Of a stretch of DNA of 64,000 nucleotides, positions 1-64,000 are shown in pieces. The stretch's first letter is position 1; each line of letters begins with the position of its first letter. Under the pieces are notes generated by a model that was not told where the DNA came from, searched no databases, and saw nothing but the letters and a program-made list of their open reading frames with translations. Made by a program: the position numbers and the translations under genes. Origin of the DNA: Pelagibius litoralis (GTDB taxonomy: Bacteria > Pseudomonadota > Alphaproteobacteria > Kiloniellales > DSM-21159); contig JARFRB010000069.1 of assembly GCA_029287455.1 (NCBI GenBank), forward strand, positions 1 to 64,000, read 5' to 3'.

Positions 1-176
1 TCGTGCAGCGGCTCCCCCGCCTCTATCGTCCCGCGAAAGCTGTTTTCGAAGGCGTAGGATTTGGTGTCCACCATGCGACCTTCGATATCCCAGAGGCCAT
101 CGGCCCGGCGAAAGCCGGCGAAATCGTACTTCCGGAAATGAATGGGTTCCCGGTCCACAGGTGGCGAAAGGGGCAT
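1..176 (-). CDS. DUF2889 family protein, N-terminal part (cut by window edge)
   Basis: The minus strand reads from an ATG at 176 to the window edge as about 58 residues beginning MPLSPPVDREPIHFRKYDF and continuing RADGLWDIEGRMVDTKSYAF. The DGLWDIEG and VDTKSYAFEN segments are, from memory, hallmarks of the DUF2889 family, whose function is unknown. The start was chosen because the family usually begins a few residues before this arginine-rich opening. The ribosome binding site is weak. The rest of the gene lies before base 1, so length and C-terminus cannot be judged. The family call is a recollection of motif patterns, not a search result. Confidence 0.65.
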   Translation of the reverse strand, partial: MPLSPPVDREPIHFRKYDFAGFRRADGLWDIEGRMVDTKSYAFENSFRGTIEAGEPLH

Positions 177-286
177 CGGGCCTCGCTGATAGCCATGAAA
201 ATTCAGGCGATCTTAGGCGCCATGCCCGCCCGGTCAAGCGGCGTCGGGAACGACCGCGAAATGCGGCCAGAGCGGCCTCTTTCAGC

Positions 287-727
287 TCATCCGTAGCCTG
301 TGTCGAACATAAAGGCTTCGCGCGTCTGAACTTCTTCCTCGAGTTCCGATCGCACGGCGGCGAAGAGGTCCCTCACCGAAACGATACCGATAACGTCGCC
401 ATCCCGCACAACCGGAAGGTGGCGATAGCCGCGGCGGCCCATCATTTCCAAAGCTTCGCCCGCCTGCTGGTTGGGGGTCAGCGTATCCGGATCAGGGGTC
501 ATCACATCCCGCAAAACCGTCGTCTCCGGGTCAAGCCTCTCAGCGACGACCCGGCAGACCATATCCCGTTCGGTGAAGATCCCCAGAAGCTTGCCCTGAT
601 CCATGACCAGGATCGCGCCGATATGCCGGTCCCGCATCATGCTCGCCGCCTCTAGAACGCTGGCGGTCGGGGCGAGGCCGACCAAGGTTTGCTCGCTCAC
701 CACGTCGGGAACGATCTGTCGTTGCAT
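287..727 (-). CDS. Two-CBS-domain protein
   Basis: 146 residues consisting almost wholly of a CBS pair: domain 1 about residues 8-60 (ending GKLLGIFTERDMV) and domain 2 about 75-130 (ending DGDVIGIVSVRDLF). Each ends in the G-I-(F/V)-(T/S)-x-R-D signature of CBS modules. Such stand-alone pairs bind adenosyl ligands (AMP, ATP, SAM, NADH) and regulate partner proteins; the ligand and partner here are unknown. The start at 727 is preferred over an in-frame one at 757 because GGGAGGGAAGT lies directly before it. The C-terminal tail (VQTREAFMFDTGYG) is outside the domains. It appears to be monocistronic, between the DUF2889 gene and the CorC-like gene, and is not obviously co-transcribed with either. 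Confidence 0.85.
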   Translation of the reverse strand: MQRQIVPDVVSEQTLVGLAPTASVLEAASMMRDRHIGAILVMDQGKLLGIFTERDMVCRVVAERLDPETTVLRDVMTPDPDTLTPNQQAGEALEMMGRRGYRHLPVVRDGDVIGIVSVRDLFAAVRSELEEEVQTREAFMFDTGYG

Positions 728-867
728 ACTTCCCTCCCTCGCTCGAATCGCGCGCAAACGCGGGATCGAGGCACCGGCAAGTTCGGCCGGACTACGATTT
801 ATACCAGTCTGAGCACATCTTTGGGCGTGGTCAATATTTCATAGGGCACATTTTTGGGGCGAAAGCC

Positions 868-2178
868 TTAAACGGCGCCGCGCTCCGCCGGCAAGGAATC
901 CTCGGTTTTCTGGGCCGGATCCAGCTTCGAAACCTTCAATAACGTGATCTGGTTGCGCTGGCGCCCAAAAATCTCGAAGCGGAAGCCGTGAAAAGAGAAT
1001 GTCTGCCCGATCTCGGGAATCCTACGCGCTTCATGGAGCACCAAGCCCGCAACAGTGGAGGCTTCCTCGTCGGGCAGGCGCCACTCGCACTTGCGGTTCA
1101 AGTCGCGCAAGGTGACCCAGCCGTCCACCATGGCCGAGCCATCCTTTAAGACCTCCACCCCTTCCACGGGCACGTCATGCTCATCCGAGATGTCGCCCAC
1201 GATTTCCTCGAGGATATCCTCAAGCGTCACAATCCCTAGCATCTCGCCGTATTCGTCCACGACAATCGCGAAATGCTCGTGCCGCTCCCGGAAGGCGAGA
1301 AGCTGGCTCAGGAGATCGGTGCTGTCGGGAATGAACCACGGCGCGTTGGCGATTTCGGCGACGTCGAGGCTATCAATATCCGCGCCGCTTGCCTGCACCG
1401 CCCGCAGCAGCGCCTTGGCGTGCAGCACCCCGACGATCCCGTCGGGCTTGCCGCGCCATAAGGGAATCCGCGTGAAGGGGCTGGCCAAGACCTGATCGAC
1501 GATCTCGCGCGGCGGCAAGCTGGCATCGATGGTGACGGCGTTGCGGCGATGCACCATGATCTCCGACACCGCCACCTCGCCCAGATCCAGGATCGAGCGC
1601 AGCATCTCGCGCTCGTGGCGGGTTTCCTCGTCGCCCTTGTGCAGCTCGATCGCGCCGCGCAGTTCTTCTTCCCAGGCGTCGGCTCCGTAGTGAGCGGCGA
1701 TGTGGACGCCGAACAGCCGCAGCACGGCCTTAACCAACTGCTGCACCAGATAGACTGCGGGACTGAAAAGCAGAACGATCACCCGCATGATCGGCGCCAC
1801 CGCGAGGGCCACCTTATCGGCGTTCAGCAAGGCGTAGGTTTTGGGCAAGACCTCCGCGAAGATCAGGACCAAAAGCGTCATCGCCAAGGTTGCGTAGATC
1901 ACTCCGGTATCGCCAACCAGCTGGATCAGCACGCTGGTCGCCAGGGCCGAAGCCAGAATATTCACCAAATTGTTGCCGAGCAGGATGGCCCCGATCAGGT
2001 TCTCCTTGCGGTGCAACAGCCGGTTAACGACCTCCGCGCGATGGAGTCCCTGCTGCTCCAGCGTGTGCATGCGCGCGCGCGAAGCCGCCGTCAGGGAGGT
2101 TTCGGAGCCGGTGAAGAAGGCCGACAAAAGCAGCAGGACGACGATGGCGGCCAAGGTCAACGACAAGGCGATGGTCAT
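868..2178 (-). CDS. CorC/TlyC-type CNNM membrane protein (HlyC/CorC family)
   Basis: 436 residues with the family's usual architecture. An N-terminal CNNM (DUF21) membrane domain of about four hydrophobic segments spans residues 1-190 and includes FFTGSETSLTAASR near the first helix. A CBS pair follows at about 205-325 (LFSQLLAF-like region, VVDEYGEMLGIVTLEDILEE), then a CorC_HlyC transporter-associated domain at about 340-425. Members are linked to magnesium or cobalt efflux; old names call them hemolysins, which is misleading. The gene stands alone, with aroB starting upstream on the same strand after a 52-base gap (2179-2230). Function in Mg/Co homeostasis is inferred from the family only. 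Confidence 0.88.
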   Translation of the reverse strand: MTIALSLTLAAIVVLLLLSAFFTGSETSLTAASRARMHTLEQQGLHRAEVVNRLLHRKENLIGAILLGNNLVNILASALATSVLIQLVGDTGVIYATLAMTLLVLIFAEVLPKTYALLNADKVALAVAPIMRVIVLLFSPAVYLVQQLVKAVLRLFGVHIAAHYGADAWEEELRGAIELHKGDEETRHEREMLRSILDLGEVAVSEIMVHRRNAVTIDASLPPREIVDQVLASPFTRIPLWRGKPDGIVGVLHAKALLRAVQASGADIDSLDVAEIANAPWFIPDSTDLLSQLLAFRERHEHFAIVVDEYGEMLGIVTLEDILEEIVGDISDEHDVPVEGVEVLKDGSAMVDGWVTLRDLNRKCEWRLPDEEASTVAGLVLHEARRIPEIGQTFSFHGFRFEIFGRQRNQITLLKVSKLDPAQKTEDSLPAERGAV

Positions 2179-2230
2179 ATCAGCCGGGCACCCGCCCCCT
2201 TGGAAGATTTAACCCGCAAGCCCATGCCGC

Positions 2231-3403
2231 TTAGAGTCCCGCCAAACTGCCCGCCGGGGGCAGCGTTTCCGCCAAGCTTTCGGTCAGTAGCCTTTCCACC
2301 TCCGCCGCCTCCACATCGCGCGCGACGAAGGCCTCTCCGATCGCCCGCGCCAGAATGAACACCAACTGGCCCGCCTCGGCCTTCTTGTCCCGGCGCATGT
2401 GAGAAACCAGGCGCGCCGGATCGAACACCCGCCCCCCCAAATCCGCGAAGCCGGTCGGCAAGCCCATGGCCCCTATATGCCGCCGCACCCGGTCGGATTC
2501 CGCCGCCGCGCAGACGCCAAGCTGGGCGGAAAGCTCAAAGGCCAAGGTCATCCCCAGCGCGACCGCCTCCCCATGCAGCAGTTCTTCGCTATAGCCCAGC
2601 TCGATCTCCAGAGCATGGCCGAAAGTATGGCCGAGATTCAACAAGGCGCGCTCGCCGTGCTCAGTTTCGTCGCGCGCGACGATCGCGGCTTTCGCGCGGC
2701 AGGCTGTCGCGACGGCGTGGCGAATCGCGGCCGCATCGCCTTCCACAACCGCGGTGCCATGGGTTTCCAGCCAGTGAAAGAACTCCAGGTCGCCGAGCAA
2801 GCCGTATTTGACGGTCTCCGCGTAGCCCGCGAGTCTTTGCCGGCGCGGCAAGGTCGCCAAAGTAGCCGTATCCGCCAAAACCAATCTTGGCTGATGAAAG
2901 GCGCCTACCAGGTTCTTGCCCTGCGGCATGTCGATGGCCGTCTTGCCGCCGACCGAACTATCTACCTGGGCCAAGAGCGTGGTCGGTATCTGGATGAAGT
3001 CGATTCCCCGCAGCAAGACCGCCGCCGCGAAGCCCGCGAGATCCCCGATCACGCCGCCGCCCAAGGCGATCAGCATGCTCCGGCGGTCAAGGCTGGCCTG
3101 CAGCAGCCGCTGGCTAAGCTGCTCCAGATGACTGAAGTCCTTAGTGTGCTCGCCGGGCGGCACAACAAAGGCATCGAAGGCGATTTCGCTTTCGGCCAGC
3201 GCCCGCTCCAGTACGGGAAGATGCACATCCGCGACATTGGAATCGGTCACGATCAAGGCGCGGGGCCGGGCCAGCAGCGGGCCGATCAGCTCTCCCGCCC
3301 GGCCGATCAAGCCTTCGCCGATGAGGATATCGTAGGATCTGTCCCCAAGCTCCACGGGAACCTTCTCGACTCCCTCCCGGGCGCTCTCGCTGCGCGTGCT
3401 CAT
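2231..3403 (-). CDS. aroB: 3-dehydroquinate synthase
   Basis: Converts DAHP to 3-dehydroquinate, second step of the shikimate pathway, using NAD and a divalent metal (usually zinc) in the cytosol. The 390-residue product has the nucleotide-binding GGGVIGD at 115-121, the phosphate-binding PTTLLAQVDSSVGGK at 140-154, and the metal ligands E196 (in AGYAETVK), H259 or H263 (GHTFGHALE) and H277 (LLHGEA). Length is slightly above the usual 360 or so because of a short N-terminal addition. Its ATG overlaps the TGA of aroK (ATGA), so the two are translationally coupled in one operon, as in many alphaproteobacteria. Nothing odd seen. Confidence 0.97.
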   Translation of the reverse strand: MSTRSESAREGVEKVPVELGDRSYDILIGEGLIGRAGELIGPLLARPRALIVTDSNVADVHLPVLERALAESEIAFDAFVVPPGEHTKDFSHLEQLSQRLLQASLDRRSMLIALGGGVIGDLAGFAAAVLLRGIDFIQIPTTLLAQVDSSVGGKTAIDMPQGKNLVGAFHQPRLVLADTATLATLPRRQRLAGYAETVKYGLLGDLEFFHWLETHGTAVVEGDAAAIRHAVATACRAKAAIVARDETEHGERALLNLGHTFGHALEIELGYSEELLHGEAVALGMTLAFELSAQLGVCAAAESDRVRRHIGAMGLPTGFADLGGRVFDPARLVSHMRRDKKAEAGQLVFILARAIGEAFVARDVEAAEVERLLTESLAETLPPAGSLAGL

Positions 3404-4020
3404 GCCCCATCCCTCTGTTCCATGGCAGCACCTGAAGCAACGGGGGCAGGGAGAGCCCCGGCACCGCGCAGCGCGGTCATAACACGGTTCACCGTCTCCT
3501 CGGGCGGGCCGTCCTGGCTGTCCACCACGAGATCGGCTTCGGCGTAGACCGGGTAGCGCAGTTCCATCAGATCGCTAAGGATCTCACGCGGCTTGCCCCG
3601 GCGAAGCAACGGCCGGTGATGGCGCCGCGCCGTCCTGCGGACCAACAGATCAAGATCCGCCCGTAGCCAAACCGAAACGGCTAGATTCCCGATAGCCTCC
3701 CGGGTACGCGGGTCCATGAAGGCGCCGCCGCCAGTCGCGATCACACGGGGGCCATCCCCCAGCAGACGCTCTATGACCCGGCGCTCACCGTCGCGGAAAG
3801 CCTCCTCGCCATGCGCATCGAAGATTTCTTGGATGCTGCAGCCTGCCGCCTTCTCGATCTCCACGTCCGCGTCGAGAAACTCCACGCCCAAACGATTCGC
3901 CAGGCGGCGCCCAATGCAAGACTTTCCAGCACCCATCAGGCCCACCAGGACGATATTGCGGTGCCCCGAGTCGCTCGGCTGCCGTGCCTGGGGCGGACCG
4001 TCGAGATGCTGCGCGCTCAT
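3400..4020 (-). CDS. aroK: Shikimate kinase
   Basis: Phosphorylates shikimate at the 3-hydroxyl with ATP. From the chosen start the protein has 206 residues: Walker A GLMGAGKS at 27-34, the substrate-binding aspartate in the DADVEIE stretch near 52, the arginine in AFRDGE near 76, the GGGA loop at 97-100 and an arginine-rich lid (RRHHRPLLR) near 135. The start at 4020 is chosen because GAAGAAGGA precedes it; an earlier in-frame ATG at 4059 would add 13 residues of no known role. First gene of the aroK-aroB operon, divergent from the small membrane-protein gene at 4236. Confidence 0.95.
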   Translation of the reverse strand: MSAQHLDGPPQARQPSDSGHRNIVLVGLMGAGKSCIGRRLANRLGVEFLDADVEIEKAAGCSIQEIFDAHGEEAFRDGERRVIERLLGDGPRVIATGGGAFMDPRTREAIGNLAVSVWLRADLDLLVRRTARRHHRPLLRRGKPREILSDLMELRYPVYAEADLVVDSQDGPPEETVNRVMTALRGAGALPAPVASGAAMEQRDGA

Positions 4021-4235
4021 GTCCTTCTTCTTCCAACACGCGACCCGGCCGAGCGGCATTGCGCCGGATCCGTTGCATGGATATGCTGCCGCAACTTTTC
4101 CATCGGGGAAAGCTACGAGCCCCTCGGCTTCAGGGCAAGCCCGGAGCGCGGGATGGGCTATTCATTAAGTATCGGCGCCGCGCCCGGAAGCGGCATCTTG
4201 GGTCACACAAACGGTCAAACGATTGATAGGGATCC

Positions 4236-4376
4236 ATGGGTAAACTCGGTCTCTCGCTCTTGGTGCTCCTGGTCGTGGTGGTGGCCGTGGGTGCCGTCGC
4301 CTTAATGACGGTTGATATCCCCGCACCCTCGAAACCCGTGGAAAAAGTGCTACCGGATGCGCAATTCCCCCGATAA
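4236..4376 (+). CDS. Small single-pass membrane protein (46 residues)
   Basis: A short reading frame: ATG at 4236, TAA at 4374-4376, with AGGGA a few bases before the start. Residues 4-24 are an unbroken hydrophobic helix (LGLSLLVLLVVVVAVGAVAL), followed by a hydrophilic tail with DIPAPSKPVEKVLPDAQFPR. The helix plus the DIPAPSxPVEKV(L/I)PDxxFPR tail resembles, from memory, small proteins at the same place next to aroK in related genomes, which argues for a real gene. The following gene most likely starts at 4357, inside this one (20-base overlap), suggesting coupled translation. Probably anchored in the inner membrane with the tail in the periplasm. Function unknown. Confidence 0.7.
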   Translation: MGKLGLSLLVLLVVVVAVGAVALMTVDIPAPSKPVEKVLPDAQFPR

Positions 4377-6192
4377 GTCCTCGCCGGGGCGGCGCTTGCT
4401 TAACCTGACGCCCTGGGCGTGCGCGATCGCCGTTGCGATGGCAAGCGCGCTCTCGCCCGTCCAGGCGCAATCGCAGGCCCAAAAGTCGAGCGGCGGCGGC
4501 CCTATCCTCTTGTTTCCCGGCGCCGGAGGGGCGAACGACAACAGCCAGGCAGCGGCTCCCGCAGCCGCTCCGCGCGGCATTCAGGTGGACCGCTTGGACG
4601 CGGGCGCGATCGACAGTCTGGGCATTCTCGATGTCGCGGACGGCGGCCTCGGCTACGATCTTTGGCGCGGCAGCTCGCGCGACGAGATCTTGCGTTTGAT
4701 CCCCCTGTTGCCGGCTGAGCCTTCGACACCCGCGCGGCGCTCTTTAGCGGTGCGGCTGCTGCTCTCCTCGGCGGCCCCGCCCTCGGCCGACTCGGCGAGC
4801 GCCCAAGTCGCCGGGGCCGACGCGGCCCCCAGTACCCAACCCGGCCTGCTCTCGGTGCGCGCGGACCGGCTGCTGGCCATGGGCGAAGTTGCGGGCCTTC
4901 GGGAACTGCTGCGCGTCATTCCTCAGAATCGCGGGCAGAGCCCGGATCTCGCCAAACTCAGCGCGGAAGCGGCCTTCTTGGCCGAAGACAATGAGCAAGC
5001 CTGCGCTACGGTACGCAACAGCGTCGGCCTCTACCCGGATGATGAATTCTGGAACGAGGCCCTGATCTATTGCCAGATTATCGCCGGCGATACGGACGCC
5101 GCGGCCTTGGGAACGGACTTGCTGCGCGAACGTGGCGGATCGCACCCGGACTTCGTGCTCCTGGCCTCGGCACTGCTGGGTTATGGCAAGGCCCCGGTCC
5201 TGGAAACCTCCCGGCCGCTGGATATCGCGATGCTGGCGGACCTCGAGGCTCTGCCCGCCGACGACAATTCCCTGCCGCCCGCGGCCTTGGGCTTGCGGCT
5301 GGCCGCCGCCTCGCCCCTTGAGCGCGCCGCGATCGCCGAAGCCGCCGCCGAAACCGGTGCGTTGTCGGGCCTGGAACTCGCCCAATTATATCGCGAGATT
5401 AGCTTCACGGAAGCGGAGCTCGGCGCGGCCTTAAGCCTCGCGCCCACGATGACCGAAGGCACGCGGATCCGCGCGCTCCTGTTTCAAGCGGCCGAGCGGC
5501 CTGGCCTGCCGGCCGCCCGCGCGGAGCTGCTGCAGGTCTTCCTTCAGGACGGCCGCTCAAATGCCCTGCCGTTGGCGACCGCGCGCGCGGGGGCCGCTTT
5601 GGTGGATGCGCTGCCCCCGAGCCCCGAACTGGCTTGGTTCTCGGCGGTTGCCGGGAAGATCCTGCTGCTGGAAGGCCGAAGCGAGGGCGCGGCCGCCTGG
5701 CTCACCCTGGCGCGGCGCCAGGCCGTCGGCTCAGCCGAAGCGCGGGCCGCCGCCGTTGCGCTGCAGCCCTACGCCCAGCTCGCCGGCCTGGACTCCTCGC
5801 GGCCGGCCGCGGGATCTTGGCAAGAGGCCTGGGCGGAGAGCGCTTCGGAGGAAGACGAGATTCTCCTGGGCATTCTACTGCAAAGCCTGGGGCAAGGACC
5901 GGAACCGGATTGGGGACGGCTGATCGCCGGCGCGGATACCCGTGCGACCGGCACGGCGGAAGGCGGTAGCGGCCCGCTCACCGCCGCGATCTACGGCGCG
6001 CAAACCGCCGCGCGCGGCGGCCGGCGGGGAGAAGCGGTTATCTTCGCCTTGATCGCGCTCTCGCCAGCGGCCGCGGCTTCGGCGACGGATCCGCTAGTCT
6101 TGGGTCCGTCGATCGCCGCCGTCGCGGCAAGCGGCCTCGACCGGCCCGCCCAGGCCTTGGCGATCGAAGCGGCCTATCTGGCCGATCTCTAG
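4357..6192 (+). CDS. Secreted alpha-helical repeat protein of unknown function
   Basis: About 611 residues. The N-terminus has a positive stretch, a hydrophobic segment (ACAIAVAMASALSPVQA) and a likely signal-peptidase site ending VQAQ, so the protein should be periplasmic. The mature part is extremely rich in Ala and Leu (repeated LALRLAAAS-like helices) and reads as an alpha-helical solenoid, TPR- or Sel1-like, without a repeat I can name. No catalytic motif is visible. The start at 4357 is preferred to one 45 bases earlier because it gives a normal signal peptide and overlaps the small membrane-protein gene. xerD follows 23 bases later in the same direction. I do not recognise the family; comparable helical proteins sit beside aroK and xerD in related genomes as far as I recall. 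Confidence 0.75.
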   Translation: MRNSPDKSSPGRRLLNLTPWACAIAVAMASALSPVQAQSQAQKSSGGGPILLFPGAGGANDNSQAAAPAAAPRGIQVDRLDAGAIDSLGILDVADGGLGYDLWRGSSRDEILRLIPLLPAEPSTPARRSLAVRLLLSSAAPPSADSASAQVAGADAAPSTQPGLLSVRADRLLAMGEVAGLRELLRVIPQNRGQSPDLAKLSAEAAFLAEDNEQACATVRNSVGLYPDDEFWNEALIYCQIIAGDTDAAALGTDLLRERGGSHPDFVLLASALLGYGKAPVLETSRPLDIAMLADLEALPADDNSLPPAALGLRLAAASPLERAAIAEAAAETGALSGLELAQLYREISFTEAELGAALSLAPTMTEGTRIRALLFQAAERPGLPAARAELLQVFLQDGRSNALPLATARAGAALVDALPPSPELAWFSAVAGKILLLEGRSEGAAAWLTLARRQAVGSAEARAAAVALQPYAQLAGLDSSRPAAGSWQEAWAESASEEDEILLGILLQSLGQGPEPDWGRLIAGADTRATGTAEGGSGPLTAAIYGAQTAARGGRRGEAVIFALIALSPAAAASATDPLVLGPSIAAVAASGLDRPAQALAIEAAYLADL

Positions 6193-6215
6193 AGCAACGA
6201 AAGGAATTTTCGCGG

Positions 6216-7187
6216 ATGGGTACGACCCAACGACGGCGCATTCCGCGCAGCGAATCTCCTCACATCGAAAGCTTTCTGGAAATGCTCGTGGCGGAACGCG
6301 GCGCGTCGCGGAACACGTTCGATGCTTATCGCCGGGACTTGGATCACTTCGCCGATTTCGGGCGCCAGCGGAAACTCGCCGTGGAGGCCGCTACGCCCGA
6401 GGTTCTGCGCGACTATTTGCGGAGCCTGGACGCGGAGGGCATGAGTGCCCGAACCGCGGCCCGAAGGCTTTCGGCCCTGCGCCAGTTTTTCCGCTTCCTC
6501 TTCGCCGAGGGGGTGCGCGGCGACGACCCCAGCACCTCGGTGGAAAGCCCGCGCCAAGGCCGTTCGCTGCCGAAGATCCTCAGCGAGGAGGAAGTCGACG
6601 CGCTTTTGGCGGCGGCCAGGCGGCGCAGCGGGCCGGAGGGGCTCAGGCTCACCGCCTTACTTGAGGTCCTCTACGCCACAGGCTTGCGGGTGTCGGAACT
6701 GGTTGGGCTTCCGGCGGCGGCCGTGGCGCGCGATCCCAGCGTTCTGATCGTGCGCGGCAAGGGCGGCAAGGAGCGGATGATCCCCCTCGGCGCGGCGGCG
6801 CGCGCGGCGCTTCAGGACTACCTGACGGTGCGCGAGCGCTTTCTGCGTGGCGCCGAAGATAGCCAATGGCTTTTCCCCTCGCGCAGCATGGGTGGGCACC
6901 TCACCCGGCACCGCTTTGCGCAGCTGCTCAAGGAACTCGCCCAGGAATCCGGCCTTGATGCCGCGAAGATCTCGCCCCATGTGCTGCGCCATGCCTTCGC
7001 CAGCCATCTCCTGGGCCGCGGTGCTGACTTGCGCGCCGTGCAACAGATGTTGGGGCACGCGGATATTTCCACGACGCAGATTTACACCCACGTTCTCGAC
7101 GAACGGCTTAAATCCCTCGTGCGCGATCACCACCCGCTCGCCGAACAAGACGCTGCCCCAACACGCAATCGCGCCAAGAGCGGTTGA
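6216..7187 (+). CDS. xerD: Tyrosine recombinase XerD
   Basis: Site-specific recombinase acting with XerC at dif to resolve chromosome dimers. 323 residues: SAM-like core-binding domain at about 15-105 and catalytic domain at about 120-300. All six catalytic positions are visible: R158 (GLRVSEL), K182 (RGKGGKERMIP), H255 and R258 (SPHVLRHAF), H281 (MLGHADI) and nucleophile Y290 (TTQIYTHV). Length and the HVLRHAFASHLL signature fit XerD better than XerC or a phage integrase, and the position opposite aroK is typical. AAAGGAA lies upstream of the start. The C-terminal end after the tyrosine helix is about 20 residues longer than usual (DAAPTRNRAKSG). Confidence 0.93.
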   Translation: MGTTQRRRIPRSESPHIESFLEMLVAERGASRNTFDAYRRDLDHFADFGRQRKLAVEAATPEVLRDYLRSLDAEGMSARTAARRLSALRQFFRFLFAEGVRGDDPSTSVESPRQGRSLPKILSEEEVDALLAAARRRSGPEGLRLTALLEVLYATGLRVSELVGLPAAAVARDPSVLIVRGKGGKERMIPLGAAARAALQDYLTVRERFLRGAEDSQWLFPSRSMGGHLTRHRFAQLLKELAQESGLDAAKISPHVLRHAFASHLLGRGADLRAVQQMLGHADISTTQIYTHVLDERLKSLVRDHHPLAEQDAAPTRNRAKSG

Positions 7188-7211
7188 TTTCGGGGGGTGG
7201 GCAAGTCTAAT
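7184..7211 (+). promoter_or_regulatory. Candidate sigma-70 promoter of the malyl-CoA lyase gene
   Basis: TTGATT at 7184-7189 and TCTAAT at 7206-7211 are separated by 16 bases, matching 4/6 and 5/6 of the -35 and -10 consensus. The -35 box overlaps the xerD stop codon. It would give a leader of about 115 bases containing three hairpins. Visual match only. Confidence 0.4.
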
Positions 7212-7231
7212 TAACCCGCACGAACATCAAG

Positions 7232-7308
7232 GCTTCAGTCTCGAAGCACGGCGTTAGCCGACCCTCGCCAGCCGGTTTCTTTCCGGCATTGCCCGGTCCC
7301 GTCCGGGC
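7232..7308 (+). promoter_or_regulatory. Three tandem hairpins in the malyl-CoA lyase leader
   Basis: Three short perfect stems follow each other before the start codon at 7335: GCTTC 7232-7236 with GAAGC 7243-7247, GCCGG 7271-7275 with CCGGC 7283-7287, and GCCCGG 7291-7296 with CCGGGC 7303-7308. None is followed by a T-run, so they do not look like terminators. The ribosome binding site AAAGGAAA lies just after. They may stabilise the mRNA or regulate it; no known riboswitch was recognised. Confidence 0.45.
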
Positions 7309-7334
7309 ACTTAACGCAGAAAGAAAGGAAATCC

Positions 7335-8312
7335 ATGAGCTTCAAGATCGTTGAACAGGCACCCGCGCGGCTGAACCGCACGGAGCTCGCGGTTCCGGGC
7401 AGCAACTACCGCTTCATCGAGAAGGCGGCCGAGTCGCCCGCCGACGTCATCTTCCTCGACCTGGAAGACGCGGTGGCGCCCGACGACAAACCCCAGGCGC
7501 GCAAGAACATCATCAAGGCGCTCAACGAGATCGACTTCGGCAACAAGACCATGTCGGTTCGCATCAACGGCCTGGACACGCACTACATGTACCGGGACGT
7601 GATCGATATCATCGAGCAGGGCGGCGAGCGCCTGGACCTCTTCATGATCCCCAAGGCCGGCACGGCGGCGGACATCTACGCCGTGGACATGCTGGTGACC
7701 CAGGCCGAGGACGCGGTCGGGCGGAAGAAGAAGCTCGGCTTTGAGATGATCATCGAGACCGCGCTTGGCATGTCGAACGTCGATGCGATCGCCGCCGCGA
7801 GTCCGCGCAACGAATCGCTGCACTTCGGTGTCGCCGACTACGCTGCCTCGACCCGGGCGCGCACCACGGTAATTGGCGGCCCCAACCCCATGTACGGCGT
7901 CTTGACCGACGCGACCGAAAGCGGCGAGCGCGACTATCACTGGGGCGACATGTGGCACTACGCCATTGCCCGCATGGTGGTGGCGGCGCGCGCCAACGGC
8001 CTGCGCCCGGTGGACGGACCCTTCGGCGACATCCAGGACCCGGACGGCTATAAGGCGCAAGCCTTCCGCGCCGCAGTGCTGGGCTGCGAAGGCAAGTGGG
8101 CCATCCACCCCTCCCAGATCGAGCTCGGTCAGGCGGTGTTCAGCCCCTCCGAGGCCGAGGTCGAAAAGGCCAAGCGCATTCTCGACGCCATGGAGCAGGC
8201 CCAGAAGGAAGGCAAGGGCGCCGTCACCCTCGACGGGCGCCTGATCGATATCGCCTCCATTAAGCAGGCGGAAAACCTGGTCAACAAGGCCAAGCAGATC
8301 GCCGGCAGCTGA
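7335..8312 (+). CDS. mcl1: L-malyl-CoA / beta-methylmalyl-CoA lyase (HpcH/HpaI-CitE family)
   Basis: 325 residues of the CitE-like TIM-barrel family. Reversibly cleaves malyl-CoA to acetyl-CoA plus glyoxylate, and in the Mcl1 subgroup beta-methylmalyl-CoA to propionyl-CoA plus glyoxylate, with Mg2+. Visible motifs: RTELAVPGSN opening, FLDLEDAVAPDDK (acidic and CoA-contact residues), SVRINGLDT (substrate arginine), FEMIIETALGM (metal-binding glutamate) and HFGVADYAAS (metal-binding aspartate). The NGLDT and VAPDDKxQAR features resemble Rhodobacter Mcl1 more than citrate lyase beta subunits, and no citrate lyase alpha or gamma genes are nearby. Strong ribosome binding site. Monocistronic with its own probable promoter. 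The subgroup call is from memory of sequence. Confidence 0.85.
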   Translation: MSFKIVEQAPARLNRTELAVPGSNYRFIEKAAESPADVIFLDLEDAVAPDDKPQARKNIIKALNEIDFGNKTMSVRINGLDTHYMYRDVIDIIEQGGERLDLFMIPKAGTAADIYAVDMLVTQAEDAVGRKKKLGFEMIIETALGMSNVDAIAAASPRNESLHFGVADYAASTRARTTVIGGPNPMYGVLTDATESGERDYHWGDMWHYAIARMVVAARANGLRPVDGPFGDIQDPDGYKAQAFRAAVLGCEGKWAIHPSQIELGQAVFSPSEAEVEKAKRILDAMEQAQKEGKGAVTLDGRLIDIASIKQAENLVNKAKQIAGS

Positions 8313-8374
8313 TCGGGCAGCGCCCTGCCCATGGGGGCGGGGCGCTCTCCCAACGCTCGGGACCACCCTTTCCG

Positions 8375-8540
8375 CGTCATCGCGAGCCGCCCTCTTCCGT
8401 CATTGCGAGCCGCCCTCTTCCGTCATTGCGAGCCGAAGGCGGCGTGGCGATCCAGAGGTACTGGACCACGGCGTTCGCCCAAACCAACAACCTCTGGATT
8501 GCTTCGCCTTCGGCTCGCAATGACGGAAGAGGGCGGCTCG
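8375..8540. repeat. Palindromic repeat element with tandem 23-base units
   Basis: Two 23-base direct repeats (8375-8397 and 8398-8420, cgtcat[c/t]gcgagccgccctcttc) run into a long imperfect inverted repeat. Left arm 8406-8458 and right arm 8491-8540 pair almost throughout apart from a small internal mismatch and bulge, and enclose a 32-base spacer. The inner arm core reads CGTCATTGCGAGCCGAAGGC and leads to GATCCAGAGG. It fills the gap between the convergent malyl-CoA lyase and mltG genes. It looks like a dispersed REP/MITE-like element; similar GTCATTGCGAG...GCAATCCAGAG cores are, from memory, scattered in many proteobacterial genomes. It could also act as a two-way transcript end. No coding capacity. 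Confidence 0.8.
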
Positions 8541-8570
8541 AAATAACGGTTCGTGAGAACGGCGACCGGC

Positions 8571-9554
8571 CTATTCGCTGTCCGCCTTGATCTTGCGCCA
8601 GCGGGCGACGTTGCGGTTGTGCTGCTTGAGTGTTTCCGCGAAGGCATGCCCGCCGCTGCCGTCGGCGACGAAGAAGATGAACTTCGTTTCGGCCGGATTG
8701 AGCGCGGCTTCCACCGCCGCGCGGCCCGGGTTGGCGATTGGCCCCGGGGGCAATGCCTCGATCCGGTAGGTGTTGTAGGGGTGATCGACTTGCCAGTCCT
8801 TGCGCGTCAGGGCGCGGCCCAAGGGCGCCTTGCCCTCGGTCAGAGCAAAGACCACGGTGGGATCGGACTGCAGCTTCATGCCTTGCCTAAGCCGGTTCAC
8901 GAAAACGCTCGCCACCACGTCGCGCTCGGCGGCCACGCCGGTCTCTTTCTCGATGATCGAGGCTAAGACGACCGCTTCCTCCGGCGTGTTCAAGGGCAGA
9001 TCTTCCGCCCGGTTCTCCCAAAGCTCCGTCACCATCGCCCGCATGTCCGCCTGCATGCGCCCGACAAGCGCCGCGCGATCGTCGCCATAGGAGAAATGAT
9101 AGGTTTCCGGAAGCAGTGAGCCTTCCGGCGGCACGTCCTTGGCCTCCCCGACCAGCCCGTCAACGCCATTGACCAAGGCCAAAATCTCTTGGGAGGTCAG
9201 GCCTTCGGGGATTGTGACGCGGCGCATGACCGTCTTGCCCGACGACAAGAGATCCACGATTCCACGCTGAGAGATCGCGGCTGGAAAGGCGTATTCGCCC
9301 GCGCGCAAATCCCGGCTGCGACCCAGCAACTCCACTCCGGCCCGGAAGACCAAGGGTTCGCGCAGCACGCCCTCGTCCCGCAATTGCTGGGCTATGCCCG
9401 CCACTCCGGTGCCGCGCGCGATCACCAGGGTCTTGTCTTGCTCGAGCGGCCCCGCGCGCTCGAAAGCGTTGTAGCCATAAATGCCCAGCGCCCCGACCCC
9501 AAGCGCCGCCAACACAATCAGCGCGAAGCCGATGCGGAAGAGGCGGAGGAACAT
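8571..9554 (-). CDS. mltG: Endolytic murein transglycosylase MltG
   Basis: Inner-membrane lytic transglycosylase (YceG family) thought to cut nascent glycan strands and so end peptidoglycan elongation. 327 residues: one N-terminal membrane helix at about 10-28, a LysM-like subdomain at about 40-100 and the catalytic domain to the end. The catalytic glutamate is E202 in VLASIIEKETG; LLPETYHF and QSDPTV(V/I)FAL are further family signatures. It lies 14 bases downstream of fabF, an arrangement common in alphaproteobacteria (acpP-fabF-mltG). Length normal. Confidence 0.95.
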   Translation of the reverse strand: MFLRLFRIGFALIVLAALGVGALGIYGYNAFERAGPLEQDKTLVIARGTGVAGIAQQLRDEGVLREPLVFRAGVELLGRSRDLRAGEYAFPAAISQRGIVDLLSSGKTVMRRVTIPEGLTSQEILALVNGVDGLVGEAKDVPPEGSLLPETYHFSYGDDRAALVGRMQADMRAMVTELWENRAEDLPLNTPEEAVVLASIIEKETGVAAERDVVASVFVNRLRQGMKLQSDPTVVFALTEGKAPLGRALTRKDWQVDHPYNTYRIEALPPGPIANPGRAAVEAALNPAETKFIFFVADGSGGHAFAETLKQHNRNVARWRKIKADSE

Positions 9555-9568
9555 GGAAGGGGGCGCCT

Positions 9569-10834
9569 TCAGTCCGGCGCGGCGAGCACCAAACTCGCGT
9601 TGGTCCCGCCGAAGCCGAAGGAATTGCTGAGCGCGTAGTTGACCGGGCGCTCCTTGGCCTGATGGGGCACGAGGTCCACGCCCTCGGACTCCGGCGCAGG
9701 CTCATCGAGATTGAGAGTGGGCGGCACCACGGAATCCCGGATCGAAAGAATGCAGAAGATCGCCTCCACTGCTCCCGCGGCCCCCAGCAGATGCCCGATC
9801 GCCGATTTGGTGGAGGACATCGAGAGCTGCCCGATGGAATTCCCGAACAAGCGCCGGACCGCCCCGAGCTCAATGATATCGCCCAGGGGAGTCGAGGTGC
9901 CGTGGGCGTTGATGTAGTCGATATCCGCGGGATTGATCTTGGCCCGCTTCAGCGCCGCGGCCATGGAGCGGTAACCGCCGTTGCCGTCCTCCGCGGGTGC
10001 GGTGATGTGATAGGCGTCGCCGGACATGCCATAGCCCACGACCTCCGCGTAGATCGGGGCACCGCGCTTCTTGGCGTGTTCGTACTCTTCGAGCACCACC
10101 ACGCCCGCGCCCTCGCCCATCACGAAGCCGTCGCGCCCCTTGTCCCAAGGCCGAGAGGCCGTCTCGGGAGCGTCGTTGTAAGCTGTCGACAAGGCCCGCG
10201 AGGCGCAGAAGCCCGCAATGCCGATCCGGCCGACCGCCGCCTCGGCGCCGCCGGCCACCATCACGTCCGCGTCGTCGAGCGCGATCAGGCGGGCGGCATC
10301 GCCGATCGCATGCGCACCGGTCGAGCAGGCTGTCACCACCGAATGGTTCGGTCCCCTGAAGCCGTATTTGATCGACACCTGGCCCGAGATGAGATTGATC
10401 AAGGCCGCCGGGATAAAGAAGGGCGAGAGCCGCCGTGGCCCGCGTTCGTGCACGGTGACCGCGCCCTCGCAGATCGTTTCCAAGCCGCCGATGCCCGAGC
10501 CGATCATGACGCCGGTGCGGTCGAGGTCCTCTTCGCCCGTGGGCATCCAGCCGGAATCCTCCACCGCCTGCTCGGCGGCCGCCAGCCCGTAATGAATGAA
10601 GCGGTCCATCTTCCGCTGGTCCTTGGGGGGCACCCAAGCGTCCGCGTCGAAACCGCCGTCTTCCAGCGCGCCTGCCGGAGGTTGTCCCCCGATCTTCGCT
10701 GGCAGATCGGAAAAGTCGAACCCTTCCAGCAGCCGGATGCCCGACTTGCCATCCAGCAAGGCAGGCCACACGTGCTCGACCCCTGTGGCCAAGGGCGTGA
10801 CTACCCCAAGTCCCGTGACGACAACACGTCTCAT
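9569..10834 (-). CDS. fabF: Beta-ketoacyl-ACP synthase II
   Basis: Elongating condensing enzyme of type II fatty acid synthesis: joins malonyl-ACP to acyl-ACP with loss of CO2. 421 residues with the Cys-His-His triad C170 (TACSTGAH), H311 ([11 protein letters not shown]) and H348 ([11 protein letters not shown]), and the glycine-rich end [12 protein letters not shown]. Thiolase fold; cytosolic dimer. Located between acpP, its carrier, and mltG. The two-histidine triad separates it from FabH-type enzymes (Cys-His-Asn). Confidence 0.96.
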
Positions 10835-10937
10835 AAGAGTATCACCATACGCTCATCCGGCGCTCGCCTGCCTTCCAACAAGCCATGAGCGGCTCCAGCC
10901 GCCCATGGTGAAGGCAGGTGGATGGCCCGCAAGGGTC

Positions 10938-11171
10938 TCAGGCGTGTTCTTCGATGAAGGAGATCGCGTCCTTGACGGTCACAATCTTCTCCGCCGCGTC
11001 GTCCGGGATCTCGCAGCCAAACTCTTCCTCGAAAGCCATGACCAACTCGACCGTGTCCAGGCTATCCGCGCCCAGATCGTCGATGAAGCTGGCTGTTTCG
11101 GTCACCTTGCCCTCTTCGACGCCAAGATGCTCGACCACAATTTTCTTAACGCGTTCCGCGACGTCACTCAT
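10938..11171 (-). CDS. acpP: Acyl carrier protein
   Basis: 77-residue acidic four-helix protein. The 4'-phosphopantetheine attachment serine is S37 in [10 protein letters not shown], the standard ACP motif. Carries growing acyl chains for FabD, FabG and FabF, all encoded beside it. GGGAAAAG lies before the start. The 208 bases upstream (11172-11379, up to fabG) hold no gene and probably carry its promoter, though I saw no clear boxes. Confidence 0.97.
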
Positions 11172-11379
11172 GTTCGCTTTTCCCTACCTTCGCTGACTAC
11201 CCTTGGTGCCAAGACGTTCCCAACCTTGGGCGCCGGCGCCGGTTCGATTGCTGCTCTTCGGATGTCGGCTGGCCGCTGGCTCGCGAAAAGCGCCGCGTCT
11301 TAGCACAAGACCACCGCAAAATCCAAGGACTCCCCCAACGGGTTCCGCGATAAGCCGCGCGGACTCCCAAATTTCAAGG

Positions 11380-12117
11380 TCATATCATGGCCATTCCGCC
11401 GTTAACGTGCAAGGTTTGGCCCGTCACATACCCCGATTCCTCGCTGGCCAGATAAACGCAGGCCGCCGCCACATCCCCAGCGCCGCCCAAACGGCCAGAT
11501 GGAATCCTGCTTAGAATGCTTTCGCGCTGCGATTCGTTCAATGCATCCGTCATCGCCGTTTCGATCATGCCCGGCGCAACGCAGTTGACGGTAACATTGC
11601 GCGAGGCGACCTCGGCCGCCAGGGACTTGGACATCCCGATCATCCCGGCCTTGGAGGCGGCGTAGTTGGCCTGGCCGGGGTTTCCGGTCACGCCAACCAC
11701 CGAGGTGATGCCGATGATGCGTCCCCAACGCCGCTTCATCATGCCCTTCAGCGCCGCCCGGCTCAGCCGGAAGGCGGCAGTCAGATTGACGTCAAGGACG
11801 GCGTCCCAATCCTCGTCCTTGAGCCTGAGGGTCAAGTTGTCGCGAGTGAGGCCGGCGTTGTTGACCAGGATATCCAGACCACCCATCGCGGCCTCGGCGG
11901 CACCGGGCAGGGCGGCGGTCGCCTCCGCGTCATCCAAGCGGCAGGGCAGCACATGCGCCCGCCCGCCAAGTTCGCCCGCCAAGGCGTCCAAGACCTCGAC
12001 CCGCGTTCCGGAGACCGCCACGGTCGCGCCCTGTTCGTAGAAGGCCCGTGCAATGGCACCACCAATGCCCCCGGTGGCACCGGTCACAAGCGCCGTCTTG
12101 CCAGTCAAGTCGAACAC
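11380..12117 (-). CDS. fabG: 3-oxoacyl-ACP reductase
   Basis: NADPH-dependent reduction of 3-oxoacyl-ACP. Classical SDR of 245 residues: TGATGGIG at 12-19, NNAG at 86-89, catalytic S139, Y152 and K156 (NYAASKAG), and the C-terminal GQTLHVNGGM. A GTG at 12117 is chosen as start because GGGAGGGAATC precedes it and it gives the usual FabG length; an in-frame ATG at 12150 would add 11 atypical residues. Lies between fabD and acpP in the fatty-acid cluster. Confidence 0.95.
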   Translation of the reverse strand: MFDLTGKTALVTGATGGIGGAIARAFYEQGATVAVSGTRVEVLDALAGELGGRAHVLPCRLDDAEATAALPGAAEAAMGGLDILVNNAGLTRDNLTLRLKDEDWDAVLDVNLTAAFRLSRAALKGMMKRRWGRIIGITSVVGVTGNPGQANYAASKAGMIGMSKSLAAEVASRNVTVNCVAPGMIETAMTDALNESQRESILSRIPSGRLGGAGDVAAACVYLASEESGYVTGQTLHVNGGMAMI

Positions 12118-12163
12118 GATTCCCTCCCTCGCCGTTCTTTCCCGCCCCAAGCCGATCGGGACC

Positions 12164-13120
12164 TTAGAGGCTTTTCACGAATTCCTCGATTTCCGCCGGC
12201 GTTCCAACCGAGCGGGCGGCGAGTTCGCGATCAATACGGCGCGCCAAACCGGACAACACCTTTCCGGCGCCGATCTCAACCAACTCTTCCACGCCCTGGG
12301 ACTTCATGAAGAGCACGCCCTCGCGCCAGCGGACAAGACCAGTGACCTGCTCGACCAGGAGCTTGCGCAAGGTTTCGGGATCCTGCACGGGCTCGGCGGT
12401 GACGTTCGCGACTATGGGCAGCAAGGCCGGCGCAATCACCACCTCCGCCAAGGCTTGGGCCATGGCGTCCGCCGCGGGAGCCATCAAGGCGCAGTGGAAG
12501 GGTGCGGAAACGGGCAGCATCACGCTGCGCCGCGCGCCCTTGTCAGCGGCAATCGTCAAGGCGCGCTCCACCGCCTCGAGATGACCGCTCACCACCACCT
12601 GGCCAGGCGCGTTTTCATTCGCCGCAGAGCAAACCTGGGTTTGCCCATCGGGCGCGGCGGCGGCCTCGGCGGCAACGTCCCGCGCGGTGTCGAGATCCAG
12701 TCCCAAGAGAGCGGCCATCGCCCCCTCGCCCACCGGAACGGCCCGCTGCATGGCCTGGCCGCGCAGTTTCAGAAGCCGGGCCGCGTCCGCAGGCTGCAGA
12801 CACCCCGCCGCGGCCAAAGCCGAGTATTCGCCCAGCGAATGACCCGCCACGAAGCTCGCGGCTTCGTGGGGCACCACCCCGGCCTCGGCGCGCAGCACGC
12901 CGAGCACCGCCAGGCTATGAGCCATCAGGGCCGGTTGCGCGTTCTCAGTCAGCATGAGGTCTTCCGCCGGCCCCTCGAACATCAGGCGCGAAAGGTTCTG
13001 CGACAGGGCGTCATCGACCTCCTCGAAGACCATCCTCGCTTGCGAGAAGGCCTCCGCCAAATCGCGGCCCATGCCGACCGCCTGACTTCCTTGCCCGGGA
13101 AAGACGAATGCAGGTTTCAT
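12164..13120 (-). CDS. fabD: Malonyl-CoA:ACP transacylase
   Basis: Loads malonyl groups from CoA onto ACP. 318 residues from the chosen start, which opens directly with the family's MKPAFVFPGQGSQ. The nucleophile is S95 in GHSLGEYSAL, and the partner histidine lies in VSAPFHCALM near residue 204. The start at 13120 is set by homology; its ribosome binding site is weak. First gene of the fabD-fabG-acpP-fabF-mltG cluster, divergent from rpsF. Confidence 0.95.
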   Translation of the reverse strand: MKPAFVFPGQGSQAVGMGRDLAEAFSQARMVFEEVDDALSQNLSRLMFEGPAEDLMLTENAQPALMAHSLAVLGVLRAEAGVVPHEAASFVAGHSLGEYSALAAAGCLQPADAARLLKLRGQAMQRAVPVGEGAMAALLGLDLDTARDVAAEAAAAPDGQTQVCSAANENAPGQVVVSGHLEAVERALTIAADKGARRSVMLPVSAPFHCALMAPAADAMAQALAEVVIAPALLPIVANVTAEPVQDPETLRKLLVEQVTGLVRWREGVLFMKSQGVEELVEIGAGKVLSGLARRIDRELAARSVGTPAEIEEFVKSL

Positions 13121-13346
13121 GACGTGGGATATGTCCCGATAAGTTCCGAAGGGGTCGCGTAGTGATACCCCCGCGCCGTCCCCTGTCAAGCATGGCCGGG
13201 TGCCTTGAGAGCATTCGGCACCAGGAGCGTATTGGGCACAGGCCCTCTCCCCCACCCGGCCAGCCATCTAGGATGCACTTGCGCGGGCGGCCCTCTGGGA
13301 GAACACTTGCGGACGAGGGCCGGTGATGGGCGGCCCAGCCCAACTC

Positions 13347-13374
13347 TTGCGTGCCGGACCCGAATGTGTATATT
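13347..13374 (+). promoter_or_regulatory. Candidate promoter of rpsF-rpsR-rplI
   Basis: TTGCGT (13347-13352) and TATATT (13369-13374) with a 16-base spacer. The -10 box matches 5/6 of consensus. A GC stem CCCGC 13375-13379 / GCGGG 13386-13390 sits at the expected transcript start, and the arms CCCGAATG 13359-13366 and CATTCGGG 13397-13404 flank it, so the promoter sits in a dyad. The rest of 13121-13560 is non-coding: I saw only this promoter, the dyad and the rpsF leader hairpin. Confidence 0.45.
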
Positions 13375-13523
13375 CCCGCGCTTCGGCGGGTTCCGGCATT
13401 CGGGCCGGGTCCGCTTCTCCTTGCCGGTTCCCTCTTCGCCTCGAGCCTTTCAGGGCCGCGCGTACGGGATCGGCTAGGACCGGCCGGCCGCCAAGAAAGC
13501 CAAGTTTTTCAGTCTTCAGCGGG

Positions 13524-13554
13524 GGCTCCGGTCCATGAAAAGCCGTAAGGAGCC
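13524..13554 (+). promoter_or_regulatory. Hairpin sequestering the rpsF ribosome binding site (possible S6:S18 motif)
   Basis: GGCTCC at 13524-13529 pairs with GGAGCC at 13549-13554, with two more G-C pairs possible inside (13530-13531 with 13443-style partners at 13543-13544). The 3' strand is the Shine-Dalgarno sequence itself (AAGGAG at 13547-13552, 8 bases before the ATG), so the stem would block initiation. A CCG lies at 13543-13545. An RNA motif with an exposed CCG that binds the S6:S18 complex is known before rpsF in many bacteria; this may be the local form. Confidence 0.5.
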
Positions 13555-13560
13555 AAACGG

Positions 13561-14034
13561 ATGCCATTTTACGAAAGCGTGCTGATCGCACGCCAGGATA
13601 TCTCGGCCGCGCAGGTGGACAACCTGGCGGACGAATTGACCGAGGTCGTCAAGGCCAACGGCGGAGAGGTCGCCAAGCGCGAGTATTGGGGCCTCAAGAA
13701 CCTAGCCTACAAAATGAAGAAGAACCGCAAGGGCCACTACGTCCTGCTCAATTTGGACGCGCCGCCCGCGGCGGTAACCGAGTTCGAGCGCATCATGCGC
13801 TACAACGAGGACATCCTGCGCTATTTGACCGTGCGCGTGGCCGCCTTGGACCCCGAGCCGTCGGTGATGATGCAAAAGGGCCGTGACGACCGGCCCCAGC
13901 GCGGCCGCTTCGGGGGCCGCGATGGCGGCCGCGGCGACCGCGACCATCGCGGGGACCGTGGTGGAGACCGAGAAAACCGTGAGGGTCGTGGCGACCGCGA
14001 AAACCGCGCCGAGCGTGAAGGAGACCGGGCATGA
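13561..14034 (+). CDS. rpsF: 30S ribosomal protein S6
   Basis: 157 residues. The first 95 or so are the S6 ferredoxin-like fold ([15 protein letters not shown] opening, [30 protein letters not shown]), which pairs with S18 on the platform of the small subunit. The last 55 or so residues form a low-complexity tail rich in R, G and D with repeated GDR and REN units ([20 protein letters not shown]). Tails of this kind occur in alphaproteobacterial S6 proteins; this one looks long and is probably disordered and RNA-contacting. The stop overlaps the rpsR start. Confidence 0.96.
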
Positions 14035-14288
14035 GTGTCGAAATCGTCAGCCGGGGCGGTGCCGCGCGCCGCCCGTTCTTCCGGCGCCGCAAGTCCTGCC
14101 CCTTCTCCGGCCCCAACGCGCCGAAGATCGATCATAAGGACGTGCGCCTGCTGCAGCGCTTCATTTCCGAGCGCGGCAAGATCGTGCCGAGCCGCATTAC
14201 CGCCGTCTCGGCCAAGAAGCAGCGCGAACTGGCGCGCGCCATCAAGCGCGCGCGCTTCCTGGGGCTTCTGCCCTACGTGATCCAGTAA
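14031..14288 (+). CDS. rpsR: 30S ribosomal protein S18
   Basis: 85-residue basic protein that binds with S6 on the 16S rRNA platform. The [15 protein letters not shown] opening and the [18 protein letters not shown] core are diagnostic. Its ATG overlaps the rpsF TGA (ATGA), so S6 and S18 are made in step. Only one of the zinc-type cysteines (in KSCPFSG) is present, as is usual for this group. Confidence 0.97.
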
Positions 14289-14300
14289 GGAGGCCGAGAT

Positions 14301-14936
14301 ATGGACGTGATCCTGCTGGAGCGTATCGAGAACCTGGGGCAAATCGGCGAGACCGTGAAAGTGCGCCCCGGCTTCGCGCGCAACTTTCTGCTTCCGCAGA
14401 AAAAAGCCCTGCGCGCGACCGAAGCGAACCAGGCCGCCTTCGAAAAGGACCGGGCTCGCTTGGAAGCCGAGGACCTGAAGCGGCGCACCGACGCGGAGGC
14501 TCTCTCCGCGCGGATCGACGGCCTCAATGTGGTGATGATTCGCCAGGCCGGCGACAGTGGCCAGCTCTATGGCTCGGTATCTGCGCGCGACGTGGCGGAG
14601 GCCGTGAGCGAGAAGAGCGAGGTCCCGATCGAGCGCGCGCACGTGGCCTTGGACAAGCCCATCAAGACGCTGGGCCTGCACGACGTTCGCATCCGCCTGC
14701 ACGCCGACGTGGGCATTGGTGTGAACGTGAACGTGGCGCGCTCGGAGGCCGAGGCGGAGATTCAAGCTCAGGCCGGGCGGACCGTCAGCGTGGAAGAGCA
14801 ACGCCAGATGGCCGAGGCGGCGAGCGAGGAGATCGAGGAGATCCTGGCCGAAGCCGACGCGGCCGAAGAGGCTAAATCGGAAGACGCTTCCGAAGACGTC
14901 GAGAACCCCGAGGCCGAAGAAGAAAAGCCTGCATAG
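14301..14936 (+). CDS. rplI: 50S ribosomal protein L9
   Basis: 211 residues. N-domain at about 1-50 (MDVILLERIENLGQIGETV, KVRPGFARNFLLP), connecting helix, then C-domain to about 150. The last 50 or so residues are an acidic Glu/Ala/Asp tail (EEILAEADAAEEAK, NPEAEEEKP) well beyond the 150 residues of E. coli L9. Twelve bases after rpsR, with no DUF2232 gene between them as some alphaproteobacteria have. Followed by a strong terminator. Confidence 0.97.
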   Translation: MDVILLERIENLGQIGETVKVRPGFARNFLLPQKKALRATEANQAAFEKDRARLEAEDLKRRTDAEALSARIDGLNVVMIRQAGDSGQLYGSVSARDVAEAVSEKSEVPIERAHVALDKPIKTLGLHDVRIRLHADVGIGVNVNVARSEAEAEIQAQAGRTVSVEEQRQMAEAASEEIEEILAEADAAEEAKSEDASEDVENPEAEEEKPA

Positions 14937-14968
14937 GACGTTCGCACTTCCTTTAAAACGTGCTTCGC

Positions 14969-15005
14969 AAGGCGGCGGCTCAATTCATGAGCCGCCGCCT
15001 TTTTC
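14969..15005 (+). terminator. Rho-independent terminator after rplI
   Basis: Perfect 12-base stem GGCGGCGGCTCA (14971-14982) / TGAGCCGCCGCC (14988-14999) with a five-base loop, directly followed by five T (15000-15004). Two A residues before the stem extend the pairing. Ends the rpsF-rpsR-rplI operon. Confidence 0.92.
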
Positions 15006-15104
15006 ACGCGTAGCCTTGCGCAATTATGGCAAATTGGTGAACAATAACGGTGCGGTAGGGAGGATTGCGGTCAAAAGACGTCGACGATGCGGAGGTGAAA
15101 AACG

Positions 15105-16337
15105 ATGCTTCGGAGAATACTATCTCGAGTCATCTCTGTCGGATCCTTGGAGCTTATCGGCGCGGATGGGCACAAGGAAATCTACGGCAACGGCACCGAG
15201 CCTAAGGTCACGCTGAAAATCCAAAAACCCAGCGTCGAGTGGACGGTGCTGATCAACCCCCTCCTCAAATTTCCTGAAGCCGTCATGGAAGGGAACATCA
15301 CGGTCGAGCAAGGCAGCATCCGCGACTTGATGTGCCTGCTCATGAGCAATGACCAGGAAATCAAGACCGACCCCCTCATCAAGACGGTCAACCGTTTACT
15401 GCGTCAGGGGCCCTCGTTGCGGCAATTCAATCCCCTGCAGCGGGCCAGGAAGAATGTCGCCCACCACTACGATCTTTCGGGCCGGCTCTACGATCTCTTC
15501 CTCGATCCCGACAAACAGTATTCCTGCGCTTACTTCCGCACGCCCGACACGTCGCTGGAGAACGCGCAGGTCGACAAGAAGCGCCACATCGCTAGTAAAC
15601 TGTTGCTTGAGCAGTCCGACTTGGAGGTCTTGGACATCGGGTCCGGATGGGGCGGGATGGGGCTTTACCTGGCTCAAGAGGCCAGCAGCCGGGTCACCGG
15701 CGTGACCTTGAGTGTTGAGCAGCACAAGATCAGCCAAGAGCGCGCGCGCGAAGCCGGGCTGGAGGACCGCTGCCGTTTCGATCTCAGGGACTACCGCGAT
15801 GAAACCCGCAGTTTCGACAGGATCGTGTCCGTGGGCATGTTCGAACACGTGGGCAAGAAGAACTATGACGAGTTCTTCGCCAAAATCGGCGACCTGATGA
15901 CCGACGACGGCGTCTGTCTCCTGCACTCGATCGGGAACTTCGACGAGCCGGCGCCTACAAACCCCTTCATCCGGAAGTACATCTTCCCGGGTGGCGACGT
16001 GCCCTCGCTTTCCGAGGTCACGGCAGCGGTCGAGCGCGCCGGGCTCTTCATCACGGATATCGAAATTTTGCGGCTGCACTACGCCGAGACCCTGCGCCAC
16101 TGGCATCAACGTTTCCTCGAGAAGCGCGAAGAAGCGAAGGCGCTTTACGACGAGCGCTTCTGCCGCATGTGGGAGCTTTATCTGACCGGCTGCGAGATGT
16201 CCTTCCGCTACCAAGGGCTGATGGTGTTCCAGATGCAGATCTCCAAGCGCCTGGAGACCGTGCCCTTGACCCGCGATTACATGGTGGATTGGGAGCGCGC
16301 GCACAGCACTGACGCGCAAGCGCAAGCGGCGGAGTAA
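15105..16337 (+). CDS. cfa: Cyclopropane-fatty-acyl-phospholipid synthase family methyltransferase
   Basis: SAM-dependent enzyme that adds a methylene bridge to unsaturated acyl chains of membrane phospholipids. 410 residues: an N-terminal lipid-binding region (about 1-120, with VEWTVLINPLLKFPEAVMEG), then a Rossmann methyltransferase domain with NVAHHYDLSGRLYDLFLD, the SAM motif VLDIGSGWGGMGLYLA at about 173-188 and FDRIVSVGMFEHVGKKNYD, which are signatures of the Cfa group. GGAGGTG precedes the start. No partner gene nearby. It could be a related lipid methyltransferase; the exact product is not provable here. Confidence 0.88.
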   Translation: MLRRILSRVISVGSLELIGADGHKEIYGNGTEPKVTLKIQKPSVEWTVLINPLLKFPEAVMEGNITVEQGSIRDLMCLLMSNDQEIKTDPLIKTVNRLLRQGPSLRQFNPLQRARKNVAHHYDLSGRLYDLFLDPDKQYSCAYFRTPDTSLENAQVDKKRHIASKLLLEQSDLEVLDIGSGWGGMGLYLAQEASSRVTGVTLSVEQHKISQERAREAGLEDRCRFDLRDYRDETRSFDRIVSVGMFEHVGKKNYDEFFAKIGDLMTDDGVCLLHSIGNFDEPAPTNPFIRKYIFPGGDVPSLSEVTAAVERAGLFITDIEILRLHYAETLRHWHQRFLEKREEAKALYDERFCRMWELYLTGCEMSFRYQGLMVFQMQISKRLETVPLTRDYMVDWERAHSTDAQAQAAE

Positions 16338-16462
16338 CCACGCGCCGTCCGGACCGGCGAAGGCGGTTCGCGGGTGGGGATCAGTTATCCCCGTGATCCT
16401 TTCTTCTCAAGATCGGGAGGGCTATCTCCGACTCCGGGGCGGCTGCTAGGTTCGTCCCTGTC

Positions 16463-17986
16463 ATGGAAACACAAAGAAGCAACTTCGCAGCGGTGCCGCT
16501 GTCGCAAGAGTCGGACGCGAACCTGCGCCTGCCACCGGCGAACCCGGAAGCCGAGCAGGCTCTGCTCGCGGCAATCCTCGCGAACAATTACGCCTTCGAG
16601 AAAGTCTCCGACTTTCTCATGCCGGAGCATTTCTCCGATGCGGCTCACGCCCGAATCTACGCCGCCTGCGGCATCTTGATCGAGCGCGGACAAATCGCGA
16701 CCGCGGTGACCCTGAAGAATGTCTTCGATCAGGATGGCGATCTGGCCGACGTTGGTGGCGCTCAGTATCTCGGGCAGCTGCAAGCGTCCTACGTCAACAT
16801 CGTCGACACCCGAAACTACGGGCGCATCATTCACGACCTCTACCTGCGCCGGCAGTTGATCGACCTCGGCGAGGACGTGGTGAACGACGCCTTCGAGCAC
16901 GACCTGGAACACAGCGCCACGGATCAGATCGAATCCGCCGAACAGCGCCTTTACAATCTCGCCGAAAGCGGACAGGTGGAAGGGGGCCTGCAAGCCTTCC
17001 GCTTGGCGCTCACACAAGCCATCGAGATGGCCGAAAGCGCCTACAAGCGCGACGGCGAATTAGCGGGCGTCGCCACTCATCTGACCGACTTGGACAAGCT
17101 GCTCGGCGGCCTGCATAAGTCGGACCTGTTGATCTTGGCCGGGCGCCCCTCCATGGGCAAAACCTCGCTGGCCACCAATATCGCCTTCAACATCGCGAAG
17201 TCCCGGCGGCGCGAAACCGACGACAGCGGCGCCGAGATCGAACAGCCGGAAGTGGTCGCCTTCTTCTCGCTCGAAATGTCGGCCGAACAGCTTGCCGGAC
17301 GTATCATCGCAGAGCGCGCCGAAGTGCGATCCGACGCGATCCGCAAGGGCGAGCTCAACGACGACGAGTTCGACCGCGTGCTGGATGCCGCCCGCGAGCT
17401 GCAGTCCCTACCGCTGTTCATCGACGACACGCCCGCGATCTCGGTTCCGGCTTTGAGGACCCGGGCGCGCCGCCTGAAGCGCCAACAGGGCTTGAGTCTG
17501 ATCGTGGTCGACTACCTGCAGCTTCTGTCCCCAACCGCCGCCGGCCGCTCGGACAACCGGGTGCAGGAGGTTTCCGAAATCACCCGGAGCCTGAAGGCCG
17601 TCGCCAAGGACCTGAACGTTCCCGTGCTGGCGCTTTCGCAGTTGAGCCGCGCCGTTGAGCAGCGCGAGGACAAACGGCCGCAGCTTGCCGACCTGCGCGA
17701 GTCCGGGTCCATCGAACAAGACGCCGACGTGGTCATGTTCGTGTTCCGTGAACAGTACTATCTGGAGCGGGCGGAACCCACGCAGCGCGAGGCGGAGACA
17801 GCGGAAAAATTCGACGAGCGTCATGAGCGCTGGAAAGAACGCTGCGAGGCGGCCTATGGTCTCGCGGAAGTGATTGTCGCCAAGCAGCGGCACGGCCCAA
17901 TCGGTACCCGCAAACTGGTATTCCATGGCGAGACCACGAAGTTCAGCGACTACATTCCCGACGACCATCTTCCGGACCCGCACTGA
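16463..17986 (+). CDS. dnaB: Replicative DNA helicase DnaB
   Basis: Hexameric 5'-3' helicase at the replication fork. 507 residues: N-terminal DnaG-interaction domain at about 20-130 (PPANPEAEQALLAAIL), linker, RecA-like motor domain from about 200. Walker A GRPSMGKT is at 227-234 and Walker B-type LIVVDYLQLL near 345. SGSIEQDADVV and RHGPIGT near the end are the usual DnaB-C motifs. Length is normal and there is no intein. The ribosome binding site is poor and no clear promoter is seen in 16338-16462. Confidence 0.97.
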   Translation: METQRSNFAAVPLSQESDANLRLPPANPEAEQALLAAILANNYAFEKVSDFLMPEHFSDAAHARIYAACGILIERGQIATAVTLKNVFDQDGDLADVGGAQYLGQLQASYVNIVDTRNYGRIIHDLYLRRQLIDLGEDVVNDAFEHDLEHSATDQIESAEQRLYNLAESGQVEGGLQAFRLALTQAIEMAESAYKRDGELAGVATHLTDLDKLLGGLHKSDLLILAGRPSMGKTSLATNIAFNIAKSRRRETDDSGAEIEQPEVVAFFSLEMSAEQLAGRIIAERAEVRSDAIRKGELNDDEFDRVLDAARELQSLPLFIDDTPAISVPALRTRARRLKRQQGLSLIVVDYLQLLSPTAAGRSDNRVQEVSEITRSLKAVAKDLNVPVLALSQLSRAVEQREDKRPQLADLRESGSIEQDADVVMFVFREQYYLERAEPTQREAETAEKFDERHERWKERCEAAYGLAEVIVAKQRHGPIGTRKLVFHGETTKFSDYIPDDHLPDPH

Positions 17987-18012
17987 CGCACAGGCCGGCG
18001 GAGCGCGCAGAC

Positions 18013-19128
18013 ATGCCAGCCGCCCCTAGGCCGTCTGATCCCGCCGACCGCGCCGGGGCGATCCTGACCATCGATCTCGACGCGGTGGCGGCGAATTACC
18101 GCCGCCTTCGCGAGGAGCTCAAGGGCGCGCCCTGCGCAGCGGTGGTGAAGGCGGATGCCTATGGCTTGGGCCTGTCGAGGGTAGCTCCAGCCCTCTGGGG
18201 GGCGGGTGCCCGGAAGTTCTTCACAGCCCAGCTGGACGAGGCCATCGCCCTGCGCGCGGTTCTGCCGGAGGCGGAAATACATGTGCTGAACGGCTTGATG
18301 CCCGGTGCCGAAGCGGACTACCTGGCTTATCGCCTGGAGCCGGTCCTGAACAGCCTGGAGGAGATCGCCCGTTATCGGAGCCTCGCCCGAGACAAACCCC
18401 TGCCGGCAATCTTGCACGTGGATACAGGCATGAATCGTCTGGGGCTGGAGGGCGCGGAGGTCGACATCTTGGCCGAAACGCCCTCACTCCTCGAAGGCAT
18501 CAAAGTGACCTCGGTGATGAGTCACCTGGCTTGCGCCGATACCTCCGAGCATTCCATGAACCGGGACCAGTTGCGGCGGTTCCGGGACTCCCTCGACCGC
18601 CTGCCGGCGGCCCCCAGAAGCTTCGCGAACTCTCCCGGTATCTTTCTCGGCCCGGATTTCCACTTCGACTTTGGGCGCCCGGGCTCGGCGCTCTACGGCG
18701 TCAATCCGACCCCCGGCAAGCCAAATCCCATGCGCCAAGTCATTCGTCTACAAGGAAAAATCCTACAGGTGCGCGCAATTGACGCCTCGGAGAGCGTTGG
18801 CTATGGTGCCGCGTTCCGGGCGAAGGCGCCCTCGCGCATCGCCACGATCGCCGTCGGCTACGCGGATGGCTACCTGCGTTCCGTATCCCACGGCACGCAA
18901 GCCTGGGTTGGGGGGCACGAGGCAAACGTGGTGGGCCGCATTTCAATGGATTTGGTGACGCTCGACGTCAGTGGCCTGCCCGAAAGCCTTTCACGGCCCG
19001 GCGCGCTGGTCGACCTGATTGGGCCCGAGCACTGTGTGGACAAGCTGGCCGAACGCGCCGGAACCATCGGCTACGAGATTCTGACGTCGCTCGGCGGCCG
19101 CTACCATCGCGTTTATCGCGGCCGGTGA
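18013..19128 (+). CDS. alr: Alanine racemase
   Basis: PLP enzyme making D-alanine for peptidoglycan. 371 residues; the PLP lysine is K46 in VVKADAYGLGL, the HVDTGMNRLGLE helix follows at about 140, and the second catalytic base is the tyrosine of ESVGYGAAFRA near 265. ISMDLVTLDVS and EILTSLGGRYHRVY are C-terminal signatures. Twenty-six bases after dnaB, a common alphaproteobacterial pair. Its stop overlaps the GTG start of the next gene (GTGA). Confidence 0.96.
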   Translation: MPAAPRPSDPADRAGAILTIDLDAVAANYRRLREELKGAPCAAVVKADAYGLGLSRVAPALWGAGARKFFTAQLDEAIALRAVLPEAEIHVLNGLMPGAEADYLAYRLEPVLNSLEEIARYRSLARDKPLPAILHVDTGMNRLGLEGAEVDILAETPSLLEGIKVTSVMSHLACADTSEHSMNRDQLRRFRDSLDRLPAAPRSFANSPGIFLGPDFHFDFGRPGSALYGVNPTPGKPNPMRQVIRLQGKILQVRAIDASESVGYGAAFRAKAPSRIATIAVGYADGYLRSVSHGTQAWVGGHEANVVGRISMDLVTLDVSGLPESLSRPGALVDLIGPEHCVDKLAERAGTIGYEILTSLGGRYHRVYRGR

Positions 19129-19907
19129 CCATGGTCCCTATTCTCACACCGCTCGGCCGCACGTTCCTGGTTTTCCTTGAAGCGGCTGGCCGTCTGGTCA
19201 TCTTCACGGTCAGCGCGCTGTCCCACTGTTTCCGCCCGCCGCTCTATCCGCGCCTGATCCTGCGGCAGATGGTGGAAATCGGCTATTACTCCCTGCCGGT
19301 GGTGGGCCTGACGGCGCTCTTCTCACGCATGGTGCTGGCGCTGCAGAGCTACACCGGGTTCGGGCGCTTCTCCGCGGAGAGCGCCATCCCCCAGGTGGTG
19401 GTGGTCTCGATCACCCGCGAGCTTGGGCCGGTGCTGGCGGGCTTGATGGTCGCGGGCCGGATCGGCGCCGCGATGGCGGCGGAAATCGGCACCATGCGGG
19501 TCACCGAGCAGATCGACGCGCTGACCACCCTCGCCACGAATCCCTTCAAGTACCTTGTGGCCCCGCGCTTGATCGCCGGTGTGATCACCTTGCCCCTGCT
19601 GGTGGTGGTGGCGGACATCATCGGCGTCTTCGGCGGCTATCTGGTGTCGATCTACAAGCTGGGCTTCAACGCCTCCACCTACATCACCAACACCATCGAC
19701 GTTCTGGAAACCCAGGACGTGGTTTCCGGACTGGTGAAGGCGGCGGTCTTCGGGTTCCTGATCACCTTGATGGGCTGCTACAACGGCTATCACTCCAAGG
19801 GTGGCGCCCAAGGCGTGGGCACGGCCACCACCAACGCGGTGGTCTCCGCGTCCATCCTGATCCTGAGTTTCAACTATCTGATCACGGAGTTGTTCTTCGC
19901 CAGATGA
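19125..19907 (+). CDS. mlaE: ABC transporter permease, MlaE family
   Basis: 260-residue inner-membrane permease with about five to six hydrophobic segments and the family's conserved block ITRELGPVLAGLMVAGRIGAA and AAEIGTMRVTEQIDAL, plus MGCYNGYHSKGGAQGVG near the end. MlaE proteins move phospholipids or other lipids between inner and outer membrane together with MlaF and an MCE-domain protein. No MCE (mlaD) gene follows here, so it is either elsewhere or this is a minimal pair. Start is GTG 19125 (overlapping alr) or ATG 19131. The stop overlaps the mlaF start. Confidence 0.88.
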   Translation: MTMVPILTPLGRTFLVFLEAAGRLVIFTVSALSHCFRPPLYPRLILRQMVEIGYYSLPVVGLTALFSRMVLALQSYTGFGRFSAESAIPQVVVVSITRELGPVLAGLMVAGRIGAAMAAEIGTMRVTEQIDALTTLATNPFKYLVAPRLIAGVITLPLLVVVADIIGVFGGYLVSIYKLGFNASTYITNTIDVLETQDVVSGLVKAAVFGFLITLMGCYNGYHSKGGAQGVGTATTNAVVSASILILSFNYLITELFFAR

Positions 19908-20683
19908 GCAAACCGAAGATCCGCATTCGCGGCCTGCGCAAGGCCTTCGGCAACAACCTGGTCCTCGACGGCTTGGATCTCGACGTGGCCGAGGGGCACT
20001 CGCAAGTGGTGATCGGCGCCTCGGGAAGCGGTAAGTCCGTCCTGCTGAAATGCATCCTTGGCCTCTTGCGCCCGGACGAGGGCACCATCGAGATCGATGG
20101 GCGCGATGTGGTTGGGCTCGGGGGCCGCGCACTGGACGAGGTGCGCGCTAAGTTCGGCATGCTGTTTCAGTCCGCGGCCCTCTTCGACTCCCTGAATCTT
20201 TGGGAGAACGTCGCCTTCGGCCTGGTGCAAGGCAAGGGCCTTTCCCGCCGCAAGGCCCGCGAAATCGCTATGGAGCGCTTGGCGGAAGTCGGGATCGGGG
20301 AGGAACTCTCGACACTTTATCCGGCGGAGATCTCCGGTGGCATGCGCAAACAGGTGGGCTTGGCCCGCGCTATCGCAACCGAGCCCGAGATCTTGTTCTT
20401 CGACGAGCCCACCACCGGGCTCGACCCAATCATGGGCGACCTGATCGACAAGCTGATCCGTAAGTGCACGCGCGAACTGGGGGCCACCGGCCTATCCATC
20501 ACCCACGACATGGCGAGCGCCCGGCGTATCTCGGACCGGATGGCGTTGATTTACCGCGGCAAAGTGATCTGGAACGGCCCGACCGCGGAAATGGATACCT
20601 CGGGCAACGCCTTCGTCGAGCAATTCATCGAAGGCCGCACGGAAGGCCCGATCGAAGTCGATTTTCTGCAAGAGCACGCCTGA
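19904..20683 (+). CDS. mlaF: ABC transporter ATP-binding protein, MlaF family
   Basis: 259-residue ATPase partner of the permease just upstream (ATGA overlap). Walker A GASGSGKS at 38-45, Q-loop MLFQSAALFDSL, signature EISGGMRKQVGLARA and Walker B ILFFDEPTTGLDP, which is followed by IMGDLIDKLI as in MlaF proteins. The LFDSLNLWENVAFGL stretch is typical of the lipid-transport subfamily. Retrograde or anterograde phospholipid transport is inferred from the family. Confidence 0.9.
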   Translation: MSKPKIRIRGLRKAFGNNLVLDGLDLDVAEGHSQVVIGASGSGKSVLLKCILGLLRPDEGTIEIDGRDVVGLGGRALDEVRAKFGMLFQSAALFDSLNLWENVAFGLVQGKGLSRRKAREIAMERLAEVGIGEELSTLYPAEISGGMRKQVGLARAIATEPEILFFDEPTTGLDPIMGDLIDKLIRKCTRELGATGLSITHDMASARRISDRMALIYRGKVIWNGPTAEMDTSGNAFVEQFIEGRTEGPIEVDFLQEHA

Positions 20684-20755
20684 TCCGAGGGCTAGCGGCG
20701 ACTCCATTGGGCGGGCAATGATCCAAAGTCTCGAAACGGCGGCACGGAAAGCCAA

Positions 20756-22165
20756 ATGAAGCACCACGCGGTCTTCGTCTGCCAAGCTTGCGGTGCCGCT
20801 CACGCCAAGTGGGCTGGACGCTGCGAAAGTTGCGGCGAGTGGAACGCCATCGTGGAGGAGGCGCCAAGCTCAAACGCGCCCGGCGGGCTTTCAGCGGGGC
20901 GCTCGCGCGGCGGCGGGCGCAAAGTCGATTTCGTGACCTTGGCCGGGGAAAGTGCCCAAGCGCCGCGCCGGGTGTCCGGCATCGCAGAACTTGACCGCGT
21001 GCTTGGTGGCGGCCTGGTGCCGGGTGCCGCGGTCTTGATCGGAGGCGACCCTGGAATCGGCAAATCGACCCTGTTGCTGCAGGCGGCGGCGGCGCTCTCG
21101 ACGAAGGTGCCGGGTACCTGCGCCTATATCTCCGGGGAGGAGGCCATCGACCAGGTGCGCCTGAGGGCCGCCCGGCTCGGCCTAGAGGCCGCGCCGGTCA
21201 GTTTGGCGGCCGCGACCTCCGTGCGCGATTTGATTGCTTCGCTGGACCGCCCCGACGCGCCGGGAACCGTGGTGATCGACTCGATTCAGACCATGTACGT
21301 GGACACCTTGGATTCCGCGCCGGGAACCGTCGCCCAAGTGCGCGCCAGCGCCCAGGAACTCATCCGCCTGGCCAAACAACGCGGGTTTTCCTTGCTGCTG
21401 GTCGGGCATGTCACCAAGGAAGGCATGATCGCCGGGCCGAAGGTGCTTGAGCACATGGTCGACACCGTGCTGACCTTCGAGGGCGAGCGCGGCCATCAAT
21501 TCCGCATCCTGCGCGCCACAAAGAACCGCTTTGGTCCGACGGACGAAATCGGCGTCTTCGAAATGACCGATTCCGGCCTGACGGAGGTCGCGAACCCCTC
21601 TGCCCTGTTCCTCGCCGAGCGCAGCGGGGAGGTTGCCGGGGCCGCGGTTTTCGCCGGCATTGAGGGCACGCGCCCGGTGTTGGTCGAGATTCAGGCACTT
21701 GTGGCGCCCTCGGCGCTGGGTACACCTCGGCGCGCGGTGGTCGGCTGGGATTCCGGACGCTTGGCAATGGTGATCGCCGTCTTGGAGGCGCGCTGCGGGC
21801 TTGTGCTAGCGGGCCGTGACGTTTATTTGAACGTCGCGGGTGGCTTGCGCATCGGCGAGCCGGCGGCCGACTTGGCGGTCGCCGCAGCGCTGGTTTCGGC
21901 GGCGAGCGACCGCCCGGTGCCGGCGCAGTCCGTAGTTTTCGGCGAAATCGGGCTTTCCGGCGAAGTGCGGGCCGTCAGCCAAAGCGATGCACGCCTGAAG
22001 GAAGCAGCGAAGTTGGGATTCACACAGGCATTTTTGCCATCTCCCCGGGGCAAGGCCCAGCGGTCGAGCTCCGGAATCGAACGGCGGGACATCGGCCATC
22101 TGCAAGACCTGCTCGCCGCATTGGCCGATCCGGTAAGATCGAGCCGGGCGGCGGAGGTCATCTGA
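20756..22165 (+). CDS. radA: DNA repair protein RadA
   Basis: RecA-like helicase that drives branch migration in recombination. 469 residues: zinc finger with C9, C12, C23 and C26, Walker A GGDPGIGKST at 97-106, the RadA-specific KNRFG at 257-261, and a C-terminal Lon-protease-like domain that lacks protease activity in this family. Standard length. Starts 72 bases after mlaF, possibly the same transcript. Confidence 0.97.
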   Translation: MKHHAVFVCQACGAAHAKWAGRCESCGEWNAIVEEAPSSNAPGGLSAGRSRGGGRKVDFVTLAGESAQAPRRVSGIAELDRVLGGGLVPGAAVLIGGDPGIGKSTLLLQAAAALSTKVPGTCAYISGEEAIDQVRLRAARLGLEAAPVSLAAATSVRDLIASLDRPDAPGTVVIDSIQTMYVDTLDSAPGTVAQVRASAQELIRLAKQRGFSLLLVGHVTKEGMIAGPKVLEHMVDTVLTFEGERGHQFRILRATKNRFGPTDEIGVFEMTDSGLTEVANPSALFLAERSGEVAGAAVFAGIEGTRPVLVEIQALVAPSALGTPRRAVVGWDSGRLAMVIAVLEARCGLVLAGRDVYLNVAGGLRIGEPAADLAVAAALVSAASDRPVPAQSVVFGEIGLSGEVRAVSQSDARLKEAAKLGFTQAFLPSPRGKAQRSSSGIERRDIGHLQDLLAALADPVRSSRAAEVI

Positions 22166-22185
22166 AGGGTCAGTCGAAGGCGCTC

Positions 22186-22869
22186 ATGGAGTCCTTACCC
22201 ATCAATCCGACCGATCTCGCGGTCATTATCATTCTCTTGATCTCGGCGGCCATCGCCTTTTTGCGCGGGATGGTGCACGAGGTCTTGGCGATCGGCGCCT
22301 GGGTGGGGGCGGCGCTTATCACCCTCTACTTCTACCTGCCGACCCAGGAATTCGCGCGCAAGTACATCGAAGTCGAGCTTGCCGCCGATATCACCGCCGG
22401 CGTGGTGCTGTTTCTGCTGGCCTTGGTCGTCTTCTCCATTATCTCGCGTATCTTGGCGCGACGGGTGCAGGAAAGCAGCCTTGGCGCCCTCGACCGCTCG
22501 CTTGGCTTGCTCTTCGGCCTCGCCCGCGGCTTCGTCGTGGCGATCCTCTGCTGGATGCTGGTTACCTGGCTATTCCCGGAGGAAGAGCGGCCGGAGTGGC
22601 TGCTGGAGGCACGCTCGCGCCCGCTTTTGGAGGAGGGGGCCGTGGTCCTGCGGGGCCTGGCGCCGGAGGAATTGCGCTTGCGCGGAGAGTCCGCCGCCGA
22701 ACAAGCCCGCGAAAACACCGAAAACGCAATCGAGACCGGCAAGGCCGTTCAGGACTTGATGCAGCCCCCGCCACGCGCGCCTGAGAAAGACGGTGCGGGC
22801 GAGGACGCGACGGGCTATAACGATGCCCAACGCCGGGAGCTTCAGCGTCTCATAGACAGCCAACAGTAG
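22186..22869 (+). CDS. cvpA: CvpA family membrane protein
   Basis: 227 residues. Four hydrophobic segments within residues 10-135 (DLAVIIILLISAAIAFLRG at the start; GVVLFLLALVVFSIISRIL) match the CvpA family, named for colicin V production but of unclear molecular role in envelope biology. The last 80 or so residues are hydrophilic, rich in E and A, and end QRRELQRLIDSQQ. Position directly before purF, 13 bases away, is the classical cvpA-purF arrangement. Confidence 0.9.
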   Translation: MESLPINPTDLAVIIILLISAAIAFLRGMVHEVLAIGAWVGAALITLYFYLPTQEFARKYIEVELAADITAGVVLFLLALVVFSIISRILARRVQESSLGALDRSLGLLFGLARGFVVAILCWMLVTWLFPEEERPEWLLEARSRPLLEEGAVVLRGLAPEELRLRGESAAEQARENTENAIETGKAVQDLMQPPPRAPEKDGAGEDATGYNDAQRRELQRLIDSQQ

Positions 22870-22882
22870 CGAGCTGGCCCGC

Positions 22883-24340
22883 ATGCTGACGACCAACCCC
22901 TTCGACGACGACAAGCTGCGCGAGGAGTGCGGCGTTTTCGGAATCCATGGCCATGTGGACGCCGCGGCTCACGCGGCACTCGGCCTACACGCCTTGCAGC
23001 ACCGTGGGCAGGAAGCGGCGGGGATCGTCGCCTTCGACGGCGCGCGCTTCAACGCGCACCGGGACTTGGGCCACGTGGGCGACATCTTCTCCAGCGAGAC
23101 GGTCATGAGCCGGCTGCGGGGCCACGCGGCGATCGGCCACAACCGCTACTCCACGACCGGCGACACGGTGATCCGCAATGTGCAGCCGATCTTCGCCGAC
23201 CTGGAGTTCGGCGGCTTTGCCCTCGCCCACAACGGCAACCTGACCAACGCTGCGATCCTGCGCCACGAGCTGGTGCGGCGCGGGTCGATTTTCCAGTCCA
23301 CCATGGACACCGAGGTCATCGTTCATTTGATTGCGACCTCGACCGCGACGACCATCGTCGACCGCCTGATCGACGCGCTGCGCCAGGTCGAAGGGGCCTA
23401 TTCCCTGGTGGCGCTGACCGATGACGCGGTGATCGGCGTGCGCGATCCGCTTGGCGTGCGCCCCCTGGTGCTTGGCAAGCTGGACGACGCATACATCGTG
23501 ACCTCGGAGACCTGCGCCCTCGATATCATCGGGGCCGAATTGGTCCGCGACGTCGAGCCTGGGGAGATGGTGGTGCTCGACGGTGGACCGCCGCGCTCCC
23601 TGCGCATTTCCCCGCCCATGCCCGACCGCCGCTGTATCTTCGAGTACATCTACTTCGCGCGGCCGGATTCTGTGATGGAAGGGACGTCGGTCTACGAAGC
23701 GCGCAAGCGGATCGGCCGCGAGCTCGCGCGTGAGAGCCATGTCGCCGCGGACGTCGTGGTGCCGGTGCCCGATTCCGGCGTGCCCTCGGCCCTGGGCTAT
23801 GCGGAGGAATGCGCGACCCCCTTCGAGTTCGGCATCATCCGCAATCACTACGTCGGCCGCACCTTTATCGAGCCGGGGCAGGAGATCCGAGACCTTGGCG
23901 TTAAGTTGAAGCACAACGCCAATCGCGCGAAGCTCAAGGGCAAGCGGGTCGTGCTGGTGGACGACTCCATCGTGCGCGGAACCACCTCCCACAAGATCGT
24001 GCAAATGGTCAGGGCCGCGGGCGCCACGGAAGTGCATATGCGCATCGCCGCCCCACCAACAACCGATTCCTGCTTCTACGGTGTGGACACGCCGGAGCGG
24101 GATCAGCTGCTGGCATCCAAGATGCAAGTCAGCGATATGGCCGAGTATATTGGCGTCGACTCCCTGGTCTTCATCAGTCTCGATGGCCTCTACCGCGCCA
24201 TGGGCGAGCCCGGGCGCAACAGCCTGCAGCCCCAGTTCTGCGATGCATGCTTCACCGGCGAGTACCCGACGCGACTGTCGGACCGGGAGAGCAATTCCTC
24301 GAGTCAGCTCTCCTTGCTGGCGGAACTCAAGCGCGCGTGA
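22883..24340 (+). CDS. purF: Amidophosphoribosyltransferase
   Basis: First committed step of purine synthesis: PRPP plus glutamine to phosphoribosylamine. 485 residues. The nucleophile is C16 (EECGVFGIHGH) after a 15-residue propeptide DDDKLREE-type, as in the Bacillus-like class. The glutaminase domain runs to about 240 (GHNRYSTTGD, HNGNLTNA) and the PRTase domain has VVLVDDSIVRGTTS. Additional cysteines (CIFEYIYF, TTDSCFYGVD, FCDACFTGEYP) fit an iron-sulfur cluster. Follows cvpA. Confidence 0.97.
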   Translation: MLTTNPFDDDKLREECGVFGIHGHVDAAAHAALGLHALQHRGQEAAGIVAFDGARFNAHRDLGHVGDIFSSETVMSRLRGHAAIGHNRYSTTGDTVIRNVQPIFADLEFGGFALAHNGNLTNAAILRHELVRRGSIFQSTMDTEVIVHLIATSTATTIVDRLIDALRQVEGAYSLVALTDDAVIGVRDPLGVRPLVLGKLDDAYIVTSETCALDIIGAELVRDVEPGEMVVLDGGPPRSLRISPPMPDRRCIFEYIYFARPDSVMEGTSVYEARKRIGRELARESHVAADVVVPVPDSGVPSALGYAEECATPFEFGIIRNHYVGRTFIEPGQEIRDLGVKLKHNANRAKLKGKRVVLVDDSIVRGTTSHKIVQMVRAAGATEVHMRIAAPPTTDSCFYGVDTPERDQLLASKMQVSDMAEYIGVDSLVFISLDGLYRAMGEPGRNSLQPQFCDACFTGEYPTRLSDRESNSSSQLSLLAELKRA

Positions 24341-24354
24341 GTTAACGCCGGGCC

Positions 24355-24885
24355 ATGTTCGCTTCTTTCTTTTGGCGCCTCGCCAACGGTGTCTTCGCCG
24401 CGGGCGGGGCAGCGGTCGCGGCGCAAGGGCCAGCCTTTTATCGCCAGTATCTCCAGCGCCTTGGCGGGCGGCTCGATCAATCGGAAAGCATCGTCGAGCG
24501 ACTGGCCGAAGACGCCGCCCGCTATGGAGAAAGCTTGGCGGCTTATATCGCCAACTCCCTGAGCGATGCCTCGCCGCGTGCCAAGGACGCGGGTCAGCGC
24601 GCGCTTACGGAGGTCGAAGAAAACGCAAGCCTGGCCGAAGCCTATGCCGCCCTGAACGAGGCAAGCCCACTCGAACGGCCCCTGGTCTTCGCGCAGCACT
24701 TCGATCCTGAACTGGCCAAGGCGACCTTGCGCGATTACGTGCCGGCCTTGGATTTCAGCGCCGAGGGCTTGGTATACGCCGCCGCCGGGCTACTTGCCGG
24801 TTTGCTGCTCTTTGCCGGCGTGGAGCGGCTGTTCCGCCTTGCACGACGGGGTGTTGAAAGCCCGAAGGGAACGCGTAATGCCTGA
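24355..24885 (+). CDS. DUF2937 family membrane protein
   Basis: 176 residues with a hydrophobic helix at each end (about 5-25 and 145-165) and a helical middle containing FYRQYLQRLGGRLDQSESIVE. This layout and the QYLQRLGG signature match DUF2937, a family of unknown function found mostly in alphaproteobacteria (recalled). Fourteen bases after purF, and its last 8 bases overlap the next SDR gene, so all three may be one operon. Confidence 0.75.
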   Translation: MFASFFWRLANGVFAAGGAAVAAQGPAFYRQYLQRLGGRLDQSESIVERLAEDAARYGESLAAYIANSLSDASPRAKDAGQRALTEVEENASLAEAYAALNEASPLERPLVFAQHFDPELAKATLRDYVPALDFSAEGLVYAAAGLLAGLLLFAGVERLFRLARRGVESPKGTRNA

Positions 24886-25600
24886 GTCCCCCGAAGCCGC
24901 CGGCCGCCTGCTGGGCCGTGTCGCTGTCGTCACCGGAGCGTCCAGGGGGCTGGGCCGGGCGGTAGCCGCCCGCTTCGCCGCCGAGGGGGCACACTGCGTT
25001 CTTCTCGCCCGCACGGTCGGCGCGCTGGAGGAACTCGACGACGAGATCCGCAAGGCTGGCGGAACACGGCCGACACTGGTGCCCATGGATTTGCTGGACG
25101 CGGCGAAGACCGACCAACTGGGCGCTGCCTTGCACGACAGGTTCGGCCGGCTCGACGTGCTCGCGGGCTGCGCGGGCGCGCTGGGCAACCTCTCCCCCCT
25201 AGGCCATATCGGCCCAAAGGTCTGGGAGGAAACATTGAGCTTGAACCTGGGCGCCAACTACCGGCTCTTGCGCAGTCTGGACCCGCTGCTTCGGCGCTCG
25301 GGCTCGGGACGGGCGGTCTTCGCAACCTGCCAGGTTGGGCGCGGGAGCGCCTATTGGGCGCTTCAATCGGCCAGCAAGGCCGCCCTGGAGGCCATGGTGC
25401 TGTCCTACGCGCAGGAGGTCGCGAAGTTCGCCGTGACGGCAAACCTCGTCTCCCCGGGGCCCTTGCGCACAGGCCTCCGCGCCACGGCCTTTCCAGGTGA
25501 GGATCCAGAGACTGTGCCGCTTCCCGAGAGCGTCACCGATTGCTTCGTCGAACTCGCAAGCCGGGATGACGATCGAAACGGGCAGATCGTTAGCCCCTAG
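24878..25600 (+). CDS. Short-chain dehydrogenase family protein lacking catalytic Ser and Tyr
   Basis: 240 residues with the Rossmann motif TGASRGLGRAVA near residue 20 and a CAGALG in place of NNAG. The active-site YxxxK reads QSASK: the tyrosine is glutamine (codon CAA in GCGCTTCAATCGGCC), and the catalytic serine position reads FATCQVG. The lysine is kept. The protein is therefore probably not a normal oxidoreductase, unless another residue serves. The frame is intact, with no stop or frameshift. ATG 24878 is chosen since GAAGGGAA precedes it. Resembles YciK-like SDRs that normally keep the tyrosine. Overlaps the DUF2937 gene by 8 bases. Confidence 0.8.
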   Translation: MPESPEAAGRLLGRVAVVTGASRGLGRAVAARFAAEGAHCVLLARTVGALEELDDEIRKAGGTRPTLVPMDLLDAAKTDQLGAALHDRFGRLDVLAGCAGALGNLSPLGHIGPKVWEETLSLNLGANYRLLRSLDPLLRRSGSGRAVFATCQVGRGSAYWALQSASKAALEAMVLSYAQEVAKFAVTANLVSPGPLRTGLRATAFPGEDPETVPLPESVTDCFVELASRDDDRNGQIVSP

Positions 25601-25660
25601 CTCCAGTCGTCGCCGCTGCGCGAACCGTCTGCCTCTCGCGGTTGGAAACCCGTGGGCCCG

Positions 25661-26020
25661 TTATCGCTCCACACCGATCGAATCGACCCGATCGCGATAG
25701 AAGGCGACGTGGCCGGCCAGGCCTTCCACGCCGGGGATCGGGTCGGGATAAGTCCAGACCGCATCCTCCGCGCGGCTGTCGCCGTCAACCAGATGCATGT
25801 AGCGCGCTTCGCCCTTATAGGGGCAGTGCGTCTTTCGCGCGCTATCCTCGAAGAACTCGGGCCGCAAATCGGCCTCCGGCAGATAGTAGACGTCGGGGTA
25901 GCCGGTCTCACGGACGACCAAAGCCCGCTCGGTGTGCGCCACTACCTTTCCGTTAAAAACTACCTTCACTTTTATATCGCTTGGTTCCAACTCCACCCTA
26001 TGAAGCGTTGTCATATTCAT
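25661..26020 (-). CDS. DUF427 domain protein
   Basis: 119 residues. VVFNGKVVAHTERALVVRE, PDVYYLPEADL and the THCPYKGEARY motif are typical of DUF427, a small beta-rich domain of unknown function. Start 26020 is taken because AAGGAG lies 7 bases before it; ATGs at 26038 and 26014 are also in frame. Convergent with the SDR gene on the left and 40 bases downstream of der, which may share its transcript. Confidence 0.82.
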   Translation of the reverse strand: MNMTTLHRVELEPSDIKVKVVFNGKVVAHTERALVVRETGYPDVYYLPEADLRPEFFEDSARKTHCPYKGEARYMHLVDGDSRAEDAVWTYPDPIPGVEGLAGHVAFYRDRVDSIGVER

Positions 26021-26059
26021 TATCTTCTCCTTTTGCATCCCAATGCATCTGGGGCCTGC

Positions 26060-27427
26060 CTAGCCTTTGGAGAAGGGGTTTTTCGTGACTTTCATATGAA
26101 TTCTGATCGGCGTTCCAGGTAGGTTGAAGTCCTCTCTTAGGGCGTTTTCCAAGTACCGCAGATAGGATTCCGGCAGATCCTTTGGATTGGAACAGGAAAT
26201 TGCGAAGGTCGGGGGCCGGGCCCGCGCCTGGGTAATGTACTTCAGGCGAATGCGCCGCCCGCCCGGCGCCGGTGGAGGATGGGCGGCCGTCACCTCGCCC
26301 AACCAACGGTTGAGTGGACCGGTGGGAAGCCGTGTGTTCCAGACGTCATAAATTTGGAAAACGGCCTGCATGAGCTTGTCCAAACCCTTCCCGTGCAGGG
26401 CCGAGAGCGTGACCACCGGAATGCCGCGGGTTTGCGGAAAGGAGCGGGCCAGGCGGTCCTCGATCTGGCGCAAAGCCATAGCCCGATCAGGCACCGCGTC
26501 CCATTTGTTGAGCGCCACCACAAGCGCCCGGCCTTCATCGACAACCTGGCGGGCAATGGTCAGGTCTTGCTTCTCCATCCCCAATTCCGCGTCCAGCAGA
26601 AGCACCACGACCTGCGAAAAGTCGATGCTGTGCTTGGTGTCCGCCGCCGAGAGCCGCTCGACGCTGTCGGAAACCTTTGATCTTCGGCGCAAGCCGGCGG
26701 TGTCCACAAGCTGCAGCGGCCGACCCCGCCAATTCCACTCGACCGCGATGGAATCGCGGGTGATCCCCGCTTCCGGGCCGGTCAAAAGCCGCTCCTCGCC
26801 GAGTAGGCGATTGATCAGCGTGGATTTGCCGACGTTGGGACGGCCAACGACGGCGAGCTGAACCACCCGGTCTTCTTCCTTCCCATCGACTTGGGATTCC
26901 TCGGCCGGCCCATGGTCCTCCGGCATTTCCGGTGTGCCAAGCACATCCGCGAGCCGCTCGTGCAAATCGGCGAGGCCCAGGCCATGCTCCGCGGAAAGCG
27001 GGATCGGCTCGCCCAAGCCAAGTTCCCAGGCCTCCCCTAAAGCGGCCTCGCCTTGCCGCCCCTCGCACTTGTTGGCAGCCAACAGAACGGGCGTTTCGGC
27101 CCGCCGCAGCCAGTTCGCGAAATGCCGGTCCAATGGGGTCAGGCCGGCCCGGGCGTCGATCAGCAGCAGGACGGCGTCAGCCTCCCGCACGGCGCGTTCG
27201 GTCTGCTCGCGCATGCGTGCTTCCAGGCTGTCGTCGCTGACATCCTCCAGTCCGGCCGTATCGATGGCCACAAACTCCAGATCGAAAAGACGCGCCGCGC
27301 CTTCGCGCCGGTCGCGCGTGACTCCGGGCCGGTCGTGCACCAAGGCCGCCCGCCTCCCCGTCAAGCGGTTGAACAATGTGGATTTCCCAACATTGGGGCG
27401 ACCCACGATGGCGAGCTTGACTGTCAT
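26060..27427 (-). CDS. der: GTPase Der (EngA)
   Basis: Essential 50S-assembly GTPase with two G domains. 455 residues from the chosen start: the first G domain begins VGRPNVGKSTLFNRLTG at about 8, the second repeats VVGRPNVGKSTLINRLLG at about 185, and a KH-like domain ends the protein (RIRLKYITQARARPPTF). NKCEG and NKWD provide the guanine-recognition motifs. Start 27427 gives the normal MTVKLAIVG opening. The neighbouring bamB gene ends inside the 5' portion upstream, and yfgM-bamB-der is a conserved operon. Confidence 0.96.
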   Translation of the reverse strand: MTVKLAIVGRPNVGKSTLFNRLTGRRAALVHDRPGVTRDRREGAARLFDLEFVAIDTAGLEDVSDDSLEARMREQTERAVREADAVLLLIDARAGLTPLDRHFANWLRRAETPVLLAANKCEGRQGEAALGEAWELGLGEPIPLSAEHGLGLADLHERLADVLGTPEMPEDHGPAEESQVDGKEEDRVVQLAVVGRPNVGKSTLINRLLGEERLLTGPEAGITRDSIAVEWNWRGRPLQLVDTAGLRRRSKVSDSVERLSAADTKHSIDFSQVVVLLLDAELGMEKQDLTIARQVVDEGRALVVALNKWDAVPDRAMALRQIEDRLARSFPQTRGIPVVTLSALHGKGLDKLMQAVFQIYDVWNTRLPTGPLNRWLGEVTAAHPPPAPGGRRIRLKYITQARARPPTFAISCSNPKDLPESYLRYLENALREDFNLPGTPIRIHMKVTKNPFSKG

Positions 27428-27461
27428 CCCAAGGACGCTTTTCTCCGCTGCGATGCCAGGC

Positions 27462-28799
27462 TCAGCGCCAGGCCAGCAGGGTCCCATTCTCCGTCAAGAA
27501 GTAAAGCGTCGCGTCGGCGACCACGGGGGTCATGGTTGCCGCGCCCGCCAGTGACTTTTCCCATTGGATGGACCCGTCGAAGGGCGAGATCGCCTTCACC
27601 TTGGAGGTGGAGCTTGCCACGATCAGGCGCTCGCCCGCGAGCACGGGGCCGAACCAATGGATCGGATCCTCCAAATCCTCCGGGTCTTCGAACCGCGGCA
27701 AGTCGGTCACCCAACGAACCCGGCCGTCCAGCCGGGTGAGCGCAACCAATTGCTGCTCGTTCGAAATGACGAAGATGAACTCGCCGGCCACCCAGGGCAT
27801 CTGGGTACCGCCGATTTCAACCTCCCAAGCGCGGGCGCCACGTCTCAAGTCCACCGCCGTCATGCGCCCGGAATGGCCCACCGCGAAGACGAGATCGCGA
27901 TCCACCACCGGAAGGCCGCGTATCTGAGCGATATCCTCGGTCTGGTCGGTGCGGCGGCTGGACGCCAGGCTTTGCTCCCATAGCAGCCGGCCGTTTTCCG
28001 CCAAGAGAGCGAAAAACTCACCGGAGGAATAGGGAACGATGACGCTCGAGCCCGAAACAGCCGGATTGGCCATGCCGATCAGCCCGGCAATTTCCTCAAT
28101 GCCAGATTGATCCCAGAGGTTTTTGCCGGTTTCCGCGTCGAGCGCCCGGACTTGATTGTCCAAGGTTACGACATAAACACGTCCGGCCGCCACGGTCGGG
28201 GCGGCCCGCATGGGCGCCGGAACCGGCGTTTGCCAAATGACCGAGCCATCCGAAGCGTTCAAGGCGAAGACCTGGGCGAAGCCCGTCGTGACGTAAAGCC
28301 GCCCGTCCGCCCGAGCAATCCCGCCACCGAAGTAGCCGTCGTCTTCGTCCTCCGGCTCAAGATCGACACGCCATCTGCGCTTACCGCTGGAGGCGTCGAA
28401 GGCGCTGACCGTGGAGCGCGAGTCCATGGTGTACACGACGCCATCGACGATGACCGGCTGGGCCAGGAGCTGCGCGTCGGAGGAGTTCCCGCTTCCCACG
28501 TCCGCGCGCCAGGCCCGGCTGGGTTGCGCGCCGAGCGCCAGATGTTGGAGAGCATGTGGCTCATTGCCACCGGCCTGAGCCCAGTTCGCGTTCCGCTCCG
28601 CCGGCGGCAGAACGACCTCGAGCTCGGAAATGGAGCTGTCGGCCTGAATCAAGTCCTCGACGCCGACCATGATGGAGACCCGCTCGCCAGGCAGCTTCTC
28701 CTCTTCGGTTCCACCAAGCCAGCCACAGCCGGAAACGAGCGCAAGCGTCGCCAGAACGGCAAACGCGGGCCGGAATAGGCGTCGGTCCACCGCGGTCAC
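27462..28799 (-). CDS. bamB: Outer membrane protein assembly factor BamB
   Basis: Lipoprotein of the BAM complex. 445 residues: signal peptide ending in the lipobox LVSGC with acylated C25, then PQQ-type beta-propeller repeats (GKRRWRVDLE, ALDAETGKNLWDQSG, ATLYFLTENGTLLAW). Scaffold that binds BamA and helps insert outer-membrane proteins. Its ATG overlaps the yfgM stop (ATGA), and der follows 34 bases downstream. Alphaproteobacterial BamB proteins are often this long. Confidence 0.93.
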   Translation of the reverse strand: MTAVDRRLFRPAFAVLATLALVSGCGWLGGTEEEKLPGERVSIMVGVEDLIQADSSISELEVVLPPAERNANWAQAGGNEPHALQHLALGAQPSRAWRADVGSGNSSDAQLLAQPVIVDGVVYTMDSRSTVSAFDASSGKRRWRVDLEPEDEDDGYFGGGIARADGRLYVTTGFAQVFALNASDGSVIWQTPVPAPMRAAPTVAAGRVYVVTLDNQVRALDAETGKNLWDQSGIEEIAGLIGMANPAVSGSSVIVPYSSGEFFALLAENGRLLWEQSLASSRRTDQTEDIAQIRGLPVVDRDLVFAVGHSGRMTAVDLRRGARAWEVEIGGTQMPWVAGEFIFVISNEQQLVALTRLDGRVRWVTDLPRFEDPEDLEDPIHWFGPVLAGERLIVASSTSKVKAISPFDGSIQWEKSLAGAATMTPVVADATLYFLTENGTLLAWR

Positions 28800-29440
28800 T
28801 CCGGCAAGGTCGCGAGAAGCTGCGTCGCCCGCGTGCGCGCGCCCTGAGGTGCCGTGATGTCGTCCGCGAGCTCTTCGAGCCGCGCGCGGGCCGCCGTGCC
28901 GTCACCGTCTTGCAAAGCCACCATGGCGGACAACTCCAAGGCGGCCGGCCTGAACGCGTTCCCCGGCGCCAGCAACGGATCGAGCGCGGCGTCCAACTCC
29001 TGCCGGTCGGCGTTCCCTAAGCGATGCTGGACCATGAGCAAGGTGGCCATGGCGCGCATACCCGGCTCCGCCGAAGCCGCATCCGCGATCTGCCCCCAGA
29101 GCACCGCCGCGGACTCCGTATCGCCTTGTTCGGCCATGATGCGCGCGGCCTGAAATGTCGCGAGCAGGCCATAGCCGCCGTCCGCCGGACCCGCCAGGGG
29201 CCGCAGGTCCGCCAAAGCTTCCTCGGCGGAGCGCTCTTCCAGGGCAGCGAGCGCGGTCGCGTACTCCAGCGAAGCCGCCTGCCGCTGCTTCGCGGAATAC
29301 ACTTTCCACGCTTCCCAGCCGCCCACGCCGATAACCACCAGGGCGGCGAGCGCGATCACGTAGACGCCGTACTTCTTCCAGAGCTTGGCGTACTGCTCCT
29401 TGCGGACGTCTTCGTCCACCTCTCTAAAAATATCCGACAC
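28796..29440 (-). CDS. yfgM: YfgM-like tetratricopeptide membrane protein
   Basis: 214 residues: a cytoplasmic start (MSDIFREVDEDVRKEQY), one membrane helix at about 27-43 (YVIALAALVVIGVGGWEAW), then a periplasmic TPR_21-type helical domain. In E. coli YfgM associates with the SecYEG-PpiD complex and helps hand over envelope proteins. It begins the yfgM-bamB-der operon here, overlapping bamB, so secretion, outer-membrane assembly and ribosome assembly genes are co-expressed. Confidence 0.88.
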   Translation of the reverse strand: MSDIFREVDEDVRKEQYAKLWKKYGVYVIALAALVVIGVGGWEAWKVYSAKQRQAASLEYATALAALEERSAEEALADLRPLAGPADGGYGLLATFQAARIMAEQGDTESAAVLWGQIADAASAEPGMRAMATLLMVQHRLGNADRQELDAALDPLLAPGNAFRPAALELSAMVALQDGDGTAARARLEELADDITAPQGARTRATQLLATLPE

Positions 29441-29577
29441 TACGAACCCGCCGTATCGCCTATCCGAACCGGTTGGGCGGTCACGAACACGACCGCGAGG
29501 GCGACACCATACTCTTCTGAAACCCGGTTGGTAAGGGGGTCCGGCCGGTTTCGCCAGTGACCCAGCCGACAGCCGCT

Positions 29578-29607
29578 ATAATATTGAAATTATTATGCTA
29601 TTCTCAA
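29578..29607 (-). promoter_or_regulatory. Candidate promoter of yfgM-bamB-der in an AT-rich patch
   Basis: On the minus strand TTGAGA (29607-29602) and TATTAT (29583-29578) are 18 bases apart. The patch 29577-29610 is strikingly AT-rich for this genome and almost palindromic (ATAATATTGAAATTATTAT). The remainder of the 29441-29714 gap holds no gene that I can see. Confidence 0.5.
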
Positions 29608-29714
29608 CTGAAATTCCCCGCGTGGACCGATATAAGAACCCTTGTGAACGGCGGACGGGGCGGCACGGCGGCGATCCGCGAGTTCTCGATTTTGCCTTGG
29701 CGCGAAGTCCGCCC

Positions 29715-31109
29715 CTACAAAAGCACCAAAGCGGCCAGTCCGAGGAAAGCCAGGAAGCCGATCACGTCGGTCACCGTCGTCAAGAAAACGCTCGACGCGA
29801 TGGCGGGGTCGATCTTGAGGCGGTCCAAGGTGATCGGAATGAGCGTCCCGAAGAGGCCCGCCACAACCATGTTCACCACCATGGCGGCGGCGATCACCAA
29901 GCCGATTAACAGGGATCCGAACCAGGCCCAGGCGACACCGCCGACAAGGACGGCGAAAAGAACGCCGTTCAGTAAGCCAACGGCCAACTCCTTGCTGACG
30001 AAGCGGCGGATGTTTGCTTGCGTGAGGTCCTTCATGGCCAGCGCCCGGACCGCCACCGTAAGGGTTTGGGTGCCCGCGTTCCCACCCATGGAGGCCACGA
30101 TCGGCATCAAGACCGCCAGCGCCACCACCTGCTGGATCGTGCCTTCGAAGAAGCCGATCACGACGGAGGCAAGCACCGCCGTGCCGAGGTTGACCAAGAG
30201 CCAGGTGAACCTTGAGGAAGCGGTTTCCAGAACGGCGCTGTAGATGTTCGTCTCGCTGACGCCACCGAGCCTCAGCAGGTCATCCTCCGCCTCTTCCTCC
30301 ACCACGTGAACAACGTCGTCCACCGTGATCACGCCGACCAGGCGCCCGGCTTGATCCACCACCGGGGCCGAGAGCAGTGAGTACTGCTTGAAGAGGTAGG
30401 CGACCTCCTCCTGGTCCATCTGCAAGGGGATGGGATGCACCTCCTCCTCCATGATGTCCACGACCTTCACCGGGCGCTTGTTGCGCAGCACCCGCGAAAG
30501 GGGGAGCTTGCCGATCGGCTTGTAGAGCGGATCGACCACGTAAAGATCGTAGAAATCCTGGCGCATCTGCTTCTTGTGGGAGCGCATGTAGTCGATGGTG
30601 TTGCCGACGCTCCAAATCGCCGGGACGACCACTACCTCGCGCTGCATCAGGCGCCCGGCGGACTCCTCCGGGTACTCCAAGCCTTCCTGCAAGATGCGCC
30701 GGATCGTGACGGGCACGCGTGCCAGAATGCGGCTGCGCAGGTCCTCGCTCAGATCCTCGAAGAATTCCAGGGCATCGTCGCTTTCCAGGTGCTTGAGGAT
30801 GGAGGCAACCTTTGCCGTACCCAGGATCTCAGCCACTTCGTCGCGCAGCGCGCCGTCGATATGGCTGACGACTTGCGGATCGAGCTTGGGGCCGACGATA
30901 TCCAACAGCGCATGCCGCTCGTCGCTATCGAGACGCTCCAGCAAATCGGCCAGGTCCGCGGGGTGCATCTCCTGACAAAGCGTTTCGACCTCGTGGACGT
31001 GCTCACCCTCCAAGGCGGCGCGAACGTCCCGGACCGTTTCGTCGCTAAGGCCGATCTCCTCGACTTGCTCGTCCGGAGACACCGACTCCTTGAGCTCGGC
31101 GTCGCTCAT
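29715..31109 (-). CDS. mgtE: Magnesium transporter MgtE
   Basis: Mg2+ channel of the inner membrane. 464 residues: N-domain of helical repeats (about 20-135, LADLLERLDSDERHALLD), a CBS pair (about 140-265, including VVDQAGRLVGVITVDDVV), the plug helix, then five membrane helices from about 290 with the Mg2+-site region MGGNAGTQTL. Cytoplasmic domains close the pore when Mg2+ is plentiful. Its ATG overlaps the maeB stop by 4 bases, so it follows maeB in one transcript. No Mg2+ riboswitch is possible in that tight junction. Confidence 0.95.
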   Translation of the reverse strand: MSDAELKESVSPDEQVEEIGLSDETVRDVRAALEGEHVHEVETLCQEMHPADLADLLERLDSDERHALLDIVGPKLDPQVVSHIDGALRDEVAEILGTAKVASILKHLESDDALEFFEDLSEDLRSRILARVPVTIRRILQEGLEYPEESAGRLMQREVVVVPAIWSVGNTIDYMRSHKKQMRQDFYDLYVVDPLYKPIGKLPLSRVLRNKRPVKVVDIMEEEVHPIPLQMDQEEVAYLFKQYSLLSAPVVDQAGRLVGVITVDDVVHVVEEEAEDDLLRLGGVSETNIYSAVLETASSRFTWLLVNLGTAVLASVVIGFFEGTIQQVVALAVLMPIVASMGGNAGTQTLTVAVRALAMKDLTQANIRRFVSKELAVGLLNGVLFAVLVGGVAWAWFGSLLIGLVIAAAMVVNMVVAGLFGTLIPITLDRLKIDPAIASSVFLTTVTDVIGFLAFLGLAALVLL

Positions 31110-33418
31110 CCGGCAATCTCCCGGATCCCTCCCGCTTCAAGCCGGCGCGCGTAGTCCTGCGCTTCCACCACCGCGACAGCGCTCATGTTGACCAGGCCGC
31201 GCGCGGTCACCGACTGGGTTAGTATGTGCACCGGCGCCGCCGCGCCCAAGAGGATCGGCCCGATCGGCAAGCCCTCGGCCCCCTCCTTCAAGAGGTTGAA
31301 GGAAATGTGGGCCGCGTCCAGGGTCGGCATAATCAGAAGGTTCGCCGCCCCCTTCAAGCGGGACTCCGGAAACAGCCTCAACCGCAGTTCCTCGTTCAAG
31401 GCGGCATCGGCATGCATTTCCCCTTCCACTTCCAGGTCGGGATGGCGCTCGCGCAAGACGCGCGCGGCTTCGGCCATCTTGCGGGCACTCGGGTCCGTAT
31501 GGCCGCCGAAGTTGGAATGGGAAACCAGGGCGATCTTCGGCTCAATCCCGAAGCGGCGCACGGCTTCCGCCGCCATCTCCGTGGTCTCGACGAGTTCCTC
31601 CACCGGCGGATCGTCGGTGACGTAGGTGTCGGCGATAAAAAAGCTGCCACGCTGAGTAATCAGCAAGCTCAGCGCGGACATGTCCCGCACGCCGGGCGCG
31701 TTCCCGATGATGTTTTGGATGTGCGACAGGTGACCGCGGTAGGGGCCCTCCATACCGCAAATCATGGTATCCGCATCCCCGCGCCGCACCGCCAAGGCGC
31801 CGATCACCGTGGCGTCGGTCCTGACCACCGTGCGCGCCTTTTCGGGCGACACGCCGCGCCGGCCCATGATCGAGTGATAGAGCGCCCAGTAGTCGTTGTA
31901 GCGCGGGTCGTCCAAGGGATTGACCAGTTCGAAATCGACGCCGGGCCGGATTCTGAGCCCCAGCTTCTCGATCCGGCTATCCACCACCCGCGGCCGCCCG
32001 CAGACAATCGGCTTCGCCAGGCCTTCGTCGACGAGAACCTGCACGGCGCGCAACACGCGCTCGGCCTCGCCCTCGGCGAAGAAGACCCGCTTGGGATCCC
32101 GTTTGGCCTGCTCGAAGACCGGCTTCATGATCAGCCCGGAGCGGAAGACGAAGGAGCTGAGCTGCTCGCGATAGGCGTCCATGTCGGCAAGCGGCCGGGT
32201 GGCCACGCCGCTGTCCATGGCGGCCTGCGCGACAGCCGGCGCGATCTCTAGAATCAGCCGGGGATCGAAGGGCCGGGGAATGAGATAGTCCTTGCCGAAG
32301 GCCGAAGGGTCGCCGCCGTAGGCCTTGACCACCACTTCGGAGGCCTCCACCTGGGCCAAGTCCGCGAGCGCGCGCACGCAGGCGAGCTTCATCTCCTCGT
32401 TGATGGTCGTGGCACCCACGTCCAACGCACCCCGGAAGATGAAGGGAAAGCAGAGCACATTATTGACCTGGTTCGGATAATCCGACCGCCCGGTGGCGAT
32501 AATGGCGTCGGCGCGCGCCGCGCGCGCCTCTTCCGGCATGATCTCCGGCACGGGGTTCGACAAGGCCAGGATGATCGGATCCTTGGCCATACGCTTCACC
32601 ATCTCGGGCTTGAGAACCCGTGGCGCCGAGACGCCCAGGAAGATATCCGCGTCCTGAATGATCTCGTCAAGCCGGCGCAGGTCGGTGGCTTGCGCGTAGC
32701 ATTCCTTCCAGGGATCCATCTCCTCCACGCGGCCCTCGTAGACCACGCCGGCGATGTCGGAGACCCAGATGTTCTCCCGCGCGATGCCCTGCCCGACCAT
32801 GAGATCCAAGCAGGCGATGGCCGCGGCGCCGGCACCCGAGCAAACCACCTTGACCTCTTCCGGCTTCTTGCCCACCAACCTGAGGCCGTTATAGATCGCG
32901 GCGTTGACGATGATCGCCGTGCCGTGCTGATCGTCGTGGAAGACCGGAATGTCCATGCGCTTGCGCAGCTCGCGTTCGACGATGAAGCATTCCGGCGCCT
33001 TGATATCCTCCAGATTGATGCCGCCGAAGGTGGGCTCCAGCGCCGCCACAATGTCGACCAGCTTGTCCGGATCCAGCTCGTCGACCTCGATATCGAAGAC
33101 ATCGATCCCGGCGAACTTCTTAAACAAGACCGCCTTGCCCTCCATGACCGGCTTTGAGGCCAGGGGCCCGATGGGGCCAAGGCCCAGAACGGCCGTGCCA
33201 TTGGAGATCACGCCGACCAGATTGGCACGGGCGGTGACGCTGGCGGCATGCTTGGGGTCCTCGACAATCTCGCGGCAGGCGGCCGCGACACCCGGCGAAT
33301 AGGCCAGTGCCAGGTCGCGCTGGTTGCCAAGCGGCTTGGTTGCCACCACCTCCAACTTGCCGGGCCGGGGCAAACGGTGGTACGCGAGTGCGGCCTGATC
33401 GAAACTGTCTTCGGCCAT
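31106..33418 (-). CDS. maeB: NADP-dependent malic enzyme with phosphotransacetylase-like domain
   Basis: Oxidative decarboxylation of malate to pyruvate with NADP. 770 residues from the chosen start: malic enzyme domain at about 1-430 ([22 protein letters not shown]-binding [14 protein letters not shown]) and a C-terminal phosphate acetyltransferase-like domain at about 440-760 that in this class is regulatory and binds acetyl-CoA rather than catalysing transfer. ATG 33418 is chosen, with GAAGGGAAAG before it, over an in-frame start at 33535 that would read into the divergent lipB gene. Confidence 0.94.
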
Positions 33419-33482
33419 GACGGCTTTCCCTTCGTTCTCGCGGAGTTGCGTGCCGGTGCGAAATCCTATCGAAACTAGCCGA

Positions 33483-34187
33483 ATGGAAGGCGAACACAAG
33501 GCCGCTGACATGCCACCCACACCCGAGTGGCGCATCTCCGCCCAGCCGGTGGGCTACCTGGACGCCGTCGCGGAAATGGAGCGGCGGGTGGACGCCATCA
33601 GGGCCGGCACCGCGCCGGAGCTCGTTTGGCTCCTGGAGCATCCGCCGCTTTATACCGCCGGCACCAGCGCGCGGCTGGAGGATCTCTTGACGCCGCGCTT
33701 CCCGGTCCACCAAACCGGGCGGGGCGGCCAGTTTACCTATCATGGCCCGGGGCAACGGGTAGCCTATGTGATGCTGGACCTGAAGAGGCGCGGCCCGGAT
33801 CTGCGCCGCTACGTGCGCGATCTGGAGGACTGGCTGATCGGCAGCCTCGCCCGTTTCAACGTGGTCGGCGAGCGCCGGGACGGCCGGGTCGGGATCTGGG
33901 TCTCACAACCCGGCGGACGGGAAGACAAGATCGCCGCCATCGGTGTCAGGGTGCGCCGCTGGGTGACCTATCACGGCATCTCGCTCAACGTGGAGCCCGA
34001 TCTTTCCCACTTCGACGGGATCGTGCCTTGCGGTGTGCGCGAGCACGGCGTCACCTCCCTCGTCGATCTTGGGCTGCCGGTGACGCTGCATGACGTAGAC
34101 CTCGCCTTGCGCGCCAGCTTCGACGAGGTTTTTGGGCCCGGCGGCGGGCCAGGATTTGGGCAAGGTCACGAGGACGAGCGCCGCTGA
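33483..34187 (+). CDS. lipB: Octanoyl-[acyl-carrier-protein]:protein octanoyltransferase
   Basis: Moves octanoyl groups from ACP to lipoyl domains, the first step of lipoate synthesis. About 234 residues from ATG 33483; ATG 33510 is an equally plausible start with AAGGC before it. Motifs: [26 protein letters not shown], the catalytic lysine in [18 protein letters not shown] and the catalytic cysteine in [14 protein letters not shown]. After the conserved [10 protein letters not shown] (34104-34133) the protein carries an unusual Gly/Pro-rich tail [18 protein letters not shown] second copy of that decapeptide occurs at 36002-36031. Divergent from maeB, about 65 bases apart. Confidence 0.93.
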
Positions 34188-34284
34188 AGCTTCAGGCCGG
34201 ACCGCCGCGGGCTCCAGCGCTCCTCCCAACCTCCTTCCGGCTCCGCGGCTAATGCCGCTTAGACTCGCCGCCGCAATCCGGCGC

Positions 34285-34587
34285 TCAGGAATCGAGGCCG
34301 GCTTCGGTGGCCGCCAAACTCTTGATCCATCCGGCAAGTGTGCGCGTCGCGGGGCCCCGGCCGCCCAGATCCCTGCGCTCGGCCCACTCCTCCATCTCCC
34401 GCGTCCCGAGCTCCTGCAGCCATGGCAGGTCGGTAACCGTCTCCAAGCTCGGCTCCCGCGTTGGCCCCACCAAGCTCCTGGCGGCCACGACGACATAGCT
34501 CGATGGAATGATCAACTCGCTCTGCATCCCCGGCCAAGATCCCGCGCCGAAGCGGATTCCGAGGTCAATCCGGTCTCCCGCCATCAT
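34285..34587 (-). pseudogene. LysR-type regulator fragment (effector-binding domain piece)
   Basis: 100 residues: DRIDLGIRFGAGSWPG, SELIIPSSYVVVAA and RGPATRTLAG match the middle of LysR effector-binding domains, but the DNA-binding helix-turn-helix and the C-terminal third are missing. After TRTLAG the frame departs from the family (WIKSLAATEAGLDS, stop). The fragment nevertheless starts with ATGATG behind a near-perfect AAGGAG, so it might be translated. Most likely a remnant of a regulator of the neighbouring exporter. The flanks 34188-34284 and 34588-34697 show nothing I can name. Confidence 0.65.
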
Positions 34588-34697
34588 GAATTCTCCTTAA
34601 AGTCGTCTAAATAGATCTCACTTGTTGCCACAAGGCGATTATGAAACGCTCGGCAGGGTTGTTTCAGAATGGGGTGTGATCTCGTGGAAAAGGTTTC

Positions 34698-34865
34698 GCT
34701 ATCATTGTGATCGGGGCAGGTGCGATCGGTCTCGGCAGCGCGTTTCTTCTGGCCGAAGAAGGGCACAGCGTCGCGGTCGTGGCACCCCACTCCGGCGCAG
34801 AGGCCGCCACCCGAGCTGGCGGTAAACGCCCTAGCGCGCGGCAAGGGCCCGGGAGAGAGCCTTGA
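34698..34865 (+). pseudogene. FAD-dependent oxidoreductase N-terminal fragment
   Basis: In frame, the sequence reads AIIVIGAGAIGLGSAFLLAE and then EGHSVAVVAPHSGAEAATRAGG before drifting into KRPSARQGPGREP and a stop. The GAGAIGLGSA dinucleotide-binding loop with a following glutamate-rich turn is the start of DadA-like flavoenzymes (D-amino acid dehydrogenase family). No good start codon precedes it, and the remaining 300 or more residues are gone. Broken gene, in the same direction as the DMT exporter. Confidence 0.7.
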
Positions 34866-34886
34866 GCAACCTCACCCGGCTCCGCC

Positions 34887-35870
34887 ATGTCTGATCGGGC
34901 GCCAAGCGACGCGGGTGTTGGTGGCGCCGAGAATCACCAGCTGCGTAAAGGGGCGGTCCTTCTCGGGTCCGCCGCCGTGCTGTTTCCCGTAAAGGACGCA
35001 CTGATCAAGGCAGGCGCAGGCGAGGTCTCGGCGATCGCGGCGACGGGCATCTACTTCTTCGCCCAAACCCTTTTGATCGTCACGGTCTCCAAGCTGGCGC
35101 GGAGAGGCAAGAGTGACCGGGGCCCGGGTCTGTACGCGGTTGGCTGGGGGCAGCTAAGCGGAATCCTTGGCCGCTCTCTTGCTCTTGTGACATCCGTCGC
35201 GCTCTTCTTCGCCGCGGTTCAAGCCGCTCCAATCGCGCTTTGCGTGGTGCTCTTCACGACCAACGCCTTGTTCCTGGTGCTCTTGGCACCTTGGCTTCTC
35301 AATGAGCCCTTGACCGCGTGCAAGCTCATGTGCGTGGCCTGCGGCTTCGCCGGCGTTGGATTGGTCATGGCGCCGAGCGGGCAGGAGACGGTCGACTGGC
35401 GCCTTGGGCTCGCGCTTGCCTCAGCCTTTAGCTTCGCGCTTTATCTCGTGGCCACCAAGCGCTTGGCGCATGACATCCAGGCCAGCACGCTGATGCTCAG
35501 CGACGGCCTGCTGGGCAGCCTCGCCGCGGCCGTGGTCCTCGCGCTCGGAGATCTTCTCGCACCCGGTAACGCGGTCATCACCTTGGCTACTGTTCCCACG
35601 GCCGCCGGGATAACGCTGGCAATGCTCGCCGGCGCTGTCGGGACTCTTTCATCCATGTTGGTGATCAAGGCGATGCGCCTCGCACCCGCTTCGGTCATCG
35701 CGCCGCTTGGGTATCTGGAAATCGTCAGCGCGGCGGCGATCGGAGCCTTTATCTTTCGCGATCCGCTGACCTTCGCCGCGGTCGCGGGCGCCGCGCTGAT
35801 CGTCATGTCCTGCTGGGTCGCCAGCAGCTCCACCAAGCGCGAGCCCCCAGTTCAAAAACAAGACCCATGA
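34887..35870 (+). CDS. DMT superfamily (EamA) transporter
   Basis: 327 residues with ten predicted hydrophobic segments arranged as two EamA repeats (first about 22-160, second about 175-310); the first ends near VACGFAGVGLVM and the second near AALIVMSCWV. Members are exporters of amino acids, metabolites or drugs; the substrate here is unknown. Fragments of a LysR regulator and a flavoenzyme upstream suggest an inducible efflux or catabolic locus that has decayed around it. Its stop overlaps the ATG of the SDR fragment downstream, so they were once an operon. Confidence 0.85.
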   Translation: MSDRAPSDAGVGGAENHQLRKGAVLLGSAAVLFPVKDALIKAGAGEVSAIAATGIYFFAQTLLIVTVSKLARRGKSDRGPGLYAVGWGQLSGILGRSLALVTSVALFFAAVQAAPIALCVVLFTTNALFLVLLAPWLLNEPLTACKLMCVACGFAGVGLVMAPSGQETVDWRLGLALASAFSFALYLVATKRLAHDIQASTLMLSDGLLGSLAAAVVLALGDLLAPGNAVITLATVPTAAGITLAMLAGAVGTLSSMLVIKAMRLAPASVIAPLGYLEIVSAAAIGAFIFRDPLTFAAVAGAALIVMSCWVASSSTKREPPVQKQDP

Positions 35871-36049
35871 GCTCGGAGACGGAGGCCTCGCCCTGCCTGG
35901 TGACCGGCGGTGCCTCGGGGATCGGGTTGGCTTTCGCCGAGTTGGCCCTTGCCCGAGGACAGCACTGCGCTGTCATCGATCTCGCGCGGCCCGTTGAGCC
36001 GGCCTTGCGCGCTAGCTTTGATGAGGTCTTCCGGCAGAAGGGCAGCTGA
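35867..36049 (+). pseudogene. SDR N-terminal fragment fused to a second lipB 3' end
   Basis: The 60-residue frame starts like an SDR: SPCLVTGGASGIGLAFAELA and RGQHCAVIDL, i.e. the first beta strand, the TGxxxGIG loop and the next strand. It then switches to [17 protein letters not shown] and stops. [10 protein letters not shown] (36002-36031) is identical to the lipB C-terminus at 34104-34133; the DNA is 25/30 identical and all five changes are silent third positions. The junction lies about 35980-36000. Truncated SDR plus a remnant of a lipB gene, very unlikely to be functional as a chimera. ATGA overlap with the DMT gene. Confidence 0.8.
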
Positions 36050-36053
36050 AAGC

Positions 36054-36488
36054 CTAGCCGCGCCGTAAGAGGGTCTCGATGGCCCAATCGTGACAGGGTT
36101 CCACCATGCGGCCGACCACGCTTTCCGGCGCCACCCACCGGGGACTGTGGTCGGGTTCGAGAGGCGGGCCGAGCTTAACCCCCAGGCGGACGAGAAAGAA
36201 CGTGCAGCGCTTGTCGTGATAGTCACCTTCGCGCGGCTTCGCGCGAAACTGTCGCGCCGAGAATACCGGCGTGCAAGCAGCAAGAGCATATCCGGTCTCC
36301 TCGCGGAGTTCGCGCAGCAATGCCACTTCTGGCTGCTCGCCAGGCTCGACCCCGCCACCGGGAAGCTCAAGCCCGTCCGGCGTTTCGACTATGAGCAAAC
36401 CGCGCCCATCCTCCAGCGCTAGAGCATAGGAACCCGGACGCTTCCGGTAGGAGACGCCATTTTGAATGAGCCCAAAGTAAGGCGGCAT
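36054..36488 (-). CDS. Nudix hydrolase
   Basis: 144 residues. The Nudix box is complete: [12 protein letters not shown] followed by [12 protein letters not shown] (Gx5Ex7REUxEExGU), giving the Mg2+-binding helix. Hydrolyses some nucleoside diphosphate-linked compound; substrate not predictable. [13 protein letters not shown] precedes the box in the usual way. Convergent with the SDR/lipB remnant, which ends 4 bases away. Confidence 0.9.
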
Positions 36489-36656
36489 AAACTGAAGTCC
36501 CTAGGTCTATCGAGCACCAGAAGTATCGACGGGATGGAGGCACGGCGCCAATGAAACTTGCCGGGCAATGGTGGATGGGGCAGACGGCTCTGGCCCTCGG
36601 CGAAGAAAGCCCTAAGTGAGGAGCTGCAAACTCTAGACGAGGGAACTGCGCGACCG

Positions 36657-36824
36657 ATGCAGCGAAAAGGCGATCTCCCTTTGAAGACCTGCCGGACTTG
36701 CGGAAGGCCCTTCGCCTGGCGAAAGAAATGGGCGCGGTGCTGGGACGACGTGAGCTACTGTTCCGAACGTTGCCGAAGACATCGGAAGGTCTCCGCCCAC
36801 AGCCCCGCCACCGCGCGCTCATAG
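36657..36824 (+). CDS. DUF2256 zinc-ribbon-like small protein
   Basis: 55 residues. [21 protein letters not shown] followed by [16 protein letters not shown] gives four cysteines (CxxC and CxxxC) and the WRKKWAR block typical of DUF2256, from memory. Probably binds zinc. DUF2256 genes often neighbour photolyase/cryptochrome-like genes; none is seen here. ATG 36657 is chosen to begin just before the conserved part. The gap 36489-36656 contains only a 22-codon frame (36551-36619) that I do not call. Confidence 0.75.
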
Positions 36825-36839
36825 GACTTAGGCACTATC

Positions 36840-37166
36840 ATGAAAATTCTTCCATATCGCGCCCGTACCGCGAGCGGCGAGGTGTTCGATATCTCGTTTC
36901 CTCTCCATGCGGAAACCGGCGACCCGGTGCGCGTCAGTCAGCTCATATCCGTGTTGCTTAACGCTATTGACCGGGACATTGCCATCGCCGGCCCCGCCAG
37001 CAACGGCGATGTGTTGCAAGCCTTGGCCATGAGCATGGCAATTCGCGCGGAAATGATCCATGCGGACAGCGCGATCACCGGAAAACTTTCCCTCGATCTC
37101 CTGCGCTGCGCTCTCGAAGCGACTGCGGGAGCAAAGCGGCAATCACCACCGATCGGGCATGCGTGA
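36840..37166 (+). CDS. Unrecognised protein (108 residues)
   Basis: Soluble, mostly helical protein beginning MKILPYRARTASGEVFDISF. The first 45 residues look like a beta hairpin followed by VSQLISVLLNAIDRDI, and the rest is amphipathic helix with four methionines around ALAMSMAIRAEMIHAD. No signal peptide, membrane helix or motif that I can name. Fifteen bases after the DUF2256 gene and in the same direction; the two are probably co-transcribed. AGG precedes the start at poor spacing. Good codon use for this genome supports a real gene. Confidence 0.6.
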   Translation: MKILPYRARTASGEVFDISFPLHAETGDPVRVSQLISVLLNAIDRDIAIAGPASNGDVLQALAMSMAIRAEMIHADSAITGKLSLDLLRCALEATAGAKRQSPPIGHA

Positions 37167-37181
37167 GCGTAATCGGCGCCG

Positions 37182-37469
37182 TCAGACCGTTGGCTTTTGG
37201 TGGAAACCATCCGGCGTGTCGGAATCCCAGGGGCCGGTATCGACCGCGTCCACTTGGGCGTGCGGCGGCCCTTCGTAACAGGCCGAGATCATGTCCTCCA
37301 CCACTGCCTGGGGGCCGTCGAAGACCGCCTCCACATTGCCGTCCCGCCGATTGCGGACCCAGCCGCTGAGTTCGCGGCGCTTGGCCTCCCGCTCGGTCCA
37401 GGCGCGAAACCACACCCCTTGCACCCGTCCCGAGATCAGCACATGGGCCTTGAAGCGCGCCGCGCTCAT
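37182..37469 (-). CDS. acyP: Acylphosphatase
   Basis: 95 residues: [22 protein letters not shown] carries the active-site arginine of the GRVQGVxFR loop, and [19 protein letters not shown] carries the catalytic asparagine region. Hydrolyses acyl phosphates such as acetyl- or carbamoyl-phosphate. Start 37469 overlaps the stop of the SDR gene (ATGA), so it is translationally coupled to it. Normal length. Confidence 0.93.
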
Positions 37470-38236
37470 GATATCGGCTCCAAGCCCGCTCGGCGCTGCA
37501 GTTCGGGATCGCGGATCGAGATTTCCTGACCCGCGAGGTCGTCCGCCTCGTCCCCGCAGAGCCACACGATCACCTTGGCCGGGCGCTCCGGCGGGGCGAG
37601 GCTGCCGCGCGGCAGCTGGCTGACCGGGTTGATCCCGGAGGCGCGAATGACCGACTGCATCTCGGTATCGACCACTCCCGGCTTGAAGCCAAAGGCCCGG
37701 ATACCGTGCCCGGCGCATTCATGAGCCAGGGACTGCGTCAGCATGGCCAGCCCCGCCTTGGAGGCGCAGTAGGCGCTCCACCCCTCCAGCGCCTGGTTGG
37801 CCGCGCCGGAGGAAATGTTGATGACGGTCCCGCCGCCGGCTTCCAGCATCCCCGGCAAGACCGCGCGGATGCAGGCGAAGGCGCCGCCAAGATTGACCCG
37901 CAGCGCCTGGGTCACGGCCTCGGGGTCAAGCTCCGCCAGCGCCCCGATGGGTTCGACCGTGCCGGCGTTATTCACCAGGATGCTCACCGGCCCCAAGGTT
38001 TCGCGCACCCGCGCCATGGCCTGCTCGACCGCGCCAAAGTCCGCGACGTCGCATTCAACGGGCAAGGCCCGCCCGCCCGCCGACGCAATCTCCCGCTCCA
38101 AGGCGGAAATCTCGCTAGCGCCGCGCGCCAGAAGCGCAACCGAGGCCCCGGCTTCCGACAGCGCCCGCGCGGCGGCCGCGCCGATGCCCCGGCTGGCCCC
38201 GGTGATCACGGCGACCTGTCCCGAGAGTCCACTCAT
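37466..38236 (-). CDS. SDR family oxidoreductase
   Basis: 256 residues with [12 protein letters not shown] near 13, NNAGTVEP near 90, catalytic serine in [10 protein letters not shown] and YCASK near 160 intact, so a working NAD(P) reductase is expected. Substrate unknown. Start 38236 has GGGGAGG before it; a longer in-frame start at 38344 is rejected. It overlaps both neighbours by 4 bases (HEPN-like gene upstream, acylphosphatase downstream), showing a tight operon. Confidence 0.88.
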
Positions 38237-38682
38237 CCTCTTGCCTCCCCGCCAAGTTCCCTGTCCGGGCGCGCGTACATGACCTTGAAGACGATCAAGA
38301 CCGCGCGCCGCGCGTTCTTCTCCCAATCGGCGCGCCCCGTCCACTGATCCTCGATGGTCAGGGCCGGCGCGCCCCGGTCCTCATGGACGAGACGGTTGCG
38401 CAGCGCCCTGAGCCAGCGCAGGTCATCCGCCGGCGCGCCCCGGCGCAGTTTCGAAGCCTCGGCCTGGGATTCCACGATGATCGCGGCCAGAACGACCACC
38501 GCCGCCCAAGCGCCCGCGCAAAAGCAGGCCTGGAGATCCAAGGTCAGGGCCGCCGACTGCTCGGAGACCGCGACCGACCCGGCGCGCGCGTAATCCTCTT
38601 GCCGGTTTTCGAACCAGTGGCGCCGGCTGTCCCACAGCTCAGCCTCGGGCTGCTCCAACTGCTCCATGGCGGAGTCTTGCAC
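38233..38682 (-). CDS. HEPN-like helical protein
   Basis: 149 residues. A hydrophobic amphipathic helix (LQACFCAGAWAAVVVLAAIIVE) is followed by WLRALRNRLVHED and a last helix RRAVLIVFKVMY. RNRLVH is an exact Rx4H HEPN motif, and the helix order agrees with minimal HEPN or DUF4145-like proteins. HEPN domains include RNases of toxin-antitoxin and defence systems, but also harmless housekeeping folds; no MNT antitoxin gene lies next to it. Start may be MQDSAMEQ (38682) or the second ATG. The role beside pccA and an SDR is unclear. Confidence 0.55.
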   Translation of the reverse strand: MQDSAMEQLEQPEAELWDSRRHWFENRQEDYARAGSVAVSEQSAALTLDLQACFCAGAWAAVVVLAAIIVESQAEASKLRRGAPADDLRWLRALRNRLVHEDRGAPALTIEDQWTGRADWEKNARRAVLIVFKVMYARPDRELGGEARG

Positions 38683-38705
38683 GCCGCGCCGGGAAAAGGC
38701 GAGAC

Positions 38706-39308
38706 CTATTGCTTGGCCGCCTCGGCGAAGACCTCCGTCACCCGCGCCTCCAGGGCCTCCTTCAACTCCATCGCGGCATGCGACGCCTGGGTCTGCCCGG
38801 TCACGTAGGACATGTAGAAGTCCTCTTCGTAGAGCTGCCCGCCGTCATCGGCATAGGAGAGCCGCACCAGAATATCGACGGGCTGTGTCGCCACGACCGC
38901 TTGCCCGTCCTGGCGAACCCGAACCGGGGTCTGAACGCGCAGGGAGCGTGAAAATCCGGTGCTGGGATGGATTGTGTTGGCGAGCCGGAAATCCTCCGCC
39001 ATCCGGAACACCTCGGGCTGCCCGCCAGGCCCCGCGGCGAGCCGGACGCGTAGCTCCCTGGCGCTCAAGCCACCGATGTTGCGGAAATCGAAACCGACCG
39101 CGATGACCAGGTTGCGCCCCGTGTCGTCCGGATTGGCGGAAGCAGTGCTGCCGACGATGGCGATCACCGGCCGCCCGCCCGCTTCGGCCGCCCGCGCCGG
39201 CTTCACCGCGTGCCAATTCAGCACGGCCGCGGCCAGCAGCGGAGCCATAACGGACAAGACGAGAAGAACGGCGAGGCGCCGCCGAGCGGGCCTGTTCCTT
39301 GCGTGCAT
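38706..39308 (-). CDS. Exported protein of unknown function
   Basis: 200 residues. Arginine-rich start then a hydrophobic stretch (LAVLLVLSVMAPLLAAAVL) and KPARAAEA, a plausible signal peptide with cleavage near residue 40; a membrane anchor is also possible. The mature part begins RPVIAIVGSTASANPDD, suggesting a beta-rich domain, and later has PVDILVRLSYAD. I recognise no family. Fifteen bases downstream of pccA, and 23 bases upstream of the HEPN-like gene. Confidence 0.6.
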   Translation of the reverse strand: MHARNRPARRRLAVLLVLSVMAPLLAAAVLNWHAVKPARAAEAGGRPVIAIVGSTASANPDDTGRNLVIAVGFDFRNIGGLSARELRVRLAAGPGGQPEVFRMAEDFRLANTIHPSTGFSRSLRVQTPVRVRQDGQAVVATQPVDILVRLSYADDGGQLYEEDFYMSYVTGQTQASHAAMELKEALEARVTEVFAEAAKQ

Positions 39309-39322
39309 CGCGAGCTCCCTGC

Positions 39323-41293
39323 TCAGGTGTCGTCCTCGAACTCGATGATCGGCTGGTCCACCGCGAGACTGTCACCGGCCTTGGCATGAATGACGGCGAC
39401 CTTACCGTCGGCGTCGGCGCGAAGCAAATTCTCCATCTTCATGGCTTCGACCACCGCCAGTTCCTGGCCCGCCTTCACGGTCTGCCCCACCTCGACGGCG
39501 AGCGAGACCAGCAGGCCCGGCATGGGCGAGAGCAAAAAGCGCGAGAGATCAGGCGGCAGCTTCACCGGCATCAAGGCGAAGAGCTCCGCCAAGCGCGGTC
39601 GCAGCACCAAGGCGTGGACGCTGGCCCCGTCGTGGGTGAGCTGGTGGCCGACCCCCCGCGCATCGACTTGGACTACGGCCGGCACCCCATCCACGGCCCC
39701 GCGAAACAAAGGGTCGCCGGGGCTCCAGCGGCCCTCCACGATCACTTCCGCCTCGGCACCCCGCACCAGCCATCCGCCGTCGCCTGTCTCGCCGATCGTC
39801 ACCGGCTGCGGCGCTCGGTCGAGCAGCACCACCAGCTCGTCGGAACCGCCACCGCCGGTATCCCGCTCGCCGCTCATCCGGCTCAGGACGGCTGCCACGG
39901 CCGCTAGGCGCAACCGCTCCAGCGGGCCGGCCTCGCGGCCCTGGAACCCGTCGGGAAACTCCTCGGCGATGAAGTTGGTGGTCAGCCGGCCCTCGGCGAA
40001 CCTGGGGTGCGCCATGACGGCCGAGAGAAAGCTCATGTTGTGGCTGATGCCGCGCACATAGAACGCGTCCAGCGCCTCGCGCATCCGCCCGATCGCCGCC
40101 CCGCGGTCGGGGCCGTGCGTGACCAGCTTGGCGATCATCGGGTCATAGAACATGGAGATTTCCGCCCCCTCCATCACCCCGGAGTCGACCCGGACGTCGG
40201 CGGCGGCTTCCGGCTCGATGTAGTCCACCAGGCGGCCGATAGAGGGGAGGAAGTTGCGCAAGGGATCCTCGGCGTAGACCCGGCACTCCACCGCCCAGCC
40301 ATTCAGCTTTATCTCGTCCTGAGCGAAACTGAGCGACTCGCCGGCGGCCACGCGGATCATCCACTCGACCAGATCGAGCCCGGTGATCATCTCGGTCACC
40401 GGGTGCTCGACCTGAAGCCGGGTGTTCATTTCGAGGAAGTAGAAATTCCGGTCCTTGTCGACGATGAACTCCACGGTACCGGCCGAGCTATAATCCACCG
40501 CGCGCGCCAGAGCGACGGCCTGCTGGCCCATGGCCGCGCGGGTGGCGGCGTCGAGGAAGGGTGAAGGCGCTTCCTCGATGACTTTCTGGTGCCGGCGCTG
40601 GATGGAACACTCGCGCTCGTACAGGTAAACCGTGTTGCCTTGCTGGTCGCCCAGGACCTGGATCTCGATGTGGCGCGGCTCCTCCACGTATTTCTCGATA
40701 AAGACGCGGTCGTCCCCGAAGGAGGAACGCGCCTCGCTGCGCGCCGCGCGGAAGCCCTCGCGCGCCTCCTCGTCGTCGCGCGCGATGCGCATACCCTTGC
40801 CGCCGCCACCGGCCGAGGCCTTGATCATCACCGGATAGCCGATGTCCCGGGCGATCCCAATGGCCTCGTCGGCGTCCTCGATCTCGCCGATGTGGCCGGG
40901 CACCGTGCTGACCCCGGCCTCGGCGGCGAGCTTCTTCGACTCGATCTTGTCGCCCATGGCCGCGATGGCCTTGGGGCGGGGGCCGATGAACACGATGCCG
41001 GCTGCATCCAAAGCCTCGACGAAACGGGCGTTCTCAGAAAGAAAACCGAAGCCGGGGTGGATCGCCTGGGCGCCGGTGTCCCGCGCGTCCTCGACGATGC
41101 GGTCGATCACCAGATAGCTGTCACTGGCCGCCGCCGTGCCGATGCGCACCTTCTCGTCGGCCATGCGCACATGCAAGGCATCCGCGTCGGCGTCGGAGTA
41201 GACTGCCACGGTCGCGACGCCCAAGCGCTTGCAGCTTCGGATTACCCGGCAAGCGATTTCGCCACGATTGGCGATGAGGATCTTGTCGAACAC
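39323..41293 (-). CDS. pccA: Propionyl-CoA carboxylase alpha subunit (biotin carboxylase plus biotin carrier)
   Basis: 656 residues: biotin carboxylase domain at about 1-445 (MFDKILIANRGEIACRVIRS, ATP-grasp GGGGKGMRIA, FLEMNTRLQVEHPVTE), a BT linker region at about 450-575 and a biotin carrier domain at the end. The biotinylated lysine is K619 in VEAMKMENL. With PccB it carboxylates propionyl-CoA (or acetyl/other acyl-CoA) to methylmalonyl-CoA. Next to pccB, 18 bases apart. Propionyl specificity is inferred from the pairing and length; acetyl or methylcrotonyl variants cannot be excluded. Confidence 0.9.
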   Translation of the reverse strand: MFDKILIANRGEIACRVIRSCKRLGVATVAVYSDADADALHVRMADEKVRIGTAAASDSYLVIDRIVEDARDTGAQAIHPGFGFLSENARFVEALDAAGIVFIGPRPKAIAAMGDKIESKKLAAEAGVSTVPGHIGEIEDADEAIGIARDIGYPVMIKASAGGGGKGMRIARDDEEAREGFRAARSEARSSFGDDRVFIEKYVEEPRHIEIQVLGDQQGNTVYLYERECSIQRRHQKVIEEAPSPFLDAATRAAMGQQAVALARAVDYSSAGTVEFIVDKDRNFYFLEMNTRLQVEHPVTEMITGLDLVEWMIRVAAGESLSFAQDEIKLNGWAVECRVYAEDPLRNFLPSIGRLVDYIEPEAAADVRVDSGVMEGAEISMFYDPMIAKLVTHGPDRGAAIGRMREALDAFYVRGISHNMSFLSAVMAHPRFAEGRLTTNFIAEEFPDGFQGREAGPLERLRLAAVAAVLSRMSGERDTGGGGSDELVVLLDRAPQPVTIGETGDGGWLVRGAEAEVIVEGRWSPGDPLFRGAVDGVPAVVQVDARGVGHQLTHDGASVHALVLRPRLAELFALMPVKLPPDLSRFLLSPMPGLLVSLAVEVGQTVKAGQELAVVEAMKMENLLRADADGKVAVIHAKAGDSLAVDQPIIEFEDDT

Positions 41294-41311
41294 CTTGTCG
41301 CCCCTTCCTAC

Positions 41312-42844
41312 TTACAGCGGCAGATTGTCGTGCTTCTTCCAGGGGTCTTCGAGCCGTTTGCCCTCAAGCAAGCGCAGCGCCTGGCAGATACGCCGCCGGG
41401 TGCCGTGCGGCATGATCACATCATCGATGAAGCCGCGCGAGGCCGCCACGAAGGGATTGGCGAAGAGGCGGCGGTACTCCTCCGTGCGCTCCTCGATCTT
41501 CTCGGGGTCGCCCGCGTCCTGGCGGAAGATGATCTCGACCGCCCCCTTGGGGCCCATGACCGCGATCTCGGCCGAGGGCCAGGCGTAGTTCACGTCGCCG
41601 CGCAGGTGCTTGGAGCTCATAACGTCGTAAGCGCCACCGTAAGCCTTGCGGGTGATGCAGGTCACCTTGGGAACAGTGGCCTGCGCAAAAGCGAAGAGCA
41701 GCTTCGCCCCATGCTTGATGATGCCCCCATACTCCTGGGAGGTGCCCGGCAAGAACCCGGGAACGTCCACGAAGGTCACGATGGGAATGTTGAAGCAGTC
41801 GCAAAACCGCACAAAGCGCGCCGCCTTGCGCGAGGATTCGATGTCCAGGCACCCGGCCAAGACCATGGGCTGATTGGCGACAATCCCCACGGTGCGCCCG
41901 TCCATGCGCCCAAGGCCCGTGACGATGTTGGCGGCATAGGTGGGCTGAAGCTCGAAGAATTCGCCCTCATCGACCACCTTCACGATCAGCTCCTTCATAT
42001 CGTAGGGCTTGTTCGGGTTGTCGGGGATGAGAGTATCCAGGCCATATTCGTCCCGGTTCCAAGGGTCCTGGGTAGCGCGGCGCGGCGGGGCCTCCCGGTT
42101 GTTTTGGGGCAGGAAGGACAGGAAGCGGCGCAGCTCGAGCAAAGCCTCCACATCGTTCTCGAAGGCATGGTCGGCCACGCCCGACTTCGTCGTGTGGGTG
42201 ACGGCACCGCCCAGCTCTTCCTGGGTGACTTCCTCGTGGGTCACCGTTTTCACCACGTCCGGGCCGGTCACAAACATGTAGGAGCTGTCCTTGACCATGA
42301 AAATCATGTCCGTCATGGCCGGCGAGTAGACCGCCCCGCCCGCGCAAGGCCCCATGATCATGGAGATCTGCGGAATCACCCCCGAGGCGACCACGTTGCG
42401 CTGAAAGACCTCGGCGTAGCCGGCGAGGCTATCCACGCCCTCCTGGATGCGGGCGCCGCCGGAATCGTTGATGCCGACAACCGGAGTGCCAAGCTTCAGC
42501 GCCTGATCCATGATCTTGCAGATCTTCTGGGCATGGGTTTCCGAAAGCGAACCGCCGAAGACGGTGAAATCCTGGCTGAATACGAAGATCGGCCGGCCGC
42601 CGACGGTGCCATGGCCCGTTACCACGCCGTCTCCCGCGATTCTCTGGTCCGCCATGCCGAACTCGGTGGTGCGGTGCTCGACGAACATGTCATATTCCTC
42701 GAACGAGCCCTCGTCGAGCAAGACCTCGAGCCGCTCGCGGGCGGTGAGCTTGCCCTTGCCGTGCTGCGCCGCGATCCGCCTCTCGCCCCCACCGAGCCGC
42801 GCCTGACCGCGCCGGCGTTCGAGTTCGTTCAGGATTTCCTGCAT
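41312..42844 (-). CDS. pccB: Propionyl-CoA carboxylase beta subunit (carboxyltransferase)
   Basis: 510 residues of the carboxyltransferase family, with two crotonase-like halves. Signatures: [53 protein letters not shown], and [14 protein letters not shown]. These fit the propionyl-CoA type (PccB/AccD5). Gene order pccB-pccA on the transcript is typical. A 14-base palindrome lies 24 bases upstream of its ATG. Confidence 0.93.
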
Positions 42845-42867
42845 ACCGCCGCCCTATCCAGATTTTC

Positions 42868-42881
42868 GAGGGAGCTCCCTC
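42868..42881. promoter_or_regulatory. Perfect 14-base palindrome upstream of pccB
   Basis: GAGGGAGCTCCCTC is an exact dyad located 24 bases before the pccB ATG, inside the 139-base gap 42845-42983 after the ATP12 gene. It could be an operator for a dimeric regulator or simply a GC dyad. The rest of the gap contains an AT-rich stretch (42938-42950) and no gene. Confidence 0.3.
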
Positions 42882-42983
42882 TTAGATGTGCGAGTACCGA
42901 TTGGTTTACACGATCAACGCGAAACCGTCTTCCTTCAATATACTAGGATCTTTCCCCTTGGCACGGAACCGCAAGCGGTCCGT

Positions 42984-43688
42984 TCATCCGGAAAGCAGGC
43001 GCGAGAAGCGCCAGGCCGCGTCCAGATCGAAGAGCACGCCGTCACGGCGATCCTTGGCGAGAGGGTCCTCGCCCCAACGTTCGATATTGAAGGTTTCGTC
43101 CAGCTCGCTCGCCTCGAAGGCCTGACGCACGTCGATGCGGCCGTCCAGCAAGGCAAGGCCAACTACCAGCGAGCCGGACGCCCTGACGGCGGTCGCCAGG
43201 GCCGCCAGACGCGGCGGCTCGAAACGGCCCAGGAGTCCGCGCAAGGCATCGAGAGCGGTTCTTGGCTGCTCCACCGCCAGGATCCCGGTGGTGGCCATGA
43301 GGGGCGCGTCATGGGTCAAGGCAAGCCAATCCAGCAGGGGCTGCCAGAGCGCTTCCTGCCGCTCGGCGAGTTCCGGCGGGTCCTCCGCGCGATAACACAG
43401 AAGCTCCGTCTCCGCGAAGGAAACCAGTTTATCGACAGCCCTGCCCACGGCCTCCGGCTCCGCCAAGAGGTCGAGTGCCGTGCAAGAGATCTGGGTCAGG
43501 GGCATGCTCGCGGGCTGTATCTCCGCGGATTGTGCCGCCCACTCACCCGCGATGTCGCGCGCCAAAGCTTCGGTGGAAACGGTCAGGGGCCGCTTCGCCG
43601 GCGTGCGGACCGCACGACCGTCCAACAGCACGCCGTAGCCGCCCTCGCAGGCAACAACCTCAACGGTCTTGTAAAAACGCCGCGCCAC
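42984..43688 (-). CDS. ATP12-family F1-ATPase assembly chaperone
   Basis: 234 residues. RFYKTVEVV, GVLLDGRAVRTPAKRPL, EWAAQ and the LLCYRAEDPPEL stretch match the ATP12 family, which in mitochondria chaperones the F1 alpha subunit; it is restricted to alphaproteobacteria and mitochondria. Here it probably assists assembly of the bacterial F1. Downstream of asmA by 12 bases in the same transcript. Confidence 0.92.
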   Translation of the reverse strand: MARRFYKTVEVVACEGGYGVLLDGRAVRTPAKRPLTVSTEALARDIAGEWAAQSAEIQPASMPLTQISCTALDLLAEPEAVGRAVDKLVSFAETELLCYRAEDPPELAERQEALWQPLLDWLALTHDAPLMATTGILAVEQPRTALDALRGLLGRFEPPRLAALATAVRASGSLVVGLALLDGRIDVRQAFEASELDETFNIERWGEDPLAKDRRDGVLFDLDAAWRFSRLLSG

Positions 43689-43700
43689 CCCGGCCTCCGC

Positions 43701-45761
43701 TCAGTTCTTCTTGAACAGTCCCTTCAGCCCCTCGCCAAGCCCCTTCACCGTATCCTCGATGTTCTCCTGGGTGCTTTGCGGGGTCTGTTGCTGGCCAGGC
43801 TCGGGGCTTGCCCCGGGGCTTCCTTCGCCGCTCGCCGCCTTGTCCAGGGCTGCAACGCAGGGGTTTTCTCCGCCACCGGTGGCCTGACCGCCGGCGAGCA
43901 CGCCCAGCGCCGCCAGAGGGTTGGCCACGCCGCCCGCGATCTGCCCCACCTTCATGGCGGTCCCGACCGCGTCGGCCTCGACCTTGGGGTTCTTCAGGGT
44001 GCCGCCGAGCTTGAAAGGCACCGCGAGCGCGGCGAGGTTCGGCTGGCGCGACGAAGTCCTGAACTGCATCTTCAGGCTCTCGTCCTTCAAGTCCACGGTT
44101 CCCGCGCCCACCAAGGAGAAGGTCGAGCTATCGAAAACCAGGGCTTCGCTGGTCATGAGCCCGTTCCGGATATCGAAGCGGCTAACCGTGCAGTTAATGG
44201 TCACCTCGTTGGCCCCACCGAAGAGCGGGCCGACAAGTTGCGTTAAGCCGGTCGCCAAGAGGGTGAGCGCGTTGCTTGAAATCTTGCCTTGCCCGCTGTT
44301 GATCTCGGTCCGCCCATTCAGGCTGGACGCTATCTCGCGCGGGCTGCCGCCGCTGCCGGAGAGATCGATCTTTCCGTCCAGGCTCGCCTCCACGGCGCGC
44401 GTGATGTCCTGTTCGCGCAACAAGCGGCCTATATCGATCTTGGCGATATCGAAGTTGGCGTCGAGCTTCGCCGGCTGGCGCGATGCATCAAGGCCCAAAT
44501 TGCCGCCGATCGTGCCGCCGGAAAGCTCGACGGAGAATGGGGAAATCTCCAGCGCTCCCTCGACAAGCTTAACCGTGACCGTGAAGTTCTGAAGCTCCAG
44601 GCCCTCTTGGGGGCGCAGAACGCCGATCTTCAAGGAAATGGCGGCATCCGCCGCGTTAAGCCCCGCAAGCGGCAAAGGCGTGTCCGGGATGACGTAAGGA
44701 GAGTTGCCGCCGTCCGAACCGCCTTGGGACTCGCCCTCGGTTCGCGGCAACTTGGACAGGTCCACGGTGGCGGACGTCAGATCGCCGGAGAGCTTCGGCC
44801 GTGGGCCGGAGAGGTCAAGGCTGACGTTCCCGCCGAGATCGCTTTCGCCCAGTTCCACGGCCAGCCCATCGATCCGGAACACGGTCCCGCTGCCGGTCAA
44901 CAAGCCCGAAACGCTGTAAGGACCGTAGCGTGGCAGATCTTCCCCGCCCGTAAAGGCGTTCAGGTCCGCCAAGCTGTCTCCCGACACGGCGAATTTAAGG
45001 TCGGGTTCCGGGGAGACGAGAGCCTTTGCGAGCTTGCCCTCGAGCGAGAACGCGGCTCCCGCGACTTCGCCACGCAGATTGACCGGAACATCCGCGCCCG
45101 AGGCGACCAGCGAAAGATTTCCGGTTTCGCCGGAAGCGACAAACCCGATGTCCTGGTACGAACCTTGGGCCTCAAGGGCCAGGATGTCGCCGTCGCGAAG
45201 CGCCTTCACGGTATCGAGCGCCACCGAGACGGTCCCGCCGCTAACACCGTCCAGGAAGGTGAGCCGGCTGTCGCGGATTTCAACTTCACGCACGTCGGGA
45301 ATGCTCGCGGCGGCCTTTGCTTCCTCGCTCTGCGGTTCTGGGGCCGGTTGGGCGGTTTCGGCAACGTCGAAGCTCCAATTGGCCTCGCCCTGGGCATTCG
45401 TCTCCAGCCGTATGTCCGCACCCACCAGAACCACGCGATTCACCTGAATATTGCCGAAAATCAGGGGCAGGAGGGCGATTTCGATCTCGAAACGCTCCAA
45501 GGCCACCATGTCCGGATCCTTGGCCCATTCAGCGTTGGCAAAGCGCAAATCCTCGGCCGCGACCGCCGGCGTCAAGGAGATGGCAAGGTCGATCGGGCCC
45601 CGCACTTCCAGGTCGCGGCCGGTCAGTTTCTTCGCTTGAGCCTGGATTTCCGCGCGAACCTTGTTGAGATCGTAGGACGAGATATAGGCATAGCCCGCAA
45701 CGAGGGCCGCCACGACAACGGCCAAGATCGCCGTAAAGACCCACTTCAACCTAACTTTCAT
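43701..45761 (-). CDS. AsmA family protein
   Basis: 686 residues. One N-terminal membrane helix (residues 9-30, AILAVVVAALVAGYAYISS), then an AsmA-type domain of repeated beta strands (EVRGPIDLAISLTPAVAAED, GNIQVNRVVLVGADI) and a C-terminal AsmA_2 region with a Pro/Gln-rich tail before the end. These proteins bridge the inner and outer membrane and are linked to phospholipid transport. Its start overlaps the stop of the HAD gene (ATGA). Confidence 0.88.
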   Translation of the reverse strand: MKVRLKWVFTAILAVVVAALVAGYAYISSYDLNKVRAEIQAQAKKLTGRDLEVRGPIDLAISLTPAVAAEDLRFANAEWAKDPDMVALERFEIEIALLPLIFGNIQVNRVVLVGADIRLETNAQGEANWSFDVAETAQPAPEPQSEEAKAAASIPDVREVEIRDSRLTFLDGVSGGTVSVALDTVKALRDGDILALEAQGSYQDIGFVASGETGNLSLVASGADVPVNLRGEVAGAAFSLEGKLAKALVSPEPDLKFAVSGDSLADLNAFTGGEDLPRYGPYSVSGLLTGSGTVFRIDGLAVELGESDLGGNVSLDLSGPRPKLSGDLTSATVDLSKLPRTEGESQGGSDGGNSPYVIPDTPLPLAGLNAADAAISLKIGVLRPQEGLELQNFTVTVKLVEGALEISPFSVELSGGTIGGNLGLDASRQPAKLDANFDIAKIDIGRLLREQDITRAVEASLDGKIDLSGSGGSPREIASSLNGRTEINSGQGKISSNALTLLATGLTQLVGPLFGGANEVTINCTVSRFDIRNGLMTSEALVFDSSTFSLVGAGTVDLKDESLKMQFRTSSRQPNLAALAVPFKLGGTLKNPKVEADAVGTAMKVGQIAGGVANPLAALGVLAGGQATGGGENPCVAALDKAASGEGSPGASPEPGQQQTPQSTQENIEDTVKGLGEGLKGLFKKN

Positions 45762-46438
45762 CCCCGCCCTCCAGATAAGCCGGCCAAGGCTAGCGGCAAA
45801 TCGGTAAACTCCCGAATGACACTCGCGGCACCCGCCGCCGTCAGTTCAGCCACCTCGTGGTAGCCCCAGCCAACCCCAACACCCGTGACACCCGCGTTTC
45901 GCGCCATTTCCATATCATACGTCGTGTCGCCGATTACGACCGTCTCGCTCGCTGTGCAGTCGAGTTCTTCCATCGCGCGGTAGAGCATTCCGGGGTGCGG
46001 CTTGCTTGGCGAAGTATCGGGCGTCTGTAAACAACTAAAATAGTTCGAAAGGCCGTGACGATCCAGCGAAGCGCGCAGCCCCCTCAGGTTTTTGCCGGTC
46101 GCGATCGCCAGATGCACCTCCGCCGCGGCCAAACGATCAAGGGTCTCCCGCGCTCGGGGAAACAAGGGCTCGTGAAACGCCGGGTCGGACCGCAGGGCGA
46201 AGAAGGCTTTACGGTAGTGGCCGGCGATCTCGGCGGCGCGGGACCCCTCGCCCTCGGGCAAGAGCCGCTCGATGGCGATCTCCAGGGACAAGCCGACAAT
46301 GCGGCGAACGCTGGCAAGCTCTGGCGAAGACAACCCGGCTTCCGCGAAGGCTTGGCTCATGCAGCGCCCAATCATGGCTTGGCTGTCCACCAAGGTGCCA
46401 TCGAAGTCGAAAACGATGAGCCGGAACGCGTGATCCAC
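45758..46438 (-). CDS. HAD-superfamily phosphatase (phosphoglycolate phosphatase-like)
   Basis: 226 residues of HAD subfamily IA: nucleophile aspartate in VFDFDGTLVDSQAM at 9-22, LAIATGKNLRGL for motif II, SKPHPGM for the lysine motif III and VIGDTTYDMEMARNAG for motif IV. Cap domain between the first and second. Substrate not certain; Gph or pyrophosphatase-like. Only 6 bases after the pseudouridine synthase gene. Confidence 0.9.
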   Translation of the reverse strand: MDHAFRLIVFDFDGTLVDSQAMIGRCMSQAFAEAGLSSPELASVRRIVGLSLEIAIERLLPEGEGSRAAEIAGHYRKAFFALRSDPAFHEPLFPRARETLDRLAAAEVHLAIATGKNLRGLRASLDRHGLSNYFSCLQTPDTSPSKPHPGMLYRAMEELDCTASETVVIGDTTYDMEMARNAGVTGVGVGWGYHEVAELTAAGAASVIREFTDLPLALAGLSGGRG

Positions 46439-46444
46439 CTTACC

Positions 46445-47455
46445 TCAGGCCTCCAGCCAAGCGGCCGCCTCGCCGGCCGCCGCTAACTCCGGGTCGAAGC
46501 CCAGGGCCGCGAAGGCCTCCGCCATCGCGGGCGGCGGCGGCGCCTGCACCCGCAAGGTGGTGCCGTCGTCCGGATGGGGCAGCGCGATCTCCCGGGCCAG
46601 CAGCATGAGCCGTTTGGGCGCGCCGTCGATGGAGGGGAACGCCGTCTTGCCGCCGTACTTGCCATCCCCCAGGATCGGATGGCCAACGGCCGCCATGTGT
46701 GCACGAAGCTGGTGCGTGCGGCCGGTCATTGGGCGCAAGCAAAGCCATGAGGCAACTTTCCCCTTCGCGGCGACGAGCGCGTAGCGGGTCTCGGCCCGCT
46801 TCGCCCCGGGCGCGTCCGGGGACATGCGCTCCCTGGCCGCCCCACCCTGCTTGCCCAGGGGCAAATCGATGCGGCCGCGCGGTTTCGCGGGCACACCCGC
46901 CACAAGGGCCCAGTAGAGCTTGCGCGGCGCGTCGCTCTTGAAGGTCTTGCCCAAGCGCCGGGCCGCCTCCGCCGTGCGGGCCAGCAGCAGAACGCCGGAG
47001 GTGTCACGGTCCAAACGGTGGACGAGCCTTGGCCGCTCCTCCGCCCCGAAGCGTAAGGCGTCCAGCATGGCGTCTAGGTGGCGCGTCTGCCCGCTGCCCC
47101 CTTGCACCGCCAACCCGGGCGGCTTGTCCAGCGCGATCACCCAGTTGTCGCGGTGGAGCACGCTCGCGCGGAGCGCTGCTTCCTCGGCTGGGCTCAAGGC
47201 GACCGCGGGCCGGCCAGTGGGCTTCGGAGACGAGCGCGCGGCGGCCTGGGCCGCCAAGGGTGGCACCCGGACCGCTTGGCCGGACTCCAACCGGGTCCCG
47301 GCCTTCGCCCGGCGGCCGTCGACCCGCACCTGCCCTGTACGCAGCAGCTTCTCCAAGCGCCCATGGCCAAGTTCCGGAAAATGGCGCTTGAACCAGCGGT
47401 CGAGCCGCTGGTCGGCCTCCTCGGGCCCCACGGTCCATGTTTGCGCGGCGCTCAC
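46445..47455 (-). CDS. rluC: RluA-family 23S rRNA pseudouridine synthase (RluC-like)
   Basis: 336 residues. S4 RNA-binding domain at about 10-75 (ADQRLDRWFKRHFPELGHG), then the synthase domain with the catalytic aspartate in VHRLDRDTSGVLLLA, and GRTHQLRAHMAAVGHPILGD. Isomerises uridines in rRNA. An S4 domain and position beside crcB fit RluC; the exact target is not provable. Its start overlaps the crcB stop (ATGA). Confidence 0.9.
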   Translation of the reverse strand: MSAAQTWTVGPEEADQRLDRWFKRHFPELGHGRLEKLLRTGQVRVDGRRAKAGTRLESGQAVRVPPLAAQAAARSSPKPTGRPAVALSPAEEAALRASVLHRDNWVIALDKPPGLAVQGGSGQTRHLDAMLDALRFGAEERPRLVHRLDRDTSGVLLLARTAEAARRLGKTFKSDAPRKLYWALVAGVPAKPRGRIDLPLGKQGGAARERMSPDAPGAKRAETRYALVAAKGKVASWLCLRPMTGRTHQLRAHMAAVGHPILGDGKYGGKTAFPSIDGAPKRLMLLAREIALPHPDDGTTLRVQAPPPPAMAEAFAALGFDPELAAAGEAAAWLEA

Positions 47456-47832
47456 GCCGCGACACCCCGGACCAGCCAGAGCCCCAGGAACAGGCCCAGC
47501 ACACAGAGGATCACCGAGGCCACGATGTAAAGCGCCGCAAGACCCAGGTCACCGCGTTCGTAGAGCAGCGCCACCTCGAGAGAAAAGCTCGAGAAAGTCG
47601 TGAATGCGCCCAGAAGCCCCACGGTCAGGAAGGCCCTGAGCTCCGGGGAAGGCGACCAGAAAAGGGCGCCGGCCGCGACCAAGACGCCCATGACGAAGGA
47701 ACCGATCACGTTGGCGGCCAAGGTCCCGAAGGGAAACCCGGCGCCAAGCCAGCTGGCCACCTGCCCGATCAACAAATAGCGCCCGACCGCGCCCAAAGCG
47801 CCACCCGCCGCGACCGCCAAAAGGATATTCAT
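47452..47832 (-). CDS. crcB: Fluoride exporter CrcB/Fluc
   Basis: 126 residues, four hydrophobic segments, with GGALGAVGRYLL, GTLAANVIGSFVMG, and LTVGLLGAFTTFSSFSLE containing the conserved Phe/Thr/Ser pore. Dual-topology dimeric F- channel that protects against fluoride. Start MNILLAV at 47832; a longer in-frame start is rejected because of the Pro-rich junk before it. No fluoride riboswitch seen upstream. Coupled to rluC. Confidence 0.93.
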   Translation of the reverse strand: MNILLAVAAGGALGAVGRYLLIGQVASWLGAGFPFGTLAANVIGSFVMGVLVAAGALFWSPSPELRAFLTVGLLGAFTTFSSFSLEVALLYERGDLGLAALYIVASVILCVLGLFLGLWLVRGVAA

Positions 47833-47914
47833 GCCTCTTGCCGCCAATCCCTCCGTTTCCGGCGTCACAGGGATAGCAGACTCGCCGGCCTCGCGAAACG
47901 TCCTAGGGCTTGGC

Positions 47915-48577
47915 TCAGGCTGCGGAGGAGGATTGGGTCCCACGCAGCCAGTCCAGACAAGCCTCGGCGGTCATCAGATAGGCGCCCAAGCGACCGAGCT
48001 CGCGCAGACCCTGGTCGCTCGCGTCGGAGACGGCGTCACTTACCACGACCACGCGGAAGTCCCGCGCGCAGGCCTCGTAGATGGAGGCGCGTGTTCCCGT
48101 GGGGAAGTTGCAGCCGCTCACCACCAGGGTCGTGATGCCGCGCGCGCGCAGGCTGTCTTCCAATCCGGTGTTGAAGAAGGCGCCCCAACGGGGTTTGTAG
48201 AAAACCCACTCCTGCTCCGCGATCTCTTGAAATTCGCCCGACAAAAGCGACACGGAGTCCAGCCGTGGCGCGCCCTTGGGCCGCACTTCGTCCAGCAGCT
48301 CGGCCCCCAAAGTACCGGGCATGAGAACACGCAAGCCCTCCTCCACGGCCGCGCGGCGGCACAGGTCCACATTGGACCCGTCCGGGCGATAAAGCCGCAC
48401 CGCGTGAAAAATCGGGGCCCGCCGCGCACGGAAGGTTTCCAGCATGGCCTGAACGCGCGGCAGCACAAGACCGGCGCCCGTTGCCCGGACCGGGGAGTCC
48501 CCACGAACGAAATCGCGCTGGAGGTCGACGGTCAGAAGCGCCGTCTTGTCCCTCTCGGGTATGTTGTGCTCGGTCAT
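47915..48577 (-). CDS. Isochorismatase-family cysteine hydrolase
   Basis: 220 residues: aspartate in LLTVDLQRDFVRGDS (residue near 20), lysine in WVFYKPRWGAFFNTGLED, and nucleophile cysteine in LVVSGCNFPTGTRASIYEA, the D-K-C triad of isochorismatase-like hydrolases. Could be a nicotinamidase, N-carbamoyl hydrolase or similar; substrate unknown. Start 48577 with AGAGGA before it. Sits between rarA and crcB and is not tightly coupled to either: 48578-48729 contains no gene. Confidence 0.87.
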   Translation of the reverse strand: MTEHNIPERDKTALLTVDLQRDFVRGDSPVRATGAGLVLPRVQAMLETFRARRAPIFHAVRLYRPDGSNVDLCRRAAVEEGLRVLMPGTLGAELLDEVRPKGAPRLDSVSLLSGEFQEIAEQEWVFYKPRWGAFFNTGLEDSLRARGITTLVVSGCNFPTGTRASIYEACARDFRVVVVSDAVSDASDQGLRELGRLGAYLMTAEACLDWLRGTQSSSAA

Positions 48578-48729
48578 TGGCGAATCCTCTTTGCGAGCCA
48601 CGGCGTCCGCGCGCCCCGCGCTCACGAAATATTTCCGAAAAGATATCGCCGTGGAGCCTGGGGACAAGCGGCCGAATTGCATAACCGCCGCGCGGAGTCT
48701 GCATTGCTGTACGAATGTTACGGCCCGCC

Positions 48730-50016
48730 TTAGCTGCCGCGCTCGCTCCGCAGCTTCGACCAATAGGCCAGGCGCTTGGCGATTTCCCGCTCGAACCCCC
48801 GCTCGATCGGATGGTAGAAGGCTTCCCGGCGCATGCCATCAGGAAAGTAGTTTTGGCCCGAGAAACCCTCCGGCGCGTCATGGTCATAAGCGTAGCCGCT
48901 GCCGTAGCCGAGATCGCGCATTAGCCCCGTGGGCGCATTCAGGATATGCATGGGCGGCATTAAGGAGCCGGTCCGCTTGGCGGCGGCGGTAGCCGCGCTG
49001 AACGCCCGATAGACCGCGTTGGACTTCGGGGCTGTGCCGAGATAGACGACACAGTGGGCAAGCGCCAATTCGCCCTCAGGAGAGCCCAGCCGCTCGTAGC
49101 AATCCCAGGCCGCCAAGGCCTGCGGCAGGGCTTGCGGGTCGGCAAGCCCAATGTCCTCAGCGGCAAAACGCGCCAAGCGCCGGGCGATGTAGAGCGGGTC
49201 CTCCCCCCCATCGAGCATGCGCGCCAGCCAATAGAGAGCGGCGTCAGTGTCGGAGCCTCTCAGCGACTTGTGAAGCGCGCTTATAAGGTTGTAGTGCCCT
49301 TCCTGCCCCTTGTCATAGATCGGCGCCCGGCGCTGGACCACGGCGGCCAAGCCGGCGGGATCAAGCGGTGCGCCATGATCGAGCGCCAGAAGCTCCTCGG
49401 TCATGTTCAGGAGATAGCGTCCGTCGCCGTCGCAGAGCGCGAAAAGGGCGGCGCGCGCATCCGGGTTTAGCGGCAGTGCCGCGCCCGATTCCTTTTCGGC
49501 CCGGGCCAGCAGTTCCTCCAGGGCCGCTTCGTCCAGGCGCCGAAGCACGAAGACCTGACAGCGGGACAGAAGAGCCGCGTTGAGCTCGAAGGAGGGATTT
49601 TCGGTGGTGGCGCCGATCAGCACGACGGTCCCATCCTCCACATAGGGCAGGAATCCATCCTGCTGCGCCCGATTGAAGCGATGGATCTCGTCGACGAACA
49701 GCAAGGTGCCTTGCCCGGCTTGCCGGCGCTGCCGGGCACGCTCGAAGATCTTCCTAAGATCGGCGACGCCGGAGAACACAGCCGACAGAGGCTCGAAGGC
49801 TAGATCGCTGGCCTCGGCGAGAAGCCGGGCGATGGTGGTCTTGCCGCAGCCCGGAGGCCCCCACAAGATCATCGATGCGAGGCGGCCCTGCGCCACCATG
49901 CGCCCTATCGGACCCTCCGGGCCAAGAAGATGCTCCTGACCGACAACGTGATCCAGGGAGGTTGGGCGCAGACGGTCCGCCAGGGGGCGTGGCGCCGTCT
50001 TCTCGAACAAGCCCAT
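48730..50016 (-). CDS. rarA: Replication-associated recombination protein A (RarA/MgsA)
   Basis: AAA+ ATPase at stalled forks that unwinds DNA ends and binds SSB. 428 residues: PLADRLRPTSLDHVVGQEHLLG opening, Walker A GPPGCGKTT at about 58-66, Walker B FVDEIHRFNRAQQD, GATTENPSFELNAALLSRC, and a C-terminal MgsA tetramerisation domain (DHDAPEGFSGQNYFPDGM). Only 3 bases from the degQ stop. Normal length. Confidence 0.95.
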   Translation of the reverse strand: MGLFEKTAPRPLADRLRPTSLDHVVGQEHLLGPEGPIGRMVAQGRLASMILWGPPGCGKTTIARLLAEASDLAFEPLSAVFSGVADLRKIFERARQRRQAGQGTLLFVDEIHRFNRAQQDGFLPYVEDGTVVLIGATTENPSFELNAALLSRCQVFVLRRLDEAALEELLARAEKESGAALPLNPDARAALFALCDGDGRYLLNMTEELLALDHGAPLDPAGLAAVVQRRAPIYDKGQEGHYNLISALHKSLRGSDTDAALYWLARMLDGGEDPLYIARRLARFAAEDIGLADPQALPQALAAWDCYERLGSPEGELALAHCVVYLGTAPKSNAVYRAFSAATAAAKRTGSLMPPMHILNAPTGLMRDLGYGSGYAYDHDAPEGFSGQNYFPDGMRREAFYHPIERGFEREIAKRLAYWSKLRSERGS

Positions 50017-50019
50017 GGC

Positions 50020-51447
50020 TCAGCCGGAGATGTCCAGGTTCCGCACGCGCCCGCCCCGATTGACGGCGATCCGCCAGCGCTCCTGCGTCGTGGCAAGCGC
50101 TTGGCGCAGTTGGGCAACATCGACGATGGTCTCGCCGTTGATGCCCACCAGGATATCGCCGGGGCGGAACCCGAAGCGCCGGGCGAAGCTTCCGCTTTCG
50201 ACCTCCAGGATCACCACGCCGCTCCACGCGCCGGGCATTTCGATCTCTTCAGCCAAGGCCGGGGAGAGATTGGCCACCGTGCCACCGGCGAGCGGCTGGC
50301 GGCCGCTTAGCAGGGTCTGGTCGCGCAAAGGCGTTTCGGGCGGCAGTTCGAGGGGCAGTTCGAGCACGACGGGCATCCGGTCGCGCCAAACGTCCAAGCG
50401 GGCTTTACCTTGCGTGCCCAAGGTCGCGAGGCGAAAGCGCAGGGCCTGGGCGTCAACCACCATCTTTTCGTCGATGCCCAAAACCACGTCCCCCACCTCG
50501 ATGCCCGCCTTGTCGGCCGGCCCGCCTGGGAAAACCTCGTTCACCAGCACCCCGCCCGGCCGGTCGAGGCCGAAGCCCTCGGCCAAGTCGGGTGTCACGG
50601 TCTGCCCCGTCACTCCCGCCCAGGGCCGCATCACCTCCCCGCCCGTCAAGGCGGCCTGAACCACCGTGGCAACCATGTTGCTGGGGATTGCGAAGCCGAT
50701 GCCGATAGACCCGCCGGTGCGCGAGTAGATCGCCGTATTGATCCCGATCAGCCCCCCGTCCAGGGTCACCAGCGCGCCGCCCGAGTTCCCCGGGTTGATC
50801 GCCGCGTCGGTTTGGACGAAGAAATTATAATCGCTCACGCCGACCTGGGTGCGCGCCAGGGCCGACACGATGCCGCTGGTCACGGTTTGCCCGACACCGA
50901 AGGGGTTGCCGACGGCCAAGACGAGATCGCCAACTTCCAGGGAATCGGAGTCTTTGAATTTCAAGAAAGGCAGATCGCCCTCGTCCGATTCGATCTTCAG
51001 GACCGCGAGGTCCGTATCGGGATCGTCCAGCACCAGGCGCGCCGGAAGATCGCGCCGGTCGCTGAGCACAACCCGGATTTCGGCGGCATTCTCGATGACA
51101 TGATGATTGGTGACAACGTAGCCGTCGGCCGACACCAACACCCCGGATCCGAGGGAGTTCTCCTCACGCTTGCGGGGCTGGCCCAAATCGCCGAAGGCCT
51201 CTCCGAAGAAGCGCTTGAAGAAGGGATCGTCGAACAGCGGGGAAACCTTGCGCTCCACAACCGTGCGGGTGAAGACGTTGACCACGGCCGGGGCCACCTG
51301 TTTCACCGCCGGCGAGAAGGACAGCAGCATTTCCTCCTGGCTCTCCGGCACCTTGCGCTCCTGCGCGCTTAGGCTCGAACCGCCGGCGAAAACCAAGGCC
51401 AGGCCTAGACAGAAGGCCCTACAAAGGCCTCTCGCGCTCACACTCAT
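50020..51447 (-). CDS. degQ: Periplasmic serine protease DegQ/Do family
   Basis: 475 residues: signal peptide (LCRAFCLGLALVFAGGSSLSAQ), trypsin-like domain with H116 (VTNHHVIEN), D146 (DPDTDLAVL) and S222 (NPGNSGGAL), then PDZ1 at about 285-375 and PDZ2 at about 385-470. Envelope protease and chaperone for misfolded proteins. GAGAGGGCG precedes the start. First gene before rarA in the transcript. DegP versus DegQ is not decided by the sequence alone. Confidence 0.93.
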   Translation of the reverse strand: MSVSARGLCRAFCLGLALVFAGGSSLSAQERKVPESQEEMLLSFSPAVKQVAPAVVNVFTRTVVERKVSPLFDDPFFKRFFGEAFGDLGQPRKREENSLGSGVLVSADGYVVTNHHVIENAAEIRVVLSDRRDLPARLVLDDPDTDLAVLKIESDEGDLPFLKFKDSDSLEVGDLVLAVGNPFGVGQTVTSGIVSALARTQVGVSDYNFFVQTDAAINPGNSGGALVTLDGGLIGINTAIYSRTGGSIGIGFAIPSNMVATVVQAALTGGEVMRPWAGVTGQTVTPDLAEGFGLDRPGGVLVNEVFPGGPADKAGIEVGDVVLGIDEKMVVDAQALRFRLATLGTQGKARLDVWRDRMPVVLELPLELPPETPLRDQTLLSGRQPLAGGTVANLSPALAEEIEMPGAWSGVVILEVESGSFARRFGFRPGDILVGINGETIVDVAQLRQALATTQERWRIAVNRGGRVRNLDISG

Positions 51448-51536
51448 CGCCCTCTCGTTGGTGGGTTATAGACACAAAGGTAAGCGGTCCGGCCCGAAAT
51501 ACAAAGGCCGGCCATTGGATCCCACGGCCCGAACGC

Positions 51537-51564
51537 AAAAGGCTCCGCATGCCGCGGAGCCTTT
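51537..51564 (-). terminator. Terminator after rplQ
   Basis: GGCTCCGC (51541-51548) and GCGGAGCC (51554-51561) form a perfect 8-base stem with a five-base loop. On the minus strand it ends in TTTT (complement of 51537-51540), so it closes the rpsM-rpsK-rpoA-rplQ transcript before degQ. Confidence 0.85.
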
Positions 51565-51602
51565 GGTCGTCGAAAAGAGGCGGTCTCGCCCCAAGCGGAC
51601 AT

Positions 51603-52022
51603 CTACTCTTCCTCGGTTTCTTCCCGCTCTTGGGTCGGGCCGGAATCCTGGCCTCTTGCCTCGGGATTGCGGTCCACGAGCTCGATTACCGCCATGGGCG
51701 CCATATCGCCATACCGGAAACCGGCTTTCAGGACCCGAGTATAGCCGCCGTTGCGTTCCTTATAGCGATCGGCCAGCTCGTCGAAGAGCTTGCGCACCAT
51801 GGCATCGTCGCGCAGGACGGAGGCGGCCTGGCGGCGGGCATGCAGCGTGCCGCGCTTGCCGAGCGTGATGAGGCGATCCGTCACGCGGCGCAAGTCCTTG
51901 GCCTTCGGCAGCGTGGTCACGATCTGCTCGTGCTTGATCAGCGACGTCGCCATGTTTGCGAACATCGCCTTGCGGTGGGTCGAAGTCCGGTTGAACTTTC
52001 GCAAGGCCATACCGTGACGCAT
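51603..52022 (-). CDS. rplQ: 50S ribosomal protein L17
   Basis: 139 residues from [17 protein letters not shown], the standard L17 opening. Start 52022 is set by that and by AAGAGGAG upstream; a longer in-frame ATG at 52055 is rejected. The last 20 or so residues ([17 protein letters not shown]) form an acidic tail. Last gene of the alpha operon, after rpoA. Confidence 0.96.
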
Positions 52023-52139
52023 GTCTTCACTCCTCTTCGTCCTGGGCTCGCGCACGAGTCCGATTGCACGATCCGCCGCCCTTTGCCCGGCACGGCGGAG
52101 GGGATCCTCTCGATCCCTTGGGGCCCTCCAGCTGACTGC

Positions 52140-53156
52140 TTAGTAGGGCTCTTCCAGCTTCTTGGCCAATTCCTCGATGTTCTCGGGCGGCCAATTGGGG
52201 ATGTCCATGCCGAGATGCAGGCCCATCTGGGACAGGACTTCCTTGATCTCATTCAGCGACTTGCGCCCAAAGTTGGGAGTGCGGAGCATTTCCGCCTCGG
52301 TCTTCAGGACCAGGTCGCCGATGTAGACGATGTTGTCGTTCTTCAGACAATTGGCCGAGCGGACGGAAAGCTCCAGTTCGTCCACCTTGCGCAGCAAGTT
52401 CTTGTTGAACGGCGGCTCCGCCCGGTCCTCGGCGGCTTCGCGCGAGGTCGGCTCCTCGAAGTTGATGAAGAGCTGCAGTTGGTCCTGCAGGATCCGCGCG
52501 GCCAAGGCCACCGCGTCCTCCGGGGAAACCGCGCCGTTGGTCTCCACGTCCATGGTCAGCTTGTCGTAGTCGGTCACCTGGCCAACGCGGGTGTTCTCGA
52601 CGCGGTAGGACACCTTGCGGACCGGCGAGTAAAGGCTATCCACGGGAATCATCCCGATCGGCGCGTCGTCGGGCCGGTTCTGGCTGCCGGGCACGTAGCC
52701 CTTGCCCAATTGGACGGTCAGCTCCATGTCGATGCGCGCGCCGTCGTCAAGGGTGCAGATCACCAACTCGGGGTTCATGATCTCAATGTCCGGGCCGGTT
52801 TCGATTTGCCCGGCGGTCACCTCGCCCGGGCCTTCGGCCCGCAGGCGCATCCGCTTGGGGCCCTCGCCGTGCATCCGCAGAGCCACGGCCTTGATGTTCA
52901 GCACGACGTCGGTCACATCCTCGCGCACGCCGGGGATGGAGGAGAATTCATGCAGCACGCCGTCCACGTGGATCGCCGTCACGGCGGCACCTTGCAGCGA
53001 GGATAGCAGGATCCGGCGCAGCGCATTGCCCAGGGTCAGGCCAAAGCCACGCTCCAGCGGCTCGGCGACCACCTTGGCGAAACGGTGCGTGTCGGTGCCC
53101 GGCTGAATGTCGAGCTTGGTCGGCTTGATGAGATCGGTCCAGTTCTTTTGAAGCAC
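52140..53156 (-). CDS. rpoA: RNA polymerase alpha subunit
   Basis: 338 residues. N-terminal assembly domain ([38 protein letters not shown]) and C-terminal domain with [20 protein letters not shown] and [12 protein letters not shown] that contacts UP elements and activators. Alpha-operon gene following rpsK after 153 non-coding bases (53157-53309), in which I see no clear promoter. Confidence 0.98.
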
Positions 53157-53309
53157 GAGTCGTGTCCTCGATTGAGAGCGGTTTCATGAAAAGCGGAACG
53201 ACGGCCCGAAAGTTGTGGCCGCCGTCCTATCTTCATCGGCTGCGGTCTTGCCCGGTCCGGAGGGTGCTCAGTCTTCCGGACCCATACCTGGACCGCCGCC
53301 GGTGTGCGT

Positions 53310-53699
53310 TTAGACGCGGCGGCGCTTGGGCGGGCGGCAGCCGTTATGCGGGATCGGCGTCACGTCGCGAATGGCGGTGATCTGAAATCCGACCGACTGC
53401 AGCGCGCGCAGCGCCGATTCCCGGCCTGAACCGGGGCCCTTGACGTTCACCTCCAGCACGCGCATGCCATGGTCCTGCGCCTTGCGCCCCGCGTCCTCGG
53501 CGGCAAGCTGGGCAGCGTAGGGGGTGGACTTCCGGGAGCCCTTGAAACCTTGACCGCCGGCCGAGGACCAGGAAATCGTGTTGCCCTGCACGTCGGTGAT
53601 GGTGATCACGGTGTTGTTGAAGGTCGCGTTCACATGCGCGATCCCAGAGCTGATGTTCTTCTTTTCGCGGCGCCTGACGCGCGCTTGGGGCTTGGCCAT
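53310..53699 (-). CDS. rpsK: 30S ribosomal protein S11
   Basis: 129 residues; [41 protein letters not shown] and the C-terminal [15 protein letters not shown] are diagnostic of S11, which lies on the platform near the P and E sites. Eighteen bases after rpsM. Confidence 0.98.
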
Positions 53700-53717
53700 C
53701 GGTCTCGTCCTAACTCT

Positions 53718-54095
53718 TTACCTGGTGGCTTTCTTCTTGCCGGCGATCGGCCGAGCCGGACCCTTGCGGGTCCGCGCATTGGTGCTGGTCCGCTGGCCGC
53801 GGACGGGCAAGCCCTTGCGGTGGCGCAGGCCGCGATAGCAGCCGAGATCCATCAAGCGCTTGATGTTCATCGCGACCTCGCGACGAAGATCGCCCTCGAC
53901 CAGATAATCGCGGTCGATGGCCTCGCGGATGCGCACCACCTCGTCGTCGGTCAGTTCGCTCACCCGCCGTTCCAGCGGAACGCCCACGGACTCGCAGATC
54001 ACCCGCGCCTTGGTGGTGCCAATCCCGTGAATATAGGTCAGCGCGATCGGAACGCGCTTGTTGGTCGGTATGTTGACGCCAGCGATACGTGCCAC
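53718..54095 (-). CDS. rpsM: 30S ribosomal protein S13
   Basis: 125 residues; [27 protein letters not shown] and the basic end [20 protein letters not shown] are S13. Head protein contacting the P-site tRNA and L5. First gene of the alpha operon, about 88 bases after the predicted transcript start. Confidence 0.98.
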
Positions 54096-54189
54096 GCCCT
54101 TCTACTCCCTAGCCTTTGGGTTCGTAACTCTTGCTCGGGCCGTCGGCCAAGCCTAAATGCCCGGTCGTGCTCCACGCCAGGGAGCGCGG

Positions 54190-54217
54190 ATTATAGAAAT
54201 CCCCGCCCGCCCGTCAA
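54190..54217 (-). promoter_or_regulatory. Strong sigma-70 promoter for rpsM-rpsK-rpoA-rplQ
   Basis: Minus strand TTGACG (54217-54212) and a perfect TATAAT (54195-54190), spacer 16 bases. Lies in the 153-base gap between adk and rpsM, where no rpmJ gene is present. It gives the alpha operon its own start independent of the spc operon. Confidence 0.8.
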
Positions 54218-54248
54218 GGCCGGCATCTAAGGCCTTCGATCTTGGCCG

Positions 54249-54830
54249 CTAAGCCCGAACGGATGCTTGCAGAATCTCCCCAATCTGCTGTGAGACTTCG
54301 TCGATGGATGACATACCGTCAACCGCGCGCAACTGTCCGCGCTCGCGATAGTACGGCAAGATCGGCGCGGTCTGCGCCCGATAGACGTCCAGCCGCCGCT
54401 TGAGCGTATCCACGGTGTCGTCGCTGCGTGCGGTCTGGGACTCGCTGATGCGGGTTTCGATGCGGGCCACCAAGGCCGCCTCGTCCACCTGGATTTCGAT
54501 GACCGCGTGAAGGGGCAGGCCCTTTTCCGCCAGCATGGCGTCGAGCGCCTCCGCCTGCGGAACCGTGCGGGGAAAGCCGTCCAGGATGAAACCCTTGGCG
54601 CAATCCGGCTCCTCGATCCGTTCGGCGATCATCCGAACCATCAGTTCGTCGGGCATGAGCTGACCCGCGTCCATGATCTGCTTGGCCTGCTGGCCCAGGT
54701 CGCTGCCGGACGCCACCACAGCCCGCAGCATCTCCCCGGTTGACAGGTGGGCGACACCCAGCTGTTCGACGATGCGCTGAGCTTGGGTGCCCTTTCCCGC
54801 CCCCGGCGGGCCCAGAAGAATGATGTTCAC
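54249..54830 (-). CDS. adk: Adenylate kinase (short form)
   Basis: 193 residues from a GTG at 54830: NIILLGPPGAGKGTQAQRI is the Walker A, followed by STGEMLRAVVASG, GFILDGFPRTVPQAE (the FPRT motif) and a short lid, with no zinc-binding LID domain. Short adk is usual in alphaproteobacteria. The GTG overlaps the secY stop (GTGA), so it is coupled to secY. Earlier in-frame start sites inside secY are rejected. Confidence 0.96.
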   Translation of the reverse strand: MNIILLGPPGAGKGTQAQRIVEQLGVAHLSTGEMLRAVVASGSDLGQQAKQIMDAGQLMPDELMVRMIAERIEEPDCAKGFILDGFPRTVPQAEALDAMLAEKGLPLHAVIEIQVDEAALVARIETRISESQTARSDDTVDTLKRRLDVYRAQTAPILPYYRERGQLRAVDGMSSIDEVSQQIGEILQASVRA

Positions 54831-56173
54831 CCTCGCCTCCCCTTCAACTTCGCCTTCTTGATGAGGCCCTCGTACTGATGCGCCAACAGGTGCGAATGGA
54901 TCTGCGCCACGGTGTCCATGGTGACCGAGACCACGATCAGCAGGCTGGTGCCACCGAAGTAGAACGGCACGGCGTACTGGCTGGTCAGAATCTCCGGCAG
55001 CAGACACACCAACGCGAGATAAATCGCACCAACCGTCACAAGGCGGGTCAGCACATAATTCAAGTAGTCCGCCGTGTTCTTGCCCGGCCGGATCCCAGGA
55101 ATGAAGCCGCCATGCTTCTTCAGGTTGTCCGCGGTATCGGCCGGATTGAAGACGATCGCCGTGTAGAAGAAGGCAAAGAAAATGATCATGCCCACATAGA
55201 GCGCCATGTAGAGCGGCTGCCCGTGGGACAGGTTGGCGGTGACCCAGGTCAACCACGCCGGCCCGCTCGCGTCGCTGGAAAAGGCCACCACCGTGGTCGG
55301 CATGAGCAGCAGCGAAGACGCGAAAATCGGTGGGATGACGCCGGCCGGATTGAGCTTCAGCGGCAAGTGCGAGGACTCTCCGCCGAACATCCGGTTGCCC
55401 ATCTGACGCTTGGGATACTGAACGAGCAAGCGGCGCTGCGCCCGCTCCATGAATACGATGAAGGTGATGACCACCACCGCCATGACCAGCAGGAACAGGA
55501 TCAGGCCAGTGGACATCGCTCCGGTGCGGCCCAGTTCAAGGGTCGAGGCCAGGGCAAGGGGCAGATTGGCGACAATGCCCGCGAAGATAATGAGCGAGAT
55601 GCCGTTGCCCACGCCGCGCTGAGTGATTTGCTCGCCCAGCCACATCAGGAAGATGGTGCCGCCGGTCAGGGTGATGACGGTGGTGACCCGGAAGAACAGG
55701 CCCGGATCGATCACCGCCGAACCGCTCGGCCCGGAGGTCGCCTCTAGGCCGACCGCGATACCATAGGATTGGAAGGCCGCCAGCAGGACGGTGCCGTAGC
55801 GAGTGTACTGATTGATCTTCTTGCGCCCCGCCTCGCCTTCCTTCTTCAGCTGCTCCAGCGTGGGCGAGACGGCGGTCAGAAGCTGCATGATGATGGCCGC
55901 GGAGATGTACGGCATGATATTCAGCGCGAAAATCGTCATGCGGCTGAGCGCGCCGCCGGCGAACATGTCGAACACGCCGAGCACGCCACCCGAGTGCTGC
56001 GCGAAAATCTGCTCCAGCGCGCTGGGATCCACGCCGGGGATGGGGATGTAGGTTCCCAGGCGGTAAACCACCAAGGCCGCCAAGGTGAACCACAAGCGCT
56101 TCTTGAGCTCCGTGGCCTTGGCGATGGCCCCGAAGTTGATATTGGCTGCAAGTTGTTCGGCGGCTGATGCCAT
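54827..56173 (-). CDS. secY: Preprotein translocase subunit SecY
   Basis: 448 residues with ten membrane segments (for example LWFTLAALVVYRLGTYIPIP as the first) forming the Sec channel. PTLEQLKKEGEAGRKKINQYT and KLNPAGVIPPIFASSLL are SecY signatures. Start 56173 (MASAAEQLAANIN) is chosen over a longer in-frame one. Last gene before adk in the spc operon. Confidence 0.97.
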   Translation of the reverse strand: MASAAEQLAANINFGAIAKATELKKRLWFTLAALVVYRLGTYIPIPGVDPSALEQIFAQHSGGVLGVFDMFAGGALSRMTIFALNIMPYISAAIIMQLLTAVSPTLEQLKKEGEAGRKKINQYTRYGTVLLAAFQSYGIAVGLEATSGPSGSAVIDPGLFFRVTTVITLTGGTIFLMWLGEQITQRGVGNGISLIIFAGIVANLPLALASTLELGRTGAMSTGLILFLLVMAVVVITFIVFMERAQRRLLVQYPKRQMGNRMFGGESSHLPLKLNPAGVIPPIFASSLLLMPTTVVAFSSDASGPAWLTWVTANLSHGQPLYMALYVGMIIFFAFFYTAIVFNPADTADNLKKHGGFIPGIRPGKNTADYLNYVLTRLVTVGAIYLALVCLLPEILTSQYAVPFYFGGTSLLIVVSVTMDTVAQIHSHLLAHQYEGLIKKAKLKGRRG

Positions 56174-56228
56174 GCTGCTGTCCGTTCCTGCGCGCCCCCG
56201 AAAGCGGCCCGCCAGTGGGTTGAGCGAG

Positions 56229-56726
56229 TTACTCGGCCGAGGCCTCAGCCTCCGCCGCCTTCGCCGGTGCCGCCACCTTGACGCTGCCGCCAGCCTTCTC
56301 GACCGCAGCCACCGCCGACTTGGACGCACCCGCCACCGTTATGTCGATCTTCGCGGTCAATTCGCCAACCCCCAAAAGACGCACGCCGTCGCGCACAGCC
56401 TTGAACAGGCCAGCGGCCTTCAGGCTCGCGGCATCGATCGGCTGCTTGGGGTCGAGCTTCCCGGCATCGATCGCCGTCTGCAGGCGGCCCAGGTTGACCT
56501 CGGCGTAATCCCGCTTGAAGGGAGCGTTGGTGAAGCCGCGCTTCGGCAGGCGCCGGTGCAGGGGCATCTGACCGCCCTCGTAGCCGTTGATGGCCACGCC
56601 ACGGCGGGACTTCTGACCCTTATGCCCCTTGCCCGAGGTCTTGCCCAGACCAGAGCCGATTCCCCGCCCAACGCGCTTGCGCGGCGTCCGGGCCCCAGGG
56701 TTATCGCTGATTTCGTTCAGCTTCAT
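56229..56726 (-). CDS. rplO: 50S ribosomal protein L15
   Basis: 165 residues: [20 protein letters not shown] start, the [18 protein letters not shown] Gly/Lys loop and [18 protein letters not shown]. Alanine-rich end [14 protein letters not shown] is a species tail. Start 56726 is fixed by the family opening. Confidence 0.97.
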
Positions 56727-56806
56727 CACTCGTGTTCCTTCGTCTTTACCGAACGGGCGTTCACTTGTGGCCGGGGCAATTCCAGCCCCGCCCAAGCGAC
56801 CCGCGC

Positions 56807-57007
56807 TTAATCGATCACGCGCACCAAATGGGAAACCTTGGCGATCATGCCACGAACCGAGGGGGTATCCTCGAGCTCGCGCACCCGATGGCGGCGGTTC
56901 AGCCCCAAACCCTTGAGCGTGGCGAGCTGATCCTTCGGGCGGCCGATCGGGCTGCCATATTGCTCCACACGCAAGGTCTTGGCTTCGCTTTTCTTCTTGG
57001 CGGCCAT
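56807..57007 (-). CDS. rpmD: 50S ribosomal protein L30
   Basis: 66 residues: [20 protein letters not shown] and [20 protein letters not shown] are L30. Seven bases after rpsE. The N-terminus is slightly longer ([10 protein letters not shown]) than E. coli L30. Confidence 0.96.
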
Positions 57008-57013
57008 GACGGC

Positions 57014-57619
57014 TTACTCCTGGGCTTCCGCTTGCGCGGGTGCTTCCGCTTGCGCGGCGGCTTCGGCGTTCGCGGGGGCTTCCTCGCGCTTGCCAACGAT
57101 GTCTGAGACCTTCTTGCCACGGCGCTGGGCAACCATGCGCGGGCTCTGGATCTGCTTCAGGGCCTCGAAGGTCGCGCGGATCATGTTATGCGGGTTCTGC
57201 GTGCCAACCGATTTGGCGACCACGTCGTGCACCCCAAGGCATTCGAAGACCGCGCGCATCGGCCCACCGGCGATGATGCCGGTGCCCACACCCGCCGAGC
57301 GCAGGATCACCTGCCCCGCGCCGTAGTGGCCAAGCACGTCGTGATGCAGCGTGCGGCCTTCGCGCAAGGGGACCCGGATCATGCCGCGCTTGGCGGCGTC
57401 CGTGGCCTTTCGGATGGCCTCAGGCACCTCCCGTGCCTTGCCGTGGCCAAAGCCGACCCGGCCCCGCTGGTCACCGACCACCACAAGCGCGGCGAAGCCG
57501 AAGCGCCGGCCACCCTTGACCACCTTGGCGACACGGTTGATGCCGACAAGCTTGTCGACAATCTCCGAATCCTCACGCTCCCGGTCGCGCGGACGATTTT
57601 CTCTTTGCGGACGTGCCAT
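57014..57619 (-). CDS. rpsE: 30S ribosomal protein S5
   Basis: 201 residues: [39 protein letters not shown] and the [20 protein letters not shown] core. Fidelity protein at the mRNA entry. The C-terminal 20 or so residues repeat [13 protein letters not shown], an alanine/glutamate tail beyond the usual end. Confidence 0.97.
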
Positions 57620-57636
57620 GTTCGCGAACTTTCCCG

Positions 57637-57999
57637 TTAGAACGACAGGCCGCCCTCGCGGGCGGCATCGGCCAGCGCCTTGACGCGGCCATGGTAGAGA
57701 TAGCCCCCGCGGTCGAAGACGACCTCGGAAACGCCGGCGGTCTTCGCGCGCTCGGCGATCAGCTTGCCGACCTCAGCAGCGGCCGAAACGTCCGCGCCGG
57801 TCTTGATCTTGCCCTTCAGGTCCTTGTCGAGCGAGGAGGCCGCGGCCAAGGTGGCGCCCTGGCGGTCGTCGATCAGCTGAGCATAGATATGCTTGCTGGA
57901 GCGAAAGATCGACAAACGCGGCCGGCCGCCGGATTTCTTCTTCAGGCTGTGGCGGACGCGACGCGTGCGCTTGAGCCATTTTTCCCTGGTGGTCAGCAT
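57637..57999 (-). CDS. rplR: 50S ribosomal protein L18
   Basis: 120 residues from [36 protein letters not shown] and the C-terminal [20 protein letters not shown] bind 5S rRNA. Start 57999 matches the family; the longer in-frame ATG at 58053 is rejected. Confidence 0.97.
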
Positions 58000-58000
58000 C

Positions 58001-58534
58001 TTACTTCTTCTTGCCTTCCTTGCGCAGAATCTGCTCATCAGCGTAGCGGACACCCTTGCCCTTGTAGGGCTCCGGCGGGCGCATAGCGCGGATTTCAGCG
58101 GCCATCTGCCCGACCTTCTGCTTGTCCGCGCCGGTGATGGCGATCGAAGTCGGCTTCTCGCAGACCACCTTGATGCCTTGCGGAATCGGGTAGTTGACGT
58201 CGTGGCTGAAGCCGAGCTGCAGGTTCAAGGTGTTGCCCTGCACCGAGGCGCGGTAGCCCACGCCGGTGATCTCGAGAGACTTCGTAAAGCCCTCGGAAAC
58301 GCCGGTCACCAGGTTTTGGATCCGCGAGCGGGCCGTGCCCCACATCGCCCGAGAACGCTTGCTCTCGTCCACCGGCTTGACCCAGACCTGATCCTCTTCC
58401 CGGCTGATGACCACATCCTCGGTCGCCGCGAAGCTGAGTTCGCCCTGCTTGCCCTTGGCGGTGACCAAAACGCCCTCGATCTTCAGATCGACACCGCTTG
58501 GCACCTGAACCGCGTTATTTCCGACGCGCGACAT
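58001..58534 (-). CDS. rplF: 50S ribosomal protein L6
   Basis: 177 residues: [15 protein letters not shown] start, two similar domains, [19 protein letters not shown] and the end [20 protein letters not shown]. One base before the rplR start. Normal length. Confidence 0.98.
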
Positions 58535-58546
58535 GACTTCGACTCC

Positions 58547-58945
58547 CTAGAACACGCGGCAGAGGATTTCGCCGCCGACATTGGCCGCGCGGGCCTCGTG
58601 ATCGGCCATGACGCCGCGCGGGGTCGACAGGATCGCCATCCCCAGGCCGTTGTAGTACCGCGGCAACTCCTTGATCCTGGAGTAGACCCGGCGCCCAGGC
58701 TTGGAAATGCGCGCGATCTCGCGGATCACTGGCGTGCCTTCATGGTACTTCAGCTCGATCTCGATGACCTCGAATCCGCGGTCGCCCGTGACCGTGCGGT
58801 ATTCGCGGATGAAGCCTTCGCGCTTCAAGACCTCGAGCACGTTCTTGCGCAGCTTGGACGAGGGTGCCTGCACCTTCGACTTGCTGGCTCGCTGACCGTT
58901 GCGGATCCGGGTCAGCAAATCCCCCAAGGGATCGCTCATCGACAT
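58547..58945 (-). CDS. rpsH: 30S ribosomal protein S8
   Basis: 132 residues: [41 protein letters not shown] and the end [10 protein letters not shown]8 signatures. Binds helix 21 of 16S rRNA and in E. coli represses the spc operon. A second ATG six bases in is also possible as start. Confidence 0.97.
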
Positions 58946-58958
58946 CCTACCCGTCCTC

Positions 58959-59264
58959 CTACCAACTGGATTTCGTCATGCCCGGGATCTGGCCGACCGA
59001 GGCCAGATCGCGCAGGGCAATGCGCGAAAGCTTAAACTTGCGATAAAACCCTTTGGGCCGCCCGGTGAGCTCGCAGCGGTTATGCACCCGCACCTTCGAG
59101 CCGTTACGCGGCATCTCGGCAAGACGTAAATACGCCTGAAACCGCTCTTCGGGCGGCAGGGAGCGATCATGGGCGATCGCCCGCAATTGCGCCCGCTTGG
59201 CGGACTGGCCCTTGGCCATCCGACGCCGCTTCTTATCCCGTTCGACCGCGCTTTTCTTTGCCAT
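58959..59264 (-). CDS. rpsN: 30S ribosomal protein S14
   Basis: 101 residues: [39 protein letters not shown] and [20 protein letters not shown]. Only one cysteine in the former zinc site, so the zinc-free long form, as normal for this group. Confidence 0.97.
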
Positions 59265-59285
59265 GTGTCGTAATCCTTCCGCCGC

Positions 59286-59828
59286 TCAGTTCTGAAACGG
59301 CATATCGAAGTGCTTCAGGAGCGCCTTGGCCTCCTGATCGTTGCCGGCCGTCGTGCAAAGCACGATGTCCATGCCGCGAATTTCGTCGACCTCATCGTAA
59401 TCCACTTCCGGGAAAACGATTTGCTCCTTCAGGCCCATCGCGAAGTTGCCCCACCCATCGAAGGACTTGGCGCTTAGGCCCCGGAAGTCGCGCACGCGTG
59501 GCAACGCCACGTTCACCAGACGGTCGAGGAACTCGTACATCCGCTCGCGCCGCAAGGTGACCTTGCAGCCGATCGCCATGCCCTCGCGCAGCTTGAAACC
59601 GGCGATGGAGCGCTTGGCGTGGGTCACCACCGGCTTCTGCCCGGCGATGCGGGTCAGCTCTTCCACGGCGGAGCTCAGCTTCTTGCTGTCCGCCACGGCT
59701 TCGCCCACGCCCATGTTGATGACGATCTTATCAAGCTTGGGAACCTGCAACTGGTTCTCGTAGCCGAATTCCTCGCGAAGCTTCGGCTTCACGACGCTCT
59801 CGTAATGCTCTCGCAAGCGGGCCTGCAT
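59286..59828 (-). CDS. rplE: 50S ribosomal protein L5
   Basis: 180 residues from [35 protein letters not shown]-like [20 protein letters not shown] and [20 protein letters not shown]. 5S rRNA-binding protein. Start 59828 preferred over 59846, which would overlap the rplX stop. Confidence 0.97.
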
Positions 59829-59842
59829 GGTTCTCGCCTCGC

Positions 59843-60163
59843 TCAATTGTCGATCACTTCGCCGGAGCGGCGGGCAAAGCGCACCTTCCGCTCGTCGACA
59901 AGCTTGAAGCCAACCCGGGTCGGCTGCTGATCGCTGGGATCCAAATGGGCGACGTTCGAGACGTGAATCGGCGCTTCTTTCTCGATAATGCCACCCTCGG
60001 CGGTTTGGGTCGGGCGCTGGTGGCGCTTGATCATGTTGACCCCCTGCACGACCACACGGTCGGCGGAGCGGTCCACGCTCAAGACTTCGCCCATCTTCCC
60101 TTTGTCACGGCCGGCGATGACCGCGACGCGATCCCCCCGGCGGATTTTGAACTTCTTGGCCAT
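59843..60163 (-). CDS. rplX: 50S ribosomal protein L24
   Basis: 106 residues from [23 protein letters not shown] motif [14 protein letters not shown] and [19 protein letters not shown] identify L24, an early assembly factor. Its ATG overlaps the rplN stop (TGATG). A longer in-frame reading starts inside rplN and is rejected. Confidence 0.97.
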
Positions 60164-60531
60164 CACAGCACCTCGGGCGCCAGAGAGACGATCTTCATGA
60201 ACCGCTTGGCGCGCAGCTCCCGGGTCACGGGGCCGAAGATGCGCGTGCCGATCGGCTCGTTCTGCTTGTTGATCAACACAGCGGCGTTGTTGTCGAAGCG
60301 GATCACCGTGCCGTCCTCGCGGCGGATGTCCTTGGCGGTGCGCACGATAACCGCGCGATGCACGTCGCCCTTCTTCACGCGGCCCCGCGGAATCGCCTCC
60401 TTCACGGAGACGACGATCACGTCGCCAATGCTCGCGGTCCGGCGCTTTGATCCGCCTAGGACCTTGATGCACTGCACCCGCCGCGCACCGGAATTGTCGG
60501 CGACGTCGAGGTTAGTTTGCATCTGAATCAT
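60163..60531 (-). CDS. rplN: 50S ribosomal protein L14
   Basis: 122 residues: [40 protein letters not shown] and the end [16 protein letters not shown]. Standard L14 at the 30S interface. Confidence 0.98.
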
Positions 60532-60543
60532 GACGTCGTCTCC

Positions 60544-60798
60544 TTAGGCCTGGGCCCCGGCCGCCACATCCTCGAGAACGACTTCCCAGCTCTTGCTCTT
60601 GGAAATCGGGCGGCACTCGCGGATGCGGACCACGTCCCCGGCTTTGTAGCGATTGTCCTCGTCATGCGCGTGGTAGCGCTTGGACTGCTTGATAAACTTC
60701 TTGTACACGGGGTGCATGACGCGGCGTTCGACCAAGACGGTAATCGTCTTGTCGGCCTTATCGCTGACCACAACCCCTTGCAGAACTCGGCGCGGCAT
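60544..60798 (-). CDS. rpsQ: 30S ribosomal protein S17
   Basis: 84 residues: [40 protein letters not shown] and [20 protein letters not shown]. Binds 16S rRNA 5' domain. Thirteen bases after rpmC. Confidence 0.98.
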
Positions 60799-60810
60799 CG
60801 ACCTTGACTC

Positions 60811-61014
60811 CTAGGATGCGGCCGGCGCGACGTCGCGTTCGCGCAAGACCGTCTTGATGCGCGCGATATCACGGCGAACCGCCTTCGCGCGCGCGGTGTT
60901 TTCCAGCTGACCGCTGGCCTGCTGAAAGCGCAGATTGAACGCTTCCTTGCGCAGCTTCAGCAGCTCTTCCTTCAACTCGTCGGCCGATTTGGCGCGGACG
61001 TCCTCGGCTTTCAT
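60811..61014 (-). CDS. rpmC: 50S ribosomal protein L29
   Basis: 67 residues, a helical hairpin: [40 protein letters not shown], and [15 protein letters not shown]. Near the peptide exit tunnel. Three bases from the rplP stop. Confidence 0.98.
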
Positions 61015-61017
61015 CGC

Positions 61018-61437
61018 TTAGCTCTCCTCGCCCGGACGGGACACGAAACGGGTCTGGATCGGCAGCTTGGCGGCCGCCAGGCGGAAGGCCTCGCGCGCCA
61101 TCTCCTGGCTCACCCCGTCGAGTTCGAACATGATGCGCCCGGGTTTCACCCGCGCCGCCCACCATTCCGGCGAGCCCTTGCCCTTACCCTGGCGCACTTC
61201 GGCGGGCTTTGAGGATACCGGCACGTCCGGGAAGACGCGGATCCACAGCTTGCCAACGCGGCGCATGTGCCGGGTGATCGTGCGGCGCGCCGCCTCGATC
61301 TGCCGGGCCGACACACGGCCGGGCGTCGTGGCCTTCAATCCGTAGGCACCGAAGTTCAGCTGGGTGCCGCCCTTCGCCATGCCGTGAATCCGGCCCTTGA
61401 ATTGCTTGCGGTACTTCGTCCGCTTCGGGGAAAGCAT
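61018..61437 (-). CDS. rplP: 50S ribosomal protein L16
   Basis: 139 residues: [40 protein letters not shown] and [20 protein letters not shown]. Near the A site. Contains the usual RMGKGKG-like loop with RQGKGKG. Confidence 0.98.
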
Positions 61438-61469
61438 GACCCTCGCTCCCTAACCTTCGCCGCCCCGGC

Positions 61470-62159
61470 TCACGAACGCGCCGCCGGGCCGCTCTGGACC
61501 TCGGTCATGCGTTCTTCGTGGGCCATGGGGTCGTGCGCCATGATCTCGCCCTTGAACACCCAGACTTTGACGCCACAGGTGCCATAGGTCGTGTGCGCGG
61601 TGGATTCCGCGTAGTCGATATCCGCGCGCAGGGTGTGCAAAGGCACGCGGCCCTCCCGATACCACTCCGTGCGCGCGATTTCGGCACCGCCGAGGCGCCC
61701 CGCGCAGTTGATGCGGATGCCCTGCGCACCCAGGCGCATGGCGGACTGCACCGCCCGCTTCATCGCCCGGCGGAATGCCACGCGCCGCTCAAGCTGCTGG
61801 GCGATGTTGTCGGCCACCAGCTTGGCATCGATTTCCGGCTTGCGAATCTCGACGATGTTAAGATGCACCTCGCCACCGGTCACCTTCTGCAGTTCCTGGC
61901 GCAGCTTCTCGATGTCCTGGCCCTTCTTGCCGATGACAACGCCCGGGCGCGCCGTGTGGATGGTGACGCGCGCACGCTTGGCCGGCCGCTCGATCACGAT
62001 GTTCGAAACACCCGCCTGCGACAGCCGCTTCTTCAGGAACTCGCGCAGCCGTAGGTCCTCATGCAACATGGCGGCATAGTGCTTGTCGGCGAACCAGCGC
62101 GAATCCCAGGTCCGGTTAACCCCGACGCGCAGCCCGATCGGATTGACTTTATGACCCAT
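61470..62159 (-). CDS. rpsC: 30S ribosomal protein S3
   Basis: 229 residues: [22 protein letters not shown] domain with [35 protein letters not shown]. Forms part of the mRNA entry helicase. The C-terminus ends [16 protein letters not shown]. Confidence 0.98.
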
Positions 62160-62162
62160 GCC

Positions 62163-62543
62163 TCAAGCCTTCTCTTCGGTTTCCCGGACCACCACGGTCA
62201 GGCGGCTCCAGGGCTTTACGATCTTGCCGACGCGGCCGCGTGCGCGGGGCCGGAAACGGCGCATGACAAAGGACTTGCCCACCGTCGCCTCGGCCACGAC
62301 CAAGCGGTCGACGTCGAGCTGATGATTGTTCTCCGCGTTGGCGATCGCCGACTGCAGCACCTTCTTGACGTCGCGCGCGATGCGCCGCTTGGAGAAGGTC
62401 AGCTCCGCCAAGGCCGTCTCCGCCGGCTTGCCGCGAATCATGGCCGCGACAAGATTGAGCTTCTGCGGGCTGGTGCGCAGATTACGCAGCACGGCCCGCG
62501 CCTCGTTGTCGGCCAAGCGCCGCTCGGTTTTAGGCTTGCCCAT
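62163..62543 (-). CDS. rplV: 50S ribosomal protein L22
   Basis: 126 residues: [40 protein letters not shown] and the exit-tunnel loop region [20 protein letters not shown]. The loop contains the residues linked to macrolide sensitivity in other bacteria. Confidence 0.98.
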
Positions 62544-62547
62544 GGCT

Positions 62548-62826
62548 TTAGCCCCTCTTCGCCTTCTTGTCCGCCGCGTGCCCGTGGAAGGTGCGCGTCG
62601 GGGAGAACTCGCCGAACTTGTGGCCGACCATGTTCTCGGTCACCAGCACCGGCAGGAACTTGTGGCCGTTGTAGACGCCGAAGGTCAGGCCGACGAACTG
62701 CGGCATGATGGTCGAGCGTCGCGACCAGGTCTTGATGATCTCGTTCCGGCCCGAGGCGCGGGTGACATCCGCCTTCTTCAGCAGATAACCGTCCACGAAC
62801 GGGCCTTTCCAAACAGAACGCGCCAT
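62548..62826 (-). CDS. rpsS: 30S ribosomal protein S19
   Basis: 92 residues: [40 protein letters not shown] and [20 protein letters not shown]. Head protein paired with S13. Four bases from rplV. Confidence 0.98.
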
Positions 62827-62838
62827 GGAGCGGGCTCC

Positions 62839-63669
62839 CTACTTCTTCGCGTGACGACGGCGCACGATCAGGCCGTCGGTCTTCTTGTTCTGGCGCGTCC
62901 GCGCGCCCTTCGTCGGCTTGCCCCAAGGGGTCACCGGGTGACGCCCGCCAGAGGTGCGGCCCTCGCCGCCGCCATGGGGGTGGTCGACCGGGTTCATGGC
63001 GACGCCGCGCACGGCCGGCAGCTTTCCAAGCCAACGCGCGCGCCCGGCCTTGGAAAGCTTGATGTTCGCCTGGTCCGGATTCGACACCGCGCCAATCGTG
63101 GCCATGCACTCGGCGCGAACCATCCGAACCTCGCCCGAGGACAAACGCAACAGCGCGTAGCCCGCATCACGGCCAACAAGCTGCACGTAAGTGCCCGCTG
63201 CCCGCGCGATCTGCCCGCCTTTGCCCGGCTTAAGCTCCACGTTGTGCACGATGGTGCCGATCGGAACCGAGGACAGCGGCATTGCATTGCCCGGCTTGAC
63301 GTCCGCGCGGTTCGCCGCGATCACCGTATCGCCGGCCCCCAGGCGCTGCGGCGCTAGGATGTAGGCCTGCTCGCCATCCGCGTAGGTGATGAGCGCGATG
63401 AAGGCACTGCGGTTCGGATCGTATTCCAAGCGCTCCACCGTGGCCGGAACGTCAAACTTGCGCCGCTTGAAGTCGATCACCCGGTAGGTGCGCTTGTGCC
63501 CACCGCCCCGGCGGCGCGCGGTGATGCGCCCGGAGTTGTTGCGGCCGCCGGACTTGTGCAGGCCCTCGGTCAGCTTCTTGACCGGCTTGCCCTTCCACAG
63601 CTCGCCGCGCTGAACCTGGACCAGCTGGCGCCGGCCGGGCGTCGTCGGGTTGTATGTCTTCAAAGCCAT
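62839..63669 (-). CDS. rplB: 50S ribosomal protein L2
   Basis: 276 residues: [40 protein letters not shown] and [20 protein letters not shown], whose histidine is conserved near the peptidyl transferase centre. Second gene visible in the S10 operon here. Confidence 0.98.
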
Positions 63670-63673
63670 CGGT

Positions 63674-64000
63674 TCAGATCCCCGTGGTCACGTCGATGGA
63701 GTGGCCTTCCTCGAGCGTCACCATCGCTTTCTTGGTTTCGGCCCGCTTGCCGATCACGCCCCGGAAGCGCTTGACCTTTCCGGCCTGGCGCAGGGTGTTG
63801 ACCTTCTTCACCTTGACCTTGAAGAGGTCCTCCACCGCCGCCTTGATCTCGGGCTTGCTGGCGTCCACCGGCACCTGGAAGGTCACCTGGTTGTGCTCGC
63901 CCCCAAGGGTGGACTTTTCAGTCACCACCGGGCGCCGGATCAGCTCGAAGGTCCGCTCTTGCGAGACCTTCAGGTCCGACTTCGTTCTCGCGCGCGCCCT
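63674..64000 (-). CDS. rplW: 50S ribosomal protein L23 (5' end cut by window edge)
   Basis: The reading frame runs from the stop at 63674-63676 to base 64000 with no stop. It reads [38 protein letters not shown] and [20 protein letters not shown], all L23. No ATG is seen before the edge, so the start lies outside the window (an internal GTG at 63928 would lose a conserved arm). L23 lines the tunnel exit and docks trigger factor and SRP. Confidence 0.95.

Follow-up and report, generated by a model that had tools for sequence, protein, structure and literature searches.

Background

Important symbionts, pathogens and marine bacteria belong to the Alphaproteobacteria. Small single-pass membrane subunits, such as CydX and AcrZ, have their partners encoded nearby or elsewhere in the genome.

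Several exported helical-repeat proteins have been described, and the relevant passage of one paper names NlpI, CpoB and LpoA as periplasmic TPR proteins and describes TtpA of Brucella abortus as a periplasmic TPR protein needed for envelope integrity (PMC7327166). For adjacent genes on one strand, the sections consulted of a review (PMC12548453) and a study (PMC10666635) state that spacings of -4, -1 and -8 are enriched and couple best. The review sections add that coupling declines with growing overlap (PMC12548453), and those of the study that heteromeric complexes are over-represented among the products of gene pairs that overlap or lie close together, as measured at -8 to +10 nt, not at -20 (PMC10666635).

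Here we describe a pair of overlapping genes in a 64,000-nt stretch of Pelagibius litoralis DNA (hereafter the window), one contig of a 3.6-Mb genome assembled in 141 contigs. The first gene encodes a 46-residue membrane microprotein and the second an exported 611-residue protein predicted to fold as an alpha-solenoid (hereafter the solenoid). We propose, with a probability of about 0.5, that they form a conserved alphaproteobacterial envelope module in which the membrane microprotein anchors a periplasmic solenoid scaffold. In the literature searched, consisting mainly of titles and abstract openings with parts of PMC10117765, PMC7327166, PMC12548453 and PMC10666635, no published description of the pair was found.

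Organization of the locus

The microprotein gene (4236–4376, plus strand, stop codon included) starts with ATG at 4236 and runs for 46 codons to a stop at 4374–4376; it is small enough for gene callers to miss. The solenoid gene (4357–6192, plus strand, 611 codons) encodes a putative exported TPR-like alpha-solenoid, and its ATG (4357–4359) lies within the 20 nt shared by the two genes (4357–4376, plus strand). These boundaries, together with a predicted helix in the small product, confirm the sequence-only reading of this DNA, which had proposed a 46-codon single-pass gene overlapping a 611-residue gene by 20 nt. The pair sits between xerD (6216–7187, plus strand), located 23 nt past the solenoid gene, and the divergent aroK (3400–4059, minus strand), with aroB (2231–3403) behind aroK and also divergent from the microprotein gene.

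The same neighbours recur in a set of 101 loci which was picked for its matches and is therefore biased toward presence, and in which 86 loci carry both genes on one strand. There, aroK is divergent from the microprotein gene in all 85 loci with both, and xerD follows the 3' end of the solenoid gene on the same strand at less than 400 nt in 88 of the 90 loci with both. No RNA element was matched in Rfam at the gathering score between 3900 and 9000 of the window. Further along, a region between the genes at 7335–8312 and 8571–9554 (8375–8549) contains three direct copies of 23 nt (CGTCATYGCGAGCC...) as well as an inverted repeat of 45 nt whose arms are 96% complementary, and looks like a dispersed intergenic repeat element.

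Distribution among Alphaproteobacteria

Single-sequence searches of 143 genomes detected the solenoid in 102 and the microprotein ORF in 92, the source genome included. Profile searches of a class sample of 240 genomes detected them in 161 and 156, respectively, so that two families, neither with a convincing match in Pfam or NCBIfam, each occur in about two thirds of these alphaproteobacterial genomes. To relate their positions, one row was entered per genome and contig, which gave 144 solenoid genomes and 135 microprotein genomes among the matches listed, with microprotein rows entered down to E 3.8e-5 and the weaker rows of ten more genomes left out. With adjacency defined as one strand and a gap of less than 700 nt, the two genes were adjacent in 112 of the 116 genomes with both among the rows entered, and lay on different contigs in the remaining 4. 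The microprotein alone was entered for 19 genomes, or 12 after removal of seven with a weaker solenoid match (G074, G092, G105, G200, G220, G229 and G257). The solenoid alone was entered for 28, among them G178, G182, G249 and G251, where a left-out weak microprotein match does adjoin the solenoid. In 12 solenoid-only loci, a short hydrophobic ORF that the profile missed or barely reached was found directly upstream in 8 and was absent from 4.

Among the best 80 of 205 matches, microprotein relatives within Alphaproteobacteria included those from Sneathiella, Azospirillum brasilense, Rhodovibrio, Pelagibius and Magnetovibrio; for some, the assignment went no further than 'Proteobacteria'. A phylum-level draw of 200 genomes, for which the number of out-of-class genomes is not given, yielded 20 matches, all inside the class and including the source genome. 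No plasmid copies were matched by tblastn with relatives of the window proteins.

A quick xerD tree of 121 rows, 23 of them without the solenoid, requires 12 changes to account for solenoid absence, only 2 of which are imposed by branches with good support; one clade (support 98) holds 9 of the 23 solenoid-less rows. Solenoid presence varies within families, the gene being found in G125 and missing from G244 (f73), found in G023 and missing from G016 (f6), and found in G207 and missing from G075 (f23). Two very small genomes of family f31, G083 and G214 (0.8 and 1.0 Mb; 71% and 79% complete), retain the solenoid, and the one of their loci that was read (L103) has it before xerD with a divergent small hydrophobic ORF upstream. 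In locus L116 (G112), a single TAG interrupts the solenoid reading frame inside the matched region.

Family and fold searches

The sequence-only reading could put no name to either protein, and the searches agree, as neither the microprotein nor the solenoid had a convincing match in Pfam, NCBIfam or the PDB sequences. The window solenoid has no Pfam match at E up to 10, and its 47 homologues gave one match to TPR_2 (E 0.0024) and one to TPR_19 (E 0.0076), both weak and possibly in the same protein; by profile HMM, neither the window protein nor these 47 members qualify as TPR proteins. Stray matches were limited to LVIVD (0.039), suffix_2_RND (0.047) and MelC1 (0.09) for the window proteins, NinD, DUF5989 or EMC3_TMCO1 for single members (E 0.004–0.01), and K+-channel helices for the microprotein profile (E 0.38). 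Searches of PDB folds and viral folds returned nothing specific, absence from structure lists not ruling a family out.

Structure comparison of the solenoid retrieved many kinds of TPR superhelix with none outstanding, including BcsC (Z 10.4), YbbN (10.0), BamD (9.7) and MamA (8.9), and LbcA ranked 35th in Foldseek (E 0.084). Since the best Foldseek E was 0.016 and the Z scores were below 13, in the range of unrelated helical repeats, the resemblance of the solenoid to TPR proteins need not reflect kinship. From these comparisons, no family name applies to either protein.

The microprotein

AlphaFold2 predicts a single transmembrane helix at residues 3–25 (4242–4310, plus strand; mean pLDDT 91) followed by an extended 21-residue tail (residues 26–46; 4311–4373, plus strand). 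Alignments define the family motif of the tail as DIPAP...VEKV(I/L)P(N/D)(D/E)RFPR. With one predicted helix and fewer than about 50 aa, the protein has the features of a single-pass small membrane protein. Its mean net charge is +1.4 before the helix and -0.5 after it, and the N-terminal flank is the more positive in 93 of 104 sequences, from which we infer an N-in/C-out topology with the tail outside the cytoplasm.

Within genera, median dN/median dS was 0.05, 0.10, 0.10, 0.12, 0.13 and 0.19 in six groups and 0.48 in one two-genome group, and was undefined in an eighth. Rates around 1 would have refuted the proposal of the sequence-only reading; those observed are far from it (0.05–0.19 in 6 of the 7 groups, 0.48 in one), and pN was below that of the solenoid in 7 of the 8 within-genus groups. 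Judged by these substitution patterns, the ORF encodes a protein, which is as a rule under more constraint than the solenoid.

The solenoid

The solenoid begins with a Sec-type signal sequence (residues 1–37; 4357–4467, plus strand) ending in VQA|Q, with cleavage likely after VQA; A37 is at least 90% conserved in 47 homologues. By a simple pattern, 87 of 96 homologues have an SPase I-like signal, 6 a lipobox-like one and 3 neither. No lipobox is present in the signal sequence of the window solenoid, whereas three of the six lipobox-like homologues (L099, L123 and L143) have one that is convincing by eye and, unlike the window protein, are probably lipoproteins. Their lipobox hints that membrane attachment is important.

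An AlphaFold2 model built with 47 sequences is all-helical (pLDDT 86, pTM 0.83), with 29 helices of at least 4 residues following the signal helix and a poorly predicted region just after the signal sequence. Signal and model together bear out the earlier proposal of an exported helical protein. Two cysteines, Cys216 (5002–5004) and Cys239 (5071–5073), form a pair (5002–5073, plus strand) that is invariant, both being present in 96 of 96 aligned homologues, the window protein included; identity to the window protein falls as low as 18% in the 47-row alignment. In the model they lie on consecutive helices (212–225 and 230–242) at about equal distance from the turn, a placement which, in an exported protein, is that expected of a disulfide. 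From conservation and the model, a Cys216–Cys239 disulfide is probable.

The buried start codon

In 65 of 86 loci the two genes share exactly 20 nt. Of the 76 named loci in which both lie on the same strand, 67 have an in-frame solenoid ATG at -20. The overlap is not the short one of 4, 1 or 8 nt, -4 being found in 3 of 86 loci. Since 20 nt is beyond the spacings that couple best, such an overlap kept across the class is unusual, and its strictness makes the pair a clean natural experiment on how a long overlap governs the proportion of two proteins.

The first two letters of the solenoid ATG are bases 2 and 3 of one microprotein codon and its last letter opens the following codon, so that the former can only be AAT, GAT, CAT or TAT. 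Counted back from the stop, this position holds N, D, H or Y in 77 of 91 loci; T is the third base in 70 of these 77 codons, whereas codon usage in adjacent genes predicts 28.3 +/- 3.9. As a control, comparable codons at other sites of the microprotein gene have T as their third base in 209 of 460 cases (168 expected). Synonymous changes were seen in 0 of 47 close pairwise comparisons at the buried-start codon and in 11 of 95 at the E36–K37 codons (GARAAR tract), against 355 of 990 in the helix, and were also low outside start and tract (5 of 50 at position 35 and 4 of 50 at position 46); as the loci share ancestry and the pairwise comparisons overlap, these counts are not independent events and p-values are too small. 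The excess of T-ending codons indicates that the start of the second gene within the first is maintained by selection.

The purine tract over the E36–K37 codons (4341–4347, plus strand), with its synonymous constraint, is a candidate ribosome-binding element of the solenoid gene. Its predicted anti-Shine-Dalgarno pairing (-3.7 kcal/mol) is better than that inside the solenoid gene (-2.8) but weaker than that from synonymous resampling (-4.5), and codon choice strengthening the Shine-Dalgarno element was rejected on this ground. By the constraint at start and tract, the tail motif is partly the solenoid initiation site. The sequence-only reading took the overlap to imply coupled production of the two proteins; at 20 nt, longer than the spacings that couple best, such coupling is plausible rather than implied. 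In L084 and L155, the -20 ATG is still there with its frame closing after four codons, and the solenoid starts at +1; these loci are a natural instance of a start that has shifted and left a trace of its predecessor.

The tail and the microprotein without the solenoid

Tail consensus was 8.4 of 9 in 65 loci with the start at -20, 7.5 in 21 with the start assigned elsewhere and 5.7 in 13 with no solenoid, and core consensus in the same classes was 7.4, 7.1 and 6.7 of 8 (-20 start versus no solenoid: p 5e-6 for the tail, 0.016 for the core). The homologous ATG is missing in 11 solenoid-bearing loci, in six of which the residue is still N or D; five of these six (L098, L106, L114, L130 and L142) write the codon with C at the third base, as do the solenoid-less L075 and L141. 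At the five tail positions not fixed by the start, the 13 solenoid-less loci scored 3.77 of 5 versus 4.09 in the 11 loci with a moved start (p 0.69), so that no tie between tail and solenoid independent of the start was found at these positions. Docking therefore gets no independent support here: tail decay tracks loss of the buried start and is not by itself a sign of solenoid binding. The tail motif had been offered in the sequence-only reading as a mark of function, and it is indeed conserved in the alignments; as sole proof of peptide function it was rejected, because the same DNA carries the solenoid start and the constrained purine tract, which also constrain positions 41–42 and 36–37.

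The microprotein occurs before xerD without the solenoid in ten loci (L075, L137, L141, L242–L245, L247, L249 and L251), touching xerD or within about 230 nt of it. In one of these, L244 (G217), it carries a long Pro/Asn-rich extension for a total of 102 aa. Thirteen further genomes have no convincing solenoid match, one of them (G129) having a match at E 4.9e-4 that is broken by stops. Ten of the thirteen encode, just before xerD, a single-helix protein of about 45–75 residues with the pattern MPSLFRFL..LAIL.GL.YA.M.ALATFV.P.PREMTV.IP..K; no such protein was seen before xerD in L280, L286 and L288. Profile comparison of this divergent form (A4) with the window type (A1) gave a probability of 92.7 and E 4.2e-7 over 46 columns. 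By this measure A4 is homologous to A1, with some caution as both are hydrophobic, and in several of the 10 A4 members the tail still resembles IPx(D/E)(K/R)F. Because it is kept before xerD in genomes lacking the solenoid, the microprotein must have a role independent of the solenoid, and on the gene content of these loci it is the steadier member of the locus. Lineages that keep the microprotein and have no solenoid are ready-made controls.

This persistence bears directly on the claim that the pair is a functional unit, which stands as regards co-location and is weakened by the solenoid-less loci. It may be that two independent proteins share one operon, with the microprotein working alone or with another partner throughout the class and the solenoid having arisen or inserted between it and xerD, using the end of the first gene for initiation. 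The homologous A4 form with its similar tails, the lower pN of the microprotein and the likeness of the free tail positions with and without the solenoid all speak for such independence; adjacency in 112 of 116 genomes among the rows entered, the short hydrophobic ORFs that precede the solenoid in 8 of the 12 loci in which the profile fails to find the microprotein, and the decay of the tail once the solenoid is gone speak against it. We consider this, the main rival, possible on account of the solenoid-less lineages, at clearly less than even odds. Another view, in which the small ORF serves chiefly as a translated leader that regulates production of the solenoid and its peptide hardly matters, would explain why its 3' end contains the start codon and the purine tract, with their synonymous constraint, but is unlikely given the strong amino-acid constraint on the ORF and its persistence where no solenoid follows. 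A chance ORF or annotation artefact, as might be suspected of a short hydrophobic frame in GC-rich DNA, was rejected with near certainty on the homologues in 92 of 143 genomes, the co-location with the solenoid and dN/dS values far below 1.

A proposed envelope module

The reading that we prefer, an envelope module, would work as follows. The first gene would yield a bitopic inner-membrane microprotein of 46 residues, N-in/C-out, with its short conserved tail in the periplasm, and the second a Sec-exported TPR-like solenoid folding in the periplasm around the conserved disulfide. Ribosomes ending the first gene may open or feed the start of the second at the ATG 20 nt inside, and through this coupling solenoid output would follow that of the microprotein, probably at a lower level. 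The microprotein tail would then dock the solenoid at the inner membrane, where the latter may serve as a protein-binding scaffold. Sequence alone establishes that the genes are real and co-located across the class, that the buried start is under selection, and that the solenoid carries an export signal and the cysteine pair; helix and fold class are predictions. A more specific version, which we put forward tentatively and rate somewhat short of an even chance, is that of an undescribed envelope machine in which the microprotein, an old component of the aroK–xerD locus, would be the inner-membrane receptor for a disulfide-braced solenoid, and the 20-nt dual-coding stretch would specify both the binding tail of the receptor and the initiation site of its partner. 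The co-location of the pair in a large share of the Alphaproteobacteria sampled, with the second start buried in the end of the first gene, suggests a component of the bacterial cell envelope that has so far escaped description.

Comparison with known systems

The solenoid resembles periplasmic TPR proteins such as LbcA, BamD and BcsC in being exported and possibly, as its structure matches are only middling, in a superhelix of helix hairpins, but it lacks a convincing TPR sequence match and has an invariant cysteine pair of its own. TPR lipoproteins of the LbcA/NlpI type carry a lipobox, whereas the window solenoid does not. TtpA, compared by description only, is likewise alphaproteobacterial, periplasmic and TPR, and the passage on it in PMC7327166 mentions no companion microprotein. 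As in the coupled, overlapping pairs treated under termination-reinitiation in the sections consulted of PMC10666635 and PMC12548453, the second gene starts inside the first on the same strand, but the overlap is 20 nt instead of the 4, 1 or 8 nt enriched in such pairs. In size and in its one helix, the microprotein is comparable, by description only, to CydX and AcrZ; unlike these, its tail is probably extracytoplasmic and its candidate partner periplasmic.
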